Shown piece by piece: positions 1 to 64,000 of a stretch of DNA of 64,000 nt; position 1 is the first letter of the stretch; every line of letters begins with the position of its first letter. The stretch comes from Haloarcula sp. H-GB4 (lineage in GTDB: Archaea > Halobacteriota > Halobacteria > Halobacteriales > Haloarculaceae). The translations under genes and the position numbers were made by a program. The notes below the pieces were generated by a model. That model had not been told where the DNA came from. It made no database searches and saw only the letters and a list, made by a program, of their open reading frames with translations. The stretch lies in the NCBI RefSeq assembly GCF_030848575.1, contig NZ_JAVDDX010000001.1:682001-746000 (forward strand), read 5' to 3'.

Positions 1-1181
1 TGGTTAATAGCGTCCACGTCGCGGAGGTCGTCCATCGTCTCCCAGTCGGCGTTAGTCATCCCGAGTTCCTGGCCCTGATAGATGTATGGCGTGCCACGGA
101 GCGTGAGGATGAACGTTCCAAGTAGCTTCGCCGATTCCCGGCGGTAGTTTTCGGGGTCGCCGTAGCGGGAAACGCTCCGCGGCTGGTCGTGATTCTCCCA
201 GTACAACGTGTTCCAGCCGTCCGCCGCCAACCCGTCCTGCCAGCGGTCGATGATACGCTTCAGTTCCGGCAGGCTCCAGTCGCCGACCGACCACCGCTCG
301 CCGTCAGCGTAATCGAGTTTCGTGTGCTGGAAGTGAAACGCCATATCCAGCGGGCCATCTGTGTCGGCGTACTCGAGAGCCGATTCGACGGTGAGCTGTG
401 GCATCTCCCCGACGGTCATCACGTCATAGTTCGATAGCACTTTCTCGTCCAACGCCGTCAGATACGACAGCATCTCCGGACCGTCGATGAAATGCTCGGC
501 GCCGACCCACTCGCTGTCCGGGTCGCCGTCGGGCAACCCTTCGACTTTCGACAGGAGGTTGATTACATCCATCCGGAAGCCGTCGATACCCTTCTCCAGC
601 CACCACTCGATGGTGTCGAAGATGTCCTGTCGGACGCCGTCGTTGCGCCAGTTCAGGTCCGGTTGCGAGGTGTCATACAGGTGAAGGAAGAACTCGCCGC
701 GCTCCTCGTCGTACTCCCAGGCGGAGCCTCCGAAGAAGGACTCCCAGTTGTTCGGCGGTACGGGGTCGCCGTCCTCGTCTGTCCCGCCTTCACGCCAGAT
801 GTAGTAGTCCTCGTACTCCGGGTCGCGCTGGCGGGATTTGCGAAACCACTCGTGCTGGTCTGAGGTGTGATTGACGACGAGGTCCATGACGAGCCGCATG
901 TCCCGGTCGTGGACCTCCTCGACCAGCGTTTCCCAGTCGGCCATTGTCCCGAACTCGTCGTAGATGGCCTGATAATCGCTGATATCGTAGCCATTGTCCT
1001 TCTGCGGGGAGTCATACACCGGGTTAAGCCAGATGACATCGATGCCGAGGTTGGCGACGTAATCCAGGCGATCGATGATGCCCTGCAAATCACCGATACC
1101 ATCGCCATCGCTGTCATTGAAGCTCCGGGGATAGATCTGGTAGACGACTGCTTCCTTCCACCAGGCGCGCTCTGCGGTCAT
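1..1181 (-). CDS. GH13 alpha-glucosidase (oligo-1,6-glucosidase type), 3' end cut by the window
   Basis: Hydrolyses alpha-glucosidic bonds in short malto- or isomalto-oligosaccharides, presumably in the cytoplasm because no signal peptide is visible. The reading frame runs from ATG at 1181 to the window edge without a stop, giving about 393 residues; the family is usually 530-570, so the C-terminal beta domain lies outside. The four GH13 signatures are present in order: DLVVNHT, GFRMDVINLL with the nucleophile Asp, TVGEM with the acid/base Glu, and ENHDQPR with the stabilising Asp. The N-terminus VVYQIYPRSF and the stretch LYDTSQPDLNW are typical of the MalL-type subfamily. Substrate preference cannot be read from sequence. 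Confidence 0.93.
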   Translation of the reverse strand, partial: MTAERAWWKEAVVYQIYPRSFNDSDGDGIGDLQGIIDRLDYVANLGIDVIWLNPVYDSPQKDNGYDISDYQAIYDEFGTMADWETLVEEVHDRDMRLVMDLVVNHTSDQHEWFRKSRQRDPEYEDYYIWREGGTDEDGDPVPPNNWESFFGGSAWEYDEERGEFFLHLYDTSQPDLNWRNDGVRQDIFDTIEWWLEKGIDGFRMDVINLLSKVEGLPDGDPDSEWVGAEHFIDGPEMLSYLTALDEKVLSNYDVMTVGEMPQLTVESALEYADTDGPLDMAFHFQHTKLDYADGERWSVGDWSLPELKRIIDRWQDGLAADGWNTLYWENHDQPRSVSRYGDPENYRRESAKLLGTFILTLRGTPYIYQGQELGMTNADWETMDDLRDVDAIN

Positions 1182-1279
1182 ACAGAGAGGTAGCCTGACG
1201 CGTCGGTTAAATCCACGGGTTCGTACAACACCCGTTGTAAACTGCTCAACCTTACCGAGTAACGGCGGTCCCAGTACCG

Positions 1280-2362
1280 CTACAACTCTAGCACCGTGTG
1301 TCGCGGGAGTTCGAGGTCGTAGCCGACCGCCGAGACCATCTCGGTCGGCCAGTCGCCGGTCCCGGACAGCAGTTCGATGTCGTCATCAGAGACGAGATAC
1401 GTGTCCTCACTCTTCGTCCCGTCGATAGTCGGGTTCCAGGCGTACCCGTGTGGCAGCGTGACCTCGCCCTCGTGTCCGGGCGTGGCGATCCATTCGCGGC
1501 CGGCGAAGCCCGTTGCGCCGCCCTGATGATGGTTCTGCCACTCGCCTTCCCAGCCGACCTCGGCGTAGGCGTCCTGAATCGCGTCGAACACGTCGCCTGC
1601 TGTGCCACCACTCTGACCGGCTGCCTGTGTCGCGGCCAGCGCAGTGGTCTCGACTCGGGCAGCCTTGTGGGTTCGCTCCATGAGCCACTCCGGCGGGTCG
1701 AACGCGATTGCGCGGGTGGCGCTGACGTGGAGGCCGTTCCGCTCGACGGTCACCGACACGAGCGCATAGTTCCCGAGTTCAGTGTCAGTCGGAGTGTAAT
1801 GGCGATAGGATTGCGCTCGCTCGGCGCTACCGACGAGCACGACGGGCGTGGCGATGCCCCGGCCTTCGAGCTTCTGTCGAAGCACCGCGGTCACATCGAG
1901 TTCGGTATGTGAGGGCTCGACGTTCCGCGCGACAGCCTCGACTGCCGCAGCCGTGTCTCGTGCGAGGTCACGAGATTGCTCAATCTGGGTCTCGGTCAGC
2001 GGCTGTCGGAGCTGTGTGGCGTCGACTGATTCGAAGCCGGGGACATCGAAATCAGCCGCCGCCGGGGCTGGACTCGCTTCAGTGACGGCTTCGGCCAGCG
2101 ACGCCGCGTGCCAATCAAACGTTTCGACGGTCACGTCGCTGTCGAGTTCCTCGTCACGGAGCCGCGGCGCCTCGATGTTATTGGCGACGACCCGTACCTT
2201 ATCGCCGTCGTAGCCCGCGGCAGCGACGCCGATGTCGCCCTCTCGGTCGACGACATTGTCGCCACCGCCAGTGAGCCACGCGAAGGCGTTGGGTCGGGCG
2301 AACCAGACGGCTTCGAGTCCCGCTGTCCGGAGGTACTGGTCGAGACGGTCTGTAAGCGTCAT
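1280..2362 (-). CDS. M24 (pita-bread fold) family protein with degraded metal site
   Basis: A 360-residue member of the Xaa-Pro peptidase/creatinase superfamily. ATG 2362 is chosen because the protein then starts MTLTDRLDQYL, the usual N-domain start; an upstream in-frame extension looks non-coding. The N-terminal half is a creatinase-like N domain; the C-terminal half has HHQGGATGF, ending WNPTIDGTKSEDTYLV. Active M24 metallopeptidases use two Asp, one His and two Glu as metal ligands. Here the Asp-bearing strand reads VSVTVERNGLHVSATR without the Asp pair, and the first Glu is replaced in WNPTIDG, although the His region and the last Glu (SEDT) persist. It may therefore be a metal-free hydrolase like creatinase, or inactive. 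Substrate unknown. Confidence 0.8.
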   Translation of the reverse strand: MTLTDRLDQYLRTAGLEAVWFARPNAFAWLTGGGDNVVDREGDIGVAAAGYDGDKVRVVANNIEAPRLRDEELDSDVTVETFDWHAASLAEAVTEASPAPAAADFDVPGFESVDATQLRQPLTETQIEQSRDLARDTAAAVEAVARNVEPSHTELDVTAVLRQKLEGRGIATPVVLVGSAERAQSYRHYTPTDTELGNYALVSVTVERNGLHVSATRAIAFDPPEWLMERTHKAARVETTALAATQAAGQSGGTAGDVFDAIQDAYAEVGWEGEWQNHHQGGATGFAGREWIATPGHEGEVTLPHGYAWNPTIDGTKSEDTYLVSDDDIELLSGTGDWPTEMVSAVGYDLELPRHTVLEL

Positions 2363-2492
2363 ACCCTGACATCCCGCCGGCCCCCAGTAAAAACCAGGGA
2401 CAACACGCGGCAACAGGACTGGCGCCACAGTCTCGCACAGCGGCAATTACGACACACCGTTCGCTACTATCGTGTTCGACGCTGCTCCTGAC

Positions 2493-3452
2493 TCACTCGG
2501 CGATGCCGCTGTCAGGGTCCCGGGACTGGAGCAGCGAGTACATAACCGACTGGAAGGCGTCGCTGTCGACGGACTCCACGACGTGGGTGTTCGGTTCGCC
2601 GTCGGTCACACCGTTGACGTCGACGCTGGTGTACCCGCGGGTGAGCCCCTCGCGGTCGTCCACCGCGACGTGATACGTCGACACCGCCTCGCGGAGTTCC
2701 GGGTACGCCAGCAGCGCGGCGGTGACACTGTCCGGGAGTGCCGTCCATCCGGGGCCGTCGTGGCCTTCGCTGTTGAACGCTCGGGCCTGCTCGGTTACCG
2801 ACTCGAAGAACGACGCCAGTTCAGTGTCGAACGCTGATACCGCCTCGAACTCGGATGAGCCGAACACCGCGTCTCGAAGACACACGCCCCAGTCGACGAG
2901 CGTCACCTCGAAGGCGTCGAACACGCGTTTGGCAGCGTCGGGGTCGACCCACAGATTGAACTCCGCGGCGGGAGTGACATTCCCTTCACAGTTGACGTTC
3001 CCGCCCATCACCCACACCTCATCGACGAGATCTGGAAGTTCAGGCTCGCGGGCGTACGCCAGCGCGATGTTGGTCAGCGGGCCGATGCAGAGCAGCGTGA
3101 TTTCACCCGGGGCCGCTCGACAGCGGTCGACAATCTCGTCGGGGCCAAAGCCCGCCGCTGATTCGATGTCCGTTTCGGGGAACAGGTCCCCGCCGAGGCC
3201 GTCTTCGCCGTGGATATCCGTCGCGTGTTCGAACTCCTTGAGAAGCGGCTGTCTCGCCCCTTCGTAGACGGGCACGCCGAGAGAATCGGCGATGTCGAGC
3301 GTGTATTTCGCGTTCTCGACCTCCCTGTCGAAGGGCACGTTGCCGGCGACGACCGTGACCGCTTCGACGGTAATTCGATCACTGAGACAGGAAAGAAGAA
3401 TCGCCTGTGTGTCGTCGCCCGCGGTATCCGTGTCAATAATGACGCGTCGCAT
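2493..3452 (-). CDS. Inosine-uridine-preferring nucleoside hydrolase family
   Basis: Cleaves the N-glycosidic bond of ribonucleosides to base plus ribose for salvage, in the cytoplasm. The 319-residue length matches the family (310-330). The N-terminal DTDTAGDD gives the calcium-binding Asp cluster; VWVMGGN in mid-protein and EFNLWVDPDAA further on are family signatures. The position that carries the His-Asp pair in classical inosine-uridine hydrolases reads LPDSV here, so the catalytic His is absent and base specificity may differ from the textbook enzymes. It lies on the same strand as the M24 protein and the cyclodeaminase-family enzyme but with gaps of about 120 bases, so co-transcription is not certain. 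Confidence 0.9.
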   Translation of the reverse strand: MRRVIIDTDTAGDDTQAILLSCLSDRITVEAVTVVAGNVPFDREVENAKYTLDIADSLGVPVYEGARQPLLKEFEHATDIHGEDGLGGDLFPETDIESAAGFGPDEIVDRCRAAPGEITLLCIGPLTNIALAYAREPELPDLVDEVWVMGGNVNCEGNVTPAAEFNLWVDPDAAKRVFDAFEVTLVDWGVCLRDAVFGSSEFEAVSAFDTELASFFESVTEQARAFNSEGHDGPGWTALPDSVTAALLAYPELREAVSTYHVAVDDREGLTRGYTSVDVNGVTDGEPNTHVVESVDSDAFQSVMYSLLQSRDPDSGIAE

Positions 3453-3568
3453 ACCCGCTCATCGCAGGGCCCATACAAATGTCTCGGGCCGCAACTGTGT
3501 GCCACATCGACACTGCGGCACTCAGTAGCGATGAATGAACGACCAAGTGACGCTGTGAACCGCCGGGA

Positions 3569-4582
3569 TTACACCATTTCGAGGCGGTGTCCGCTGTCGT
3601 CACCGAGCGATTCGTACACGATACGTGCGGCAGCGATGTCCTGAATCGCGAGGCCGGTCGAGTCGAAGACCGTAATCCCGGACAGGTCCTCACGGCCGGA
3701 CGCGTTCCCGACGACAATCTCGCCGAGTTCGGCGTCGATATCCGACTCGTCGATTTCGCCCGTGCTCCATGGGACGTTTATTTCGCCGGAGTGGGTCGTT
3801 TGCTCGAAGTCGTCGATGACGAGCGTCGCCTCGCGGATGACCTCGGTGTGGAGTTCCTGCTTCCCTTCAGCGTCGGCACCCATAGCGTTGACGTGGGTGT
3901 GCTCCCCGAGGTCCTCGAGCGTGACGATGGGGTCTTCGACTGGCGTGACTGTCGACAAGACATCACAATGTCCGGCCTCGGAAATTGTGCCTGCTCGCAC
4001 ATCGAACTCGTCGCCGAAGGTGTCGATGAACCGCTGGACACGGTCGTCGTCGAGGTCGCTGACGATGACGGACTCGATCGGTCGCACCTGGGAAATGGCC
4101 TCCAGTTGCGTGTACGACTGGACGCCGGCGCCGATGATGCCGAGCGAGGACGCATCCTCGACGGCGAGATGGTCCGTCGCCACGGCGGCGGCCGCACCGG
4201 TTCGCTTCATCGTCAGTGTCGTGGCGTCCATCACGGCAACCGGGAAGCCGCTTTCGGGGTCCGTGTACACGAGCGTCCCCATCACAGTCGGCAGGTCGAA
4301 CTCGTCGGGGTTGTCCGGGTGTACGTTCACCCACTTGATGCCCGACGCTTCCCAGTCGTCTGTTTCGAGGTAGGCCGGCATCGACCGGAAGTCCCCGTTG
4401 TGCTGTGGTAGGTCGATGTAGGACTTCGGCGGCATCTGCGCCGTGTCGTTTTCGTATGCGGCGAACGCGGCCTCGATGGCCGGAACGAGGTCCGCCATCT
4501 CGACGGCCGCCTCGATGTCCGTACTGGGGACGATAGTCGTCTGGTTGTTCTGTCGTGCTGTGGAATATAGTGAATTGCTCAT
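3569..4582 (-). CDS. Ornithine cyclodeaminase / alanine dehydrogenase (mu-crystallin) family
   Basis: A 337-residue NAD(P)-dependent amino- or imino-acid enzyme of the mu-crystallin superfamily. The family includes ornithine cyclodeaminase, archaeal alanine dehydrogenase and ketimine reductases; the reaction here is not decidable by eye. Visible features are the dinucleotide motif LGIIGAGVQSYTQLEA near residue 150, MKRTGAAAAVA just before it, and the C-terminal TGLAIQDIAAA. ATG 4582 is preceded by an AT-rich stretch (TTATAT at 4598-4603) that can serve as promoter. The neighbours on the same strand are a TRAM-like protein and an NhaC-type antiporter, and the divergent IclR regulator beyond them suggests a small amino-acid catabolic and transport module. 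Confidence 0.88.
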   Translation of the reverse strand: MSNSLYSTARQNNQTTIVPSTDIEAAVEMADLVPAIEAAFAAYENDTAQMPPKSYIDLPQHNGDFRSMPAYLETDDWEASGIKWVNVHPDNPDEFDLPTVMGTLVYTDPESGFPVAVMDATTLTMKRTGAAAAVATDHLAVEDASSLGIIGAGVQSYTQLEAISQVRPIESVIVSDLDDDRVQRFIDTFGDEFDVRAGTISEAGHCDVLSTVTPVEDPIVTLEDLGEHTHVNAMGADAEGKQELHTEVIREATLVIDDFEQTTHSGEINVPWSTGEIDESDIDAELGEIVVGNASGREDLSGITVFDSTGLAIQDIAAARIVYESLGDDSGHRLEMV

Positions 4583-4660
4583 AGTGTTGTGAATGTATTA
4601 TATCGGGTTATTCGATCGCGCGATACTGATTCAGCGTATTCTTGGCTCTCTGTGGTACTG

Positions 4661-4933
4661 TCAGAACGACCCCTGAGACAGCGTCTTTTTGTGAGTGATA
4701 CGACCGCGGTGCTCGGCGTCGTCAAAGGATTCGACCGTTGCGAGCACACGACAGCCGACGATATCCGCCTCGCCGTTTTCGAAGTGAAGGCGGGTCTCGC
4801 CGACCTGTGCGACCAACTCGCCGGATTCCTCGTCGAGTTCGGTGACGTACACCTCTATCTCTTCGCCCGCCTCGAACGTCGGCGTGGTCGACCTGAACGA
4901 CATCCCGGTAAGGAACTTGGTAAACATGCTCAT
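4661..4933 (-). CDS. Small TRAM-like beta-barrel protein coupled to the antiporter
   Basis: A 90-residue acidic protein beginning MSMFTKFLTGMSFRST. The central segment EAGEEIEVYVTELDEESGELVA followed by VGETRLHFEN and GCRVLATVESFD has the strand pattern of TRAM/OB-type barrels. I infer this fold from the pattern; it is not a firm domain match. The start codon overlaps the stop of the antiporter gene (ATGA, 4930-4933), so translation of the two is probably coupled. Short TRAM-like proteins are common in haloarchaea and the larger family can bind RNA, but nothing here shows a target. It could be an accessory to the transporter or an unrelated passenger in the operon. Confidence 0.75.
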   Translation of the reverse strand: MSMFTKFLTGMSFRSTTPTFEAGEEIEVYVTELDEESGELVAQVGETRLHFENGEADIVGCRVLATVESFDDAEHRGRITHKKTLSQGSF

Positions 4934-6483
4934 AGACGGGTCACATCCTTGGATTTGCGGTCAGTGGTGTACTCGAGCCCGAACCCGGTCAGCGCGGAGA
5001 GGAGGAACACGCCGAACAGGAACCAGCCGTGGAAGACGTACGGCCAGACCTGCACGGGGTTGACTACCATCGCGCTGGTGAACCACTCGTACTGTCCGGG
5101 GAGGCCCTGTAGCGTCGCGAAGCCGATGAGGACACCGCCGCCCCACGGGAAGATGTACCCGAGCGCCGAGGTGTTCGCGTCGAGGATATTCGCCCGGCGG
5201 TAACTGTTGATGTTGTACCGCTGGCCAATGCGGGCGATGTACGGCGCAATCGCGATCTCTGCCGCCGTGTTGATCGTGATCATCGAGTTAACGAGGGCGG
5301 TGCCGACCACCATCGTCGTCTCGGCCTTTCGGACGCCCGTTGCGACGTTTTCAAGCAGCCATTCCTGTATCGCTTCGAAGCCACCGCCACGGATCATGAT
5401 CTCAGACCCGGCGACGATGAGCAAGACGAGAACGATAAGCGGGAAGAACCCGGCTGCACCGTTGTAGATGGACCCGGTGACGCCGGCGTTTTCGGCCGCG
5501 ACCACTTCCGCGATGGGAAGCGAGCCGGCCCAACTTGCGGCTGCTGACGTTTCGGGAACTTTGAACAGCAACACGTCACTCAGCGGTGCGAGACCGAAGA
5601 CGACGTTGAAGACAACCGCAACGATGAGTCCCCACGAAATGGCTTCGACAATGTGTCGGCCCATGACCGCCGTCACGATGACGACGAGCATGGAAATGAG
5701 GTGCAGCAGTCCCGCTGGTTCGCTGTTCTGGACGAACAGGTCCTGTGCCTGCTGGGAGATGTCCAGCCCGGGCATCGCGTTTCCGGCAAAGACGTACGCC
5801 GCAAGCGCCAGTACCGCCGCAATAACGGCGTACTTGAACCGCGAGGCGACGACCCCGCCGATATCAGCGTCTTGCGTCACTGCGCTGACAATCGTCGTAT
5901 CGCTGACCGGCGCGAGGTTGTCCCCGAAGACGGCCCCGGAGAGAATTGCCCCGAACAGCAACACCGGGTTCGCACCGAGCAGGATACCGGCCGGGAAGAA
6001 AAGCGCCGAGAAGGCGACTGCCGCTCCGTAGCCGGTTCCGATTCCGGTCGTAAAAAGCGCTGCGAGGATGAAGGTGGCGGCGGGGAACAGCGCGCCCCCG
6101 ACCTCGGCCGCGTTCGCTGCCCAAACGAGCCCGCCGACGAAGCCACCTGCCTGGAGCGTGTTCGAGAACATTCCTGCCCAGAGCCACGCGACCACTGCTG
6201 TCGCGGCGACCCGCTTCGTCATCCCATCGAAGATGGTGTTCGCGTAGTTCTTCCAGTCTCCTTTGGCGAAGAACATCCCGACGATGAGCGCCACGAGCAT
6301 TCCCGCGACAAGCCCAGTCGTATCCCCGATACCGAACAGACCACTCTGGACAATCGCCCACAGGATAAACAGCCCTATGGGAACGACACTCATCCACCGT
6401 CCACCGTAAAACTCGATTGCTTCGACATCCGGGCCGGAGATCTCTTCGATCTCTGTCCCATCGCCACTATCCGTGTCTGACAT
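4930..6483 (-). CDS. NhaC-type Na+/H+ antiporter family membrane transporter
   Basis: A 517-residue polytopic membrane protein with an acidic cytoplasmic N-terminus and about 11-12 hydrophobic helices. NhaC-family features include GTGYGAAVAFSALFFPAG, GAVFGDNLAPVSDTTIVSA (the conserved GD.LSP-like intramembrane segment) and, near the C-terminus, NILDANTSALGYIFPWGGG. The family exchanges Na+ for H+, but NhaC relatives also move organic ions such as malate/lactate or amino acids. Position beside a cyclodeaminase-family enzyme and opposite an IclR regulator makes an amino-acid or organic-cation substrate plausible; this is inference. A run of several hundred bases of regulatory DNA precedes the gene. 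Confidence 0.87.
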   Translation of the reverse strand: MSDTDSGDGTEIEEISGPDVEAIEFYGGRWMSVVPIGLFILWAIVQSGLFGIGDTTGLVAGMLVALIVGMFFAKGDWKNYANTIFDGMTKRVAATAVVAWLWAGMFSNTLQAGGFVGGLVWAANAAEVGGALFPAATFILAALFTTGIGTGYGAAVAFSALFFPAGILLGANPVLLFGAILSGAVFGDNLAPVSDTTIVSAVTQDADIGGVVASRFKYAVIAAVLALAAYVFAGNAMPGLDISQQAQDLFVQNSEPAGLLHLISMLVVIVTAVMGRHIVEAISWGLIVAVVFNVVFGLAPLSDVLLFKVPETSAAASWAGSLPIAEVVAAENAGVTGSIYNGAAGFFPLIVLVLLIVAGSEIMIRGGGFEAIQEWLLENVATGVRKAETTMVVGTALVNSMITINTAAEIAIAPYIARIGQRYNINSYRRANILDANTSALGYIFPWGGGVLIGFATLQGLPGQYEWFTSAMVVNPVQVWPYVFHGWFLFGVFLLSALTGFGLEYTTDRKSKDVTRL

Positions 6484-6812
6484 GCATTCTGTGCCTCGTC
6501 AAATACACACGCAAAAGTTCATGATAATAACTATCTCTCCGGTAACAAATCACCGGAGCCGTCTCTGGTAAAGGCTTCTCTTGTCATGGTTGCTGTAGAT
6601 ATATAAAAGTCCACTTCTGTCGGAATTTGAGCGGCGTAGTAACCCTGTATATAGCCCGAGCTCAAGCGATAGAACTAATTTCAGATAGATATTCTAAAAA
6701 TATAATTCTATGTAATTGAATAGCTATCAGCTATCGGAATGCGATATAATCTCCACGGTATCTATTCCACTATGACCGGACTTTTTTATACCATGATCAA
6801 GTCCACAGTGGT
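6484..6812. promoter_or_regulatory. Divergent control region between antiporter and IclR genes
   Basis: An AT-rich stretch of 329 bases without a gene. It holds TATA-like boxes facing the antiporter (6523-6531 and 6595-6605) and one facing the regulator (6784-6790, 23 bases before ATG 6813, fitting a leaderless start). Perfect inverted repeats are CTCCGGT 6537-6543 with ACCGGAG 6552-6558, GGACTT 6778-6783 with AAGTCC 6799-6804, and CCACT 6767-6771 with AGTGG 6807-6811. The last two enclose the regulator's TATA box. The octamer AAGTCCAC occurs at 6607-6614 and 6799-6806, just after a TATA box in each case, making it a candidate IclR-type half-site shared by both promoters. Confidence 0.6.
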
Positions 6813-7565
6813 ATGGACAGTTCTGGCGGTCGTCGTCTCCAGACGACCGAAACCTCCCTCGCAATCATCGATGCGGTAAACGAGCTGGGGGAGGCTCGAA
6901 TGAGTGAGCTTGCGGACCGGCTGGACCTCTCGACGAGCACCATTCACGTCCACCTCAAGACACTCTTGGACCAAGAGTATCTGGTCAAACGAGGCGAGCA
7001 GTACCGACTTGGCATGAAGCTGTTCCACCTTGGGGAGGGCGCTCGAACCCGCAACGAGTGGTACGAGGTCGCCCGTCGCAAAACACACGAACTCGCGGAT
7101 AGTTGCGGTGAGGAGGTCACGTTCGCTGTCGAAGAGTACGGGCGTGCGATAACGCTGTTCAACGTCGTCGCTAACGTCCCCTCGAAAGGGTTCCAGGTGG
7201 GACGGTACTACTACTTGCACAACTCAGCAGTCGGGAAGGCGATTCTCGCCGGGTTGCCGGAGACCCGAGTCAACGAAATTCTCGACCGATGGGGACTGCC
7301 CGCTGAGACAGAGTACACGGTCACCGACCGAGAAGCGCTTCTGGAAGACATCGCCCGCACGGAAGAGCGCGGCTATTCGGTGAACGATCAGGAGGCAGTC
7401 GAGGGGCTTCGGTCAGTCGGTGTGCCGGTTACTGCCCCACACGGCGGCGTTCTCGGCGCGCTCGATATCTCCGGTCCACTGTATCGGCTGCCACCGAACG
7501 AGGAACTCGCATCGATGCTGCAAGACGTCGTCGAGGAACTGGAGTCGGAACTCGGGGTCCAGTAG
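6813..7565 (+). CDS. IclR family transcriptional regulator
   Basis: A 250-residue regulator of standard IclR length. The N-terminal winged helix (about residues 8-60) reads TTETSLAIIDAVNELGEAR then STSTIHVHLKTL, and the C-terminal effector domain includes YLHNSAVGKAILAGLPE, RGYSVNDQEAVEGLRSVGVPV and GALDISGP. These are the usual IclR signatures. Family members bind small carboxylates or amino acids and commonly control the adjacent or divergent catabolic operon plus themselves. Here the divergent operon encodes the antiporter, TRAM-like protein and cyclodeaminase-family enzyme, so these are the likely targets. Palindromes around its own TATA box suggest autoregulation. Confidence 0.93.
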   Translation: MDSSGGRRLQTTETSLAIIDAVNELGEARMSELADRLDLSTSTIHVHLKTLLDQEYLVKRGEQYRLGMKLFHLGEGARTRNEWYEVARRKTHELADSCGEEVTFAVEEYGRAITLFNVVANVPSKGFQVGRYYYLHNSAVGKAILAGLPETRVNEILDRWGLPAETEYTVTDREALLEDIARTEERGYSVNDQEAVEGLRSVGVPVTAPHGGVLGALDISGPLYRLPPNEELASMLQDVVEELESELGVQ

Positions 7566-7670
7566 CGCTCGGTCGCACCTGTAGTTGTATTCTAGGTGCA
7601 AATATGAGACGCTGGCTCTGTGACCACGGACGCGACAAATAGAAACACGGGCCGAGACGCTGTGCTGCCA

Positions 7671-8417
7671 TCAGTCCCGGTCAGCACCGCTGGGACCGAG
7701 AAGTGTGGCCTCGACTTTCCGGAGGTGTTCGTGAAACGTCGTCTTCGCGACACCAAGCTCGTCGGCCAGCTCGCTCCCGCTTACTTCTCTCGGGTAGTCG
7801 TAATAGCCGCGGTTGCGGGCCAGTTCGAACACTTCGCGCTGCTTGTCGGAAAGCTGCCGGACAGCCAATCCATCGGATTCCCTGCTTCCAGTAGTCGCGG
7901 ACGTAATCTGTGTCACGGTTATCGTCGCGTCTTTCTCTGCGCACACGGCGTCGAGTTTCTCCTGTATCGTCGCCCGTGATTCGTCGATAGCGACCGTCCA
8001 GTACTCGGTCCCGTCACGTATTCGGATCGGCTCCTGATTCATGAACCCGTGTGAGACCAGCGCGTCGTGGATGCTCTCTTCCGGGCCGTATTCGACAAGA
8101 AGCGTGCGCGTTGCTTTGTTTACCGGTGCCGATATTCCGCCGAAGCTACGACGGGTATCCATTTCCGTGACTGCGTGGGTGTGGTCGGACGCCCGGGTCG
8201 CCGCAACGAGCGCCTCGACCGTGGCCGCTGACTCAGCGTATGCAACGACGTGGGCCTTGACCTTCCCGTCGACTAAGTACGCAGCGTTGACCAGCAGTCT
8301 GGCTGCAGTGGCCGCCGTCACTTCCCGCATCCAGCAGTCGGGGTGTTCCAGTTCGAGCGTCAACTGGAGCCCGCTGCTGGACGAAGCAGCGGTCATATCG
8401 GAGCCGTCAGCACCCAT
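7671..8417 (-). CDS. Helix-turn-helix regulator of the bacterio-opsin activator (HTH_10) type
   Basis: A 248-residue protein typical of haloarchaeal one-component regulators. The C-terminal HTH_10 domain starts at LSDKQREVFELARNRGYYDYP and continues through VSGSELADELGVAKTTFHEHLRK. The preceding 180 residues form a small ligand or sensory domain with no recognisable catalytic motif. It is divergent from the DUF1611/epimerase pair with 138 bases between start codons, and is the best candidate for controlling it. The intervening DNA contains the inverted repeat AGAGCC 8501-8506 / GGCTCT 8517-8522. An internal ATG seven codons downstream is an alternative start. Confidence 0.9.
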   Translation of the reverse strand: MGADGSDMTAASSSSGLQLTLELEHPDCWMREVTAATAARLLVNAAYLVDGKVKAHVVAYAESAATVEALVAATRASDHTHAVTEMDTRRSFGGISAPVNKATRTLLVEYGPEESIHDALVSHGFMNQEPIRIRDGTEYWTVAIDESRATIQEKLDAVCAEKDATITVTQITSATTGSRESDGLAVRQLSDKQREVFELARNRGYYDYPREVSGSELADELGVAKTTFHEHLRKVEATLLGPSGADRD

Positions 8418-8500
8418 TGTTTTCCATGGGTTCTTCGACGTGATCGCGCTCGCCTGTGTTTGCCTTCATCACGAGTGGTCGTTCTCAATTGATGTCACCG

Positions 8501-8522
8501 AGAGCCACACATGTAAGGCTCT
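8501..8522. promoter_or_regulatory. Inverted repeat before the DUF1611/epimerase operon
   Basis: Perfect 6-base arms AGAGCC and GGCTCT separated by ten bases, placed 34 bases before ATG 8556. The position matches an operator close to the transcription start. Short arms occur by chance, so this is a weak call; the divergent HTH_10 regulator would be the obvious binder. Confidence 0.35.
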
Positions 8523-8555
8523 GGTTTGTCAGTCACGCCCGCACTGCATAGCAGT

Positions 8556-9599
8556 ATGGACTTGCGGCGAAAATACGACGAAGGCACGCCCGCTGTTGTG
8601 CTCGCAGAGGGGGAGTTCGGACAACCGGAAGGCAAGACGGCCAACGGTATCGTTATGCACGGAGAGCTGTTCGATGCCCAGGCCGTCGTGGACTCGACGT
8701 GTCAGAGTCCCCACGCTGGCGCGGCTCTTGATTGGTCGGCTGCTGACGACGTTCCGGTCGTCGAGACCGTCACCGAAGCACTGAATCGAGCGCCAGATGC
8801 GGCCGTTCTTGTCATTGGTGTCGCGCCCGCTGGCGGTGACCTCCCCGAGGCCTGGGTCGAGGCCATCCAGCGCGCGATGGAGCGCGGCTGTGACGTTGTC
8901 TCCGGCCTGCACGTTTTCTTGAGTGAGCGCCCAGCCTGGACTGAGCGCGCCCAGCAACACGGTGTCGACCTCGTTGATGTCCGAAAACCCCCGTCCGTAT
9001 CCGACCTGACTCTTGGTGATGGTCGCGGGGACGAGGCCGACGCAGATGTCGTCCTGACGATGGGAACCGACTGTGCGGTCGGGAAGCGAACGACGACCTT
9101 CGAACTGTACCGGGCGGCGACTGAGGCCGGACTCGACGCCGGCTGGGTCGCGACGGGACAGACCGGCATCCTCGTCGGCGCGGACCGCGGTGTCGTCATC
9201 GACCGCGTTCCGGCCGATTTCGTCTCGGGCGTCGTCGAGGACATGGTGCTTGATGTCGCAGCGGACCACGATATCGTGTTCGTCGAAGGACAGGCTGCCC
9301 TCACGCACACCGCATACGGCGGCGTGACGCTTGGGTTGCTCCACGGAGCGGCCCCCGATGCAGTCGTGTTGGCCGACGACCCCTCCCGAGAGGCACGGTC
9401 CCACTTTGACGACCTCACGGTCGCCGGGGTCGAGGCCGAACGCCGCGCGATTACCGACCTCACAGAGGCGACAGTCGGAGCGCTTTCCACATGGGGGGAC
9501 CCGGAGGCGGAAACCGCCAGAACAGGGCTTCCGGCGGCGAACATCTACGACGATGATGGCCCGGAGAAACTCCTCGCGGCCGTTCTGGAGGCGCTATGA
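8556..9599 (+). CDS. dgcN: DUF1611 family protein, D-glutamate N-acetyltransferase (DgcN)-like
   Basis: A 347-residue DUF1611 protein. ATG 8556 is chosen over an upstream in-frame codon because MDLRRKYDEGTPAVVLAEG is the usual family start. It has a DUF1611 N-terminal domain (residues 1-130) and a P-loop-like C-terminal domain with TMGTDCAVGKRTTTFEL near residue 170 and FVEGQAALTHTAYGG further on. In marine bacteria DgcN acetylates D-glutamate and works with DgcA, an enolase-superfamily racemase, to return D-Glu to L-Glu. The next gene here is exactly such an enolase-superfamily protein and overlaps by ATGA. Substrate in haloarchaea is inferred from this pairing, not shown by the sequence itself. 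Confidence 0.8.
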   Translation: MDLRRKYDEGTPAVVLAEGEFGQPEGKTANGIVMHGELFDAQAVVDSTCQSPHAGAALDWSAADDVPVVETVTEALNRAPDAAVLVIGVAPAGGDLPEAWVEAIQRAMERGCDVVSGLHVFLSERPAWTERAQQHGVDLVDVRKPPSVSDLTLGDGRGDEADADVVLTMGTDCAVGKRTTTFELYRAATEAGLDAGWVATGQTGILVGADRGVVIDRVPADFVSGVVEDMVLDVAADHDIVFVEGQAALTHTAYGGVTLGLLHGAAPDAVVLADDPSREARSHFDDLTVAGVEAERRAITDLTEATVGALSTWGDPEAETARTGLPAANIYDDDGPEKLLAAVLEAL

Positions 9600-10675
9600 C
9601 TCGTATCGACCGCGTCTCCGTTGAACCGCTTGACCACGAACTCCGCGAGCCGTTCGAAATCTCACTCGGAACCCGAGAGAAAGCACGGAACATAGTCGTC
9701 GCAGTGGAGACTGACTCCGGTGTCATTGGCCATGGAGAGGGGTCCCCGTTACCGCCGGTGACCGGCGAGACGCAGGCGGCCGCCGTGGCGACTGCTCGGT
9801 CGGTAACATCGATGCTTGAGGGGGCAATCCTCGCCGATTACCGCAAACTCATCAGCGACCTGCGAGCCGCAGTGCCCGGAGCGGTTTCGGCACTGTTCGC
9901 TGTCGAGACAGCCCTCCTCGACGCCTACTGTCGCGACCGCGGCATCCCGCTCTCGGAGCTGTTCGGTGGTGCGCCGACGCCCGTTAGGACGGATATCACC
10001 GTTCCGATAGTCACACCCGACGCGGCAGCCGAACAAGCCACGCGTGCCGCGGCCGCGGGCTTCGACCACATCAAGGTCAAGACCGGCGAGGTCATCGACG
10101 ACGACGTTGCCCGAACGGTTGCGGTCGCGGACGCTGCACCCGACGCGACGATTACGGTGGACGCAAATCAGGGCTGGACGCCGAAGGCCACAGAGCAGTT
10201 TGTTGACGAGGTGACCGCGGCTGGGGTCGAGCTCGCTCTGGTCGAACAGCCGACGCCGAAGGACGATATTTGCGGTCTCGCGAGGACCCGCGACAGACTT
10301 TCGATTCCCGTCGCCGCGGACGAGACCGTATTCACGCCCGCAGACGCGACCACCGTGGTTCGCGACGGGGCTGCTGACGTAATCAACATCAAACTCGGGA
10401 AGTCGGGGCTCCTCGGGGCGGCGGCGATTTCAACTATCGCTGAGTCCGCTTCCCTGGATTGCATGCTCGGCTGTATGCTCGAAGGCGCAACCGGGATTGC
10501 GACGAGTGCCCACCTTGCCGCTGGGCTCGGTGCCTTCGACTACGTCGACCTCGACGGTCACCTGCTACTCGACGAAACACCGCCGTCGATGTCGTTCGAT
10601 CCACATATCGATATCGACGGACCGGGACACGGGGTTTCACCGCCGGCCGCTGTGAGTGACGCGACTGAGAACTGA
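9596..10675 (+). CDS. dgcA: Enolase-superfamily epimerase (dipeptide epimerase / DgcA-like)
   Basis: A 359-residue member of the muconate-lactonising/dipeptide-epimerase group. The acid-base lysine motif is HIKVKTG (KxK), the metal ligands lie in DANQGW, LVEQP and ADETVF, and the second lysine is in NIKLGKSG; all are intact, so the enzyme should be active. Family members epimerise L-Ala-D/L-Glu or, as DgcA, racemise N-acetyl-glutamate. Overlap of four bases with the DUF1611 gene indicates translational coupling and one pathway. A hairpin with a T run follows directly and overlaps the stop codon. Confidence 0.86.
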   Translation: MTRIDRVSVEPLDHELREPFEISLGTREKARNIVVAVETDSGVIGHGEGSPLPPVTGETQAAAVATARSVTSMLEGAILADYRKLISDLRAAVPGAVSALFAVETALLDAYCRDRGIPLSELFGGAPTPVRTDITVPIVTPDAAAEQATRAAAAGFDHIKVKTGEVIDDDVARTVAVADAAPDATITVDANQGWTPKATEQFVDEVTAAGVELALVEQPTPKDDICGLARTRDRLSIPVAADETVFTPADATTVVRDGAADVINIKLGKSGLLGAAAISTIAESASLDCMLGCMLEGATGIATSAHLAAGLGAFDYVDLDGHLLLDETPPSMSFDPHIDIDGPGHGVSPPAAVSDATEN

Positions 10676-10694
10676 AGCTGTGTGACAGCTTTTT
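10675..10694 (+). terminator. Hairpin with poly-T after the DUF1611/epimerase operon
   Basis: Perfect 7-base arms AAGCTGT (10675-10681) and ACAGCTT (10685-10691) around a GTG loop, running into TTTTT (10690-10694). It begins at the last base of the stop codon. The arrangement resembles a bacterial intrinsic terminator and sits between two converging genes. Confidence 0.6.
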
Positions 10695-10717
10695 GACGCA
10701 AAATAGCGTCCGAGCGG

Positions 10718-11842
10718 TTACTCTGCGGACTCTGCCGCCTCTTCAACATCGGGACCCTGCTCGGACGTATCGCTGCCGGGCGTCGCTCCGTCTGCATCCT
10801 CGTCATCGGTTACAGTACCGTCTACAGTGGCAGGGTCGTCGTCGACTGCTGCATCGGCCGCCGGATCGCTGTCGTCTGAATCGCTTCGTTCGTCAGCTGG
10901 CTCCGTAGTGTCAGTGTCAGCTTCGAGCGATTCGGCCATCTCCGCCATCGCCGCAGCGGACTCATCCGGTCGGTCCAGCACTGCCTCGGTGTGCATCCGC
11001 ATCTCCTCGCTGGCCCGGATCGTCCCGTCGACCGTCGCGTTCTCGTGGAGTTCGACGGTCGTCCCCGAGATGTCGCCCCAGACCTTCGCGCCTGGGCCGA
11101 CACGGACGGTGCCGCTGCGGGTCGTTACGTCCCCTTTGATCTCCGTGCCCCGGCCGACCACGATATCGTCTTTCGCACGGAGACTCCCGAAGACGACCGT
11201 GTCACGGCCGACTTCGAGGGACTTCGCGCGGATATTGCCGTGGAGCCGGCAGTCGTCGCCGACCGTCGCCGGCGTCGAGACGCGCCAGGCGTCGTCCGAG
11301 ACGCTCGCACCGCGTGGAATCAAAACCGGGTCGTGTTCGTCGCTCCCGTCGTCTAACATCTCGTCGATTACCTCTTCGGCCGCGTCCTCCTCGCCGATTC
11401 GGAGGAGCTGCGAGAGGTAGACGAACAGGAAGACGATGGTCGGCATTGGATTGCGGATGACGATCCAGCCGTTCGCCTCGAACCCGTTCTCGATATCCAC
11501 GTCGTCGCCGATATCTAGGTCGCCAGCGACACGAAGTTCGCCGCCGATATGTACCCGTTCGCCGATGTAGGCGTCCTCGCCGACGAGCACGTTGTCCGCC
11601 ACGTCGCACCACATATCCAGCCGACAGTCGCCTTCAGCTTCGATGTGGCCGCCAAAGCGGACTCGCTCGTCGGCGATGACCGTCCGCCCGCGCACGCCGA
11701 ACTCCACGGTCGACTGGCCGCCGACGATGACGTCACCGTCGGTCACCAGGTCGTGTTCCTCGACAGTCGTCCCGTCAGGAATATCGAGTTCGGACAGCGG
11801 GTCGGAGCCGAGAGGCACGGTTGCTATAGCGGTTTCGTTCAT
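10718..11842 (-). CDS. Bactofilin-like polymer-forming protein (halofilin type)
   Basis: A 374-residue protein made of short beta-helix rungs rich in VGxDxxIxGxL-like turns: residues about 1-130 (for example VRFGGHIEAEGDC, VLVGEDAYIGERVHIGGEL) and again about 185-290 (VVFGSLRAKDDIVVGRG, EIKGDVTTRSGTVRVG). Between the two halves lies the hydrophobic segment NPMPTIVFLFVYLSQLLRIG (about residues 134-155), long enough to bury in or attach to a membrane, followed by an acidic linker. The last 80 residues are Asp/Glu-rich and disordered. Bactofilins polymerise into cytoskeletal scaffolds; halofilins are the haloarchaeal relatives involved in cell shape. Assignment to one halofilin class is not possible here. 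Confidence 0.72.
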   Translation of the reverse strand: MNETAIATVPLGSDPLSELDIPDGTTVEEHDLVTDGDVIVGGQSTVEFGVRGRTVIADERVRFGGHIEAEGDCRLDMWCDVADNVLVGEDAYIGERVHIGGELRVAGDLDIGDDVDIENGFEANGWIVIRNPMPTIVFLFVYLSQLLRIGEEDAAEEVIDEMLDDGSDEHDPVLIPRGASVSDDAWRVSTPATVGDDCRLHGNIRAKSLEVGRDTVVFGSLRAKDDIVVGRGTEIKGDVTTRSGTVRVGPGAKVWGDISGTTVELHENATVDGTIRASEEMRMHTEAVLDRPDESAAAMAEMAESLEADTDTTEPADERSDSDDSDPAADAAVDDDPATVDGTVTDDEDADGATPGSDTSEQGPDVEEAAESAE

Positions 11843-12016
11843 ATTAAACCCTCATGACGTGCATGACGGGCGTCTGACGCTGGTCGGACGGGAACGGCGT
11901 CGCCCCAGTTTCGCGCTGGTGGCATAGTCAGTGGCGGGGTATCGCATCTTGACGATAGGGGAACGTGACAGCTGAGCGGCCATAACGAACTAATTCGCTG
12001 CTACAGTGACTCCGGT

Positions 12017-12859
12017 ATGTTACTCGAACGCCGCCACCTCTCGCTTGCACTTGTGGTGCTATTGATAGCATCCGCTGGCTGTAGCGGGCTGTTCGGCTCT
12101 GAAACGGGCACGGGCACGGGCACATCTGAGACATCGACCTCGGCTGATGCCAACGGCCCCGCACCCGGCTCGTCCGGTTTTGACGCGGGGGCCATCGAAC
12201 GTGGGCACTTCGAAACGCTGTCGAACTCGTCGTTTACCACCTCGCTGTCGTTCCAGCTTTCGACAGTCCGGGACGGCGAGAACCGGTCGGTGTTCATCAA
12301 CCGGACAGTTGCTATCGACCGTGAGAGCGACCGGTCGCTGGCCAGCGGTGAACTGGTGCAGGCCAGCGGTGACACGCTGGCAACGACGACCTACACCGCC
12401 GACGGAACCACGGCCGAGCGGCGAGTCCTCACCCGCGGTGAGGAGGAGATGACGGACTACCGCTCCGCGTCATCGCCGTACGACGGGCCGGTCCAGCCGG
12501 TCAACGAGAGCAGCGTCATCGACCGCTCACTGCTCCAGTCGCTCGGGTCGGCCATCAACTGGACCTACGCCGGAACCGAGACGGTTGACGGTGACAGCGT
12601 CTCGCGGTTCGAAGCGACCGGGAGCAATGTCACCGGCTTCGCGGCCGACGACGCTGTCTCGACGACCGTCTCGGCCAACGGGACGACGAACTCGGCCAGT
12701 GCAACGGTTCTTGTTGATGAGGACGGCGTCGTCCGGTCGTTCCAGTACCGGGTGAGTACCGAGCGAGACGGCCAGCCGGTGACGGTGTCGCTATCGCTTT
12801 CCGTCTCACAGGTCGACGACACCTCCGTCGCGGAACCGGACTGGCTGTCGAACGCGTAG
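12017..12859 (+). CDS. Haloarchaeal lipoprotein, DUF7537-like
   Basis: A 280-residue secreted lipoprotein. The signal peptide ends in a lipobox, IASAGC, with Cys22 as the lipidation site, followed by a Gly/Thr-rich linker encoded by a short tandem repeat of GGGCAC-type hexamers near 12108-12126. The mature part is a beta-rich domain with repeated features such as [13 protein letters not shown] and [16 protein letters not shown], as in the haloarchaeal lipoprotein family that resembles LolA/LppX-type folds. The mature protein should face the outside of the cell. No enzyme motif is visible; function unknown. The DUF number is from memory and tentative. Confidence 0.75.
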
Positions 12860-12881
12860 TGCCGACAACCGACGGCAAAGA

Positions 12882-14342
12882 TTACAGCGACTGTCCGGCG
12901 CTGAACTGTCTGGCGACCCACTCTGAACTGTCGAGCGTCTCGACGCTGTGCTGCAGGCGCGCCAGCCGGTCACCTCTGTCCGCTTCGTACAGTTCCAGCG
13001 CCCGCTCGATGGCGTCCGCAATCGCCTCGATGTCATGTGGATTGACTGTCAATGCTCCGTCGAGATGGGTCGCCGCGCCGGCCAGTTCACTCAGCACGAG
13101 TGCGCCGTCGCCGTCGGTGCAGGCGACCGGGTACTCGTGGGCGACGAGGTTCATCCCGTCGCGGTGTGGCGTCACTACCGCGACATCAGCAGCTCGGTAG
13201 AGTCCAGCGAGCGTCTCGCTGTCGAGGTTGGCCTCGGTGTAGACGATGGGCTGCCAGTCATCGGTCCCGAAGCGGTCGTTGACGCGTTCGACGGCATCGA
13301 CGACGTCCGCTCGATACCGACGGTAGGCGGCGATGCCCTCTCGCGTTCGACTCGCCTTCTGCACGTACGTGAATTCGCCTCGCAGGTCCGGCCGCCGGTC
13401 CCAGAGGTGTGCCAGCGCCTCGATCCGCTCGGGGATGCCCTTCGAGTAGTCGAGCCGCTCGACGCCGAGCACCAGGCGGATGGACGCGTCCGAGCGACTG
13501 CCGCCCAGCACGGTATCCCGGATACTGGCCACGTCAGCGGCCCGCGCTCGGCTCCGAACCGCTTCGACATCGATACCCAGCGGGTTCGCGACGACTCGTG
13601 TCGTCTCTTCGCTCCGGGTAACCGTCCCGCTGTCCGTGTCGACGGTCGCTGCGGGGAACGCGCTGTCCACGCAGTGCAGGAACTGCTCGGCGTATCCTGC
13701 CGTGTGAAAGCCGATGACATCGCAGGCCAGCAGTCCGTCAAGGAGCGCGTCGCTGTGGGGGCAGTGTCGGAACACCGACGGTGCGGGCCAGGGGATATGC
13801 CAGAACTGTAACAGCGTCGCGTCCGGCCGTCGCTCTCGGACCAGTCTGGGCGCGAGCGCTAAGTGGTAGTCCTGGAACCAGACCGGTTGGCCCGTATCGG
13901 CGACCGTATCGACGGCCGCTGCGAACTGCTCGTTGACGCCTCGGTACTGTTCCCAGTAAGCTGGCTCTGCCCACATCCGGCCCGTGTCCTCGTGACAGAG
14001 CGGCCAGAGCACTTGGTTGGCGTAACCATAGTAATAGCCCTGCACCGCTGCGTCGGAGAGTGGGACGCGTTTCAGGTCGTACGCCGGGTCCGACGGCGGC
14101 ACTTCGACGATGCCCTCGTCGGCGACGGCCATATCGGCGTCGCCGCTACCCCAGGCGACCCAGGTACCGCCCCGTGACTGCATTACCGGGTCGAGTGCGC
14201 TCGTTAGGCCACCTGCTGCGGACTGGACCCGTATCTCGCCGTCGTCGTCCCGCTCGTGGCTATACGGTTCACGATTCGAAACGATCACGAGCGAGTCCGG
14301 AACTACATCGTCCCGCAAATCAATCGACACTCCCGGGCCCAT
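12882..14342 (-). CDS. otsA: Trehalose-6-phosphate synthase (GT20)
   Basis: Joins UDP- or GDP-glucose to glucose-6-phosphate to make trehalose-6-phosphate, a step to the osmolyte trehalose. The 486 residues fit OtsA. Visible landmarks are [13 protein letters not shown] and [10 protein letters not shown] at the N-terminus, [49 protein letters not shown] (phosphosugar and nucleotide contacts) and the C-terminal [14 protein letters not shown]. No OtsB phosphatase is found nearby, so dephosphorylation must be encoded elsewhere. It converges with the lipoprotein gene. ATG 14342 gives the normal start; a TATA-like GTATAGC on the minus strand lies about 55 bases upstream. Confidence 0.95.
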
Positions 14343-14460
14343 TTGCCGCTGGTAAGGACTGCCCCGTCTTGAGGCTGTCGTGGAGCGCTGGTGTAGCTAT
14401 ACAGCGTAACAAGTCATCGCTGCCTGTGAAGCCCGCCATCTGTGTCTGACGGTAAGAGAA

Positions 14461-14470
14461 AACTTATACC
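14461..14470 (+). promoter_or_regulatory. Strong haloarchaeal promoter (BRE/TATA) for the hairpin RNA
   Basis: The stretch GAGAAAACTTATACC (14456-14470) is a purine-rich BRE followed by the TATA element CTTATAC. Its position predicts transcription starting near 14490, at the base of the hairpin RNA and about 180 bases before the mptE start. Confidence 0.6.
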
Positions 14471-14488
14471 GGAGGCCTCGAAAGAAAG

Positions 14489-14545
14489 GGGTGAAAGCCG
14501 AAAGGGCACCCGGGTAGGGGTACACGGACGTGCCATTTCGGCTCA
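14489..14545 (+). ncRNA. Promoter-proximal structured RNA candidate, leader or small RNA before mptE
   Basis: A near-perfect rod hairpin: AGCCGAAAGGGCAC (14496-14509) pairs with GTGCCATTTCGGCT (14530-14543) with a single G-A mismatch; the stem continues as CCG 510-512 with CGG 525-527 and GTA 514-516 with TAC 521-523 around a GGGG loop. A competing helix, GGGTG 14489-14493 with CACCC 14507-14511, would break the main stem, so two exclusive folds exist. A good TATA box places the RNA start at about 14490. It could be an independent small RNA or a control element in the mptE leader. It matches no RNA family I recognise; RNase P RNA, SRP RNA and tRNA signatures are absent. Confidence 0.5.
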
Positions 14546-14671
14546 ACTCGGTTTATCTGGACACGAATCCGGTAGCGACAGCCACGCTGTGGAGAATTTT
14601 GCTGTGGGTGCAGTGTGACTGGTTAGGTGAATAAGACAGAAACACGCCCACCGCGTAGTGCCTGGCAAGAG

Positions 14672-15364
14672 ATGGAATTTCGCACCTGGGAACCAGTATA
14701 TGAGGCTATCCTCGACGACTTCGGCTACCCCCGTGACGGCGACGAGCGCGCCTGTGGCCGCCTCGTCGAACTGCTCGGTGATGATAAGACGTACGACCCG
14801 ACAACCATCGGACTCGACGGTGCAACGGTCGCTATCGCCGGGGCCGGCCCGTCGCTGGAAGCCGAGGCAGACCGGGCAGCTGACGCCGACGTAGTCCTCG
14901 CGGCGTCTACGGCCGCCGACCGCCTCCGGGCGGCAGGTGTCGCCGTTGACTGCATGGTCACGGATCTGGACAAAAATGCCGACACTGGGCGGGAACTGAC
15001 CGCTGACGGGACACCAGTCGTCGCCCACGCCCACGGTGACAACATCCCCGCACTGGAAACCCACATTCCGGCCTACGACAGCAAGTTCGTCGTGCCGACG
15101 ACACAGGCAAGCCCCGCCCTACCGGTCCGCAACTACGGCGGTTTCACCGATGGCGACCGCGCCGCGTTCCTTGCGGACCACTTCGGCGCTGGGTCGCTGG
15201 TGTTCCCCGGCTGGGACTTCGACGACCCGTCTGTGAATGCCGAAAAGCGACACAAACTCCACTGGGCCGAACGCCTGCTGCGCTGGCTGGAACAGCGCCG
15301 CGGCGAGCGCTTCGATGTGCTCGACGGCCGACGCGACGACATCGAGCCAGCAGTGACCGACTGA
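14672..15364 (+). CDS. mptE: 6-hydroxymethyl-7,8-dihydropterin pyrophosphokinase MptE (DUF115)
   Basis: Transfers pyrophosphate from ATP to 6-hydroxymethyl-dihydropterin, giving the substrate of dihydropteroate synthase in archaeal pterin or folate synthesis. The 230-residue protein has the DUF115 features VAIAGAGPSLE, VLAASTAADRLRAAGVAVDCMVTDLD, VAHAHGDN and FPGWDFDD. ATG 14672 is preferred since MEFRTWEPVYEAIL is the common family start; an in-frame GTG at 14627 would add 15 residues. The folP-type gene 6 kb downstream would use its product. The long leader carrying the hairpin RNA is unusual in an organism where most genes here look leaderless. Confidence 0.88.
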   Translation: MEFRTWEPVYEAILDDFGYPRDGDERACGRLVELLGDDKTYDPTTIGLDGATVAIAGAGPSLEAEADRAADADVVLAASTAADRLRAAGVAVDCMVTDLDKNADTGRELTADGTPVVAHAHGDNIPALETHIPAYDSKFVVPTTQASPALPVRNYGGFTDGDRAAFLADHFGAGSLVFPGWDFDDPSVNAEKRHKLHWAERLLRWLEQRRGERFDVLDGRRDDIEPAVTD

Positions 15365-15379
15365 AAACGAATCCTTCGC

Positions 15380-16378
15380 TCAGGGCGCTAATACGTCGAT
15401 GGTCGTGTCTATCGTGTCCGGTTCGGCAGCGCGGGGGAACGAGATGTTGATCGCGTCCACACCATCGATGTCCTCGAACTTTGCGATGCGGTCGCGACAT
15501 TCCTCTGGTGTGCCGGCAACGGCAATGCTGTCCAGCAGTTCGTCGCCGATCGCCTCGACGGCTGCCGCTTTGTCACCTGACCCCCACTGTTCGGCAATCT
15601 CGTAGGCCGTGTCTTCGTACCCCTGCCGGGCCAGCGCGTCGCGGTAGAACGTCCCCATTCCGCCGATGTAGAAGGCCACGTGCTGACGGGCCAGTTCCCG
15701 GGCCTGCTCCCTGTCGTCCATCGCACAGCACGTCAGTGACAGCGTCACTCGCTGGTCGGCGCGGTCGCGGTCGCCGAGGTCCGCGCCGTGCTCGAAGTCT
15801 TCCAGCCGGTCCCGCAAGCCGTCGGCGGTCAGCATGAGCGCGTGCCAGCCGTCGGCGAAGCGACCGGCAAGTTCGACTGATTTCGGCCCGAGGCCGCCGG
15901 CGTCCACGGGCGGCGCGGGTTCGGGTGGTTCACAGCGCAGTCGGAAGCCAGACAGCGAAAAGATGTCCCCATCGTAGTCGACGGTCTCCCCGGAGAGCAC
16001 CAGTTTCATGATGTCGACGGTCTCCCGTGTGTATTTGAGCGGATTCTCGAACTCACGGCCGTGCCAGCCCTCGATGACGATAGGCCCGGACGGCCCGACG
16101 CCGGCGCGGAAACGGCCGTCCGAGACCTCCTGCAGTGTCGCTGCGGTTTGGCCGAGCAGCGCCGGCGACCGCGAGTACACGTTCAGAATCGAGGACCCGA
16201 GACCGACCGTCGACGTGTGTTCGGCGATGCTGGTCAGCGTCGTCACCGCGTCTCGCCCCCACGTCTCCGGGAGCCAGACCCGGTCATAGCCACTATCCTC
16301 GGCCTGCTGGGTCATCTCAACCAGCGTGTCGACCGACGGCTGTGCCGCGACCGGGAGATACACGTCTCGCGCTGTCAT
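15380..16378 (-). CDS. F420-dependent luciferase-like (LLM class) oxidoreductase
   Basis: A 332-residue TIM-barrel oxidoreductase of the bacterial luciferase family that uses coenzyme F420, close to the methylenetetrahydromethanopterin reductase-like group widespread in haloarchaea. Landmarks are AEDSGYDRVWLPETWGRDAVTTL near residue 25, TVGLGSSILNVYSRSPALLGQTAATL, GRFRAGVGPSGP and DAGGLGPKSVELAGRFADGWH. It may reduce a one-carbon pterin intermediate, and its neighbour MptE makes pterins, but convergent orientation means no operon. The precise substrate is not readable from sequence. Confidence 0.87.
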   Translation of the reverse strand: MTARDVYLPVAAQPSVDTLVEMTQQAEDSGYDRVWLPETWGRDAVTTLTSIAEHTSTVGLGSSILNVYSRSPALLGQTAATLQEVSDGRFRAGVGPSGPIVIEGWHGREFENPLKYTRETVDIMKLVLSGETVDYDGDIFSLSGFRLRCEPPEPAPPVDAGGLGPKSVELAGRFADGWHALMLTADGLRDRLEDFEHGADLGDRDRADQRVTLSLTCCAMDDREQARELARQHVAFYIGGMGTFYRDALARQGYEDTAYEIAEQWGSGDKAAAVEAIGDELLDSIAVAGTPEECRDRIAKFEDIDGVDAINISFPRAAEPDTIDTTIDVLAP

Positions 16379-16531
16379 CTGTCACCCTCCACGCGTCGAG
16401 CAACGACCGGCCCTGTTCCTGTCGACTGGAATGTATGTGCCTGAGACATGGCTCGCAGTGCGGCCGCACGGGAGATAAAGCCACATGAGAGGGGGAGTGT
16501 CTCCCGTTGTCCGCGGTTTATTCACAAGATG

Positions 16532-16546
16532 GTACCGGCCCGGTAC
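16532..16546. promoter_or_regulatory. Perfect 15-base palindrome upstream of the SMR gene
   Basis: GTACCGG, one C, CCGGTAC. It lies about 20 bases after a TATA-like GTTTATTC (16516-16523), hence at the expected start of an upstream transcript, and 80 bases before the SMR start. A second TATA-like GTATATTA (16588-16595) is better placed for the gene itself. A drug-responsive repressor site is possible. Confidence 0.4.
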
Positions 16547-16625
16547 TGTCTCAGAAGAAGAGACTGGCGATCCGACGACAGCCGAAATGTATATTATCTG
16601 TCCACAATTCTCGGCGAATGAACCC

Positions 16626-16958
16626 GTGAATCCCTATGCCCTCCTTGGAGCCGCGATTGTGTCCGAACTGCTCGGGACAACGTCACTGAAGCTCTCGGAA
16701 GGATTCTCACGCCCTGTCCCCAGCCTCGGCGTCGTCGTCGGCTACGGCCTGGCGTTCTATCTGGTGTCGCTGACGCTCGAAGACCTCCCCATCGGCGTTG
16801 TCTACGGGACTTGGGCCGCGCTGGGAATCGTCGGTGTCGCCGCAATCGGGACTGTCGTGTTCGACGAGCCGATCGATCTCCCCGGTGCCGTCGGCATCCT
16901 GCTCATCATCATTGGCGTATATTGTGTCAACGTCCTCTCGGAGATGTCTGCGCACTGA
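16626..16958 (+). CDS. SMR family small multidrug efflux protein
   Basis: A 110-residue four-helix membrane transporter related to EmrE/SugE that exports cationic compounds in exchange for protons, normally as a dimer. GTG 16626 is chosen because the protein then begins VNPYALLGAAIVSELLGTT, matching the family's first helix with its essential Glu (residue about 14). An upstream extension is hydrophilic and not SMR-like. Further signatures are LKLSEGFSR, IGVVYGTWAALGIVG and the final helix GILLIIIGVYCVNVLS. TATA-like GTATATTA about 30 bases upstream supports a leaderless transcript. Confidence 0.9.
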   Translation: MNPYALLGAAIVSELLGTTSLKLSEGFSRPVPSLGVVVGYGLAFYLVSLTLEDLPIGVVYGTWAALGIVGVAAIGTVVFDEPIDLPGAVGILLIIIGVYCVNVLSEMSAH

Positions 16959-17041
16959 ATGGGACCCGGTTACGGCACGCCCAGCGTCGCGAGTGTCCCG
17001 TGCCAGACGGCTGTGTGCCCGACTCGGCGACCGGCTATATG

Positions 17042-17065
17042 AGGCACCCGGTTCTACGGGTGCCT
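17042..17065. promoter_or_regulatory. Perfect inverted repeat between TATA box and start codon of the HAD gene
   Basis: Arms AGGCACCCG (17042-17050) and CGGGTGCCT (17057-17065) with a six-base spacer, abutting ATG 17066. The TATA element CTATAT (17035-17040) ends just before it, so the repeat fills the space between TATA box and transcription start. That suits a repressor operator; as RNA it would be a 9-base-pair hairpin only if transcription starts further upstream. Confidence 0.5.
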
Positions 17066-17746
17066 ATGTCGTTCGACCCGGACCACGTGACGACGATTAC
17101 ATTTGACTCGTACAGTACCATCGTCGACGTTGAGGCGGCCCAGAAAGCCCTCGCCGATCGGGTAGACGACCCCCAGCCGGTATCCCGACTCTGGCGCTCC
17201 CGCTCGCTGGCGTACACGTTCCTCGCGAACCAGATTGATGCTTACAAGCCGTTTTACGAGATGAACCGCGATGCACTCCAGTACGCATTAGATGCTCACG
17301 GCATTGATATCTCGACGGAAGAGCGCGACGAGATTCTTGCAGTCTACCACGAACTAGACGTGTTTGACGACGTTCGTGACGGCATGAACAAACTCTACGA
17401 CGCCGGCTACGACCTCTATGTCGTCTCGAACGGCAATCCCGAGATGCTCGACTCCATGGTTGATTTCGCCGGTATCGGCGGCCTGCTCGAAGACACTGTC
17501 AGTGCCGACGAGATCCAGACGTTCAAGCCGGCAGCGGAACTGTACCGTCACGCAGCGGAGCGAACGGCGACCAACATCGAGGAAATCGCCCACGTCACCG
17601 CGGGCTATTTCGACGTGTACGGGGCGATGCACGCCGGGATGCAGGGTGTCTGGGTCAACCGCGACGACGGCCCGTGGGACGCCTTCGCTGGCGAACCGGA
17701 CCTCACTATCGGGTCGTTCCACGACCTTCACGACGAACTGCTGTGA
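17066..17746 (+). CDS. HAD superfamily hydrolase, haloacid dehalogenase type II-like
   Basis: A 226-residue HAD protein. Motif I is TITFDSYSTIVDV with the nucleophile Asp near residue 13, motif II is VVSNGN (Ser), motif III includes FKPAAELY (Lys), and VTAGYFDVYGAMHAGMQGVWVNR supplies motif IV; the helical cap lies at residues 18-110. This order matches L-2-haloacid dehalogenases, in which water displaces a halide, but many haloarchaeal relatives are phosphatases of unknown substrate. ATG 17066 follows a TATA box by about 28 bases. An upstream in-frame extension to 16811 lacks HAD features and is ignored. Confidence 0.86.
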   Translation: MSFDPDHVTTITFDSYSTIVDVEAAQKALADRVDDPQPVSRLWRSRSLAYTFLANQIDAYKPFYEMNRDALQYALDAHGIDISTEERDEILAVYHELDVFDDVRDGMNKLYDAGYDLYVVSNGNPEMLDSMVDFAGIGGLLEDTVSADEIQTFKPAAELYRHAAERTATNIEEIAHVTAGYFDVYGAMHAGMQGVWVNRDDGPWDAFAGEPDLTIGSFHDLHDELL

Positions 17747-17843
17747 GGAGGGAAAAAGGCATCTCGTGGTTCTGGCTCGGTGGTTACGTCAGGAGAGCCA
17801 GGAGATGGCGTAGCAAGCGTCTCAGGGAAGACGTGCCAGCTAC

Positions 17844-17990
17844 TCAGAACAGGCGCTCAAGCAGGCCACGATCGCGGTGTTTCTCCACCAGCAGGACCGA
17901 ACACTCCACGTCGTCGATAATGTAAACACGGGAGATTTGGAGACGAGCCGACGAAGCAGGCGCTCGTCCAATCAGCCTGACAATTCGGCT
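17844..17990 (-). pseudogene. Remnant of a universal-stress-type C-terminus
   Basis: A start-less minus-strand frame ending at a TGA (17844-17846). The last residues read YIIDDVECSVLLVEKHRDR followed by GLLERLF, which resembles the final strand and tail of the Usp domains found alone or fused to transporters in haloarchaea (VIDxxxCSVLLVEK). The upstream part degenerates to unrecognisable sequence and no initiation codon gives a plausible protein. It sits directly after the stop of the TrkA-like gene. I infer a decayed Usp or permease-Usp gene; chance similarity over 45 residues is the alternative. Confidence 0.4.
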
Positions 17991-17992
17991 TG

Positions 17993-18646
17993 CTACCCGC
18001 GCATGAGATTCAACACTTCATCAACGACATCGGTTTCGACGGCGAGAATATACTGCTCGTCAGGCTCCAGCACCGTATCAGCTCCTGCGAGCTCCGTTCG
18101 GTCCGCCGTCGAGATCAGCAGACTGCCGGACGGAAGCGCAATTTCATCGAGACGACGCCCCGCCACGGGAGCGGACGGGGCGACGGTCACCTTGATGATA
18201 TCGAGGTCTGCGGTCGGATAGACGAGCGTCCGGATATCTTCGCCAGTGAGTATATCGGCTGCGTGGTCCCCACCGAGATACTCGGGTAGCAGCGTCGCGT
18301 CGACGACTTCGTCGTACTCGTGATCCGCCTCTGTCTCCGCTCTTGCAATGGTCCGAATCGAGGGCGCGTACTGTTGGGCCTCCATGCAGATGGCGAGGTT
18401 CGTGCCCGGCTCGTCAGTGAGTGCGGCGATAGCGTCGGCCTCGGCCAGATCGGCCTGTTGCAGAATCGACGGTCGCGTGGCGTCACCGTGGATGACCGGC
18501 CCAATATACGCATCTGACAGCGCCTCGACGCGCTCCTCGTCGGACTCGATCAGCAGTACGTCGTGACCCTGATCGACGAGGTTCTCGGCGGTCTGTCTCC
18601 CGACGCGTCCGCCGCCGGCGATGATGAATCGCTTTGTCCGGGCCAT
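17993..18646 (-). CDS. TrkA-type RCK regulatory protein (copy 1)
   Basis: A 217-residue protein with an RCK_N Rossmann domain (FIIAGGGRVGRQTAENL, then IESDEERVEAL and GDATRPSILQQADLAEADAI) and an RCK_C domain (about residues 130-217) ending DVVDEVLNLMRG. Such cytoplasmic proteins bind NAD(H), ATP/ADP or c-di-AMP and gate potassium or amino-acid transporters. No potassium channel subunit is nearby; the divergent gene is an APC permease followed by a second copy of the same length and ending, which suggests that both RCK proteins act on the permease. A Usp-like remnant follows its stop. Confidence 0.9.
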   Translation of the reverse strand: MARTKRFIIAGGGRVGRQTAENLVDQGHDVLLIESDEERVEALSDAYIGPVIHGDATRPSILQQADLAEADAIAALTDEPGTNLAICMEAQQYAPSIRTIARAETEADHEYDEVVDATLLPEYLGGDHAADILTGEDIRTLVYPTADLDIIKVTVAPSAPVAGRRLDEIALPSGSLLISTADRTELAGADTVLEPDEQYILAVETDVVDEVLNLMRG

Positions 18647-18797
18647 TAGCGTACTGTTGAGAACGTGCCATCTTCAATGCCCCGACAGTTCCAGCCGACT
18701 GAGAACATGGGCGACCATACTGTGCGGTCGGTCGGCAGAAGCTTTTATCAAATCCCCTCACAGTTCTTACAATAGAAGAATTTACCCTGGTACTCAA

Positions 18798-18866
18798 ATG
18801 GACCGAACGGAGTACATACAGCGTACGATGGACGGCGTGCCAATCACAAACAGGATGCATGAGTAA
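18798..18866 (+). CDS. Possible 22-residue upstream peptide overlapping the permease start
   Basis: An ATG at 18798 opens a 22-codon frame (MDRTEYIQRTMDGVP...) whose TAA overlaps the permease ATG by eight bases (ATGAGTAA). The TATA-like TTTTATC at 18743-18749 would put the transcript start about 26 bases before it, so this peptide lies in the leader of the permease mRNA. It may couple or control translation of the permease. No homology is claimed and it may not be translated. Confidence 0.3.
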   Translation: MDRTEYIQRTMDGVPITNRMHE

Positions 18867-20313
18867 GAGCCAGACGCGGTCGCCAGAGGCTGAACTCGGG
18901 CTACTTGACGCGACGATGATCGGGATGGGTGCGATGATTGGGGCCGGTATTTTCGTCTTAACGGGGCTGGCCGCCGAAATCGCCGGGCCAGCTGCGATTC
19001 TCGTCTTCGCACTGAACGGCGTCGTGACGGCGTTCACGGGACTCTCCTACGCGGAGCTTGCCGCCTCGATTCCGAAAAGCGGCGGTGGCTACGCGTTTGT
19101 GCGGGAGATATTCGACGACTTCGCCTCGTTCATCATGGGCTGGATGCTCTGGTTCGCCTACATGATCGCGGGAGCACTGTATGCGCTGGGCTTTGCGCCG
19201 AACTTTCTCGAACTGTTGCACGTCTACGGCGTGGTCCCGTCACCGGACCAGGTCGGTGCTGTTGCAGTTCCGGTCATTGATGTAGCGCTCCCACCCGCCT
19301 TTTTGCTTGCGTTTATCGCGGTTCTTGGCCTTGTAGCGCTCAACGCCGTCTCGACGGCCGCCAGCGGCAGTGTCGAGACGATTTTCACCATCATCAAAGT
19401 CTCCATTCTGGTCGTGTTCGTCGCATTCGGGCTCGCGTCACCGATGTTTTCCGGGGCCGAATTCCAGCCGTTGTTTCCGGAGGGTGGTGGAGCGGCCGCC
19501 GTCTTGCCAGCGATGGGGCTCACCTTCATCGCCTTCGAGGGGTATGACCTCATCACCACTGTCACAGAAGAAGTACAGAACCCGCGGGAAAACATCCCGA
19601 AAGCGATTTTCATCAGCCTCGCTGTGACTGTCGTCGTCTATCTGGCAGTTGTGACGGTCGCTATCGGGACGCTCGGGGCCGAGGGGCTTGCCGACGCTGG
19701 TGAAGCTGGCATCGCCACGGCAGCAACGTCGTTCATGCCGACCGGGTTACCGATTATCCAGAACGGTGGAGCACTCATCGTCTTTGGCGCCGTGTTCTCG
19801 ACGCTCACTGCGCTTAACGCCGTCGTCATCGCGTCGTCACGCGTCGCGTTCTCGATGGGGCGTGAAGGGCAGTTACTTCCCTCGATTGGCCAGATCCACC
19901 ACCGCTACGGGACGCCGTTCGTTGCCATCCTCACCAGCGCCGTCGTGATGCTTGGCTCAGTCGCACTGCCGACACAGAGCGCCGGCAATATGTCGAGCCT
20001 GTTCTTCCTGCTCTCGTTCATTATCGTCAACGTCGCGGTCATCAGACTCCGCAGGGAACGGCCGAACATGCATCGGCCATACGAGATGCCGTTCTACCCG
20101 GCACCGCCGATAATCGGTATCACACTTAATCTGATCCTGACGGGGGTGCTGATAGAGTTCCTGCTCCGGACGGATCCACTGGCACTGGCACTCAGCGGCA
20201 CATGGATCTTGCTCGGCGCAGTCGTGTATTTCGCCCTCAAACGGATAAAACAGCAATCGGACCGCGAGCAGGCGACTGCCGCCAGCGAAATAACACCCGA
20301 GGCTGAAGACTAA
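18859..20313 (+). CDS. APC family amino-acid permease
   Basis: A 484-residue transporter with 12 predicted membrane helices. The N-terminal segment GLLDATMIGMGAMIGAGIFVLTG is the APC substrate-site motif, followed by SYAELAASIPKSGGGYAFVR; later AFEGYDLITTVTEEVQNPRENIPKAI and FSMGREGQLLP are family hallmarks. It lacks the C-terminal Usp domain common in haloarchaeal relatives. The gene is followed three bases later by a TrkA-type RCK gene, so the two form an operon, and a second RCK gene is divergent. Substrate is probably an amino acid, but potassium or other cations cannot be excluded given the RCK partners. Confidence 0.92.
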   Translation: MSKSQTRSPEAELGLLDATMIGMGAMIGAGIFVLTGLAAEIAGPAAILVFALNGVVTAFTGLSYAELAASIPKSGGGYAFVREIFDDFASFIMGWMLWFAYMIAGALYALGFAPNFLELLHVYGVVPSPDQVGAVAVPVIDVALPPAFLLAFIAVLGLVALNAVSTAASGSVETIFTIIKVSILVVFVAFGLASPMFSGAEFQPLFPEGGGAAAVLPAMGLTFIAFEGYDLITTVTEEVQNPRENIPKAIFISLAVTVVVYLAVVTVAIGTLGAEGLADAGEAGIATAATSFMPTGLPIIQNGGALIVFGAVFSTLTALNAVVIASSRVAFSMGREGQLLPSIGQIHHRYGTPFVAILTSAVVMLGSVALPTQSAGNMSSLFFLLSFIIVNVAVIRLRRERPNMHRPYEMPFYPAPPIIGITLNLILTGVLIEFLLRTDPLALALSGTWILLGAVVYFALKRIKQQSDREQATAASEITPEAED

Positions 20314-20316
20314 CTC

Positions 20317-20970
20317 ATGACCAGAACACTCGACATTATCATCGCAGGCGGTGGCCGCGTCGGTTTCCAGACAGCCGAGATACTCGCCGACCGCGGTCAT
20401 GATGTAACGATTATCGAACGCGACGAGCGGATGGTTTCAGATATCGCCGATCAGTGGGTAGCGACGGTTATCCAGGGTGACGCGACGGACCCGGACATCA
20501 TCGAACAGGCAGGCATCGAGCGAGCGGACGCAATTGCCGCGCTTACGGGTGAAGCCGGACTGAACCTTGCGGTCTGTTTAGCTGCTGCGGAGCTAACGCC
20601 CGAGATCCGAACGGTCGCGCGTATCGACCGCACAGCCGGTGAAACGTACACCCGGTTTGTCGACGCGGTGGTCTTTCCCGAACGGGCCGGTGCGAGGGTG
20701 GCAGCAAACGAAATCCTGGGAAGCGATGTCCAGACGCTTGCCGACGTGACGGGTACCCTCGACATCATGCTCGTCCGCGTCGCTGAGGGTGCCCCGGCTG
20801 CCGGAAAAGCACTCACAGACGTCCGCTTTCCCGAGGGAACCCTCGTTGTGTCCGACGATAACGGTGAGCAGATCGCCCGTGCAGACACAACCCTGACACC
20901 AGGGAGACGCTACGTTATCGCCGTTGAACCTGATGTCGTCGACGAAGTACTGAATCTGCTTCGCGGCTAG
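20317..20970 (+). CDS. TrkA-type RCK regulatory protein (copy 2)
   Basis: A 217-residue paralogue of the minus-strand copy at 17993-18646: RCK_N with IIIAGGGRVGFQTAEILADRGHDVTIIERDE and QGDATDPDIIEQAGIERADAI, and RCK_C ending PDVVDEVLNLLRG. Identical length and matching ends indicate duplication. It starts three bases after the permease stop, so it is co-transcribed and probably binds the permease as a nucleotide-sensing regulatory subunit. Unlike classical TrkA, it has a single RCK unit and would have to oligomerise into a ring. Confidence 0.92.
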   Translation: MTRTLDIIIAGGGRVGFQTAEILADRGHDVTIIERDERMVSDIADQWVATVIQGDATDPDIIEQAGIERADAIAALTGEAGLNLAVCLAAAELTPEIRTVARIDRTAGETYTRFVDAVVFPERAGARVAANEILGSDVQTLADVTGTLDIMLVRVAEGAPAAGKALTDVRFPEGTLVVSDDNGEQIARADTTLTPGRRYVIAVEPDVVDEVLNLLRG

Positions 20971-21104
20971 TGGCTTGTGGTCAGCCTACCCCCTCGTAGC
21001 GCTCTCCGCGAGATTCGCTTGGTCCTACGAATAGCCATCGGCGGTCGGGACGCGACACAGGGAGGCGTGAAAATCCGTCGCTGTAGTACGACCAGCCGCG
21101 GCAC

Positions 21105-22262
21105 CTACACGCGCCGGGACAGCGACGCTCGGAGCTCGCCGGCAAGTTCTCGGTGCCCGTCCTCGGCGAGGCTGTCGGTGACGACCTTCAGCGCAGCCCC
21201 GGAGCCGCCGACGTAGAGACTGCCACCGTCTTTCTCGACCATCACTACGTCAGTCACCTCGGCGACAGCCCGGAGGCTTGCCCGAGCGTCGTCGGTCACG
21301 CCGCCGAGCAGGAACGTGAGCGTCGCGCCGTCGTCGGTCCCGCCGGCGACCGTCTCGCCGAGGGCCTGATGGCGAGCCACTTCCCGTAACGTTACGTCAG
21401 TCAGTTCCGCCACGGTAGGGCCGGAGTCGGTCTCCGGTCGTGTCGTCCGCTCATCGCCGAGCGCGTCGGCTACTTTGACTACATCGTGGGTTTCACGAGT
21501 ATCGTGTGTTCGGATAATGTGTGCGCCGCGTTCGACTTCCATCGTCGCCGCGGCCAGTGACACGGCGAGCTGGTTCTCCGTCTCGGGCTGATCGGCCAGA
21601 TCACCGAGGAAGTCCTCGCGGTTGGTCGCGGTGAGCATCGGCCGATCGAAGGCGCGGAACTCTCGGAGGCGGCGGAACATCTCCCAGTTGTCCTCGAACT
21701 CCTTGCCGTCGTACCAGCCGCCGAAGGCCGGGTCGATGATGGTCCTGTCTGTGAACCCGTCCCGCTGGAGCGCCTCGAAGATGTCGTCGATAGTTTTCAG
21801 TGCACCAGGGCTGGCCAGGTCCGGCGGACTGGCCATCTTGACGACCGGCATGTCGTGGTCCTCGACGACTCCTTTCATCTCCGGGTCGGCGAAGCCACAC
21901 ACGTCGTTGATGAGGTCGAAACCGTGGCCGATGGCCTCCTCAGCAACCTCGGCATAGCGCGTTTCGAGTGACAGTGGCACGTCGGCGTCAAGTTCGTCGA
22001 CGAGCGGCGCGACCTCTTCGAGCCGGTCTTTCTCCATCTCGACCGGCTTGGACTCGTATTTGGGGTTGGCTGATTGGAGGCCGACATCGATGATGTCCGC
22101 GCCGGCGGGGACGAGGTTCTCCTCGATAGCGTCGGCGGCTTCCGCGGGGTCCAGATACACGCTCGGCTTGTACCCGGAGTTCGAACTCATGTTCAGCACG
22201 CTCATGACGCGCGTCGGGTGACCATCGCCCACCGGAAGGCCGTCGATTTCGACCGTTCGCAT
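21105..22262 (-). CDS. folP: Dihydropteroate synthase family protein with C-terminal extension
   Basis: Condenses hydroxymethyl-dihydropterin diphosphate with a para-aminobenzoate-type acceptor to form the pteroate skeleton. The 385-residue protein starts at ATG 22262 (MRTVEIDGLPVG); nine upstream residues are not conserved-looking. The DHPS barrel spans about residues 15-280: TRVMSVLNMSSNSGYK, GADIIDVGLQS, LINDVCGFADPEM, IIDPAFGGWYDG and IIRTHDTRET. Compared with bacterial FolP (about 280 residues) there are roughly 100 extra C-terminal residues of unknown role. It uses the product of MptE, encoded 6 kb away. The divergent histidine kinase shares its upstream region. Confidence 0.85.
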   Translation of the reverse strand: MRTVEIDGLPVGDGHPTRVMSVLNMSSNSGYKPSVYLDPAEAADAIEENLVPAGADIIDVGLQSANPKYESKPVEMEKDRLEEVAPLVDELDADVPLSLETRYAEVAEEAIGHGFDLINDVCGFADPEMKGVVEDHDMPVVKMASPPDLASPGALKTIDDIFEALQRDGFTDRTIIDPAFGGWYDGKEFEDNWEMFRRLREFRAFDRPMLTATNREDFLGDLADQPETENQLAVSLAAATMEVERGAHIIRTHDTRETHDVVKVADALGDERTTRPETDSGPTVAELTDVTLREVARHQALGETVAGGTDDGATLTFLLGGVTDDARASLRAVAEVTDVVMVEKDGGSLYVGGSGAALKVVTDSLAEDGHRELAGELRASLSRRV

Positions 22263-22320
22263 ACCGCTCTCTGAGGACTGTGGATACAAAGGTCCCGCGA
22301 CATCGGCGGGTCGGTGACGC

Positions 22321-22374
22321 CATGCAACGTATCACTGACACAGAAACACCGAGTTTTATATACAGCGTTGCATG
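22321..22374. promoter_or_regulatory. Inverted repeat flanking the TATA box of the histidine kinase gene
   Basis: CATGCAACG (22321-22329) and CGTTGCATG (22366-22374) are perfect 9-base inverted arms on either side of TTTTATATA (22354-22362). The TATA box lies 28 bases before ATG 22386. Paired sites around a promoter suggest a regulator binding two copies, or a looped operator, in the region shared with folP. Confidence 0.5.
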
Positions 22375-22385
22375 ATTTGTACGGG

Positions 22386-23573
22386 ATGGGTGGGGAGTTA
22401 ACGGTCTCATTCGATCTCGATTCGTTCGAGACTGTCACACAGCAGTTGATGGCTGCGGAGTCCGAACGTGAGATATGCGAGATCGCAATGTCGGGGATTT
22501 CGTCCGTGTTCGACGTGCCACTCGGAGCGCTGTGGCTGTATGACAGCGACGCTTCGGAACTGCAGTTGGCGGCGTCGACGGAGCGGGCGGACGAGGTATT
22601 CGACTGGCCGGTTACCTACAGACCCGGCAACAGCCTCTCGTGGGAGGCCTTCAAGCAGGACGACGTTCGGACGTACTCCGAACTCGACGACGAGCAAAGC
22701 CAGTACAATGAAAACTCCCCCGTCAGTAGCGAGATCATCCTGCCACTTGCCGAGTACGGCGTTATCAACATTGGGTCGCTTACTCCAGTTACGTTCGACA
22801 ATGAAATGGTCCGACTCGCGCGGATGTACGCGACGCACGTTCAGGCGGCACTGCAGAAAGCCGAGCGCGAACACGACCTCCGCGTCCAGCGCGACCGGAT
22901 GGAACAGCTCATCGGCGTCGTCTCACACGATCTTCGGAACCCGCTTCACGTTGTCGAGGGACGGCTCGAACTCGTTCGAGAAACCGGCGACCTGTCCCAT
23001 CTCGACGACGCAGCGGAAGGCGTGGCTCGAATGGAATCGCTCATCGATGACCTGCTGACCCTCGCAAAGAAGGGGTATGCAGTCGAAGATCGCACCACCA
23101 TTTCGCTTGACAACATTGTCGAACGGACGTGGGAGATGGCCAGAACAGCCGACGCAACGCTGAAAATCGAAGGGTCTGCCCCAGTGTTCGGTGACCAGAA
23201 CCGCCTCAAACAAGTGTTCGAGAACCTCTTTCGGAACGCGGCGGACCACGCGGGCGACGACGTGACCGTCTGGGTCGGTCCACTTGTCGATGACGAGGCA
23301 GCCGAGACAGACAGGGCAGACGAGCGAGGGGAGGGCCGAGTGACAGGCTTCTACGTCGCCGACGACGGACCGGGTATCCCATCCGACAAACTGAACGACG
23401 TTCTCTTGGTCGACGGCCTTTCAGGCAGTGACAACGGCCTCGGCCTGTCTATCGTTGCACAGATCACCGACGCCCACGGCTGGGACATCTCGGTGACCGA
23501 AAGCAGGGCCGGCGGCGCACGATTCGAAGTGACTGACGGGACAAAACCGGTCTCACCCTTCCACTCCTGGTAG
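22386..23573 (+). CDS. GAF-domain sensor histidine kinase
   Basis: A 395-residue soluble kinase. ATG 22386 is taken because a TATA box sits 28 bases upstream; longer versions would start within the promoter. A GAF domain covers about residues 15-165 (SSVFDVPLGALWLYD, GNSLSWEAFKQDDVRTY), then the HisKA helix GVVSHDLRNPLHVVEGR with the phospho-accepting His near residue 181, the N box ENLFRNAADHA, G1 VADDGPGIP and G2 GLGLSIV. No transmembrane helix is seen, so it senses a cytoplasmic signal, probably redox, light or a small ligand through GAF. No response regulator gene is adjacent. Confidence 0.92.
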   Translation: MGGELTVSFDLDSFETVTQQLMAAESEREICEIAMSGISSVFDVPLGALWLYDSDASELQLAASTERADEVFDWPVTYRPGNSLSWEAFKQDDVRTYSELDDEQSQYNENSPVSSEIILPLAEYGVINIGSLTPVTFDNEMVRLARMYATHVQAALQKAEREHDLRVQRDRMEQLIGVVSHDLRNPLHVVEGRLELVRETGDLSHLDDAAEGVARMESLIDDLLTLAKKGYAVEDRTTISLDNIVERTWEMARTADATLKIEGSAPVFGDQNRLKQVFENLFRNAADHAGDDVTVWVGPLVDDEAAETDRADERGEGRVTGFYVADDGPGIPSDKLNDVLLVDGLSGSDNGLGLSIVAQITDAHGWDISVTESRAGGARFEVTDGTKPVSPFHSW

Positions 23574-23669
23574 TGCGGATACGGCGACCGACAGCACCCG
23601 AACTGGGAGCCAGTGCTGTCCGCGACGGGATTGACAGATTTATTTGCTCGCCCACTGTATGGTACGTCA

Positions 23670-24686
23670 GTGCAGACCCCGGAACAGGACATCGAGGCCG
23701 TGCTGAAGGAGTCAGGCCCGGATTACGAGGGGTTCCAGTTCGAGACCCCGGGAGGGGGCCACCAGAGCGATGTCTACATGGTGACACTGCGCCACAACGG
23801 CGAGGCGTACGAGGTGGTCGTGAAGTTCAAGCCACAGGGCGATGTCCCGTTCGCCGTCGAACCCTGTCTCCACGACTTTGTCGCCGACCGGACCGATATC
23901 CCTGTTCCACACATCCTTGTCTACGAAGACAATCCCGACGTTGATGTCCCGCCGTATTTCGTCACCGAGCGTATCCACGGCGAGAACTTGGCCGAGAAGT
24001 TCGCCGGGCTTTCGACCGAGGACCGCCAGCGGGTGCTAGCCCAGTCCGGCCGGATACTCGGCGACATGCACTCCGAGATCGGGTTCGAGGCGTTCGGTCG
24101 ACTCACGCTTCACGACGACCGGATCATCGTGAGTGACTGGATGGGCAACTGGCGAGAGTACTTCGAGAGTCTCACCAGATCCCACCTCTCGCACCTCGAT
24201 GGGACACCCTTCGAGGACATGACAGACCGGGCGTGGGACTGTATCGAACCGGCCTTAGAGATGGTACCCGAGGACGGCGTTCCGCGGCTGGTACACGACG
24301 ATTTCAGGCCGGCGAATCTAATGTTCGATCAGACGGCGGACGCGCCGATTACGGCTGTCCTCGACTGGCAGGACGTGCTCGCGGCGCTGCCGGAGTACAA
24401 CCTCGCACAGACCGAGTTCCTCTTCATCGACTCGTCGTTTCAGGACCCGGAACTGCGCGAATCGCTCCGAACGGTGTTCCACGAGGGTTACCAGGAGATG
24501 CGCCCGATGGATTTTGACGAGGGGTACGAGCAGCGACGGCCCCTCTATCAGCTCTCGACGCTCCTGTGGCGGATGGCCGGCTTCGAGGCCGTCTTCGCCG
24601 ACGAGTCCGGCCTTGCCGCCGCTCGGGCCGAAGCCCAGTATCGCCAGCAGTTCGAGCGGCTTGTTGAAGAGATACAGGCGAATTAG
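23670..24686 (+). CDS. Phosphotransferase family kinase (APH-like)
   Basis: A 338-residue protein kinase-like fold enzyme of the aminoglycoside/choline/homoserine kinase family. GTG 23670 is preferred: TATA-like TTTATT at 23639-23644 lies 26-30 bases before it, and the earlier in-frame codon would precede that box. Motifs include the nucleotide loop GGGHQSDVYMV, the catalytic loop RLVHDDFRPANLMFD (HxDxxxxN) and AVLDWQDVLAALPEYNLA for metal binding. Haloarchaeal relatives act on unknown small molecules; antibiotic resistance should not be assumed. It converges with the PfkB-type kinase gene with a four-base overlap. Confidence 0.85.
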   Translation: MQTPEQDIEAVLKESGPDYEGFQFETPGGGHQSDVYMVTLRHNGEAYEVVVKFKPQGDVPFAVEPCLHDFVADRTDIPVPHILVYEDNPDVDVPPYFVTERIHGENLAEKFAGLSTEDRQRVLAQSGRILGDMHSEIGFEAFGRLTLHDDRIIVSDWMGNWREYFESLTRSHLSHLDGTPFEDMTDRAWDCIEPALEMVPEDGVPRLVHDDFRPANLMFDQTADAPITAVLDWQDVLAALPEYNLAQTEFLFIDSSFQDPELRESLRTVFHEGYQEMRPMDFDEGYEQRRPLYQLSTLLWRMAGFEAVFADESGLAAARAEAQYRQQFERLVEEIQAN

Positions 24687-25561
24687 GCCGTTTCGGGCGG
24701 CCGGCCGCTGTCGACAAGCTCCCGCACCGACTCCCAGTCGAGTGTCGTCTGTGCGCCGGGTGACTGCGCCGCGAGTGCGCCACAGGCGTTGGCGACCGCG
24801 AGCGTGCGCTCCGGGTCGGTCTCCTGTGTGCTGGCGAGCAGATACCCGGCCGCGAATGCGTCGCCCGCGCCTGCAGTGTCCACAGATTCTATTGGATACC
24901 CGGCGTTCGTGACTGTCTGGTCGCCGATATGGGCCGACGCGCCGCGGTCCCCGTGTTTGACCACAACTGTCGGCACTGTCTCGAAGAGCCCGCTGTCTCT
25001 GGCATGGTTGGCCTCCCGGTCGTTGCAAAACAGGATATCCGCATGTGAGAGCACCGACGAGTAATCGCGGTACGGGAGCCGCCGGCCGGGGTCGAAGCTC
25101 ACCGGAACATCCGCGGCCGCGGCGTCGCGTGCGAGCGCTGCAGCCGTCGTCGGATTCTGACCGGTCAGGTGGAGGTGGTCTGCCTCGGCCAGGGTCTCTG
25201 CTGGGAGGTCTGCCGCACTGAACGCCTCGTTGGCCCCATCGTTTCCAAGCACAGCGACGTCGCCGTTCTCGTCTACGATGAGGTATTTCACCGCCGTCGG
25301 TTCGTCCGACTCGACCAGTAGCGTCTCGACGCCGGTGGCTGCCAGTTCGCGCCGGGCCTTGGTGCCGTGGTCGTCCCGGCCGACGCTACCGAGGACTAGC
25401 GGGTCCGCATCAAGTCCAGCCAGTGCGACGGCCGCGTTCGATGCGCTCCCCCCGCTAGACTGTGACCGGTCGGTGATGCGCCCCTCGCCGTCGGGCTCCG
25501 GAAGGTGGTCGACGTGGAGCGTCACGTCCCAGTTGACGTGGCCGGCACAGATGACGCGCAT
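24683..25561 (-). CDS. PfkB family sugar kinase
   Basis: A 292-residue ribokinase-family enzyme that phosphorylates a sugar or nucleoside with ATP. The substrate-binding motif GGSASNAAVALAGLDADP is near residue 40, and the C-terminal anion-hole and catalytic base motif DTAGAGDAFAAGYLLA is intact. ATG 25561 is used; a GTG two codons upstream is equally possible. It overlaps the converging APH-like gene by four bases. A nucleoside or pentose substrate would suit the nucleoside hydrolase elsewhere in the window, but that link is speculative. Confidence 0.9.
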   Translation of the reverse strand: MRVICAGHVNWDVTLHVDHLPEPDGEGRITDRSQSSGGSASNAAVALAGLDADPLVLGSVGRDDHGTKARRELAATGVETLLVESDEPTAVKYLIVDENGDVAVLGNDGANEAFSAADLPAETLAEADHLHLTGQNPTTAAALARDAAAADVPVSFDPGRRLPYRDYSSVLSHADILFCNDREANHARDSGLFETVPTVVVKHGDRGASAHIGDQTVTNAGYPIESVDTAGAGDAFAAGYLLASTQETDPERTLAVANACGALAAQSPGAQTTLDWESVRELVDSGRPPETA

Positions 25562-25727
25562 ATCCACCGCTGGAGGGGCGCTGTGATAGCCGTTTCCACT
25601 GGGATATATGCAGCATGTTTAACATTGACCGGAACGGACCGGCGCACATGGTAACGGTCCCCGATAGCGTCCTCCCGATGAGTTGTCGGACCGGCATACG
25701 ATTACTGCAGCCAGAGGTGACTTCGTG

Positions 25728-27221
25728 ATGCGCCACGGTGTGGCTGTCCTCGCCTGCTTAGTCGTCGTCGGTTCGCTTCCGCTGTCAGTCGCCGGCGCGA
25801 GCGTCAACGCGTCAATCTCGAACGTCGATGTGTCGCCGTCATCGCCAGCACCGGGCGAAACCATCACGTTCGACACGACTGTGCGGAACCTCGAGAGCAG
25901 CGATGCCCCGCTCGAAATTAACGACATTGCAATCCGGAAATCAGGCGGGAAAGGAATCACAGAGTACGAACGCGTCTCGGATCTGGGTTCGATTTCGCCG
26001 GGTAGCACTCTGGAAGTCCCGCTGACTGCCTCGTTTGATTCGGCCGGAAGCAAGGACCTCCGCGTCATTGTGTACGGTCGTGACCGCAAGACCGGCGACA
26101 ACATTGAACTCAAATATCCGGTCCAGTTGAATGTTCAGGAGCGTCACCCGCAGGTGGATATCACGGCCAATGACTCCGTCGCCGGCGTTGAGTCGACTGG
26201 CGATGTCACCGTCGCAAACGGACTCGACACGCAGATAACGAACGTCGAGGTGGTCGTCGAGGGCGAGGGCGTCGAAATGACAAAGAGCCGGACAGTCAGA
26301 TCAAGTGTCGCAGAGAACGGCTCGATTACAGCCCCGTTCCGGTTCCGACCCGAATCCGCCGGCGAACACTCGCTGACCGCAACAATCAGCTACACGGTTG
26401 ACGGAGACACTACCCGTAGTACGACGCGGACGACAGTCATCGATTCGGACTCGCTCCGGAACAGCGTAGAACTCGATACGACTGCGGTCGGCAGCGGTAC
26501 TGACCGCGCGTTACGAGTCGCGGTCTCGAACGGGGCCAACGCTCCGCTTTCGGATGTCATGGTCAGTGCAACGTCGGAGAACGCGTCGTTCCAGCGTGTC
26601 CTGCTCGAAAACGTCTCAGCCAGTACGACCCGGCAGGTACGCCTGAACGCCACGATGGACGAACCTCGCGCGGACGTCACTGTCACGGCCAACTACGAAC
26701 TCGGGACCGAAACGGAACAGACAAGCACCGAAACGACACTCCGGTCTGTCCCGGGAACGATCGACCTCACCGGTCTAGACGTGATCCGACAGGGGGGACG
26801 CCTCCAGATTTCCGGGAGTGCAAGCAACGTCGGGTCGACGGATGCGGACAGCGTCCTCGTCAGCGTTGTCAATACCGAGACCGTCACTCCAGCGACCCCA
26901 AACCGTGACTACTTCGTCGGCACGGTCCCGGCCAGTGACTTCGTCTCCTTCGACGTGTACGCTCGGACGACAGGGAACGTCACGTCGGTGCCACTGGAGG
27001 TGACGTACCTCGTCGACGACACGCGGAAGCGACAGACCTTCGACGTCGATATCGATCGGATGGGTGGTTCGGCACAGCAGGCGGACCAAGACGACGACAG
27101 CGAGGGCGGTGACCAGAACAGTATGTTGCCGGTGTTCATCGCTGGCGGGCTGGCGCTACTGGTCGTCGTCGGTGTCCTCGTGCGCCGCTACCGCCGCGGT
27201 GACGACGATATCGAGGTATGA
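25728..27221 (+). CDS. Secreted CARDB-type protein with C-terminal anchor, export-system partner
   Basis: A 497-residue surface protein. It has a Sec-type signal peptide (GVAVLACLVVVGSLPLSVAGA), then four or so beta-sandwich repeats of the CARDB/APHP kind (for example SPAPGETITFDTTVRNLE, NGANAPLSDVMVSAT, SASNVGSTDADSVLVSVVN), an acidic stretch and a C-terminal helix LPVFIAGGLALLVVVGVLV followed by basic RRYRRG, so most of the protein lies outside. ATG 25728 gives the clean signal peptide. The stop overlaps the start of the ABC ATPase gene (ATGA), making a three-gene operon. It may act as the extracellular partner of the MacB-like permease. Confidence 0.82.
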   Translation: MRHGVAVLACLVVVGSLPLSVAGASVNASISNVDVSPSSPAPGETITFDTTVRNLESSDAPLEINDIAIRKSGGKGITEYERVSDLGSISPGSTLEVPLTASFDSAGSKDLRVIVYGRDRKTGDNIELKYPVQLNVQERHPQVDITANDSVAGVESTGDVTVANGLDTQITNVEVVVEGEGVEMTKSRTVRSSVAENGSITAPFRFRPESAGEHSLTATISYTVDGDTTRSTTRTTVIDSDSLRNSVELDTTAVGSGTDRALRVAVSNGANAPLSDVMVSATSENASFQRVLLENVSASTTRQVRLNATMDEPRADVTVTANYELGTETEQTSTETTLRSVPGTIDLTGLDVIRQGGRLQISGSASNVGSTDADSVLVSVVNTETVTPATPNRDYFVGTVPASDFVSFDVYARTTGNVTSVPLEVTYLVDDTRKRQTFDVDIDRMGGSAQQADQDDDSEGGDQNSMLPVFIAGGLALLVVVGVLVRRYRRGDDDIEV

Positions 27222-27901
27222 CGGTTATTGACGCACAGGGACTGGTCAAGCGCTACCGTACCGGCGGCCAGACCCTCTACGCACTAGCGGGTATCGACTT
27301 CGCGCTCGAAGCTGGCGAGTTCGTCTCGATTATGGGGCCCAGCGGTAGTGGCAAGACAACCCTGCTGAACATCCTCGGACTGCTGGATACGCCGACGGAG
27401 GGGACCGTCCTGCTTGAGGGGCAGGACGTGACTGGACTCGGCGACAGCAAGCGGACCGCGCTCCGCAAGCAAACGATCGGGTTCGTGTTCCAGCACTTCT
27501 ATCTCCTGCCGACGTTGACTGCCGTCGAGAACGTCGAAGTACCACTGCTACTGGACAGTGACCCGAAAGTCAAACAACGGGCTAGAACCCTCCTAGAGCG
27601 GCTTGGGCTCGGTGACCGACTGGGCCACAAACCCGACGAACTCTCCGGCGGCCAGAAGCAACGCGTCGCCATCGCGCGTTCGCTGATCAACAGTCCGAAG
27701 GTGGTCCTCGCCGACGAGCCGACAGGGAACCTCGACAGCGAAACCGGTCGACAGATACTTGACGAGTTCCGCCGCATCGCCGACGAAGACGACGTGGCAA
27801 TCGTCGCAGTCACCCACGACGATTTGGTCAATGAATACGTTGACCGCACCGTGCATTTAGTCGACGGAACTATTGGGAGGGAACGGAAGAATGGCGGGTA
27901 G
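27218..27901 (+). CDS. ABC transporter ATPase, MacB/LolD type
   Basis: A 227-residue ATPase with Walker A GPSGSGKTTLLNILGLLDTP, Q-loop FVFQHFYLLPTLTAVENVEVP, signature LSGGQKQRVAIARSLI, Walker B KVVLADEPTGNLDS and switch His in VAVTHDD. The sequence is the type that drives mechanotransmission permeases rather than importers. It overlaps the upstream surface-protein gene by four bases and the downstream permease gene by eleven, so the three products are made together. Confidence 0.95.
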   Translation: MTVIDAQGLVKRYRTGGQTLYALAGIDFALEAGEFVSIMGPSGSGKTTLLNILGLLDTPTEGTVLLEGQDVTGLGDSKRTALRKQTIGFVFQHFYLLPTLTAVENVEVPLLLDSDPKVKQRARTLLERLGLGDRLGHKPDELSGGQKQRVAIARSLINSPKVVLADEPTGNLDSETGRQILDEFRRIADEDDVAIVAVTHDDLVNEYVDRTVHLVDGTIGRERKNGG

Positions 27902-29024
27902 GTTCTTCCCGGCCGCGCTGATGGCGCGGCGAAACCTCACGCGAACGAAGATGCGGTCGCTGCTGGCGTCGCTGGGTATCGTCATCGGCGTCGTTGCCAT
28001 TGCTTCGCTGGGGATGTTCGGCGTCGCGCTCCAATACTCGTTTACCCAGAACCTCGGTAACGTCGGAAACCAGCTTACGGTCTACCCGAACTCCGGTGAA
28101 AACATCACTGAACTCACCGAACGCGATATCCGTACGATCCGCAGAGAGGCGAGCCCGACAGCGACTGTCTCGCCAGTAAAGACACGCTTTGAGCCAGTAG
28201 CGTACAACCGCGAGGACGCCGTCAGGGAGACAATATACGGCGTTGAGAATCCGGCGGAGTTATACGAGGCCAAGGAGGGACGGGTATCGCCGTTCCGGTC
28301 CGGTGCGCTTGTCGGTTCGAACGTCGCGGAGGAGCACGACCTGCATCCCGGGAGCCAGATCACCGTCAACGGGACCAGTGTCCGTATTCGGGCTGTACTC
28401 GAAGAAGGCGACCCGTTCTCTTCGACGAACCCCGATAACCGAATCATCATGCCAGCGACGTCGTTCAGCCAGCGTGGCTACTCGGAAGTGTACGTTATCG
28501 AGTCCACAGGGACGCAGGCCAATGAAACGGCGATGGGGATCCGCGACGCGCTCAACGACCGTGAGGAGCGGGTCTTCGTGCAGGAACTTGGCTCGCTCGT
28601 CGATACCATCGAAGAGCAGTTCCAGATCATCAACACTGTCCTCGCTGGCATCGCATCTATTTCGCTGCTCGTGGCCGGCATCTCGATTCTCAACGTCATG
28701 TTGATGTCCACTGTTGAACGCCGGGAGGAAATCGGCGTCCTCAGAGCTGTCGGCTACCAGAAGCGGGATGTCCTCAAAGTGATGTTGATGGAAGCGACGC
28801 TGCTCGGGTTCCTTGGTGGCGTCGCTGGTGTCATTCTGAGCCTCGGTGCCGGGCTGGCGATAAACCACTACGCCGTCGGCGATGCGATGGCCGTTTTCAG
28901 GCTACCGAACGCCTGGTACGTCGGTGCGGCGTTCGCCTTTGGGGTGCTGACGAGTATCGTCAGCGGGCTGTATCCGGCCTGGAAGGCGGCGAGCGAAGAA
29001 CCGGTCGACGCGCTACGCGGTTAA
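27891..29024 (+). CDS. MacB/FtsX-type ABC permease
   Basis: A 377-residue permease with the MacB layout: helix 1 (RSLLASLGIVIGVVAIASLGMFGV), a large extracytoplasmic domain of about 210 residues, and three C-terminal helices starting IASISLLVAGISILNVMLMSTVERREEIGVLRAVG, the FtsX signature. ATG 27891 (MAGRFFPAALMARRNL) is preferred to an upstream GTG-type start within the ATPase gene. Such systems extract or move lipoproteins, peptides or antibiotics by mechanotransmission. The CARDB-type protein encoded first in the operon probably plays the part of an outside partner. Confidence 0.92.
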   Translation: MAGRFFPAALMARRNLTRTKMRSLLASLGIVIGVVAIASLGMFGVALQYSFTQNLGNVGNQLTVYPNSGENITELTERDIRTIRREASPTATVSPVKTRFEPVAYNREDAVRETIYGVENPAELYEAKEGRVSPFRSGALVGSNVAEEHDLHPGSQITVNGTSVRIRAVLEEGDPFSSTNPDNRIIMPATSFSQRGYSEVYVIESTGTQANETAMGIRDALNDREERVFVQELGSLVDTIEEQFQIINTVLAGIASISLLVAGISILNVMLMSTVERREEIGVLRAVGYQKRDVLKVMLMEATLLGFLGGVAGVILSLGAGLAINHYAVGDAMAVFRLPNAWYVGAAFAFGVLTSIVSGLYPAWKAASEEPVDALRG

Positions 29025-29533
29025 ATCGTCGCGTCGACGCCCGGCTCGAGCAGCGGGTCAGTCCGGTCGACCGACAGGGAGTCAAACTGTGCGAGCCAAT
29101 CCTCATCGCCACGCTCGAAGGCTTCTAGCGCGTCACCGACAGTGTATGTCCGTTTCTCGTCCGAGCACGGGAACACGCCTTCTAGGTCGTCGCTGTCGTA
29201 GATCGCCAGCGAAACGACCGGGAAGACGACAACGTCGTCGACCCGGTCCATCCCGACGTAGCTTCGGTTCCGCCGTTCGAACGCCGGTTCGAGCGAGTGG
29301 TCGTTCTGGCCTGCCCAGTCTCTGAACTCTTCGTAGGTCCGGATGGCTTCCGACCGCTTGTCCTCTGCCATCGTTCTGATCCGCTGCCACTCGCCGGCCA
29401 ACATCGACTCGCTGAACACGCCGTTGGCCTCCAGTCGCTTCACCCGATTGAGCACCTGTTGTTGTGCGTCGAACGTGCCGTACGTATCTCCACGAAGATA
29501 CAGTTCTGCCCGAAGATGTGTGTCCCCTGTCAT
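29021..29533 (-). CDS. Conserved haloarchaeal protein, possible winged-helix
   Basis: A 170-residue acidic protein I cannot assign. The N-terminal half (YGTFDAQQQVLNRVKRLEANGVFSE) looks like the recognition part of a small helix-turn-helix, followed by a charged helix region (QRIRTMAEDKRSEAIRTYEEF) and a beta-rich C-terminus with VFPVVSLAIYD. ATG 29533 is chosen; an in-frame ATG at 29590 would add a 19-residue, less acidic extension. It converges with the export permease gene with a four-base overlap. A DNA-binding role is only suggested by the helix pattern. Confidence 0.65.
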   Translation of the reverse strand: MTGDTHLRAELYLRGDTYGTFDAQQQVLNRVKRLEANGVFSESMLAGEWQRIRTMAEDKRSEAIRTYEEFRDWAGQNDHSLEPAFERRNRSYVGMDRVDDVVVFPVVSLAIYDSDDLEGVFPCSDEKRTYTVGDALEAFERGDEDWLAQFDSLSVDRTDPLLEPGVDATI

Positions 29534-30164
29534 AGCTTTCTCATCGCTAGCTTCTCCAGAGACCCTCAAAACTCTTTCCCAGACTTGCATGCTAACACAC
29601 TGCACGAAATTAAAACCTGGAATCTGCGGCATGAGGTTCTCTATATCCATAATATAGAGTATTTACCTGAATACAGAAGCCCCTTATATTATTAGTACGG
29701 CGACAGTTATTTTCCCCCTAGGTCGATGTTAGTTTCGATGCTTGTCGAACAAACTATTGGTGAACATCTTCTAGTTTAGGCTCCGGATTCGCAGATTTAT
29801 AAGAATCTAAATAGTTGTTCGTCGGGAGCTTTTGTGCTCAGGCAGCCTCGTGACGACCTGTTCGGGATCTTGCTAGCCAGAGATTCCACGGGTCTCGCTT
29901 GATCCCGCACCCTGTATGTTCGCTGTCCCTGTCTGCGACATTTGCCGGATCCGGGAACGGCGCGCCCGAGTATATTCGATAGCTGCCGAAATCGTAGCCA
30001 ACCTTCGTCGAAAATACGGTCAGTCATGCTCACCGTGAGCAAACTGCTGTCGGTCACTCACATCACGCTGCTCGCGGGGCGCTCCGTGCACGGCTTCGTT
30101 CAGGTGCTCGCTACTCGTCCGCTACAAAAACGGCTGATAGTTCGCAGCCGAGACCCTCACCAGT
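29534..30164. other. 631-base gene-free stretch, AT-rich on its left side
   Basis: No convincing gene. The left 290 bases are much richer in A and T than the surrounding genome. Two perfect palindromes occur: CTCTATAT 29639-29646 / ATATAGAG 29652-29659, and TGCTCAC 30027-30033 / GTGAGCA 30035-30041. Minus-strand TTTTAATTTC near 29607-29616 can be the promoter of the preceding protein gene. The open frames present (such as 29797-30057 minus) have no recognisable product or normal haloarchaeal composition. It may be a decayed mobile or accessory gene; no terminal repeats or target duplications were seen. Confidence 0.5.
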
Positions 30165-31238
30165 TTAATCGTCTGCGTGCGCTTCCGCACCACTCGCAAC
30201 AACATCAATCTCGCCAGCGTCCAGTTCCTCCTCGACTTCGCGAGCTGCCTGCACCATGTTCTCCATCTTGCCGCGGGCGACCTCACGAGGCAGGAGCTTG
30301 ACGCCACAGTCCGGCGAAACGGTGAGTCGTTCCGGCGGCACGACTTCCAGTCCCTTTTTAATGTTCTTCTTGATTTCCGCAACGGACTCGACCTCCGCGG
30401 TGTGGGCGTCCAGCACGCCCATCGCGAAGTCCTTCGTGAATTCGTGCTCTTTGAACACGTCGAGCTGGTCGTAGTCGCCGTTTGCGAGCTCCAGATCGTA
30501 CTCGTGAACCGGGTAGTCCAGAATCTCGGGGTAGATACGCGAGTAGTCGCCGTAACAGACGTGCAGGCCCAGACGCACATCGTCGGGGATTTCGTCGACG
30601 ATGCGTTCCAGACACTCTCCAACGATGGCGTGGTCGTCCGGCGTCGTGGCCAGGGCCGGCTCGTCGATCTGGATGTATCGAGCGCCAGCCTCAACCAGCG
30701 CCTCGATTTCCTCGTTGACGAGGTCCGCCAGTTCGTAGGCCAACTGCTCCTCGTTGTCGTACACTTCGTTGAACGACCAGTTGGCGAGCGTGTACGGCCC
30801 CGTAATCGGAACCTTGACCGGTCGCTCGGCCACCTCGTCGGTGAATTCGAACTCCTCGACGAGCCACTGCTCGCCGTACTCGACCTCGTCGGCGACGCTC
30901 GGCTTGTCGAAGTAGTTGTGGCCCCACACCTTCACGCGGCCGTTGAACTCATAGCCGTCGATGCGGTGGGCGAAGTACTCTACCATCTCGTTGCGGCGCA
31001 TCTCGCCGTCACAGATGACATCGAGGCCTGCGCGTTCGTGCTCGTGAGTGATGAGCCGCGAGGCGTCGTCTTTCGATTCTTCCCACTCGTCCTCGCCGAA
31101 GTCGGCGTCCTCGTCCTCGAACAGCTCACGGGCACGGTCGTGCCACTTGGGCTTGGGGTAGGAGCCGACGACGGTCGTCAGCAGGAAATGGTCGTTCGGG
31201 TGGTCCGCCGGTTTGAACTGGTCTCGTGGTCCTGTCAT
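30165..31238 (-). CDS. metE: Cobalamin-independent methionine synthase, catalytic subunit (MetE C-domain)
   Basis: Transfers a methyl group from a methyl-pterin to homocysteine to form methionine. The 357-residue protein corresponds to the C-terminal half of bacterial MetE (about 750 residues): TTVVGSYPKPKWH, ICDGEMRRNEMVEYFA, PITGPYTLANWSF and YIQIDEPAL. The zinc ligands are visible as His and Cys in LGLHVCYGDY and the Cys in VSPDCGVKLLPR, so the catalytic site is complete. The upstream gene, four bases away, encodes a second MetE-like half, so the two subunits probably work together. In haloarchaea the methyl donor is expected to be a folate or related pterin. Confidence 0.92.
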   Translation of the reverse strand: MTGPRDQFKPADHPNDHFLLTTVVGSYPKPKWHDRARELFEDEDADFGEDEWEESKDDASRLITHEHERAGLDVICDGEMRRNEMVEYFAHRIDGYEFNGRVKVWGHNYFDKPSVADEVEYGEQWLVEEFEFTDEVAERPVKVPITGPYTLANWSFNEVYDNEEQLAYELADLVNEEIEALVEAGARYIQIDEPALATTPDDHAIVGECLERIVDEIPDDVRLGLHVCYGDYSRIYPEILDYPVHEYDLELANGDYDQLDVFKEHEFTKDFAMGVLDAHTAEVESVAEIKKNIKKGLEVVPPERLTVSPDCGVKLLPREVARGKMENMVQAAREVEEELDAGEIDVVASGAEAHADD

Positions 31239-31242
31239 CGTT

Positions 31243-32241
31243 TTATGCCTCCGCCGCCTCCAGATCCGCGGCGTTTGCGAGCGCTTTGAGCTTGTCTTCG
31301 AACTTGTTCACCGGGAGGTAGAACGTTTCCGTGTTGGCTGTCGCGTAGACGGTGTCGTACGCGGTGTTCGTCTGCTGTTCGAACCAGTCGATGCGGTCCC
31401 GAATTGTTTCAGGTGACTCGACGAGCGTGTTCTGGCCGTCGACAACGCCCAGCGCCACGTCTTCCTTGGTGCCGTACTCCTGCACGTTGTAGACGGTCTG
31501 GTCGTGGTTCGCCACGAGGTCGAAGCCGATGGCGTCCACGTCAGCGTCCATCAGGTGTGCGTAGGCCTTCTCCTCGATTGCGCCCCAGTAGGTGTGGGCG
31601 ACAACGTCGGCGTCGGCGGCCGAGGCGATGGCGTCGATTGCCTCGGCGGCGCGCTCGTCCTCCCCATCAGCAGGCGTGTTCTCGACCAGCGACGGTTCAA
31701 GCAGGAACAGCGTCTCGACATCCGGGAACGCGTTCACTTCCTCGACAAGGAACTCGGCGATGGCGTCAAGGAACTCAGCGTCATCACCGTAGTGCTCGTC
31801 CGTCGCGAGGTCCGCAAGCGAGTACGGCCCGGGGAGTACAGCCTGGAGTCCCGAATCGACGTGCTCGGCCGCTGTACTGAGGTCCGCGGCAACGTCGCCA
31901 CCGTCAGCACTCAGGTCGCCCTGCACGACCGGCTCTCGGTAGAAATTGTTGTTGTCATAGTAGCGGACGATGCCTTTCGTCTCCACGCTGTCGTGGACTG
32001 CAAGCGGGTGTGCGAGCATGTCGTCCCAGCGGAGCTGGCCCTCGACAACGCGGTCAAGTCCGGCGTCCTGCTGGATGGCGATGACTTCCTCGCGGGCTTT
32101 ATCGTAGGCTGCAGCAATCTCGCCGGATTCGTCGCCCGAGATGAGATCGGTCTTCTGGTGGCCCTTCAGATCTGCCAGTTCGTCCTTGGCCCAGTCCGGG
32201 AGCGGAAAGAGCCCAGGGGTCGTGGCGATTACCTGTGTCAT
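31243..32241 (-). CDS. MetE-like partner protein (N-terminal-type half)
   Basis: A 332-residue UROD/MetE-like TIM barrel that begins MTQVIATTPGLFPLPDWAK and contains EGQLRWDDMLAHPLAV, VLPGPYSLADLATDEHY and LFLLEPSLVENTP. The zinc ligand set seen in its neighbour is missing: the equivalent strands read VVAHTYWGAI (His without Cys) and no later Cys is present. It therefore corresponds to the non-catalytic, substrate-positioning half of MetE. ATG 32241 is preferred to a TTG two codons upstream. The minus-strand TATA ATATTAAAG at 32267-32275 lies about 30 bases before the start, giving a near-leaderless operon promoter for both halves. Confidence 0.85.
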   Translation of the reverse strand: MTQVIATTPGLFPLPDWAKDELADLKGHQKTDLISGDESGEIAAAYDKAREEVIAIQQDAGLDRVVEGQLRWDDMLAHPLAVHDSVETKGIVRYYDNNNFYREPVVQGDLSADGGDVAADLSTAAEHVDSGLQAVLPGPYSLADLATDEHYGDDAEFLDAIAEFLVEEVNAFPDVETLFLLEPSLVENTPADGEDERAAEAIDAIASAADADVVAHTYWGAIEEKAYAHLMDADVDAIGFDLVANHDQTVYNVQEYGTKEDVALGVVDGQNTLVESPETIRDRIDWFEQQTNTAYDTVYATANTETFYLPVNKFEDKLKALANAADLEAAEA

Positions 32242-32303
32242 TGCCAAGGAGTAGTCAATGACGGGCTTTAATATTTCCTATTCACTAAAATGCCTAACAG
32301 TAA

Positions 32304-32894
32304 TCAAACTCGATAGAACCGCAGGACGACGAGGGCCTCGTATGGGTGTTTTTCACTGGCAAGCTGCTCGCTCGCCAGCCCGTGTTCGCTCGCGTACGCT
32401 CGCACTGCATCCGGGTCCGTGAGACTGCTGACAAGCATGAGCGCTTCGCCGCCCGGGGCTAACACACGCTCGACGGCTTCGAGAAACGGGTCGACGAGCC
32501 GCCGTCCGTCGTCGCCACCCGACAGCGCGTGTTCCATCCAGTCGTCCCACTCTTGCTCGGGCGGGGTCGGCAAATAGGGCGGATTGAACGCCACGAGGTC
32601 GAAAGCCGCTGTCTGGAACGGCTCGACGAGGTCCCCGCGAACGACTGGGACGCCGTTCTCGGCCGCCTCTCGACAGGCCAGCGGGCTCACGTCGACGCCG
32701 ACCGCCCGTGCCCCAGCGTCGGCGAGCGTCGCGGCGACGTACCCGGAGCCCGTCCCCACATCAAGGACAGTATCGCCCGCCTCGACTCGTTCCTGAGCCG
32801 TTCGGGCCAGCAGGTCCGAGTCCTCCGCCGGCTGGTACACCGACTCTACGCCCCGCTGGTCGGCCAGCGAGGGGCGGTCTTCACCGTCACCCAT
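32304..32894 (-). CDS. HemK2/Mtq2-type glutamine methyltransferase
   Basis: A 196-residue class I SAM methyltransferase that probably methylates the Gln of the GGQ loop in archaeal release factor aRF1. Motif I is VLDVGTGSGYVAATLA, and the catalytic FNPPYLPT (NPPY) motif is characteristic of N5-glutamine methyltransferases; YQPAEDSDLLA near the N-terminus is typical of the archaeal/eukaryal HemK2 group. ATG 32894 lies one base after the KsgA stop, so the gene closes the conserved cluster L21e-RpoF-DUF655-KsgA-HemK2. An upstream in-frame extension overlapping ksgA is dismissed. Confidence 0.88.
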   Translation of the reverse strand: MGDGEDRPSLADQRGVESVYQPAEDSDLLARTAQERVEAGDTVLDVGTGSGYVAATLADAGARAVGVDVSPLACREAAENGVPVVRGDLVEPFQTAAFDLVAFNPPYLPTPPEQEWDDWMEHALSGGDDGRRLVDPFLEAVERVLAPGGEALMLVSSLTDPDAVRAYASEHGLASEQLASEKHPYEALVVLRFYRV

Positions 32895-32895
32895 C

Positions 32896-33753
32896 TCAGG
32901 CCTCCGGCTGGCCGACCTCGTACGCGAGTGTCGCAAGCGTGGCAAAATCGGCCGGCGTGAGCTTCCCGGCACGGGCGCTCATGAGGTCCTCGTCGGCAGC
33001 CTCGACCACCGCGTCGGGGTCACCCAGCCCGGAGATGTGGGCCGTGTTGCGGACGGCGTTGCGCATTGTCTTCCGGCGCTGGGTGAACACTGCCTTCAGG
33101 AAGTCCATGAAGAAGTCATCGCTGGGGACGGTGTAGTCCGGGGTCCGGGGCGTCGTCCGGACGAGCGCACTCGTCACGCGAGGCTGGGGGTCGAATGCTT
33201 CCGGTGGCACCGTCTCGACGATCTCCACGTCAGCGTAGTGGCCCGCCGTGACCGAGAGCCGCCCGTAGTCGTCCGTCGCGGGGTCGGCGGCCATCCGCTC
33301 AGCGAACTCCTGCTGGAACATCAACAGCAGCGGGCGCTGCTTCGGAAGCAATCGAAAGGCGATCTCTGAGGACGCGCCGTAGGGCAGATTCGAGATGCTT
33401 GCGGTGAACTCAGGCAGGTCGACTTCGAGCGCGTCACCCTCAACGATAGTAAGCCGGTCCGCCGCGACTTCCTCGGCGAACTCCTCGCGGAGATGGGCCG
33501 CGAAGTCCGGATCACGCTCGACTGCGGTCACGCGCCCAGCCACCGCGAGCAAGCGGTCCGTTAGCGCACCCGGGCCTGCGCCGATCTCCAGCACGTGCGA
33601 GAGGTCTACGTCCGCGTCGGTCGCGTACTCCGGAATGCGGTCCAGTACCCGGTCGTCGACGAGGAAGTGCTGGTCCTGCCGGGTGTCGGCCCGTTTGCCA
33701 GCCCGCCGGACAAGCGCGTCGGGGTCCCGAGTCCCTGTTTCGATCGTAGTCAT
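32896..33753 (-). CDS. ksgA: 16S rRNA dimethyladenosine transferase (KsgA/Dim1)
   Basis: Dimethylates two adjacent adenines in the 3' hairpin of 16S rRNA during small-subunit maturation. The 285 residues match KsgA/Dim1. Key motifs are DQHFLVDDRVLDRI, VLEIGAGPGALTDRLL (SAM site) and ISNLPYGASSEIAFRLL (catalytic NLPY). It follows DUF655 by 81 bases and precedes the HemK2-type gene by one base, a gene order kept across archaea that links ribosome and termination-factor modification. Confidence 0.96.
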   Translation of the reverse strand: MTTIETGTRDPDALVRRAGKRADTRQDQHFLVDDRVLDRIPEYATDADVDLSHVLEIGAGPGALTDRLLAVAGRVTAVERDPDFAAHLREEFAEEVAADRLTIVEGDALEVDLPEFTASISNLPYGASSEIAFRLLPKQRPLLLMFQQEFAERMAADPATDDYGRLSVTAGHYADVEIVETVPPEAFDPQPRVTSALVRTTPRTPDYTVPSDDFFMDFLKAVFTQRRKTMRNAVRNTAHISGLGDPDAVVEAADEDLMSARAGKLTPADFATLATLAYEVGQPEA

Positions 33754-33834
33754 TAGCGAGCCGTAACGGGTCGCGGTAGAAAAGGGTCGCCTTGTACTGG
33801 CGGCTGTAAGGCTAGCTGCTTGCAGCCGGCACTG

Positions 33835-34407
33835 TTACGAGGACTGTTCCTCGCGCCGGACGAACAGCCGGTACTTCAGGTCATCGTCCTGTAGCTCTTC
33901 GAGTATCCGCTCGACAAGCGTCTCCTTGGGGCTGTGGAGGCCACTAACGCGCTCTTCGAGGTCTTCGAAGCTCTGGAAGGGCTTTCGCTTTCGCTCATCG
34001 AGAATCGTGTTCCGGAGCTTCTTCCCGATGCCCGGCAGAAGGTTCAGCTGGTGGAGCCGCAGCGTGATCGGCTGGGCGTCGTTGTAGAAGTCGACGAACC
34101 GCTGCTCGTTTGCCTCGACGACTTCCTCGACGGCGTAGTCGAGTTCCGAGCGGGCACCACTCGGGATGTCCTCGAATTCGACTTCGGTCACGCGGCCGAA
34201 CTCCGTCAGGTCGATGCGGTCACCAAACGCGATATCAACGTCCTTGTCCGCAAGCTGCAGCTCGTAAATGTAGAATTCATCGATGTCGAGTGCGTACGCA
34301 AGCGGCTCCTTCTGGTGCTGTGGCCGGTCGTCTCCGGGCCGCCCATGCGGGAGGACATCGAGGACAGCCGCCATCATAGTGTCGCCGCCGCTCTCCGATT
34401 CAGTCAT
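33835..34407 (-). CDS. DUF655 family protein
   Basis: A 190-residue conserved archaeal protein. The N-terminal part resembles an OB-type barrel (YIYELQLADKDVDIAFGDRIDL), and the C-terminal part has the helix-hairpin-helix LRLHQLNLLPGIGKKLRNTILDERKRKPF, a nucleic acid-binding element. ATG 34407 is chosen because minus-strand TTAAGT near 34432-34437 lies 27 bases upstream; an earlier ATG is in the promoter. Its standing place between RpoF and KsgA suggests a part in RNA metabolism, but no reaction is known. Confidence 0.88.
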   Translation of the reverse strand: MTESESGGDTMMAAVLDVLPHGRPGDDRPQHQKEPLAYALDIDEFYIYELQLADKDVDIAFGDRIDLTEFGRVTEVEFEDIPSGARSELDYAVEEVVEANEQRFVDFYNDAQPITLRLHQLNLLPGIGKKLRNTILDERKRKPFQSFEDLEERVSGLHSPKETLVERILEELQDDDLKYRLFVRREEQSS

Positions 34408-34586
34408 GTCAGGCAGTACGAGCAGAGCACACTTAATGCCGGTGGATGCCCCGAACCGCTCCACGGGACGCCGTCGCTATCTTCGTGTTCGGCTCACAGC
34501 AACGGACAGCGACTCCCGTTGGCATGGCTAACCGCCGGCGAAATCAGAGAACAGAGCGACGGGCAGCCAAACTGACGAGCCCCTCG

Positions 34587-34943
34587 TTACGCGTACTGCT
34601 TGACGATGTTGAGGATATCGTCGAGTTCGTCGCCGTCGAGCGTGTACCGCTCCTGTGCGAACACAGCCCGGAGCTCGTCGCGGTCCAGCGGTCGGAGGTT
34701 CGCGATCTTGTAGGCCGTCGGCGTGTCGACCTTTTCGAGCTCTTCGAGCTCTTCGACCAGTTGTAGCGACTCCTCAGGGTCGAGGAGGGCAAACCGGTTG
34801 ACGTGCTCGATAGCTCGCTTGAGCTCGTAGCGCATCTCACGGTCCTCCTCGGCAGCCCGCTCCATCTCGAGGTCTTCGAGTATCTCCTTGGTCTCCGCGA
34901 CCGTCAGGAACTCCTCACTGACTTTTTCTTTAAATATCGTCAT
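34587..34943 (-). CDS. rpoF: DNA-directed RNA polymerase subunit F (Rpb4)
   Basis: The archaeal Rpb4 homologue, which joins with subunit E (Rpb7) to form the stalk of RNA polymerase used in initiation and termination. The 118-residue, mostly helical, acidic protein carries [32 protein letters not shown], and the HRDC-like end [33 protein letters not shown]. Its start overlaps the L21e stop by four bases (ATGA). About 180 bases separate it from DUF655, which has its own promoter. Confidence 0.95.
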
Positions 34944-35230
34944 TCTTGCCGGCGCAGGTGCGCAGCGGTGACGATGATGGTTTTCTCTTTGCCACCGTCG
35001 ACGATATCGACCTTGTACGCGTCACCCTGCTTCCCCTCGACGGTTCCGGTCTGGCCGTCGAACCGCGGGTGGAAGCGCCCGTTCGGCACGGACGGGTCGA
35101 TCTTGAGGTGGACTTTCTCGCCGTCGTCAAACTCTTCGACGGCGCGCTGGGGCGGCGAGGTGCCGCGGTCGCGGGGCTTGTTCTTGAGCTTGTCTCGTGT
35201 TCCTTCGAGAGGTCCGTTTGAACTAGGCAT
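34940..35230 (-). CDS. rpl21e: 50S ribosomal protein L21e
   Basis: A 96-residue large-subunit protein found only in archaea and eukaryotes. The sequence [23 protein letters not shown], followed by [32 protein letters not shown] and [21 protein letters not shown], is diagnostic. A purine-rich GGAG lies about nine bases before the start and a minus-strand TATA (GTTTTATTA, 35257-35265) about 30 bases before, so either leaderless or short-leader initiation is possible. It heads the RpoF gene with coupled translation. Confidence 0.96.
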
Positions 35231-35343
35231 TCTTGCTCTCCGCTAATCCGGTCGCCCTAATAAAACGTGCGTTCCGTGACTGTCACCAGCCACGCGTTTG
35301 CAGTTGCTACGGAGCCGAGTAGAAAACTACGGTGACGAGTCGA

Positions 35344-35610
35344 TTACAGGCGACCGGTGCTCTCGATGGAGACCGACTCGACGTCATCGACGTTCGCAAA
35401 GGCTTCTTCGACGGCTTCCGTGCCACCAGTGTCGTCAGGGACGATGACCGTCGGCGTCAGCGCGACGAGACCGAAGGCGACGTCCTCGCGCTCGAACCCG
35501 TTGATCTTCGTTCCTTCGGGAAGCACACCCTCGAGACGCTCCTGCAGGTCGTCGAGGTCGACTTCGGGACTCTCCGGCATGACCTTGATCTTGGCTGCTA
35601 CTTTCCCCAT
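35344..35610 (-). CDS. ef1b: Translation elongation factor 1-beta (aEF-1beta)
   Basis: The GDP-GTP exchange factor for EF-1alpha. The 88-residue protein [21 protein letters not shown]... with [27 protein letters not shown] and the C-terminal [14 protein letters not shown] matches the archaeal family in length and ferredoxin-like alpha/beta pattern. ATG 35610 is two bases downstream of the stop of the zinc micro-protein, so the two form a tight operon. A longer in-frame extension runs through the zinc protein gene in another frame and is rejected. Confidence 0.95.
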
Positions 35611-35612
35611 TG

Positions 35613-35792
35613 TTATGGCCCCATGAAGCCGCAGTCCGGGCATTTGTAGAGGTTGCTCTGCTTCCGGCAGGTGGCACAGCGGTAGATCTGCTGGCCACAG
35701 TCCGGGCACTTGAACGCGGCGGCGTTCGTGCCGGCGATGTTGATGCCACACGAGACGCACTTGCGCGCCTGTTTCTGTTGGCTCTCGCTCAT
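35613..35792 (-). CDS. Four-knuckle zinc finger micro-protein (HVO_2753-like)
   Basis: A 59-residue protein with four C(P)xCG-type knuckles: CVSCG, CPDCG, CATC and CPDCG, enough for two zinc sites. It resembles the 59-residue zinc protein HVO_2753 of Haloferax volcanii, reported to bind zinc and to affect swarming and biofilm formation. ATG 35792 is supported by minus-strand TATA-like GTTAAAAG (35815-35822), 26 bases upstream, i.e. a leaderless transcript. The next gene, two bases on, is EF-1beta, so the micro-protein is made from the same mRNA as a translation factor and may itself act on RNA or ribosomes. Confidence 0.9.
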
Positions 35793-35864
35793 ACCACTCC
35801 GTATCCGACCGCGGCTTTTAACGATTGCCAAATGCGACCGTCACCGCGAGTGACTGCCATGGCC

Positions 35865-36464
35865 CTAGTTCCCGGGCAGAATGTCCCCGAGGGCAGCGCC
35901 GATCGCCATCGGAACGAACGCCACGGCACAGATGCAGGCCGATTCGTAGACGACCGCGGGGTCGGTCGACCACTCGACGAGCCCCCACCCAGTAAGGAGC
36001 GCGACGGAAACCACAAGTGCTGTTCCGGTGACGCCGACAAGTCGCCGCGGCACGATTCCCAGTATCCGGTTCGCCACTCGAACATCCTGAAAGTCGGCGA
36101 CGTACAGAATCGAGATGACCAACGCGATGGCGATGGCGACTGTCGCGACGAGATACAGCGGGTGTTGGGCGATGTGTAGCCCAGCATCGACCGTCCCGCC
36201 TTCGACGGCCATCGGAATCCCGAACAACAGCGAGCCAAGCAGCGCTTCCGCAAGGTCGGACCGGCCAAAGCCCCAGACGACCCGGCCAAAGGTCGCAGGC
36301 TCGTGGTCCTGTGAATCGGCGGCCGCACGCATCGCGTCACGGACCTGTCGTCGCTCGTCCTCTGAGTCGACGAGCTGTTCCAGTTCCTGGAGTTCATCGA
36401 ACAGCGTTGCGAACTCGTCGTCCTCGGTGTCTCGTTCGGCTGGTGAGTCTTCCTGCGTGCTCAT
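35865..36464 (-). CDS. DUF2391 family membrane protein
   Basis: A 199-residue protein with an acidic, coiled cytoplasmic N-terminus (about 55 residues, FATLFDELQELEQLVDSEDE) and four hydrophobic segments, including LAEALLGSLLFGIPMAVEGGT, YLVATVAIAIALVISILYVA and a C-terminal AVAFVPMAIGAALGDILPG. This matches the DUF2391 integral membrane family. Function unknown. Its start overlaps the stop of the upstream dehydrogenase-like gene by four bases, so the two are probably co-translated. Confidence 0.82.
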   Translation of the reverse strand: MSTQEDSPAERDTEDDEFATLFDELQELEQLVDSEDERRQVRDAMRAAADSQDHEPATFGRVVWGFGRSDLAEALLGSLLFGIPMAVEGGTVDAGLHIAQHPLYLVATVAIAIALVISILYVADFQDVRVANRILGIVPRRLVGVTGTALVVSVALLTGWGLVEWSTDPAVVYESACICAVAFVPMAIGAALGDILPGN

Positions 36465-37333
36465 CTGAGATCGGGCTCACTATCTCGCGTTGGCACGTCC
36501 GGGTCCGGGTCGGCACCGGCCGCCGGAGTGCCGTCTTCCCAGACGTAGAATCCCTCGCCGGTGACAGCACCTCGCTGTCCATCTTCGACCTTCCGACGGA
36601 GCAACGCTGGCGGCTCGAACCGCTCGTCGAGCCGGTCAGCGAGGTCTTCGAGCGCTGTGAGCACCGTTTCCAGCCCGTGCCGGTCGGCGCGAACGAGCGG
36701 CCCGTCGCGGTCTGAATCACCACGCTCGAACGTCCGGTCGATATCACGAACCCCGGCGACACCATCCTCAACCATCCGGACCGCCTCAGCGATAGTAGCG
36801 AGTTCGAGGCGGAGCGCGGCGAACCCGGGTGTGTCTCGCACAACGACCGGTGATGCGTCCAGACTTTCGACGAAGTCAGTGACTCGGTCGCGGGTCGCCG
36901 CTGTCGTCTGCTCGGCGATGACGACCTCGACGATAGCGCCGTCCGGCGGGTCGACAAGGTTGAGGCCGACGGCACGGTCCGGACTCCGCAGACCAGTAGC
37001 GACGGCAGTTACCGACAGCGACGTGTCGCTGACGGCGATGAGCGTCTCATCCTCGACCATGGTCTCAGTTTCGGCGACCACCTCCCGATGGCTGTCCGTC
37101 CCGCCAGCGGTTGCGTCGATGACGATGTCGCTGCCGTTGACAGCGCTTTCGAGCCCGGTGGTTCCGTCGATACCGGCCGAGACGTCCCCGTTGAGTGCGC
37201 GTCGAATCTCGTCGACCCGGTCCATCACGTCCGACGCATCCGTTCCCCGGAGACGCACTTCGTGGCCCGCACGGACACATCGCTGTGCGATATTCCGCCC
37301 CCGCTGTCCGGTTCCGAGTACGGCCACAATCAT
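36461..37333 (-). CDS. 3-hydroxyacyl-CoA dehydrogenase family protein
   Basis: A 290-residue NAD-dependent oxidoreductase. The N-terminal Rossmann motif is VAVLGTGQRGRNIAQRCVRAGHEV, and the C-terminal helical domain includes VVVRDTPGFAALRLELATIAEAVRMVEDG, as in 3-hydroxybutyryl-CoA dehydrogenases. The usual catalytic His-Glu pair is not clear: the stretch that should carry HFFNP-like sequence reads GLNLVDPPDGAIVEVV. It may thus be a divergent or inactive family member. ATGA overlap couples it to the DUF2391 membrane protein. Confidence 0.8.
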   Translation of the reverse strand: MIVAVLGTGQRGRNIAQRCVRAGHEVRLRGTDASDVMDRVDEIRRALNGDVSAGIDGTTGLESAVNGSDIVIDATAGGTDSHREVVAETETMVEDETLIAVSDTSLSVTAVATGLRSPDRAVGLNLVDPPDGAIVEVVIAEQTTAATRDRVTDFVESLDASPVVVRDTPGFAALRLELATIAEAVRMVEDGVAGVRDIDRTFERGDSDRDGPLVRADRHGLETVLTALEDLADRLDERFEPPALLRRKVEDGQRGAVTGEGFYVWEDGTPAAGADPDPDVPTRDSEPDLR

Positions 37334-37469
37334 GACAGTACCACCGCACTCCCGGCGTTAATCCTTTACGCCGCGGTCTGCCCTCTCCGCCCTGTACCGC
37401 TTGTAGGCTGGACAGCGTGACTGGAGCAACGGCAGTACGCTTTTTTCGACACCGGCTGTACCGCCGCGT

Positions 37470-38438
37470 ATGGACATTGGTGTACTGACGGTTCCCTTGG
37501 GCGGGCAGTCGCTCGACGAGGCGCTGGCGTATCTCAGCGACCTAGGTGTCAACGCGGTCGAACTGGGGTGTGGTGGTTTCCCCGGGGACGACCACCTCGA
37601 CCGGCAGGCGTATCTCGACGACGAGGAGAAACAGGCTGAACTTGAGACGCTTTTAGGCGAACACGACCTTCGGGTGAGCGCGCTGGCGACACACAACAAT
37701 CCGCTCCATCCCGATGACGAACGTGCCGCCGAGGCCGACCGGGAACTCCGGGAGACGATCCGGCTGGCCGACCAGCTCGGCGTGAACACCGTCACGGGGT
37801 TCTCGGGCTTGCCTGCTGGCGGCCCGAACGACGAGGTCCCGAACTGGATCACTGCGCCCTGGCCGACCGAACACGCCGACGCTCACGAGTACCAGTGGCG
37901 CGTCGCCGACGAGTACTGGTCGGACCTCGCGGCTCACGCGGGCGCACATGATGTCGATGTCGCCATCGAGATGCATCCCAATATGTTGGTGTACGAACCG
38001 CGCGGCCTGCTGGAACTGCGCCGCCGGACGAACGACCGCATCGGCGCGAACTTCGACCCGTCGCATCTGTACTGGCAGGGCATCGACGTGACCGAGGCCA
38101 TCCGACTGCTCGGCGAGCACGACGCCATCCACCACGTCCACGCCAAGGACACGAAGGTCTACGAATCAAACGCCCGCAAGAAAGGCGTGCTCGACACCGC
38201 GCCGTATACGGACGAGGCAGACCGGTCGTGGCTGTTCCGCTCCATCGGCTACGGTCACGACGAGTCCCACTGGAAAGACGTGGTGTCGACGCTACGGATG
38301 GTCGGCTACGACGGCGCGCTCTCTATCGAACACGAGGACTCGCTGACCAGCGCCCGCGAGGGTCTGGAGAAAGCAGTCGACGTGCTCGACCGCGCCGTCT
38401 TCGAGACCCAGCCCGGCGACGCCTACTGGGCTGAGTAA
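37470..38438 (+). CDS. Sugar phosphate isomerase/epimerase (xylose isomerase-like barrel)
   Basis: A 322-residue AP-endonuclease-2-type TIM barrel that isomerises or epimerises a sugar or inositol derivative with a divalent metal. Features are LGVNAVELGCGGFPGDDHLD, VNTVTGFSGLP, VAIEMHPNMLVYEP (metal Glu), GANFDPSHLYWQGID (metal Asp), HHVHAKDTK and ALSIEHEDS (metal Glu), so the site is intact. ATG 37470 follows a TTTTTT box by about 26 bases. A Gfo/Idh-type oxidoreductase lies 1.3 kb downstream; these two families often act on the same sugar or inositol, but an AIM24 gene and a CBS gene intervene. Confidence 0.88.
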   Translation: MDIGVLTVPLGGQSLDEALAYLSDLGVNAVELGCGGFPGDDHLDRQAYLDDEEKQAELETLLGEHDLRVSALATHNNPLHPDDERAAEADRELRETIRLADQLGVNTVTGFSGLPAGGPNDEVPNWITAPWPTEHADAHEYQWRVADEYWSDLAAHAGAHDVDVAIEMHPNMLVYEPRGLLELRRRTNDRIGANFDPSHLYWQGIDVTEAIRLLGEHDAIHHVHAKDTKVYESNARKKGVLDTAPYTDEADRSWLFRSIGYGHDESHWKDVVSTLRMVGYDGALSIEHEDSLTSAREGLEKAVDVLDRAVFETQPGDAYWAE

Positions 38439-38478
38439 GCAATAGAACCAGCGAAACGGCTTTCTCCGACACTTAGGC

Positions 38479-38502
38479 TTATATAGTATCTGTGAGATAC
38501 TA
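38479..38502. promoter_or_regulatory. TATA box followed by a perfect 19-base palindrome upstream of AIM24
   Basis: The TATA element CTTATAT (38478-38484) runs directly into TAGTATCT-GTG-AGATACTA (38484-38502), 8-base arms with a 3-base centre. The palindrome covers the expected transcription start region, about 30-50 bases before ATG 38533. This is the geometry of a repressor operator, and no terminator role is likely because no gene ends here. Confidence 0.55.
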
Positions 38503-38532
38503 CGACTGGACTATCCCATCCAGTGACACGAT

Positions 38533-39246
38533 ATGGACATCGAACTCACCCACAAACCCTCGTATACGCACGTCCGCGCTTCCCTCGACAGCGGCGAATC
38601 GATACTCGCCGAACCCGGCGCGATGGTCAGCCACTCGCCGACTATCGAAATCGAAACGACGACGAGCCGGGACGGCCTCCTCAGCTCCGCGAAGTCGATG
38701 CTTGGCGGCGAGTCGCTGCTCGCAAACGAGTTCACCGCCCGGGGCGGCCCCGGAACGGTCACTCTCGCGCCGCCGACGCCGGGTGACGTCCACCACCACG
38801 AGCTCACAGGCGAGACGCTGTACGCTGTCGATGGGGCGTTTCTGGCGGCCGACCCCGACATCGATATCGACTCCGAGTTCGGCGGTATCAAGTCGATGCT
38901 GGCCGGTGCAAGTATCACGCCGCTGGCGCTGAAAGGGACTGGGAACGTTCTCATCGAGGCGTTCGGTGGGCTGGAGACCGTCGACCTCGACGCCGGTGAG
39001 TCCTACACTGTCGACAACGACCACGTCGTCGCCTGGGAGGAGTCGGTCAACTTCGACGCCCATCGCGTCGGCGGACTGAAGTCGACGGTCCTCAGCGGTG
39101 AGGGCCTCGTGATGGATTTCACCGGCCCCGGAACGGTCTGGTACCAGACACGTGGCCTCTCCTCGTTCACCTCGGCCATCGCGGACGCGCTGCCCGGGAC
39201 AGGTGACAACGGCGGTAACTCAACCGGTATAGACGACTTCATCTGA
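38533..39246 (+). CDS. AIM24 / TIGR00266 family protein
   Basis: A 237-residue beta-rich protein of the AIM24 family: LDSGESILAEPGAMVSHSP at the N-terminus, MLGGESLLANEFTARGGPGTVTLAPPTPGDV, FLAADPDIDIDSEFGGIKSMLAG and the C-terminal GPGTVWYQTRG. Each half is a variant of the same tryptophan-RNA-binding-like barrel. Bacterial and archaeal members have no proven activity; yeast AIM24 is a mitochondrial inner-membrane organiser. The start is clear and the gene is preceded by a TATA box with a perfect palindrome, indicating its own tight regulation. Confidence 0.9.
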   Translation: MDIELTHKPSYTHVRASLDSGESILAEPGAMVSHSPTIEIETTTSRDGLLSSAKSMLGGESLLANEFTARGGPGTVTLAPPTPGDVHHHELTGETLYAVDGAFLAADPDIDIDSEFGGIKSMLAGASITPLALKGTGNVLIEAFGGLETVDLDAGESYTVDNDHVVAWEESVNFDAHRVGGLKSTVLSGEGLVMDFTGPGTVWYQTRGLSSFTSAIADALPGTGDNGGNSTGIDDFI

Positions 39247-39280
39247 GTCCCGTCGGAAGTCCGCCGAAGAACAGCCGCGT

Positions 39281-39661
39281 TCAGGAGAGCGCTTGCGTGA
39301 TGTCCGTCGACGAAACCATCCCGACGTAGTCCTGGTGTTCGTCAATGACTGGAAGGTGCTTGATATCGTAGGTCGTCATCATCGCTGCCGCTTCGCCCAG
39401 TTCGAGCGAGGTCGTCACCCGCTCGACCGGAGCCGTCATCACGTCATCAACGGTCGCCGACGAGAGGTCTTTCCCGGTCGCGACGGCATCGACAATGTCG
39501 GTGGTGGTGATGATGCCCGCCTCTGCTCCCGGCACGAAGATGCCGTTGATGTTCTGCGCCTGCATCTGCGTCGCGGCCGCTTTGACGGTTTCGTCAGCAG
39601 AAATCGTCTCTAACGGCGTCGACATGATGTCCTCGATACGGACGGTCGTTTCAGTGGCCAT
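39281..39661 (-). CDS. Two-CBS-domain protein
   Basis: A 126-residue protein made only of a pair of CBS domains: VRIEDIMSTPLETISADETVKAAATQM and VDDVMTAPVERVTTSLELGEAAAMM, with KHLPVIDEHQDYVGMVSSTDI at the end. Stand-alone CBS pairs bind adenosine nucleotides (AMP, ATP, SAM) and modulate partner proteins. It lies between, and convergent or divergent to, AIM24 and the Gfo/Idh gene, with no operon partner that would reveal the target. Confidence 0.92.
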   Translation of the reverse strand: MATETTVRIEDIMSTPLETISADETVKAAATQMQAQNINGIFVPGAEAGIITTTDIVDAVATGKDLSSATVDDVMTAPVERVTTSLELGEAAAMMTTYDIKHLPVIDEHQDYVGMVSSTDITQALS

Positions 39662-39763
39662 GGAGTATCAACACGGGCATCCGGTTTTGGCTTTTCCCTC
39701 GGCGCGGCCCGCCGCCCTGCCGTCACCATGAGCATTATCTCGGCCCCGAGTGAACAGTCGGCT

Positions 39764-40873
39764 ATGACCCTCGATATCGGCATGCTCGGCTATCGGTTTA
39801 TGGGCAAGGCTCACGCAAACGCGCTGGACCGCCTGCCCATGTTCTTCCCCGAAGCGCCCGCCGTCAACAAGGACGTGCTCGTCGGCCGCGACGAAGACGC
39901 GCTGGCCGACGCGGCCGACCAGTTCGGTTTCGACCGGATCGCAACGGACTGGCAGGATATCGTCGACGAGGTGGACGTGTTCTATAACCTCGGCCCGAAC
40001 CACATCCACGCCGAGCCGTCCATCGCGGCACTGGAGGCCGGTACGCCGACGTTCTGTGAGAAGCCACTCGCACCCACGCTCGATACGGCTGAGGAAATGG
40101 CCGAGGCCGCTGCTGACGCTGACGTGCCCGCAGGGGCGGCCTTCAATTACCGGTTTGTTCCGGCCATCCAGTACGCGAAGGGGCTCATTGACGACGGCGT
40201 CCTCGGCGAAATTCATCACTTCCGCGGCCAGTATCTTCAGGACTGGCTGGTCGACCCAGAGGCACCGTGGTCCTGGCGCAACGACGAGGAGATGGCCGGC
40301 AGCGGGGCACTCGGCGACCTCGGGTCGCATACCGTCGACCTGGCCCGGTTCCTGCTCGGCGACGCCGCCGGGGAGATAACAGACGTGAGCGGGCACCTCC
40401 GAACGTTCACCGAGGAGCGCCCTGTGGAGGGCAGCGACGAGACGCGCCCGGTGACTGTCGACGACGCCTACAGCGCCCAGATCGCGTTCGACGGCGGCAC
40501 GATGGGAACACTAGAAGCGTCCCGCGTCGCCAACGGACACAAGAACGCCCACACCATCGAAATCGAGGGGTCGAAGGGTGCAATCAAGTTCGACCTCGAG
40601 CGGCTGAACGAACTGCAGGTCCTCACAGAGGGCGACCGGGGCTTCCAGCAGGTGCTCATCACGGACGAAGACGACCCCTACGTCGACCACTGGTGGCCCC
40701 CCGGCCACGTAATCGGCTGGGAGCACACGTTCGTCCACGAGAACTGCGAGTTCCTCTCGGCCGTGGCCGACGGTGGGCCACAGGAGCCGTCCTTCGCCGA
40801 CGGCCTCGCCGCACAGCGAGTCCTCGACGCTATCGAGCGAAGCGACGCCCGCGGCGAGTGGGTCAGCCTGTAG
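39764..40873 (+). CDS. Gfo/Idh/MocA family oxidoreductase
   Basis: A 369-residue NAD(P)-dependent sugar or inositol dehydrogenase. The nucleotide site reads DIGMLGYRFMGKAHANAL, an archaeal variant of GxGxxG, and FCEKPLAPTLDTAEEMAEAA carries the catalytic Lys of the EKP motif; GSGALGDLGSHTVDLARFLLG is the usual substrate-side signature. ATG 39764 is chosen since an ATTATC box lies about 30 bases upstream; ATG 39728 is the longer option. A possible pathway partner is the xylose isomerase-like protein encoded upstream. Confidence 0.9.
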   Translation: MTLDIGMLGYRFMGKAHANALDRLPMFFPEAPAVNKDVLVGRDEDALADAADQFGFDRIATDWQDIVDEVDVFYNLGPNHIHAEPSIAALEAGTPTFCEKPLAPTLDTAEEMAEAAADADVPAGAAFNYRFVPAIQYAKGLIDDGVLGEIHHFRGQYLQDWLVDPEAPWSWRNDEEMAGSGALGDLGSHTVDLARFLLGDAAGEITDVSGHLRTFTEERPVEGSDETRPVTVDDAYSAQIAFDGGTMGTLEASRVANGHKNAHTIEIEGSKGAIKFDLERLNELQVLTEGDRGFQQVLITDEDDPYVDHWWPPGHVIGWEHTFVHENCEFLSAVADGGPQEPSFADGLAAQRVLDAIERSDARGEWVSL

Positions 40874-40920
40874 GGCCGCGAACCGAAACCCCCTTTCGGC
40901 GGCCACTGGTAGGAACTGGC

Positions 40921-42102
40921 ATGCTCTCTATCGCGCTGGCCGGGAAACCGAACGCCGGCAAGTCTACTTTCTACAAGGCGGCGACGATGGCCGACGTGGA
41001 CGTGGGGAACTACCCATTCACGACCATCGATGCCAACCGCGGAGTCAGCCACGTCCGAACGGAGTGCCCCTGTCTCGACCGGGAGGACCGCTGTGGTGAC
41101 GACAACTGCCGGGATGGTAAGCGCTACGTCCCGGTGGAACTCATCGACGTGGCCGGCCTCGTTCCCGGCGCACACGAGGGCCGTGGCCTCGGGAATCAGT
41201 TCCTCGACGAACTGTCGACCGCCGACGTAATTCTCAACGTCGTCGACGCCTCCGGCGGGACTGACGCCGAGGGCGAACCAGTCGAAGTCGGCGAGCACGA
41301 CCCTGTCGAGGATGTCCACTTCATCGAAGAGGAGATGGACCTGTGGATCGCCAGCATCGTCGAGCGCAACTGGGAGTCAATCGAACGCCAGTCCCGCTCG
41401 CCGGATTTCAAACTCGACGAGTCGCTCGTGGACATGCTGGCCGGCGTCGGAGCCTCCGAACTTGACGTGGCGCGGACGCTGCGGGACCTGGAGTATCCCG
41501 AGGACCCCATCGCCTGGACCGACGAGCACCGCAAGGCGCTGGCGACGGAGATCCGCCAGCGGACGAAGCCGCTCGTCGTCGTTGCGAACAAGGCCGATAT
41601 CGCCCCGGAGGGGAACATCGAGGCCCTGCAGGAGGCTGCTGACGTGGTCGTGCCCGCGACGGCCGACGGCGAACTCGCACTGCGCAACGCGGCGCAGGCG
41701 GGGGTCATCGACTACGACCCGGGCGACCCGGACTTCGATATCGTCGGCGACGTGAGCGACCAGCAACGAGAGGGGTTGAACCGCATCCGTGACGTGATGG
41801 ACGAGTGGGGCGGCACCGGCGTTCAGGGCTCGCTTGACACTGCTGTTTACGACCTGCTCGACCATCTGACGGCCTACCCTGTCCAGAACGAAACGCACTG
41901 GACCGACGGGCAGGAGAACGTCCTCCCCGACGCGTTCTTGCTACGGCAGGGTGCGACGCCAAAAGACCTCGCCTATGCCGTCCACTCGGACATCGGCGAC
42001 GGCTACATCCACGCCGTCGATGCTCGTGAGAACCGGCGTATCAGCGACGAGACGGAACTCGAAGAGGGAGCGGTCATCAAAATCGTCAGCGACGCGAACT
42101 GA
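40921..42102 (+). CDS. ychF: Archaeal YchF/OLA1-like GTPase with TGS domain
   Basis: A 393-residue OBG-family P-loop protein. G1 is GKPNAGKST, G2/G3 include NYPFTTIDANRG and IDVAGLVPGAHEGRGLGN, and G4 is VVANKAD. Bacterial and eukaryotic YchF/OLA1 have a changed G4 (NxxE) that favours ATP; the NKAD here predicts GTP. A Cys-rich insert (CPCLDREDRCGDDNC) follows G2 and may bind zinc. The C-terminal TGS domain includes FLLRQGATPKDLAYAVHSDIGDG. The family binds ribosomes. ATG 40921 is used, as the long upstream in-frame extension lies antisense-like within the previous gene. Confidence 0.92.
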   Translation: MLSIALAGKPNAGKSTFYKAATMADVDVGNYPFTTIDANRGVSHVRTECPCLDREDRCGDDNCRDGKRYVPVELIDVAGLVPGAHEGRGLGNQFLDELSTADVILNVVDASGGTDAEGEPVEVGEHDPVEDVHFIEEEMDLWIASIVERNWESIERQSRSPDFKLDESLVDMLAGVGASELDVARTLRDLEYPEDPIAWTDEHRKALATEIRQRTKPLVVVANKADIAPEGNIEALQEAADVVVPATADGELALRNAAQAGVIDYDPGDPDFDIVGDVSDQQREGLNRIRDVMDEWGGTGVQGSLDTAVYDLLDHLTAYPVQNETHWTDGQENVLPDAFLLRQGATPKDLAYAVHSDIGDGYIHAVDARENRRISDETELEEGAVIKIVSDAN

Positions 42103-42132
42103 GGTTCTTGGCCCGTTACGACACGCTCGTTT

Positions 42133-43059
42133 TCACTCCGGCAGCAAATCCTGTAGCGTTGCCCGTATATCCTCGCTCCCGGGACTCTGTGGCACTTGCC
42201 CGAGTACGTCCTGTCCGAGTCGCTCCGTCGCCGCGCCGACTGAAAGCCTGTCCAAGAGCGATCCGTACTTCAGCGCCAGCCGCGGCGACACGTCGAACAG
42301 CAGGTCGCGCTTCCCGATGAGCGAGTGGGTGATCGACAGGATTTCGACGGCGTTGTCGACGTACTGCTGTCTGCTGTCGTCGTCACCGTAGCCAGCCAGT
42401 GAAGCCAGCAGGAACGCCTCCAGTTCTGCCTCCCGGTCGTGGAGCGCCGGCGGGTCCGAGAGCACGGTCGTTCCGTCGGGCCGTTCCGGGAGCATACTCC
42501 GGCGCGGCGCATACGAGAGGACAGCGCCGGTAGTGGGCGTGGTTGCAGCGGGTAGTGGCACGGCCAGGCGCTTCGATGGGTTCGTATCGGTGAAGACGAC
42601 GTGGAGGTTTGCTGGTTCGCCGCGTACCGGCTCGTCCCAGCCGTCAGGGCTGTGCTCGTAGCCGCGTCGGAGCGCTTCCCGGAGCGTTCGCTGAATCCGT
42701 CCGGACTCGCCCTGCAGTTCCAGGTGGAGTACGACGGGGCCGTCACCGCTCTCGTCGATGAGTGACCACAGGGTCGGAAGCGCGTCCGCAGCGCCGGCCG
42801 AAAGTTCGTAGCAGGCCGCGTCTTGTTCTGCGGCCAGCAGTCGGGCGAGCGTGCTGCCGCGCCAGCCGGTTAGGTCGGCCACGTAGAACCACGGGAGCGT
42901 GTGTATTGGGCCGACTGCAGCGTCACCGGCCACCGTATCGATAGTCGGCGGGACCGTTTCGAGATAGCGCTGGATAGTCGCTAGTTCGGGTGCAAAATAT
43001 TCGGTCGCCGCTGGGGGCAGGTCGGTTGTCCGGCGACGATGGTCGTCGACTGAAGCCAT
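42133..43059 (-). CDS. Uncharacterised haloarchaeal protein, AAA-like pattern without P-loop
   Basis: A 308-residue protein I do not recognise. ATG 43059 (MASVDDHRRRTTDLPP) is taken because the preceding in-frame residues are not haloarchaeal in composition. Alternating strand and helix segments such as GPIHTLPWFYVADLTGWRGSTLARLLA, GPVVLHLELQGESGRIQRTLREAL and ANLHVVFTDTNPSKRLAVPLP recall the core of an ATPase fold, but no Walker A motif exists. It ends with a helical, acidic C-terminus. It is convergent with the GTPase gene and divergent from hisD. Confidence 0.7.
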   Translation of the reverse strand: MASVDDHRRRTTDLPPAATEYFAPELATIQRYLETVPPTIDTVAGDAAVGPIHTLPWFYVADLTGWRGSTLARLLAAEQDAACYELSAGAADALPTLWSLIDESGDGPVVLHLELQGESGRIQRTLREALRRGYEHSPDGWDEPVRGEPANLHVVFTDTNPSKRLAVPLPAATTPTTGAVLSYAPRRSMLPERPDGTTVLSDPPALHDREAELEAFLLASLAGYGDDDSRQQYVDNAVEILSITHSLIGKRDLLFDVSPRLALKYGSLLDRLSVGAATERLGQDVLGQVPQSPGSEDIRATLQDLLPE

Positions 43060-43270
43060 ACCACCTGTAGGCCCGTGTGCCGGAAAATGGTGACGAGAGA
43101 ACGACTGACAGTGAGTCAAGCATTCGCGACTGGCGTGTCCGTCCCGACAGCCTCCGATTCCGAAGCCACTCCCGCCCGGCGAATCGGTCCCTCTCTCACG
43201 CACTCCGCTTCAGTGTCGTTTCTGACCAGCGAAGGGAAACCCGTTTTTTGCCCCGTCCCGAACCAAGGGT

Positions 43271-44539
43271 ATGAACGTACGGACGATAGCCGACTTAGGC
43301 CCCGACGAACGGGCCGCTTTCTTCGACCGCGACGCCGGTGTCGACGCCGTCAGAGACGATGTCCGCGATATTGTCTCGCAGGTCCACGAGGAGGGCGACG
43401 TGGCGCTTCGGCGATTCGCTGAGGAGTTCGACGATGTCTCAGTGGGCAACATCGACATCACGGACGCCACCGAGCGGGCCTACGAGGAAATCGACGACGA
43501 CGTGCGCGAAGCCATCGAGGACGCCGCGGCGAACATCCGTGCGTTCCACGAACGACAGGTCCCAGAGGACTGGCGTGACGACTTCGACGGGCGCGAACTG
43601 GGTCGCCGGTTCCGCCCGCTCGACAGCGCCGGCGTGTATGCCCCCGGCGGGACAGCAGCCTACCCCTCCAGCGCGCTGATGGGCGTCATCCCGGCGAAGG
43701 TCGCCGGCGTCGAGCACGTCGCCGTCGCCACCCCACCAGCCGAGGAGGTCAACCCTGTCACGCTGGCTGCCATCCACGTCGCCGGGGCCGACGCCGTCTA
43801 TCAGGTCGGCGGCGCACAGGCCATCGCAGCATTGGCCTACGGGACCGAAACCGTCAGCGCAACGGACATCGTCGTCGGCCCCGGCAACCGCTGGGTCACA
43901 GCGGCGAAGGCCGAGGTCCGTGGCGATGTGGCAATCGATTTCTTGGCCGGCCCCTCCGAAGTTATGGTCGTCGCCGACAGCGACGCGGACCCGGAACTGG
44001 TCGCGGCTGACCTCGTCGCACAGGCTGAACACGACGAGAACGCCTCTGTCGTTGCCGTCACCGACGACGAGACGCTTGCTGAGCAGGTCGTCGACGCCGT
44101 TGACAAGCAGGCCGACGGCCGGGAGCGTGAGGCAGTCATCCGCGCCGCACTGGACAACGACGCGTCTGGCGTCCTCCTCGCACGCTCGATGAGCGAAGCC
44201 GTCCTCTTCGCCGAGGAGTACGCCGCCGAACACCTCTCGATTCAGGCCGCCGACGACGAATCACTTCTTGAACGGATTCCTTCTGCCGGGTCCGTGTTCC
44301 TCGGTCCGTACAGCCCCGTTGCGGCCGGCGACTACGCGACTGGGACGAACCACGTCTTGCCGACCGGCGGCAGCGCCCGGGTCACCGGTGGTCTCTCCGT
44401 GGACACGTTCGTCCGGTCGACGACAGTCCAGCGCCTCTCCGAGGATTCGCTGGGCGACATCGCGGACACGATTACGACCCTCGCCGAAGCTGAAGGGCTG
44501 GACGCCCACGCTGAGAGCGTCCGCAAACGGTTCGAGTAG
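43271..44539 (+). CDS. hisD: Histidinol dehydrogenase
   Basis: Oxidises L-histidinol to L-histidine in two NAD-dependent steps, the last of histidine synthesis. The 422-residue length is normal. Landmarks include GVYAPGGTAAYPSSALMGVIPAKVAGV, YQVGGAQAIAALAYGTETV, VGPGNRWVTAAKAEV, DFLAGPSEVMVVAD, LVAQAEHDENASVVAVT (zinc ligands) and AEEYAAEHLSIQ with the catalytic Glu-His pair, then TGTNHVLPTGGSAR. It stands alone here, away from other his genes, as is usual in haloarchaea where his genes are scattered. Confidence 0.97.
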   Translation: MNVRTIADLGPDERAAFFDRDAGVDAVRDDVRDIVSQVHEEGDVALRRFAEEFDDVSVGNIDITDATERAYEEIDDDVREAIEDAAANIRAFHERQVPEDWRDDFDGRELGRRFRPLDSAGVYAPGGTAAYPSSALMGVIPAKVAGVEHVAVATPPAEEVNPVTLAAIHVAGADAVYQVGGAQAIAALAYGTETVSATDIVVGPGNRWVTAAKAEVRGDVAIDFLAGPSEVMVVADSDADPELVAADLVAQAEHDENASVVAVTDDETLAEQVVDAVDKQADGREREAVIRAALDNDASGVLLARSMSEAVLFAEEYAAEHLSIQAADDESLLERIPSAGSVFLGPYSPVAAGDYATGTNHVLPTGGSARVTGGLSVDTFVRSTTVQRLSEDSLGDIADTITTLAEAEGLDAHAESVRKRFE

Positions 44540-44665
44540 CTGCCACACCGGACAGCACAGTGGCCGTCAATACGGCGGTGTGAGCCCGCCGGTACTCCGG
44601 GTTTTCATCAGATGCGTGGGAAGGGCCACGCCGCGTCTGCGTTGTTGCCGAGTCATCGAATAGCC

Positions 44666-44704
44666 TGCCTGATAAGATGCCTGATATTACAGGTATCGAC
44701 ACCT
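44666..44704. repeat. Direct and inverted repeats upstream of phoD
   Basis: The 9-base word TGCCTGATA occurs at 44666-44674 and 44678-44686, a period of 12 bases, followed by AGGT (44691-44694) and ACCT (44701-44704) as a short inverted pair. They lie about 120-160 bases before the phoD start and upstream of its TATA-like TATTATAAA (44782-44790), so they could be binding sites of a phosphate-responsive regulator. No haloarchaeal phosphate box is being matched here. Confidence 0.35.
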
Positions 44705-44823
44705 ATTGTGCCCAGTGTATGCGTAATTTGTAATCCTGAAACAACATACTCGGAACGAAGAGACACGAATAGATCATATCAATATTATAAAACTTTAATC
44801 AGCGTCTGGGGCGGCAGTTAGTC

Positions 44824-47049
44824 GTGAGGCCCACGGACCTCCCCGAAATAGACACGACAGCACAGAACCGGCGAACGTTCATGCAGCGGACTGGTGGCGT
44901 TTCGCTGGCGGCTGTACTCGGACTGTCCGCCAACGCCAGTGCGATGGTGGACGACGACGGCAACTTCGAGTCGGACCCGTACACGCTAGGGGTCGCATCG
45001 GGCGACCCGCTCCCCGACTCCGTCATCATCTGGACGCGGCTCGCCCCGAACCCGCTCACAGCAGATGGTGCGATGCCGAGTGAGGCATTCGACGTCAAGT
45101 GGACGGTCGCCACCGACGAAGGGATGAGCGACATCGTCAACACCGGGACCGCGACTGCCGAACCGGACCACGCGCACACCGTCCACGTCGACGCAGACGG
45201 ACTTAAACCCGCTACCGAGTACTATTACCAGTTTACGTGCCGTGGCGAGACGAGTCCGGTTGGCCGGACCAAGACCGCGCCCGCCGCCGGCGCGTCCGTC
45301 GATGCGTTTCAGTTCGGCTTCGCCTCGTGTAACCGCTGGGTCGACGGCCACTACACAGCGTTCGGGGAGATGGCCGAAGACGAGCTCGACCTCATCGTCC
45401 ATCTGGGTGATTACATCTACGAGTACGGCATCGACGTTTCGGAATCACCCCGGGAAAAATCGCTCCCACAGGAATACAAGAAGGAGACGACGGACCTCGA
45501 CACCTACCGACTCCGCTATGGCCTCTACAAATCAGACCCGAATCTGCGAGCCGCTCACGCCAGCGCCCCGTGGCTCGTTACTCGTGACGACCACGAGGTC
45601 GACAATAACTGGGCAGGGGACGTTCCACAGGACCCCGACAAGCAATCTACCGAGGCGTTTATCCAGCGCCGCGCAGCGGCATTGAAAGCGTACTACGAGC
45701 ACCTGCCGTTCCGGATGGAACAAAAGCCTGACAACGCCAGTCAGAAGCTCTACAGATACTATGAGTTCGGCGACCTGCTCGATTTCAACGTTCTCGATAC
45801 GCGGCTCTATCGGTCCGACCAGGCCTGTGACGACGTGTTCAACAAGGTCGACTGTGCGGAGCGCTTTGAGGAGGACCGAACTATTCTCGGGGACGCACAG
45901 GAAGAGTGGTTGCTTGAGAATCTTTCGGCCACTGAGACTACATGGAATGTGCTGGCGAACCAGCTTCCCTTCGCAGCAATGGATTTCAAGCAGGGTCCCA
46001 AAGAAGGGTTCCGGACAGAGCAGTGGGATGGCTACGTTCCTGAGCAGAATCTGGTCAAAGCTGCGTTTGAGGAGGACGCCAACAACCCGGTGGTCATCAC
46101 TGGTGACTTCCACTCCCACTGGGCGAATACGGTTATCAGTGCCAAAGACGGCTCCAGCGAACCAGTCGGCGCGGAGTTTGTCGGGACGTCCATCTCGTCG
46201 GGCGGGAATGGCACCGACATGGACGACTTCGGCCGCCACGTCGTCACAGAGAACGACAACGTAGAGTACTACAACAATCAGCGCGGCTACGTTCGCTGTA
46301 CGGTCACGCCCGACAACTGGACGACAGAGTTTCAGGTGCTAGAGTACGTCGACGAGCCTGGTGCACCGATACGCACGGATGCGACGGTCGAACTCACGGC
46401 AGGCCAGCCCGGTATCCCCGCTGACAACCCGCTGATCCTCGCTGACTCTGTCGCCGTTGGCAACGGCAAGAACGGGACAGCAGAACTGACCGGTCGCTGG
46501 CTGGAGTCAGGACTCTCGGGCGGAGCGATGACTGTCTCCATTTCTGACCCAGAAGTCGCGACGATCACAGGCGTGACAGTTGCTGAACCATTCAGTATCT
46601 CTGAGACGGACGTTACCAGTGACGGGACGTCCGTTGATATCCGGTTTGCCGATGTGGAAAAGAATGCCCAGTCCGTTGTCGGTGGCACTGACACGCGACT
46701 TGCCACACTCGACATCCGCGGAGAGAGCGCCGGAACGGCTGACATCGAAGTGTCGGTCGATAGACTGGACGACGACAGCGGGACCTCGCTTGAAGCGAAC
46801 ACGGAATTGGGTGTCGTCATCGTCGGTCCGCCGCCGGTCACCGGGAGTACCGAGCCAACTGACCCCGACGGCGACGGGCTATTTGAGGATGTTAACGGCA
46901 ACGGTCGGGTAGACTACGATGACATCCAGTTGCTGTTCGACAGCTTTGACGACGACAGCGTCGCGCTCAATAAGACTGCGTACGACTTCAACGAGAACGG
47001 CAAGCTCGAATACGACGATATCGTCACGTTGTACAGCGAGGTCAACTGA
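44824..47049 (+). CDS. phoD: Tat-exported PhoD-type alkaline phosphatase with cohesin-like and dockerin-like C-terminus
   Basis: A 741-residue secreted phosphoesterase. The N-terminus has a Tat signal (NRRTFMQRTGG, twin Arg at 16-17). A PhoD N-terminal sandwich (about residues 55-150) precedes the metallophosphatase domain with DLIVHLGDYIYEYG, TRDDHEVDNNW and VITGDFHSHW. After about residue 540, a beta-sandwich of cohesin type (ADSVAVGNGKNGTAELTGRW to ANTELGVVIVG) is followed by two calcium-loop repeats, DPDGDGLFEDVNGNGRVDYDD and YDFNENGKLEYDD, as in dockerins. GTG 44824 is the only sensible start and has a TATA element about 35 bases upstream. It probably scavenges phosphate outside the cell. 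Confidence 0.9.
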   Translation: MRPTDLPEIDTTAQNRRTFMQRTGGVSLAAVLGLSANASAMVDDDGNFESDPYTLGVASGDPLPDSVIIWTRLAPNPLTADGAMPSEAFDVKWTVATDEGMSDIVNTGTATAEPDHAHTVHVDADGLKPATEYYYQFTCRGETSPVGRTKTAPAAGASVDAFQFGFASCNRWVDGHYTAFGEMAEDELDLIVHLGDYIYEYGIDVSESPREKSLPQEYKKETTDLDTYRLRYGLYKSDPNLRAAHASAPWLVTRDDHEVDNNWAGDVPQDPDKQSTEAFIQRRAAALKAYYEHLPFRMEQKPDNASQKLYRYYEFGDLLDFNVLDTRLYRSDQACDDVFNKVDCAERFEEDRTILGDAQEEWLLENLSATETTWNVLANQLPFAAMDFKQGPKEGFRTEQWDGYVPEQNLVKAAFEEDANNPVVITGDFHSHWANTVISAKDGSSEPVGAEFVGTSISSGGNGTDMDDFGRHVVTENDNVEYYNNQRGYVRCTVTPDNWTTEFQVLEYVDEPGAPIRTDATVELTAGQPGIPADNPLILADSVAVGNGKNGTAELTGRWLESGLSGGAMTVSISDPEVATITGVTVAEPFSISETDVTSDGTSVDIRFADVEKNAQSVVGGTDTRLATLDIRGESAGTADIEVSVDRLDDDSGTSLEANTELGVVIVGPPPVTGSTEPTDPDGDGLFEDVNGNGRVDYDDIQLLFDSFDDDSVALNKTAYDFNENGKLEYDDIVTLYSEVN

Positions 47050-47111
47050 GTTGGAGCGGGTCCCCCTGTGCCGGCGTCACTGTTAACACGTTCGGGCGTC
47101 CACGTAAGTGT

Positions 47112-47486
47112 ATGAGCAGCACAGCGGACGACGGCGATCCGAACTTCGGGGGCGAGGACGTTGCCGTCACCGAGCAGGCAGCAGGAGAGGCGCTGGACCT
47201 CCTCGAAAGCGAAGGCATGGACATCGAAGAATCCGGGCTCCGTCTGTACGTCCAGCAAGGCGGCTGTGCCGGCCTCTCCTACGGGATGCGGTTCGAACAC
47301 GCACCTGAGGAAGACGACGAGGTGTTCGAGCGCAACGGACTCCGCGTGTTCGTCGACGACGCCAGCATCGACTATATCGAAGGGTCAGTCCTCGACTACG
47401 AGGGCGGCCTGCAGGGGGCCGGGTTCCACGTCCAGAACCCGAACGTGGTCAGCGAATGCGGTTGTGGCGAGTCCTTCCGGACGTAG
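47112..47486 (+). CDS. A-type iron-sulfur carrier (HesB/IscA/ErpA)
   Basis: A 124-residue Fe-S cluster assembly carrier. After an acidic haloarchaeal N-terminal extension, VTEQAAGEALDLLESEGM leads to GLRLYVQQGGCAGLSYGMRF with the first conserved Cys, and the C-terminal CGCGESF contributes the other two. These three Cys bind a [2Fe-2S] or [4Fe-4S] cluster that is passed on to apoproteins. It converges directly on the dodecin gene, with no spacer between the two stops. Confidence 0.94.
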   Translation: MSSTADDGDPNFGGEDVAVTEQAAGEALDLLESEGMDIEESGLRLYVQQGGCAGLSYGMRFEHAPEEDDEVFERNGLRVFVDDASIDYIEGSVLDYEGGLQGAGFHVQNPNVVSECGCGESFRT

Positions 47487-47687
47487 TTACTCTTCGAGCT
47501 CGAACGCCACGACAACCTCAGCCTGGTACTCGCGGCCTTCGACGCCTGCAATTTCGACGCCGAGTTCCTCAACCTCGACCCACTTGAGATTGTCCAGTGT
47601 CGCCTCCGCACGCTCGATCGCGTCGTCGGCGGCTTTGTCGAAGCTTTCCGGACTGGTCCCGATGAGTGTGATCTTTTTGAAAACCAT
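47487..47687 (-). CDS. Dodecin (flavin-binding)
   Basis: A 66-residue dodecameric flavin-binding protein. [19 protein letters not shown] and the following [18 protein letters not shown] place the Trp that stacks on the flavin ring, and [15 protein letters not shown] supplies the Gln that hydrogen-bonds it. In Halobacterium dodecin stores riboflavin and lumichrome and quenches their photochemistry. Its stop codon abuts that of the Fe-S carrier gene. Confidence 0.95.
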
Positions 47688-47734
47688 TTGCGTGCCATTC
47701 GTTCACACAGCGATGTGATAAAAGTACGGACAGG

Positions 47735-48394
47735 TCACTGAGACTGCCGGTTCAGCAGCGTCTCGACGTGGCCGACCACGTCGGTAAGGTGTGCCGTCCC
47801 CCAGATAGCCACGATAATGGCTCCGATCGTATCGAACACGAGATCGAGCATCGTGTCGGTGAGCCCGAACTGTGTCAGAATCGTGTCGTTCCCGGTCGCC
47901 GAGGCGGCAAGCGTAATCGAGAACTCGATGACCTCCCAGAACACACCGAAAGCCATCACGAACAGGAGGAGGAACACGAACATGAACCGCGAGGGAATCG
48001 AGATTTCGTCGGTGTGCTCGTCGAGCGCGCGAACCGTCGTGTACCCGACCGCGGCGACGACTGACGACGAGAGAGCGTGGGTGAAGTGGTCCCACCACCA
48101 TATCGTGACGTAGAAATTCTCCTCGGCCCCCGGAAGGCCAACAGTTCCGAGCGCGTGGAAGAACGCTGCGGAGGTAATCCACAGGGTCAATGCTGGGTCG
48201 AGCGCGATACCGTAGTCCCGTTCCAGTAGCGCCGGGAGTTGTGTGACGATGATGGCGACGCCCGAATTGACGATGATACCGACGTTGCCCCGCTCGATAC
48301 CGACCGCGAATAGGCCGATGAGGGCAATCGACAGACTTCGCGACAGCCGTTGCTGTGTTGCCGTACTGATGCTGAAGCGGTCACGGACCCTCAT
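47735..48394 (-). CDS. DUF2238/YjdF-like membrane protein
   Basis: A 219-residue protein with about six hydrophobic helices. The segment YVTIWWWDHFTHALSSSVVAAVGY, with a charged WDHFTH in a helix, and FVMAFGVFWEVIEF followed by TDTMLDLVFDTIGAIIVAI match the D-H...E...D...D polar pattern of the DUF2238 family. Those buried acidic and His residues suggest ion or metal handling, but no function is known. ATG 48394 overlaps the stop of the upstream membrane protein gene (ATGA). It reaches the 3' region of dodecin on the same strand. Confidence 0.72.
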   Translation of the reverse strand: MRVRDRFSISTATQQRLSRSLSIALIGLFAVGIERGNVGIIVNSGVAIIVTQLPALLERDYGIALDPALTLWITSAAFFHALGTVGLPGAEENFYVTIWWWDHFTHALSSSVVAAVGYTTVRALDEHTDEISIPSRFMFVFLLLFVMAFGVFWEVIEFSITLAASATGNDTILTQFGLTDTMLDLVFDTIGAIIVAIWGTAHLTDVVGHVETLLNRQSQ

Positions 48395-49011
48395 ACGTCC
48401 GGCTGGACCTCCTCTGGAAGGCGGCTGGTCCCAGCCTGCCGGCGGACGTAGTATGCGAAAACCACACCGGCACCGATGCCGGCGATGGTCGACGCGACGA
48501 ACTCCCACATCACCGCTTCCTCGATGACGTGTTCGGACACCGTTGGGTCGATGATGAAGGTGGTCCCGAGAAACTGGTCGGCTACCCAGCGGACGACTGC
48601 CCAGGCGCCGGCGGTAGCCATCGTGGTGATGGCGACGAAGACAACGGCGAACCGAGGCGTCATCCGGACAGGGGTAAAGAGCTGGAGTTCGACAGCGAGA
48701 ATGAGCGCGATGGCGGCAACCGAGAGGTACGTGGCGAGATTACCAGTCATCGAGAGCGTCGCAAACAGACGGCCGACAACGGGCGACGCCGCCAGCAAGA
48801 GGATTTCCCAGGGGAGCATGGCGTCCCGGTTGCGCAATAGCACCGGCGGAAACAGCGCCAGCGCCGCGACAGCGGCCGCGAATCCGGCCCACAACAAGTC
48901 GGCCTGAACAGCACTTGTCACTGAAACGGCTGCGAGCATAGCGACGATGCACCACGCCGCGAGGGCGTTGACGCGCTTGTCCCGGAGCAACCGCGCTACG
49001 TCTCGGCTCAT
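48391..49011 (-). CDS. Membrane protein, partner of the DUF2238-like gene
   Basis: A 206-residue protein with six or so hydrophobic segments (LAAWCIVAMLAAVSVTSAV, LATYLSVAAIALILAVEL, FAVVFVAITTMATAGAW, FVASTIAGIGAGVVFAYYV). In the last part, VSEHVIEEAVMWEFVAS carries charged residues in a helix similar to the WEVIEF helix of its partner, so it may be a distant relative. Four-base overlap of the two genes points to a complex of both products. No known function. Confidence 0.65.
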   Translation of the reverse strand: MSRDVARLLRDKRVNALAAWCIVAMLAAVSVTSAVQADLLWAGFAAAVAALALFPPVLLRNRDAMLPWEILLLAASPVVGRLFATLSMTGNLATYLSVAAIALILAVELQLFTPVRMTPRFAVVFVAITTMATAGAWAVVRWVADQFLGTTFIIDPTVSEHVIEEAVMWEFVASTIAGIGAGVVFAYYVRRQAGTSRLPEEVQPDV

Positions 49012-49071
49012 ATTATCTGGTGAATCCCAACTGGAAAAACCCTATCGACCGATGCCGGCGGCGTGGGCTGT

Positions 49072-49986
49072 TCAGATAGCTCCATACGCCATGGCATACG
49101 CGAGCGCAGCGATGGTCACTGCCGCAAGCCCCGTCACGACCGTCTCCAGCCAGTCGACGCCGTCACTGAACGGCCGAGTCGGCGCGCCGACGACGCCCAG
49201 TGCGAGGACGCTGAACACGAAGTGCGCCGACTGTTCAAGGGTCGGTGCGGGCATGAACAGGACGGCTGCTGCATACCCCAGTCCCAGCGCTGCCCGTGGA
49301 CGGACGAGCCCCGTCAGCGTGTAGCCGCGGAGGTGGACGTACGTCCATACAGCGAGCCACACTGTCGCAAGTTCGATAGCGAACGCCGCCAGCAGGTGCG
49401 TCGTCGGGTCGGGGTGGAGTATCACCCGCTCGGCGACGAGGGTCACGTCGAAGGGGTAGAAGAACGGGGGCGGACCGCCGGTGAAGAGGTCGCCGAACGG
49501 GTGGCTGAGGAGTCCCAGTAGCGCCAGTACGGTCACCGTCTGGGGGCTGATATCGCGTGACTGTGCGACTGTAGCCACACCCAGCACAGCCAGAACGAAC
49601 ACGAGCATCACGAGCCCTGCGACGGGGCCGCTGACTGCGCCCGTGAGAACGGTCAGTGCGACGCCGATGGACAGCGCGCCGGCTCGGGCAGTCCGTGAGT
49701 TACTTGCCCAGAGGCCGGCCGCGGCGGCGAGTGCCGTCCCTAACAGAAGCGAGTGTGTCGGCCCGCGGTGGACGACGTTCGCGGTCTCCCAGAAGCCGTC
49801 TGCCGTCAGATTCTCGGCGGCCCCGACGAGTAGCCCGAAGGGGGCGTAGACGATATCCACGTCGGGAACTGCGGCGAACAGGCCGGCGATGACGCCCAAC
49901 TGGACCGCTCGCTCGCGGGAGAGCCCCAGCCACCACGCGGCGAGGGCTCCGAGGGCGAACGCGAATAGTGCGTGCCCGACGAACAT
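49072..49986 (-). CDS. YdjM-family (DUF457) membrane-bound metal-dependent hydrolase
   Basis: A 304-residue protein with 8 or more hydrophobic helices. The YdjM signature is complete: MFVGHALFAFALGAL, GLFAAVPDVDIVYAP, NVVHRGPTHSLLLGTAL and LGLLSHPFGDLFTGG, with conserved His and Asp residues that would bind metal at the membrane surface. Bacterial YdjM is LexA-controlled, but its substrate is unknown; a phospholipid or other lipid substrate is often suggested. No LexA exists in archaea. Gene follows an MscS-type gene on the same strand after 67 bases. Confidence 0.85.
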   Translation of the reverse strand: MFVGHALFAFALGALAAWWLGLSRERAVQLGVIAGLFAAVPDVDIVYAPFGLLVGAAENLTADGFWETANVVHRGPTHSLLLGTALAAAAGLWASNSRTARAGALSIGVALTVLTGAVSGPVAGLVMLVFVLAVLGVATVAQSRDISPQTVTVLALLGLLSHPFGDLFTGGPPPFFYPFDVTLVAERVILHPDPTTHLLAAFAIELATVWLAVWTYVHLRGYTLTGLVRPRAALGLGYAAAVLFMPAPTLEQSAHFVFSVLALGVVGAPTRPFSDGVDWLETVVTGLAAVTIAALAYAMAYGAI

Positions 49987-50053
49987 ACCTCGAGTAAGAT
50001 GTCGATAGGCTTAAACACCACGTGTGAACGGGTAGCGCGGCACTTGACCCCGC

Positions 50054-50587
50054 TCAGGACTCTGAGCCGACCTTCGTCCAGCGTTCTTCGATAGCCGCGT
50101 TCGCTCTGACGACAGTGTCACCGTCGACACGGAACCGTGTCTTCCGGAGTTCGATGGCGGCTACCTCTCCGGTGGTGTCGCCGGCTTTGACGGTGTCGCC
50201 AGGGTTGAAATCGGGATCTCGGAGGAGGTAAACGCCAGCAACAGCGTCCTTGATCATCTCCGAGAGCGCGTACGAGACGCCAAGCGCGAGGAATCCCGTT
50301 GCAGTTCCAAGGGACGCGGCGATGGCGGTCAGGCCGACGATAGAGAGGAACGACAGCGCCACACCAAACCACAGGAACACGAGTACGATCACCGACAAAA
50401 ACTGTCGGTACACGGGCGATTCGCCGGGCAGCGACCGCTTCAGAACGGCCCGGACGACGAACATGATAGCCTTGATGCCGACTGCAGCGATCGCAAGAAA
50501 GACGAACGCGGTTATGAGGCGCGGGAGTGCGTCAACAACGTTCGTGACTAGCTGTTCAAGCGCTCGATTGATGACACCGACTTGCAC
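50054..50587 (-). CDS. MscS-type mechanosensitive channel, short form
   Basis: A 177-residue protein with three N-terminal helices (PRLITAFVFLAIAAVGIKAIMFVV, FLSVIVLVFLWFGVALSFL, and pore helix ATGFLALGVSYALSEMIKDAVAGVYLL) and a short MscS beta domain (FNPGDTVKAGDTTGEVAAIELRKTRFRVDGDTVV). It lacks the C-terminal alpha/beta domain of full MscS (about 280 residues), although the Gly/Ala-rich pore helix is recognisable. It may form a small-conductance osmotic release channel. A second, full-size MscS lies 3 kb away. Confidence 0.86.
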   Translation of the reverse strand: MQVGVINRALEQLVTNVVDALPRLITAFVFLAIAAVGIKAIMFVVRAVLKRSLPGESPVYRQFLSVIVLVFLWFGVALSFLSIVGLTAIAASLGTATGFLALGVSYALSEMIKDAVAGVYLLRDPDFNPGDTVKAGDTTGEVAAIELRKTRFRVDGDTVVRANAAIEERWTKVGSES

Positions 50588-50611
50588 GCCGGATGATGAA
50601 GAGAGAGGCCC

Positions 50612-50944
50612 CTAAGTGTTGGCGTCAGCTGACACAGCTGTGTCGCCGGGGTGACGGACCACCTCGTAGTCGCCGTCTTCGGTGATCCCGATAACGGCCC
50701 AGTCATAGGATACGTCGAGCCGATTGAGACGGCGGCTGAGTTGCGTCGCATCGCCCGTACGTGTGACGAAACAGCGCAAATCGCCGCCGTCAGGTATTGG
50801 GTCCTGCGAATCGAGCACTGAGACAGTGACGACGCGCCAGTCGCGTTCCGCTCGCAGTTCGGTGCCAGTGCGCGACACGGTGTATCCGAGGTCATCGAAT
50901 ATCGACCGGGCCTGCTCGTCGAGTGATGTGGTAACGGCCCCCAT
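50612..50944 (-). CDS. Haloarchaeal DUF7116-like protein
   Basis: A 110-residue protein. ATG 50944 gives MGAVTTSLDEQARSIFDDLGYTV, similar to a small haloarchaeal family whose members continue ELRAERDWRVVTVS and end with a short strand such as YDWAVIGITEDGDYEVVRHPG. It looks like one alpha/beta domain of restriction-endonuclease-like or ACT-like pattern, but I see no catalytic residues. It follows the short MscS gene closely (24 bases), so an operon is possible. The DUF name is from memory and tentative. Confidence 0.65.
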   Translation of the reverse strand: MGAVTTSLDEQARSIFDDLGYTVSRTGTELRAERDWRVVTVSVLDSQDPIPDGGDLRCFVTRTGDATQLSRRLNRLDVSYDWAVIGITEDGDYEVVRHPGDTAVSADANT

Positions 50945-51025
50945 CTGAGATCCAGTACCACTGGCTATCTGATAAACGTTCCCACTAGCCACCTGGTTGA
51001 TAGGTCGCCCGCTCAGACCTGACTG

Positions 51026-51265
51026 CTACTCGTGAGCGGCGTCCCACTCTTCGGCCTTGCGGAGGTTCGAACAGTCGTTACAGCGGATGCGTCCCATTGA
51101 GTCCATCGCGTTGTTGAACGTCTCGCAGTTGCCACAGAAGTAGCCCCAGCGACGCTCGCGGTCGGCGTCGCGGTAGGCAACGTAAAACGCGCCTTTCGTA
51201 CCGGTGTCGCCATCGCTCCGGTCGACGTACAGCGTCTCGCCGTCGGGACCGTCGAGTGCGTCCAT
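51026..51265 (-). CDS. Small zinc-ribbon protein, DUF5816-like
   Basis: A 79-residue protein with two Cys pairs, CGNC and CNDC, separated by about 19 residues, in the context RRWGYFCGNCETFNNAMDSMGRIRCNDC, then KAEEWDAAHE. The order strand-CxxC-helix-CxxC is that of a zinc ribbon. I recall this as a haloarchaeal DUF5816 protein; role unknown, possibly nucleic acid or protein binding. ATG 51265 is the first in frame. Confidence 0.75.
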   Translation of the reverse strand: MDALDGPDGETLYVDRSDGDTGTKGAFYVAYRDADRERRWGYFCGNCETFNNAMDSMGRIRCNDCSNLRKAEEWDAAHE

Positions 51266-51337
51266 ATGGGCTCATGACGGGCCAGCGGCTAAATCACTGC
51301 GGAAACCATTAGTGGCTGGTTCCCCTGCACTGTGGGT

Positions 51338-52696
51338 GTGAGTCCCCGGATCATCCACTACTCCGACGTGGAGAAGGCGTACGATACTCCCGAGCGAATC
51401 GGTCGATTTGCGGGGACAGTGGCCGCCGCTGACGGCCCGGATGCGCTGGTAGTCGGAACCGGGGACAACACCGGTCCGGGAGTGCTGTCGCTGGTCACCG
51501 ACGGCGAGCAGTCGCTTGACCTCTTCACCGCGCTGACGCCCGCGTTCGAGACGCTGGGTAACCACGATTTCGACCACGGACTCGACGCGACGCGGGAGAT
51601 TATTGCGAGTTCGCCACAGACGTGGCTGACTGCGAACGTCGAACAGGACGGTGAGCGGTTCGCCCGACGGTTGACCCGACCGTGGGCGAGTCGCACCGTC
51701 GACGGGGTGCAGGTCGGCTTCGTCGGTGTCACCAGCCCGGACACGGCCTCGGCCAATCCACAGGCGACGACGCTGACGTTCACGGACCCCGTTGAGGCTG
51801 TCAGCGAGGCGGCCACAGCGCTTCGGGATGCCGGGGCGGAGGTTATTGTGGTGCTCTCGCATCTGGGGCAGACTGACGAGAAACTGGCCCATGCCTCCGA
51901 CGTGGACGTAATCCTCGGCGGACACATCCATGAGCGCCGCATCGACCGCATCGCTGGCACGCTACTTACCAGACCGGGAGCCAACGGACGGGCCGTCGTC
52001 GAGGTCGATCTCGCCGGGCCGGAACCGACTGCGAAGTTCCACGAAACTGTTGACGGTCCCGCAGACAACCGCGTCGCCGAGACGATCGAGGACAGACTCT
52101 CTGCGGCGGGACTCGATGAAGTCATCGGGCACGTTGAGGACCCGCTGGACCGGAGCAGGGCGACGACCTACGACGGCGAGTGCCGGCTCGGCAACCTCGT
52201 CGCGGACGCGTACCGGTGGGCGACGGGCGCAGATGTGTCCCTCCAGAACAGCGGCGGTCTCCGGAACGACATGGTTCCGCTCAATGGGGCGCTGACGGTC
52301 GCCGATATGGTTTCTGTCGTCCCCTTCGAGGAACCCCTGACAGTCGCCGAACTGACGGGAGCGGAGCTTCGGACGCTGTGTCGACAGGGAAGCGGGCAAC
52401 AGGTCTCGTTCGGAGAGTCGGACTGGTGGCACGCCCATTTCAGCGGCGTCGAACTGGTCTGGAACGATGGCACACAAACCATTGAGCGACTGCGGGTCAA
52501 CGGGCGACCGGTTCGCGACACCGAAACGTACACGCTCGCGACGAGCAACTACCTCTACTACACCGAGTTGGAGTTCCCGGTCCTCACCGACTCCCATCGG
52601 GTCAGTGTTGCCGACGTACAGTACGAGGCGCTGGCCGACTACGTCCGCGAGACGGACATCACCCCGGCGGTCGACGGCCGACTCACTCGTCGCTAG
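51338..52696 (+). CDS. 5'-nucleotidase / 2',3'-cyclic phosphodiesterase family phosphoesterase
   Basis: A 452-residue metallophosphatase without a signal peptide, so cytoplasmic, unlike the secreted bacterial enzymes. GTG 51338 starts MSPRIIHYSDVEKAYD; GTG 51332 is an alternative. Metal-site motifs are IIHYSD, VGTGDNTGPG, ETLGNHDFDHG, SHLGQTDEKLA and ILGGHIHE; the C-terminal 5'-nucleotidase domain (about residues 260-452) has NLVADAYRWATGADVSLQNSGGLRNDM and LATSNYLYY for substrate. The first site residue pattern is SDVEKAYD instead of the usual SDxH. It presumably hydrolyses nucleotides or similar phosphates inside the cell. Confidence 0.88.
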   Translation: MSPRIIHYSDVEKAYDTPERIGRFAGTVAAADGPDALVVGTGDNTGPGVLSLVTDGEQSLDLFTALTPAFETLGNHDFDHGLDATREIIASSPQTWLTANVEQDGERFARRLTRPWASRTVDGVQVGFVGVTSPDTASANPQATTLTFTDPVEAVSEAATALRDAGAEVIVVLSHLGQTDEKLAHASDVDVILGGHIHERRIDRIAGTLLTRPGANGRAVVEVDLAGPEPTAKFHETVDGPADNRVAETIEDRLSAAGLDEVIGHVEDPLDRSRATTYDGECRLGNLVADAYRWATGADVSLQNSGGLRNDMVPLNGALTVADMVSVVPFEEPLTVAELTGAELRTLCRQGSGQQVSFGESDWWHAHFSGVELVWNDGTQTIERLRVNGRPVRDTETYTLATSNYLYYTELEFPVLTDSHRVSVADVQYEALADYVRETDITPAVDGRLTRR

Positions 52697-52728
52697 CGAT
52701 TTAAACCTCGGCGCGGTACGTTCCGCCG

Positions 52729-53175
52729 ATGCCACAGGTCGTCGTCCCGGTCAGATACCCACTCTCGGAGAACTCCCGAGCCACGCTTGCGGAGGCCATT
52801 CAGATCGCCGACGAAGAAGACGCGGACCTCACCGTCCTACACGTAAATCTATACCAGAACGGCCACCACGTCGACCGGACAGAGCTCAAACGCGCCGTCG
52901 AGCAGTCGTTCGGTCACGTCCCGCGAACGCGGTACGTCGTCCGGTCGGGGATGCTGGTGGAAGAAACGATCCTTGATGAGGTTGCTGCACAGGACGCCGA
53001 TATCGTCGTCATCGGGAGCAAACAGGCGAGTCGCTGGCGACAGATGATCCGTCGGTTGGTTGATGACCCTGATGTCGAACAGTTCCTCCGCGAGGAACTC
53101 GATTGCGAAATCGTCACCGCCCAGCCGGATGCCCAGTCCAGCCGTCACTCGTCGCCGAGTTCATCGGGATCCTGA
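52729..53175 (+). CDS. Universal stress protein family, ATP motif lost
   Basis: A 148-residue UspA-fold protein: VVVPVRYPLSENSRATLAEAIQIA, DLTVLHVNLYQNG and DIVVIGSKQASRWRQMIRRLVDDPDV, then EQFLREELDCEIV. The ATP-binding pattern G-2x-G-9x-G-S/T is not present in the last segment, where GSKQASRWRQ replaces it, so nucleotide binding is doubtful. The last 31 bases overlap the converging MscS gene, encoding a Ser-rich tail here. Confidence 0.85.
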   Translation: MPQVVVPVRYPLSENSRATLAEAIQIADEEDADLTVLHVNLYQNGHHVDRTELKRAVEQSFGHVPRTRYVVRSGMLVEETILDEVAAQDADIVVIGSKQASRWRQMIRRLVDDPDVEQFLREELDCEIVTAQPDAQSSRHSSPSSSGS

Positions 53176-54206
53176 CGCGGCGGGACAGGGGAGTCACCAG
53201 TGACCGTCTGGGACCGGTCAACGCCGTCAAGTCCGCCCAATCCGTTGGTAAGTGAGACGTTCATCTCCCCGCTGGTGTCGTCGAAGTATAGGTGTGAGTG
53301 CGGGTACGCGATCTCGACGCTTGCATCCTCGAGCCGCCGCCAGACGTTCGTCTGGACTCTCGAGCGGGCGGCGAGCAGTTTGTACGGTTCGGTCACCCAG
53401 TACCGCAGTGTCAGCAACACGCCGTGGTCGGCGAACTCGTTGATGTACACCGTCGGCGAGGCGGGATACCGGGCCGCACCGACGCGGATGTCCGGGCCGC
53501 CGGAGATGACGTTGTCTACTTCCCGGGCCGCCGCTTCGATGAGGCTTCGTGCGACGGCGATGTCACTCTCGTACGTGACCATCACGTCGAGCGACAGCCG
53601 TGTCCGTGAGTCTTCCGCCGAGTAGTTGACGACATCCCGCTGGCGAATCTCCCCGTTGGGGATGACGAGAAACGTATTGTCGAGGGTGAATATCTTTGTG
53701 TGTCTGAGCGTGATGTCCTCGACGAACCCCCGCTGGCCGGTGTCGACGAGTTCAATCATATCTCCGATCTCGAAGGGCTGGTCAGCCAGCAAGAAGACGC
53801 CGGAGATCAGGCCCCCAAGAATCGGGGCCAGCACGACACCAACCACGGCTGTGAACACAGTAACGGAAAGCGCGATGTCGCCCAGTTGCAGGCCGTAAAT
53901 GCCCAGAATGGTCAGCAACGCGAAAATGTACACACCGGCACGGATGCCGCGCAGCGCCGTTCGAGTGAGACTTGGCCGCCGGAACTGCTGAGCGACACGT
54001 CGGCCCAGAAGACGAACGAGAACGCGAGAAACGACGATTGCCAGCCCGATAACGATCAGGGATTTCCCGATGTTGGCAATCCACATCGGAATTTCGAAGG
54101 GGAGCAACCCACCAATGTCGGTGGCTACCTCTGTCGCCACCTCCGTCGCGGCTTCGGTCGGCGCTGGAGTGGGTGTCTGCAACGGCCAGGCAGGGCCAAA
54201 ACGCAT
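53145..54206 (-). CDS. MscS-type mechanosensitive channel, full size
   Basis: A 353-residue channel protein. Residues 10-30 form a Thr/Glu/Ala-rich tract (PTEAATEVATEVATD), then three helices (WIANIGKSLIVIGLAIVVSRVLV, AGVYIFALLTILGIYGLQ, pore region VFTAVVGVVLAPILGGLISGVFLLAD), the beta domain (FEIGDMIELVDTGQRGFVEDITLRHTKI, FLVIPNGEI) and the alpha/beta vestibule domain. MscS channels open under membrane tension to release solutes after hypo-osmotic shock, important for halophiles on dilution. Its 3' end overlaps the converging Usp gene by 31 bases. Confidence 0.93.
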   Translation of the reverse strand: MRFGPAWPLQTPTPAPTEAATEVATEVATDIGGLLPFEIPMWIANIGKSLIVIGLAIVVSRVLVRLLGRRVAQQFRRPSLTRTALRGIRAGVYIFALLTILGIYGLQLGDIALSVTVFTAVVGVVLAPILGGLISGVFLLADQPFEIGDMIELVDTGQRGFVEDITLRHTKIFTLDNTFLVIPNGEIRQRDVVNYSAEDSRTRLSLDVMVTYESDIAVARSLIEAAAREVDNVISGGPDIRVGAARYPASPTVYINEFADHGVLLTLRYWVTEPYKLLAARSRVQTNVWRRLEDASVEIAYPHSHLYFDDTSGEMNVSLTNGLGGLDGVDRSQTVTGDSPVPPRQDPDELGDE

Positions 54207-54283
54207 GACATGGAATCAATCCTGCCACGAGAAAAGGATTCCCCTCCCGAACTACTTAATCCTCCAACTGTATCTGAACATGT

Positions 54284-55018
54284 ATGTCGTCCAACGATAT
54301 CTCGGTGGTTCTCTCAGACGACCGGCCACCGGTCGATACCTTGGCGGTCGGTGTCTCGGAGTACGGTTTAGCTGGCCTCACGGCCGTCGATTATCTTGCC
54401 GACCAGCAGTCGATGCGCGAAATCGGCCATCTACGGATTCCGGGGCCGCCGTTTATTACTCCCTTCGAAAACGGAACCCCGAGACATCACACGCGGCTAT
54501 ACGTCGACGAATCGGCGTCGTTTGCCGTCTTAGTTGGCGAGCGGTTCGTGCTACCGGCACAGGCAGGGGCTGTCGCCGAAGCGGTCGCGAGCGCTGGCGC
54601 ACGGCTGGACGTTTCAAACATCACGATGCTCACCGGCGTCCCCATCGCACACGGCCCGGACGACCACGTCCCGTTCTACATCGCAACTCCGGCGTACCAG
54701 GAATCGTATCTCGACGACACCGACATCAGACCCATGGGAAACGGGTTCCTCGACGGACTGAGTGCCGAGCTAGTCACGCGTGGAATCGATGAGTCGCTTC
54801 CAACCGGTGTGTTCACGACGCCGACCCATCCGCAAGCGCCCGACGTGGCGGCCGCAATCAGACTGCTCACTGCGCTGAAAGAGAGCCACTCGATCCAGAT
54901 TGACACCGGTCCACTGGAGGACTTCGCTGCGAACATCGAGGCCCACTATCAGGCACTCGCCGAACAGATGGACGCCGCTGATTCCGATCAGTTCGGAGAT
55001 GACCGAATGTATATGTGA
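54284..55018 (+). CDS. PAC2 family protein (proteasome assembly chaperone-like) with HbYX-like C-terminus
   Basis: A 244-residue PAC2 protein: VDTLAVGVSEYGLAGLTAVDYLADQ, RLYVDESASFAVLVGERFVLP, NITMLTGVPIAHGPDDHVPFYIAT and GNGFLDGLSAELVTRGIDESLPTGVFTTPTHPQAPD. The C-terminus, DDRMYM, ends with hydrophobic-Tyr-X, the HbYX tail used by proteasome activators and archaeal PbaA/PbaB-type chaperones to insert into pockets of the 20S alpha ring. I infer binding to the 20S proteasome. TATA-like ACTTAATC near 54252-54259 lies about 28 bases before the start. The protein acts in the cytoplasm. Confidence 0.86.
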   Translation: MSSNDISVVLSDDRPPVDTLAVGVSEYGLAGLTAVDYLADQQSMREIGHLRIPGPPFITPFENGTPRHHTRLYVDESASFAVLVGERFVLPAQAGAVAEAVASAGARLDVSNITMLTGVPIAHGPDDHVPFYIATPAYQESYLDDTDIRPMGNGFLDGLSAELVTRGIDESLPTGVFTTPTHPQAPDVAAAIRLLTALKESHSIQIDTGPLEDFAANIEAHYQALAEQMDAADSDQFGDDRMYM

Positions 55019-55143
55019 GGGCTAAAGTTTGGCACGTGTGTCCACATTTACTGAGATTTAAACTATACTAATTCCACATTGTGCGTGAACAATCAAACAT
55101 TCTGCCGACACATTTTTGACCGTACAGCACGTTCTTTTCCTTG

Positions 55144-55338
55144 ATGACCTCCACCGAAATCTACACGACCAGTGCGGTCGATTCAGACCCACCACCACAG
55201 ACGCGGTCCAAGACATCACTGTTCTGTCCCGACTGCGGTCACGAGAGTGCCGTCACGGGCGACTGGACCACTGAAGCAACCGAGCACAGTTTCCAACTCC
55301 AGTGTCCAGACTGTGACACTGTCGTCCAGCAGCGGTAG
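55144..55338 (+). CDS. Small zinc-ribbon protein, DUF8106-like
   Basis: A 64-residue protein with two C(P)DC knuckles, CPDCGHESAVTGDW and CPDCDTVV, at residues about 28 and 54, compatible with one zinc ribbon. The preceding 25 residues are unstructured. Haloarchaea encode many such micro-proteins of unknown role. ATG 55144 is preferred to the TTG before it. The gene is in a stretch of mixed small genes and may be monocistronic. Confidence 0.7.
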   Translation: MTSTEIYTTSAVDSDPPPQTRSKTSLFCPDCGHESAVTGDWTTEATEHSFQLQCPDCDTVVQQR

Positions 55339-55347
55339 AGTACGTAA

Positions 55348-55569
55348 TTACCTCTCGTCCTCTGTAGACGAGGAACTTTCAGGGTTCTCAGCAGGCGGGT
55401 TCACTTTGATGAACTCAACAACGAGATACACTACTGAGACGATGATCAGTATGAGCAAGAAACCCGCATCCCAAGAACCCTGCAGACTCACACCGACCGT
55501 GGCCAGGGTTGCAACGAGTACAGCGGTACACCGGCGGATGGTTTGACGAAGGAGGGCAGTGTCGTCCAT
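55348..55569 (-). CDS. Small two-helix membrane protein
   Basis: A 73-residue frame with ATG 55569, a short charged start (MDDTALLRQTIRRC), two hydrophobic helices (TAVLVATLATVGVSLQGSW and GFLLILIIVSVVYLVVEFI) and a hydrophilic Ser/Glu tail (NPPAENPESSSSTEDER). The composition is right for a haloarchaeal membrane protein, and it runs to within ten bases of the zinc-ribbon gene's stop. No homology recognised; no partner is evident. Confidence 0.6.
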   Translation of the reverse strand: MDDTALLRQTIRRCTAVLVATLATVGVSLQGSWDAGFLLILIIVSVVYLVVEFIKVNPPAENPESSSSTEDER

Positions 55570-55674
55570 ACATGCTTATTCACTGCCAGCAACAAGAACC
55601 TTCGATCCTGCTTCCCGTTGTTGTGACCCGTCCTGCTGGACAGTGATATTAGAACAAACGTACAGCAGTCCGTC

Positions 55675-56526
55675 TCAGTACTCGTGGATTCCGTCGTCAG
55701 TGACAACGGTATCGAGCAGGTGCGTCGGCGTGGCGTCGTAGGCCGGGTTTGCGATCTCGAATCCGTCTGCCGGCTCCCGGAGCACCTCTGACGGTGACCG
55801 AATTTCGTTTTCGAAGGCAAAGGCCCCGTCGACGTACTTCGCGGCGGCCCCGACGACCGTCACTGGAACGTCGTTGTCCGCTGCCGCCGTCGCAATCGGA
55901 TACGTGCCGATGCGGTTGTACAGCGTGTCGTCGACGATGCAGTCCATGCCGACGAGCACGCGGTCGACCTGTGGCATGAAGTGTCCGGCGGCGCTGTCGA
56001 CGATGAGTGTCACGTCAACCCCGTCCCGGTCGGAGAGGTGGCGCGTCATCTTTCGACCGAGGAAGCGTGGGCGAGACTCCGTAACGTACACCTCGAAGCT
56101 GTGGCCGGCTTCGATGGCGTCGTCGATGGCCGCAAGGACCGTCGAGGAAAAGTCATGCGTCAACAGCACGTCGTCATCAGCGATCTCCGACACGGCACGG
56201 GCAGCGGCGCGGTCCTTCGATGACTCCACCGAGTCGATAACGTCGTCGATAGCCTCATTGGTCAGTTCTTTGGCGGCCGCCACGTCGCCGGGCTCCGCGT
56301 CTGAGACGGTGTTCACGATCCGGTGCTGAGTCGTATGGAGGGAAGCGTGTGAGGGGTTCGCTCGTCGGAGGGCGCTGCTATTCCGGTCAAGCGAACGGAG
56401 GTAATCCTCGACCGTCGGGTACTCCCTGTCAGTCAGGTCCCGGAGCGCCTGGGCAGCTTTGACTGCGACCACGGAGGAACTGTGGGTCTGCATCTCCGAG
56501 ATCTCCTCGACAGTCTCGTCTATCAT
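55675..56526 (-). CDS. eIF2B alpha / ribose-1,5-bisphosphate isomerase family protein
   Basis: A 283-residue member of the family that contains eIF2B-alpha, methylthioribose-1-phosphate isomerase and ribose-1,5-bisphosphate isomerase. Visible stretches are MQTHSSSVVAVKAAQALRDLTDREYP, LLTHDFSSTVLAAIDDAI, FEVYVTESRPRFLGRKMTRHLSDRDGVDVTLIVDSA and VDRVLVGMDCIVDDTLYNRIGTYPIATAA. In this GxD segment, canonical isomerases have GADAI with a catalytic Asp, whereas here it is GMDCIVDDT. Archaea lack an eIF2B exchange system, so a sugar phosphate isomerase or a regulatory role is more likely. Exact function is undecided. Confidence 0.8.
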   Translation of the reverse strand: MIDETVEEISEMQTHSSSVVAVKAAQALRDLTDREYPTVEDYLRSLDRNSSALRRANPSHASLHTTQHRIVNTVSDAEPGDVAAAKELTNEAIDDVIDSVESSKDRAAARAVSEIADDDVLLTHDFSSTVLAAIDDAIEAGHSFEVYVTESRPRFLGRKMTRHLSDRDGVDVTLIVDSAAGHFMPQVDRVLVGMDCIVDDTLYNRIGTYPIATAAADNDVPVTVVGAAAKYVDGAFAFENEIRSPSEVLREPADGFEIANPAYDATPTHLLDTVVTDDGIHEY

Positions 56527-56616
56527 ACCGGTGGCTGTGAGTTGAACCGATATGTGTCTTCCCCTCGCCGTCGAACAGCATTTAACGCCGTCTCACATTA
56601 GGGGTGATAGACGGCT

Positions 56617-57048
56617 ATGGGACAGTTCAGGACTGAGACAGTTGGGATGTCAGAGACCATCGGCGTCGCCGTCCTCATTGGGCTGACGCTACTCGTGACG
56701 GCCATGGTTGGGCTGAACGTCCTCGTCATCGAGGACGACGACAGCGGTGGCCCACAGGCGAATTTTAGCTACGACTACGTCGAGGACAACGAACTGCTCA
56801 TTGTCACACACGAACGCGGCGACGAATTCGAAGCCGGGAACGTCGAATTCGAAGGGCCAAGCAGAACTGTCACCTGGGCGCAGGTGGCAAACCGGGAGCC
56901 AGACGCGATGATTGGCCCGGGCGACCTCGCACAGCTGAGCAGCGGTAACGCCTACGAGCGACGAGTGGGCGCCCGGGACACGATCACGATATACTACAAC
57001 GCGAGCGGAAACCGGACCCAGCTAGATCAGTGGGACGGCGCGAACTGA
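56617..57048 (+). CDS. Type IV pilin-like protein
   Basis: A 143-residue archaeal pilin-type protein: short N-terminus MGQFRTETVG, hydrophobic helix MSETIGVAVLIGLTLLVTAMVGLNVLV and a beta-rich acidic domain (NFSYDYVEDNELLIVTHERGDEFEAGNVEF). This layout fits haloarchaeal PilA-like proteins cleaved by PibD before the hydrophobic helix, with the helix packing into the filament core. A typical site has Gly followed by Val/Ser near the boundary, here TVG-MSETIG. It could also be a simple membrane-anchored surface protein. No pilus ATPase or membrane gene is next to it. Confidence 0.75.
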   Translation: MGQFRTETVGMSETIGVAVLIGLTLLVTAMVGLNVLVIEDDDSGGPQANFSYDYVEDNELLIVTHERGDEFEAGNVEFEGPSRTVTWAQVANREPDAMIGPGDLAQLSSGNAYERRVGARDTITIYYNASGNRTQLDQWDGAN

Positions 57049-57060
57049 CCTGTCGCCTTC

Positions 57061-58155
57061 TCAGTCCGTCGAAACGACGGTCTCACGGTCGTTCTGTGCC
57101 GGCCGACCAAACCAGTCATCGAATGAGAGCGGTCCAGCACCCATCGTGAACACTGCCGAGGCCATTCCGAACAGCGTGATATGCGCGAGTACCGGGTCGT
57201 CTGGTAGCCCGAACAGCGTTGTGGTGAACAGGATAAAGGAGACAGCCGCGGCCCCACGAGTCATGAAGCCGAATATCAGCACCAGACCGACCAGCATCTC
57301 AGTTAGGCCAGCACCCAGCACCCACATCCCGGGGTCGACTGGGACGACGGCGGTGAGGTCGTACTTTTCGACGACCAGAAGTGCCTGGCCGGGTTCAGCG
57401 AGTTTCTGGAACAGTCCGAGAAAAATGAATGTCACGCCCATTCCGATTCGGATGATGACCGGGACGTACTCACGGTACGGTGCCGTTGTTGCGTCCAGAA
57501 ACCCCTTGAGATGGTGCACCGGGTCGATGCGCCCGTAGTAGGTCCCGTCGGTGCTGGCGACTCGCTGGAGCATATGGTCCGCGCTCGGGCGGCCACCGCC
57601 CAGTATCAGCAGTGCCAGAAACGCCGGCACGTACTCCATGGCGAGAACAACACCGGGGTCAACGCTCAGCGCCCAGCCGAAGGTCACTAGCCCGATCGTG
57701 GTGACAATACGGGTCGCGAGCCCGAACAGGAGTGTGAACCCCAGCCCGATAAACAGGATGCGGACGACCGGGCTCGTGGCGGGGTCAAACGTCACCGTCG
57801 GGGCGAACAGATACCCCTGAAAACCGGCACCGACGAGTGGCAGTCCCACGCTGAGTCGGAGCATCCACGGGACGAGGTCCGAGTAGCCGACGAGTACGTT
57901 CCGGAGGATGACGATGTCCGCAATCGTCGGCCGGACCCAGAGATACGCCGCGAGGCCGCCAGTCACAGCCAGTCCCGAGATGCCGAAAACAGCCGCGTTC
58001 ACCGGGCTCGACAGTACCGATATCGCAAACGCCACCGCGTCGAGGGCCTCGCCCGGCCCATCTGTCACGTAGTCGACGTGTGCCGCCGCGGGTCGCGAAA
58101 GGAGCGCGAGCGCGAGCGCGACGCTGACGACACCACTCGGGAGACGCGTGTCCAT
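57061..58155 (-). CDS. DoxX family membrane protein
   Basis: A 364-residue protein with a signal-like N-terminus (GVVSVALALALLSRPAAA) and about nine hydrophobic helices. The C-terminal half carries the DoxX-like unit, PVIIRIGMGVTFIFLGLFQKLAEPGQALLVVEKYDLTA, with a four-helix arrangement ending LAHITLFGMASAVFTMGAG; an earlier, related unit starts DLVPWMLRLSVGLPLVGAGFQG. DoxX proteins are associated with quinone oxidoreductases and redox stress complexes, but the activity here is unknown. It is twice the size of a minimal DoxX (about 140 residues), suggesting duplication of the unit. Confidence 0.82.
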   Translation of the reverse strand: MDTRLPSGVVSVALALALLSRPAAAHVDYVTDGPGEALDAVAFAISVLSSPVNAAVFGISGLAVTGGLAAYLWVRPTIADIVILRNVLVGYSDLVPWMLRLSVGLPLVGAGFQGYLFAPTVTFDPATSPVVRILFIGLGFTLLFGLATRIVTTIGLVTFGWALSVDPGVVLAMEYVPAFLALLILGGGRPSADHMLQRVASTDGTYYGRIDPVHHLKGFLDATTAPYREYVPVIIRIGMGVTFIFLGLFQKLAEPGQALLVVEKYDLTAVVPVDPGMWVLGAGLTEMLVGLVLIFGFMTRGAAAVSFILFTTTLFGLPDDPVLAHITLFGMASAVFTMGAGPLSFDDWFGRPAQNDRETVVSTD

Positions 58156-58275
58156 GCCTGAGAATTCGTGCGCTGCCTACCTAACCCTGTTCGTCCGGCC
58201 CGCGGAACTGGACGGTTGGATACCCCGCTCTGTAGGCGGTGGAATTATATCCACGCCGCCACTACTTATACGGCA

Positions 58276-58755
58276 GTGAGCGTCAACATCGAGACACAGA
58301 TCGTCGAACGCGGGGACGACGAACACGTCGACGCGGCGTGGCGGCTCAAGGAGGACATCCGAGAATCCGACGGCGTCCTTCGACAGCGGCGGGGGTTCTT
58401 TCGCGACGCCTACCGACGGTCGACCACCTATCTCTACACCGACCGCTCCAAAGACCGCCTCATCGGCTTCGCTGCGGTTCGACGCGACGGCTACATTCTC
58501 TTTCTCGCAGTCGATGACGAGTACAGGGGCCACGGCTTCGGCAAGCGACTCGTCGCCCGCGTCGCCGAGGACTACGGCAGCGTGACCTGCCACGCTCGGG
58601 CGACGAATCGGGAGGCCATCGGCTTCTACAAACACATCGGCTTCGAGATTACGCGTCGCATCGACAACTACTACGAGGACGGCGGCGACGCCTACTACCT
58701 CAAGCTCGGCGAGGACTCGATTACGGACAAACTGTCGAAGTTCCTGCGCGGCTAA
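58276..58755 (+). CDS. GNAT family N-acetyltransferase
   Basis: A 159-residue acetyltransferase resembling RimI-type protein N-terminal acetylating enzymes. The acetyl-CoA site is YILFLAVDDEYRGHGFGKRLVARVAEDYG (RGxGxG), followed by CHARATNREAIGFYKHIGFEI. GTG 58276 is chosen because the TATA element AATTATAT (58243-58250) lies about 28 bases upstream; longer versions run into the promoter. Immediate downstream genes are the primase and GINS genes, 40 bases away; a possible link to replication is unproven. Confidence 0.88.
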   Translation: MSVNIETQIVERGDDEHVDAAWRLKEDIRESDGVLRQRRGFFRDAYRRSTTYLYTDRSKDRLIGFAAVRRDGYILFLAVDDEYRGHGFGKRLVARVAEDYGSVTCHARATNREAIGFYKHIGFEITRRIDNYYEDGGDAYYLKLGEDSITDKLSKFLRG

Positions 58756-58794
58756 GCGAACGCTTTTCAAGGGACCTCCCCAACGAGGTAGCCG

Positions 58795-59973
58795 ATGGAA
58801 GAGCGGACCCGCGCGTACCTCCGTGGCCGGTTCGGCGATCACTACCGACAGGCATCCGTAACGCCGCCACCGGCCGCGAACGAACGTGAATGGGGATTCA
58901 TCCCGTGGACCGAAGGCCCCGGCGAGACGATGGTCCGCCATCGCTCGCTGCTGGACCTCGGCGAAATCGAGGATTTTCTCGGTCGCCGGAAGCCCCGCCA
59001 CGTCTACTTCTCCGCGGGCCGCTACGACGAACCAAGCGCCTCCACGATGTCGGACAAGGGCTGGCGCTCCTCGGACCTCGTGTTCGACCTCGACGCCGAT
59101 CACCTGCCCTCCGTAGTACTGGGCGAGGACAGCTACGCCGAGATGCTCGCAAAGTGTAAGGACGCGTTGCGCAGGCTGCTCGACTTTCTGGAAGACGATT
59201 TCGGTTTCGATGATCTCACTATCGTCTTCTCCGGTGGCCGGGGCTACCACGTCCACGTCCGCGACGAGCGTATCCGGCACCTGGAGCGGGACGCGCGCCG
59301 GGAGGTCGTCGACTACGTTCGTGGCATCGGCCTAGAGTTCGACGAACTCGTCGACGAGGAGTCTGTCGCCGGCACAGCTGGCCGGTCCAGCCCGGCACAG
59401 AAGCGGACGCTCTCGACAGAGGGCGGGTGGAGCGCCCGCGCACACCGACATATGCTCGCCGTCGTCGACGACCTGCTCGCGATGGAGGAAGCGGACGCCC
59501 TCGACCGACTGCAGGAGTACGACGGCATCGGCGAGGGGAAGGCGACGGCGGCACTGAACGCCGCCCGGTCGAACTACGAGCAACTGGAAGCCGGCAACAT
59601 CGACGTACATCCGGCGTTCTACCAGCTGGCGAAGATTCTGCTCCACGAGGTCGTCGCAGCAGACAACGCACCGATCGATGAACCGGTGACGACGGACACG
59701 AACCGGCTTATTCGCCTTCCGGGCTCGCTCCACGGCGGCAGCGGGCTGGAGGTCCAGCGCATCGACCGCGACGATCTCGACGCGTTCGACCCGCTGGTCG
59801 ACCCCGTCCCGGAAACCTTCCGGGGCCACGACATCACCGTCGAGGTGACCGACGGCGGCCTCGTCGAACTAGATGGCGATAGCTTTACACTGGAGGCGGG
59901 TAATCAGACTGTACCAGAGCACGTGGGCGTATTTCTCATGGCCCGCGGGCGTGCCGAGAAGGGGAAGGAATGA
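58795..59973 (+). CDS. priS: DNA primase small (catalytic) subunit PriS
   Basis: Makes RNA primers for DNA replication with PriL. The 392-residue protein has the catalytic Asp pair in LVFDLDADHLPS, followed by IVFSGGRGYHVHV (nucleotide binding) and the C-terminal LIRLPGSLHGGSGLEVQRI. These are the AEP-primase motifs. PriS starts 40 bases after the acetyltransferase gene and overlaps the GINS gene by four bases (ATGA), a typical haloarchaeal replication pair. No PriL is in the window. Confidence 0.96.
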   Translation: MEERTRAYLRGRFGDHYRQASVTPPPAANEREWGFIPWTEGPGETMVRHRSLLDLGEIEDFLGRRKPRHVYFSAGRYDEPSASTMSDKGWRSSDLVFDLDADHLPSVVLGEDSYAEMLAKCKDALRRLLDFLEDDFGFDDLTIVFSGGRGYHVHVRDERIRHLERDARREVVDYVRGIGLEFDELVDEESVAGTAGRSSPAQKRTLSTEGGWSARAHRHMLAVVDDLLAMEEADALDRLQEYDGIGEGKATAALNAARSNYEQLEAGNIDVHPAFYQLAKILLHEVVAADNAPIDEPVTTDTNRLIRLPGSLHGGSGLEVQRIDRDDLDAFDPLVDPVPETFRGHDITVEVTDGGLVELDGDSFTLEAGNQTVPEHVGVFLMARGRAEKGKE

Positions 59974-60911
59974 ACGTAGACGAGCTCCAGTCCGTCCAAT
60001 CGCGGGAACGCCAGACCGACCAGCTCCAGCAGCTGCGCGAGACGTTCTACGAGGACGCCGGGCAGTTCATCCAACAGCTCCGGTCGGAGCGCGACCGCGC
60101 GGCCGAGCGCGCCGAGGACCCGTTCGACTCGCCCGAGGTCAATCGCCTGACCGACGATATCAAGACCGCCGAGCAGACCGTGGAGGCTGTGTACGAGCGG
60201 CGTGTCGGTAAAATTGTCAAGATGGCGTCGCTGGCCGCGGCGGACATGCCGACCGAGGACGACGGTCTCACACAGGAGGAACGGGACCTGTTCGAAACGA
60301 TGGTCGAGGCCATCGAATCCAACCGGGGCCACGTCCTCGATGTGATTGCGGGCGAGGCTCCGACCGGCGCGGTCGGCGACGAGCCGAACTCGGATGAGAG
60401 ACAGGCTCCTGACCCGGACCCACACCAAGCAGCAAACGACGCGACAGCCGGCGAGCCCGAGCAGTCGACGCCGGACACCGGCGTTGACGCGGCTGACATG
60501 ATGGGCAGCCGTGGGGACCAGTCCCCGCCCGCGCCGGACTCTGACGCACCAACGCCGCCGCCCGAGCTGGACACAGGCAGCAATCCCACAGTCGACGGCC
60601 AGTCCGAGCCGGCGGACGTGCCGCCCGGCGATGATGTTCCTGTCCCACCAGCCGAACAGAGTGTTGAGTCGCCCTCCGGCCCGGCGGCGGACCCGACGCA
60701 GGCTGACGGCGGTACGCAGTCACCAGCCAGTGCTGGCACGGCCGGGGCCGCCGACGTAGACCGGCGGACGGTTCGTATCACGGACGACGTGGGCGAGATA
60801 TTCGGCGTCGACCAGCGCGAGTACGACCTCTCAACCGACGACGTGGTGACACTGCCGGCCGACAACGCCGACCCGCTGGTCGAACAAGACGCCGCCGAGC
60901 CGTTAGAATAA
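59970..60911 (+). CDS. gins: GINS complex subunit (Gins51/Gins15-type)
   Basis: A component of the CMG-like replicative helicase complex with MCM and GAN/Cdc45. The N-terminal helical A domain spans about residues 1-140 (LQQLRETFYEDAGQFIQQLRSERDR, IVKMASLAAADMPTEDDGLTQEERDLFETMV). A disordered, Pro/Asp/Glu-rich linker follows (about residues 140-260). The small B domain comes last (VRITDDVGEIFGVDQREYDLSTDDVVTLPADNADPLVEQDAAE). The order A-then-B marks the Gins51 type. The linker is far longer than in thermophilic homologues. Coupled to PriS. Confidence 0.9.
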   Translation: MNVDELQSVQSRERQTDQLQQLRETFYEDAGQFIQQLRSERDRAAERAEDPFDSPEVNRLTDDIKTAEQTVEAVYERRVGKIVKMASLAAADMPTEDDGLTQEERDLFETMVEAIESNRGHVLDVIAGEAPTGAVGDEPNSDERQAPDPDPHQAANDATAGEPEQSTPDTGVDAADMMGSRGDQSPPAPDSDAPTPPPELDTGSNPTVDGQSEPADVPPGDDVPVPPAEQSVESPSGPAADPTQADGGTQSPASAGTAGAADVDRRTVRITDDVGEIFGVDQREYDLSTDDVVTLPADNADPLVEQDAAEPLE

Positions 60912-61013
60912 GCCGACGCGACGGGGCTGACGGGCCACTGTGCGAAACGCCGCTGAATACCCTGTTCCGTGGCAGCGGCTGACTATTTATACACGTTCGT
61001 TCAGTTGCTACGT

Positions 61014-61445
61014 ATGAACACGCACGTCCGCATCGTTGTCGCCCTGCTTCTGGGCGCGTTTGCGTTTGCTGTCACGACCGTTGCAGTAACCGCTGGCTTC
61101 GAACCGCAGATAGAGTTCTCGCTGCTCATCGGCCTTCCTGTGGGCGTGTCGGCCGGCCTGACCGCGCTGTTCGCTGGCTACGTCCTGCTGTGGCACCGCG
61201 ACCGAGCAGCGGCAGGTGCGGTCCCCGAGCGCGCGGTTCGCCTTCGACTGGCCGCGCTGGCGACCATCATGGACTTCGTCACGGTCACCGCGGCCGGCGC
61301 TGGAATCTACGTGTTCGTCGGTGAAAGTCTCGGTATCAGCCTGCTTATCGCGGGACTCCCGGTGACGCTGCCGCTCGCCGCCGCCGTCGGCTACATCGCA
61401 GCCGGTGGCGGCCGTAGCGAACAGAGCGAGTTCCAGACGCAGTAA
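61014..61445 (+). CDS. Four-helix membrane protein
   Basis: A 143-residue protein with four hydrophobic segments (IVVALLLGAFAFAVTTVAVTAGF, LIGLPVGVSAGLTALFAGYVLLW, LAALATIMDFVTVTAAGAGIYVFVG, LLIAGLPVTLPLAAAVGYIAAG) and short hydrophilic ends. ATG 61014 follows a TATA element TATTTATAC (60984-60992) by about 26 bases, giving a leaderless transcript. I cannot assign a family. It is convergent with the protease gene. Confidence 0.72.
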   Translation: MNTHVRIVVALLLGAFAFAVTTVAVTAGFEPQIEFSLLIGLPVGVSAGLTALFAGYVLLWHRDRAAAGAVPERAVRLRLAALATIMDFVTVTAAGAGIYVFVGESLGISLLIAGLPVTLPLAAAVGYIAAGGGRSEQSEFQTQ

Positions 61446-61482
61446 TCACCGTCGGGGCAGCAGATCCGGCTGACAACGTTCG

Positions 61483-62568
61483 TTACGGCTCTGGGCGCGA
61501 ACCGAGCGTGAGTTCGACTGTTTCCTGTGCACCGTCTCGCTCGACCAGCACGTCAACTGTCTCGCCGGGGCTGGTCTCTAGCGCGAGAAAGCTCCCCAGC
61601 GCCTGCCGCGTCGGCGTCGGAGTGTCGTTCATCTGCCTGACCACGTCACCGCCAGTTGGAATCGCTGTCCCCGAAATCATCGTTTCTCCGTCGCTGCCCT
61701 GTAGAACGCCCGCCGCTGGACCATCACTGACGACACGGGTGATGTACACCCCTGACCCGGGGTCCAGATTGTTCGCCTCAGCGACCCGCGGCGACACACT
61801 CCGGAGTCCAACACCCATATACGGGTGGTCGTAGTCGCCGGTCTGGATGAGTGACGGCACGACGCGCTGTGCGAGCGGGGCCGAAATGGCGAATGCGACG
61901 TTGTCGCCGCCGCCCGAATTGATGATGCCGACCACGTCGCCCTCAAGCGTGACGAGCGGGCCGCCGCTGTTGCCCGGGTTAACCGGCGCATCAGTCTGGA
62001 CCGCATCGGCGATGGAGAAGTTGTTAGCACTCTGGAGCGTGCGGTCGACACCGCTGACAATGCCTGCGGACACTGAGCCGGACAGTCCGAAGGGGTTCCC
62101 GATAGCGACGACTTCGGTCCCGACTGTGGGTTCGGTCTCGACAAACGAGAGGGGTGTCACGTCCGGCGTCGCACCGATACGGAGAACCGCCAGGTCGCTG
62201 TACACGTCTGAGCCGACGACGGAGGCAGCGCGCCAGCCGGTGTCAGCAAAGCGGACGTAGTACTCGTCCCCGCCCGCAACGACGTGTTCGTTCGTGACGA
62301 TATGCTCGTCGTCGATGAGGAAGCCGCTCCCCTGCCCACCACGGGAGTCTTCGGCGTACACTCTAATCGAGACGACGGCATCGGCTACCTCCTGATACAC
62401 GTTGGTGTAGACGCTATCGGACTGTGCGACCGCGTCGGCTGACTCCGACTGAGCTCCGGTGTCACCACCTGAGTCGCTGCCGGTCCCGGGACTCTGACAG
62501 CCAGCCGTGGTCGCGACGGCTGTCCCAAGGGCCCCTAACATCGCCCGGCGAGTGAGAGACTGCTTCAT
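61483..62568 (-). CDS. HtrA/DegP-type serine protease, Tat lipoprotein
   Basis: A 361-residue trypsin-like protease with one PDZ domain. The N-terminus MKQSLTRRAMLGALGTAVATTAGC combines a twin-Arg motif with a lipobox, predicting Tat export and lipid anchoring outside the cell at the Cys (about residue 24). The catalytic triad is His in EHIVTNEHVVAG, Asp in DVYSDLAVLRIG and Ser in PVNPGNSGGPLV. The C-terminal PDZ domain runs from about residue 250 (YMGVGLRSVSPRVAEANNLDPGSGVYITRV). HtrA proteins degrade or refold damaged extracytoplasmic proteins. A Ser/Gly/Asp linker separates anchor and domain. Confidence 0.93.
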   Translation of the reverse strand: MKQSLTRRAMLGALGTAVATTAGCQSPGTGSDSGGDTGAQSESADAVAQSDSVYTNVYQEVADAVVSIRVYAEDSRGGQGSGFLIDDEHIVTNEHVVAGGDEYYVRFADTGWRAASVVGSDVYSDLAVLRIGATPDVTPLSFVETEPTVGTEVVAIGNPFGLSGSVSAGIVSGVDRTLQSANNFSIADAVQTDAPVNPGNSGGPLVTLEGDVVGIINSGGGDNVAFAISAPLAQRVVPSLIQTGDYDHPYMGVGLRSVSPRVAEANNLDPGSGVYITRVVSDGPAAGVLQGSDGETMISGTAIPTGGDVVRQMNDTPTPTRQALGSFLALETSPGETVDVLVERDGAQETVELTLGSRPEP

Positions 62569-62714
62569 ACTGGGGCGTGGGTCTGGGCCGCGAAAAAGGC
62601 ACGGTCAGAACTCTTTACCGCAACCAGAGTGCCTGATTGCCGTGCGCTCTGGCTTTCAGCTCGGTCCCGCAAGCGGGCACAAACTACAATCGTCCCGATA
62701 GCATACGGGGGTGC

Positions 62715-62978
62715 ATGGCAGAGGATTCATCGGGAACGAAAACGCCGACACCGGGGTTCGTGTTGCCCGGACTGCGGTGTGGTGTCGAGATGGCACTCGT
62801 GGGCACAATCGTGTTGCTCATCGGCCTCCCGACCGAGGAACCGATACGGCTGGGAATCGTCTTCTTGTCCGCGCTACTGGCGATGACTGTAGTACTGTTC
62901 TGGGCAGTCGGCCGGCATATGCGGCGCTGGATCCGGTACGCACAGGGGAAACCGACGCGGACGACGCCGTTCGACTGA
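62715..62978 (+). CDS. Small two-helix membrane protein upstream of the metal ATPase
   Basis: An 87-residue protein from ATG 62715 with a hydrophilic start, two hydrophobic helices (CGVEMALVGTIVLLIGLPT and LGIVFLSALLAMTVVLFWAVG) and a basic end (RHMRRWIRYAQGKPTRTTPFD). No family recognised. The gene is 140 bases ahead of the heavy-metal ATPase and separated by an AT-rich operator-like region, so the two need not be linked. Confidence 0.65.
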   Translation: MAEDSSGTKTPTPGFVLPGLRCGVEMALVGTIVLLIGLPTEEPIRLGIVFLSALLAMTVVLFWAVGRHMRRWIRYAQGKPTRTTPFD

Positions 62979-63071
62979 GGGTCGCTGCTGGCTCAGTCAG
63001 CCACACGGTCGATATCGGCCGATTTAATAACGAATCTGAATTTATTTATTAATCAATCCCACTTTGAGCGG

Positions 63072-63092
63072 TTAATTTAGCAGCTGAATTAA
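63072..63092. promoter_or_regulatory. Near-perfect 21-base palindrome at the metal ATPase promoter
   Basis: TTAATT (63072-63077) with AATTAA (63087-63092) around TAGCAGCTG gives ten-base arms with a single mismatch (T78-G86). It overlaps the TATA-like AATTAATAAG (63087-63096), which lies about 28 bases before ATG 63119. A related imperfect repeat (GATTTAATAA and TTATTAATC) lies at 63021-63030 and 63047-63055. The layout suits a metal-responsive repressor of the ArsR or similar class. Confidence 0.5.
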
Positions 63093-63118
63093 TAAGACCG
63101 GGTAGCCTAGCACCGGTA

Positions 63119-64000
63119 ATGACGGAGTCCGACAGCTGTTCGAACGATGACGGGTGTGGCAGTGCGAGTGACGACCCTCCTCCAGCAGCGCACTCCCACG
63201 ATGGGGCCCACGTCGCACAACTGTCCGTCCCAGAGATGGACTGTCCCTCCTGTGCGGGCAAGGTCGAGTCGAGCGTCCGTGAACTGTCTGGCATCAAGGC
63301 CGTTGACCCGCAGGTAACAACGGGTCAGCTCACCGTCGAATACGACGAAACCGAGACCGACATGGACGCGATAGCGGCGCGCGTCGAAGCGGCGGGCTAC
63401 ACTGTCGCAGACGACGGCGGCAAGACGTTGCGGTTCGGCGTCCCGGAGATGGATTGTGCATCCTGCGCCGGCAAGGTCGAGAGCGCGCTCGGCGGGGTCG
63501 ACGGCATCAGAAGTGCCGAAACACGCCCGACTACCGGAACAGTCGTTGTCACATACAACCCGAACGCGACGGCGAAGCGGGACATCGCGGCGGCTATCGA
63601 GAGCGCCGGGTACGAGGTTACGGAGACGACGGGCGAGGACGACACGGGGGCCGGTCAGTCGGACGAGAACAACTCGATCTGGACCAGCTCACGGGCGCTG
63701 AAGACGTGGGTCAGCGGCGTGTTCGTCGCCCTGGGCCTCGTTTTCTTTCTGGATTTCTTGCTGCCCGGTGCGAACGCGCAAGTCGGACGCGTTCTGGGGA
63801 CGCCGCTGTACGTCGACGACGTTCTGTTTCTCATCGCGGTAGCGACCGGTGGCCAGGAAATCCTGCGTGGCGGCTACTTCTCCCTGAAAAACCGGAATCT
63901 GGACATCGACCTGCTGATGTCCATCGCCATTCTGGGCGCGCTCACCGCGAGCCTGGCTTTCGGCGAGGCGCTGTACTTCGAGGCCGCAACGCTGGCGTTC
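63119..64000 (+). CDS. Heavy-metal P1B-type ATPase, 5' part only
   Basis: The first 294 residues of a metal-exporting P-type ATPase; the rest is outside the window. A Cys/His-rich head (DSCSNDDGCG, HSHDGAH) precedes two heavy-metal-associated domains with metal sites MDCPSC and MDCASC (about residues 41 and 113), then the first membrane helices begin near residue 200 (SGVFVALGLVFFLDFLL). The xMDCxxC form is more common in Zn/Cd exporters than in CopA (MTCxxC), but the deciding CPx motif is not in view. ATG 63119 has a TATA box 28 bases upstream and an AT-rich palindromic operator. Confidence 0.9.
   Translation, partial: MTESDSCSNDDGCGSASDDPPPAAHSHDGAHVAQLSVPEMDCPSCAGKVESSVRELSGIKAVDPQVTTGQLTVEYDETETDMDAIAARVEAAGYTVADDGGKTLRFGVPEMDCASCAGKVESALGGVDGIRSAETRPTTGTVVVTYNPNATAKRDIAAAIESAGYEVTETTGEDDTGAGQSDENNSIWTSSRALKTWVSGVFVALGLVFFLDFLLPGANAQVGRVLGTPLYVDDVLFLIAVATGGQEILRGGYFSLKNRNLDIDLLMSIAILGALTASLAFGEALYFEAATLAF

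Follow-up and report, generated by a model that had tools for sequence, protein, structure and literature searches.

The window (the whole 64,000-nucleotide stretch of DNA analysed) comes from a genome of 4.19 Mb, whose closest named relatives in the mptE search were Haloarcula species. The gene downstream of the element studied here is mptE, as the sequence-only reading had proposed: its product matches PF01973 (MptE-like, 60.5 bits), and its ATG lies at 14672. The upstream gene is on the opposite strand and encodes a glycosyltransferase-family-20, trehalose-phosphate-synthase-like protein. The features of the locus are as follows.

14456 to 14470, plus strand: archaeal promoter (BRE/TATA, GAGAAAACTTATACC) of the hairpin RNA, assigned from its near-invariance in the genus and the fixed TATA-loop spacing
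About 14491 to 14495, plus strand: likely transcript start, predicted from the fixed TATA-to-hairpin distance
14492 to 14545, plus strand: conserved hairpin RNA, assigned from covariation and fold z of −3.1
14492 to 14494 with 14543 to 14545, plus strand: basal helix of the hairpin
14495 to 14496, plus strand: AA bulge of the hairpin
14497 to 14509 with 14530 to 14542, plus strand: main stem of the hairpin
14510 to 14529, plus strand: apical part of the hairpin
14512 to 14523, plus strand: near-invariant apical sequence GGGUAGGGGUAC with exposed GGGG at 14517 to 14520, assigned from alignments and recurring as a motif on stand-alone RNAs
14552 to 14557, plus strand: AT-rich tract TTTATC just 3' of the hairpin, at the same place in all genus members
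14574 to 14582, plus strand: AGCGACAGC motif about 16 nt past the AT-rich tract, common to many mptE-linked loci
14672 to 15364, plus strand: mptE, 6-hydroxymethyl-7,8-dihydropterin pyrophosphokinase

The promoter-like element is present where it had been placed from the letters alone, and the promoter stretch GAGAAARCTTATACC shows next to no variation within the genus. Judging from the TATA spacing, transcription of the hairpin RNA likely starts at about 14491–14495. The 14-pair stem with one mismatch described earlier was recovered as 14497–14509 (GCCGAAAGGGCAC) pairing with 14530–14542 (GTGCCATTTCGGC), which comprises 12 pairs and one G/A mismatch; folding the single sequence adds A14496–U14543 as a 14th pair. 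The GGGG loop and the helix below it were also found at their predicted positions in the apical part. The interval 14488–14560 folds more stably than chance (z = −3.1, dinucleotide shuffles), whereas the whole interval to mptE (14488–14673) does not (z = −1.1), so the signal is the hairpin itself. RNAalifold gave no consensus structure for a second hairpin in the 14546–14582 part.

A second fold, exclusive of the first, had been proposed through a competing helix between 14489–14493 and 14507–14511. This helix can be drawn, yet its covariation score of 0.111 hardly differed from the 0.095 of shuffles, and it showed no covariation within the genus either. Its 5' strand is variable among relatives at 14489–14491 and is probably largely untranscribed, since the TATA spacing places the likely start at about 14491–14493. 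With covariation absent and the 5' strand variable, the two exclusive folds are not supported and were rejected, and the proposed helix does not supply the conserved alternative fold expected of a riboswitch.

Base-pairing of the main fold was strongly supported when covariation among haloarchaeal relatives was examined, as the earlier reading had suggested. The structure scored consisted of a basal 3-bp helix, an AA bulge, a long stem with a wandering mismatch, and an apical helix with the GGGG loop. Across 83 distinct sequences, 17 of the 22 base pairs showed changes on both sides, and 88% of cells were paired in this structure. Double-change cells numbered 166, compared with 44.6 in shuffles; these counts lean towards the stem, since an earlier form of it had guided the alignment. 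None of 500 shuffles reached any of the measures, and slid control structures gave at most 23 double-change cells. An independent MAFFT alignment agreed with the fitted one on covariation, and G-U pairs occur. With covariation exceeding both shuffles and slid controls, a conserved structured RNA is strongly supported. The apical sequence GGGYAGGGGUAC hardly varies; its core G and A positions are invariant in the alignment, and its main variant is U or C at 14515. The G at alignment columns 30 and 31 is constant in identity though the pairing partners vary, so the tip is conserved beyond what pairing needs.

Every one of the 32 genomes in the genus carried the element, which differs very little between them across about 105 nt, with diverged flanks on either side. 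By DNA search, 90 of the family's 146 genomes had it. A covariance model trained on 37 sequences from the family recovered it from 321 of the 392 genomes in the order Halobacteriales (302 of the 345 good genomes), with one copy in nearly all carriers. A wider model of 84 sequences matched 49 genomes in a phylum-wide sample, where all listed matches fell within Halobacteriales; no element was found outside this order among the searched genomes of the phylum. A plasmid collection yielded a single match, at the end of folP in Natrinema thermotolerans, and 84 exact motif matches in viral contigs were taken as mostly chance. The Rfam scan recommended in the sequence-only reading matched no family: with Rfam 15 (4227 families, cmscan), the whole window had no match at or above the gathering threshold, the region 14340–14700 gave nothing up to E = 10, and nine divergent loci of the element were without a match. 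No tRNA was found by a tRNA search, and our literature search returned no relevant paper on the loop sequence or on mptE in Haloferax. The element is a widespread real RNA family, found in no library or paper that we searched. Conservation and covariation give strong support to the earlier proposal that a conserved, promoter-driven structured RNA, be it a leader or a small RNA, precedes mptE.

As expected for a cis-acting leader, the promoter and loop lie upstream of one gene on the same strand across lineages, in 191 of 198 mptE loci. The distance from the TATA end to the loop was 42–47 nt in all 191 scored loci and exactly 44 nt in 147 of them; that from the loop to the mptE start ranged from 37 to 329 nt (median 69). 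This spacing ties the hairpin to the promoter rather than to where the gene begins, which should make it the 5' end of an RNA. Most lineages have folP (dihydropteroate synthase) upstream in the same orientation, and folP, element, mptE is the commonest order and perhaps the ancestral one. In Haloarcula, folP is gone and the opposite-strand trehalose-phosphate synthase gene stands in its stead; the element remains beside mptE. The element is absent from loci where mptE closely follows folP, including those of some Haladaptatus, Halorhabdus, and several other genera; in 14 of 15 such loci the gap is 5–71 nt, measured by the protein match. Ten such genomes were searched, and no confident copy was found elsewhere in them. 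There appear to have been several separate losses at these tight loci. Loss of the element along with the folP–mptE gap favours a function tied to mptE; the same pattern is also expected if a small RNA gene in the gap had vanished with the gap.

An AT-rich tract follows the hairpin in nearly all mptE-linked loci, reading ATTATC, GAATTATTG, ATATTAT, and similar outside the genus. TTTATC may be a weak U-tract terminator or else the TATA box from which a leaderless mptE is transcribed. It stands about 28 nt before the ATG in many Haloarculaceae and in some further lineages, a distance that fits a separate leaderless mptE promoter. Loci of the Halorussus type, and some from Haloarculaceae, have the ATG about 11–25 nt past the hairpin with no TATA at leaderless distance before it, so that the hairpin would be in the message there if the promoter is used. 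Going by these lineages, the mptE transcript is suggested to include the hairpin.

Of 243 genomes, 126 contained the pattern CGGGTAGGGGTACNNG; the reversed control matched very rarely. We read some 30 places with extra copies of the tip away from mptE, and at many of them a hairpin bearing this tip was accompanied by a TATA box and a U-rich tract. Wherever neighbours were recognisable among Haladaptatus and Halorussus relatives, the gene that came next was convergent. A short-form model found 2–4 copies in nearly every sampled genome of the family including Haladaptatus, and longer-stem or other forms of the stand-alone RNA were found in at least two further families. One stand-alone locus type adjoins a ThiR-like regulator gene, and another lies near a 3-hydroxyacyl-CoA dehydrogenase gene. 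Because the stand-alone RNAs have no downstream gene, a shared trans factor is more likely than a simple metabolite switch. Most simply read, the tip on both a cis leader and free RNAs would be the binding site for one trans factor.

The explanation that we prefer, tentatively and with slightly less than even confidence, is that the hairpin is the 5'-terminal leader of mptE and a predicted binding site of a trans factor that the stand-alone RNAs would also bind. The parts of this explanation read directly from sequence are the promoter of its own, the covarying stem, the near-invariant tip, and the constant place before mptE. Transcription from the base of the hairpin would make it the 5' end of the mptE message, and a trans-acting factor, with an RNA-binding protein as the likeliest candidate, would recognise the exposed G-rich tip. 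This factor may set the stability, read-through, or translation of the message by pterin/folate need, and the stand-alone small RNAs may bind the same factor as competitors or parallel regulators. Several lines of evidence favour a leader: the element keeps with mptE in 191 of 198 loci at a TATA-loop distance of 42–47 nt, and it stayed there in Haloarcula after folP loss; covariation is strong, with one copy per genome in nearly all of the 302 of 345 good genomes; and the loop is more conserved than pairing requires and is seen again on stand-alone RNAs. It is weakened by TTTATC at leaderless spacing, which would leave the hairpin outside the mptE message.

An independent small RNA of ~65–75 nt would account for that spacing; it would be transcribed from the CTTATA promoter as far as the AT-rich tract and act in trans via its G-rich loop, with mptE leaderless from TTTATC in many relatives. 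Its own promoter is present, and the AT-rich tract found in nearly all mptE-linked loci might be its terminator or, alternatively, a TATA box. Also in agreement are the stand-alone paralogues, which share the loop and come with TATA boxes of their own, U-rich tracts, and convergent neighbours, and the loss of the element together with the folP–mptE gap, as if it were a gene occupying the gap. However, in several lineages a second promoter would have neither space nor a TATA, the element is strictly co-located with mptE even after folP left, and the loop has no notable complement to rRNA (the longest is 7 nt, and 449 of 500 shuffles do as well). We therefore regard an independent small RNA as possible but rather unlikely. 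As the 7-nt complement is no longer than chance, rRNA was rejected as a target of the loop, and a role of the loop as an RNA-RNA seed is disfavoured because the needed targets were not found. The stand-alone RNAs also bear on a riboswitch, in which the hairpin would bind a pterin or folate directly and control mptE: a metabolite switch needs no free RNAs, and the tip-bearing ones lack a gene that they could switch. The position at a pterin/folate gene, beside folP in most lineages, and the covarying stem with its invariant apical core would suit such a switch. However, the element consists of one hairpin only, its apical core is small, it lacks a multi-helix pocket, no other pathway gene was seen carrying it, and no alternative fold is supported, which makes a riboswitch improbable.

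An inverted repeat followed by AT-rich DNA, with folP upstream in most lineages, could also be a regulator-bound element at the DNA level or a terminator of folP. Such an element would hardly be expected to have its own promoter at fixed spacing, kept where folP is absent, to use G-U pairs, or to carry a strand-specific, non-palindromic loop, and we consider it very improbable. A leader-peptide attenuator reading GTG AAA GCC GAA AGG GCA CCC GGG TAG from 14491 has an open frame of eight codons in the genus, where the start codon is GTG, ATG, or TTG. Elsewhere, however, the start reads GCG, ACG, CCC, or CTG, and the stop becomes CAG in GGGCAG variants. Because start and stop are lost in many relatives, this peptide is largely refuted and scarcely credible.

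Haloarchaeal messages are mostly leaderless. In bacteria, CsrA/RsmA hairpins and CsrB-type sponge RNAs carry a short G-rich loop sequence in mRNA leaders and free small RNAs, and the G-rich loop on the mptE leader and the stand-alone RNAs resembles this arrangement on the RNA side alone. However, the loop here is AGGGGU, not ANGGA, and we know of no archaeal counterpart of the CsrA/RsmA protein. Autogenous mRNA-binding leaders, such as those of ribosomal proteins and of thymidylate synthase, which binds its own mRNA, are likewise single-gene leader hairpins present across a whole order; pure autoregulation, however, would not lead one to expect the loop on free RNAs as well. The bacterial THF (folate) and other cofactor riboswitches are also structured RNAs with a conserved core before a pterin/folate gene, but the mptE element is one long hairpin with an apical core in place of a multi-helix pocket, has stand-alone copies and no Rfam match, and its ligand would be putative. 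Archaeal H/ACA guide RNAs are short hairpin RNAs as well; this identity was rejected, as the alignments contain no conserved ACA box or pseudouridylation pocket and no K-turn. Natural riboswitches are almost unproven in archaea, and the fluoride riboswitch of Thermococcus kodakarensis is the only one tested by experiment (PMC8241225); it is likewise an archaeal structured leader, with a sequence and fold unrelated to the mptE hairpin. Structured-leader control is described as not typical of haloarchaea, Haloferax volcanii included (PMC4983044).

The leader hairpin and the same tip on free RNAs point to an unrecognised RNA-based control system in archaea. Its fullest form, a haloarchaeal post-transcriptional system in which a C-GGGYAGGGGUAC-NNG tip is shared by a near-universal mptE leader and small RNA families and is bound by one putative RNA-binding factor, is a speculative proposal that we think could hold but probably does not in full. 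If true, the stand-alone RNAs would compete for or work with that factor, and the system would be an archaeal analogue of bacterial Csr logic. An order-wide, covariation-backed element absent from Rfam at a folate/pterin gene, whose tip also occurs on stand-alone RNAs, offers a concrete handle on archaeal RNA-based regulation.

Some further observations concern the region directly before mptE. A Natrialbaceae MAG without the element has ~28-base tandem repeats (GCTGTCAGTGGAACGCACAGACACATAC) directly upstream of mptE, at locus positions 1–107. The AGCGAC motif downstream of the AT-rich tract is also found on some of the stand-alone RNAs, including where no gene follows, and it is not general to haloarchaeal leaderless starts (2 of 63). 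In the clade of the window, the mptE start of relatives (AGCTATGG) now reads AGCCACGC, with CACG at the old ATG site (14583–14586), and the start has shifted about 90 nt downstream; an alternative in-frame GTG start for mptE lies at 14627.
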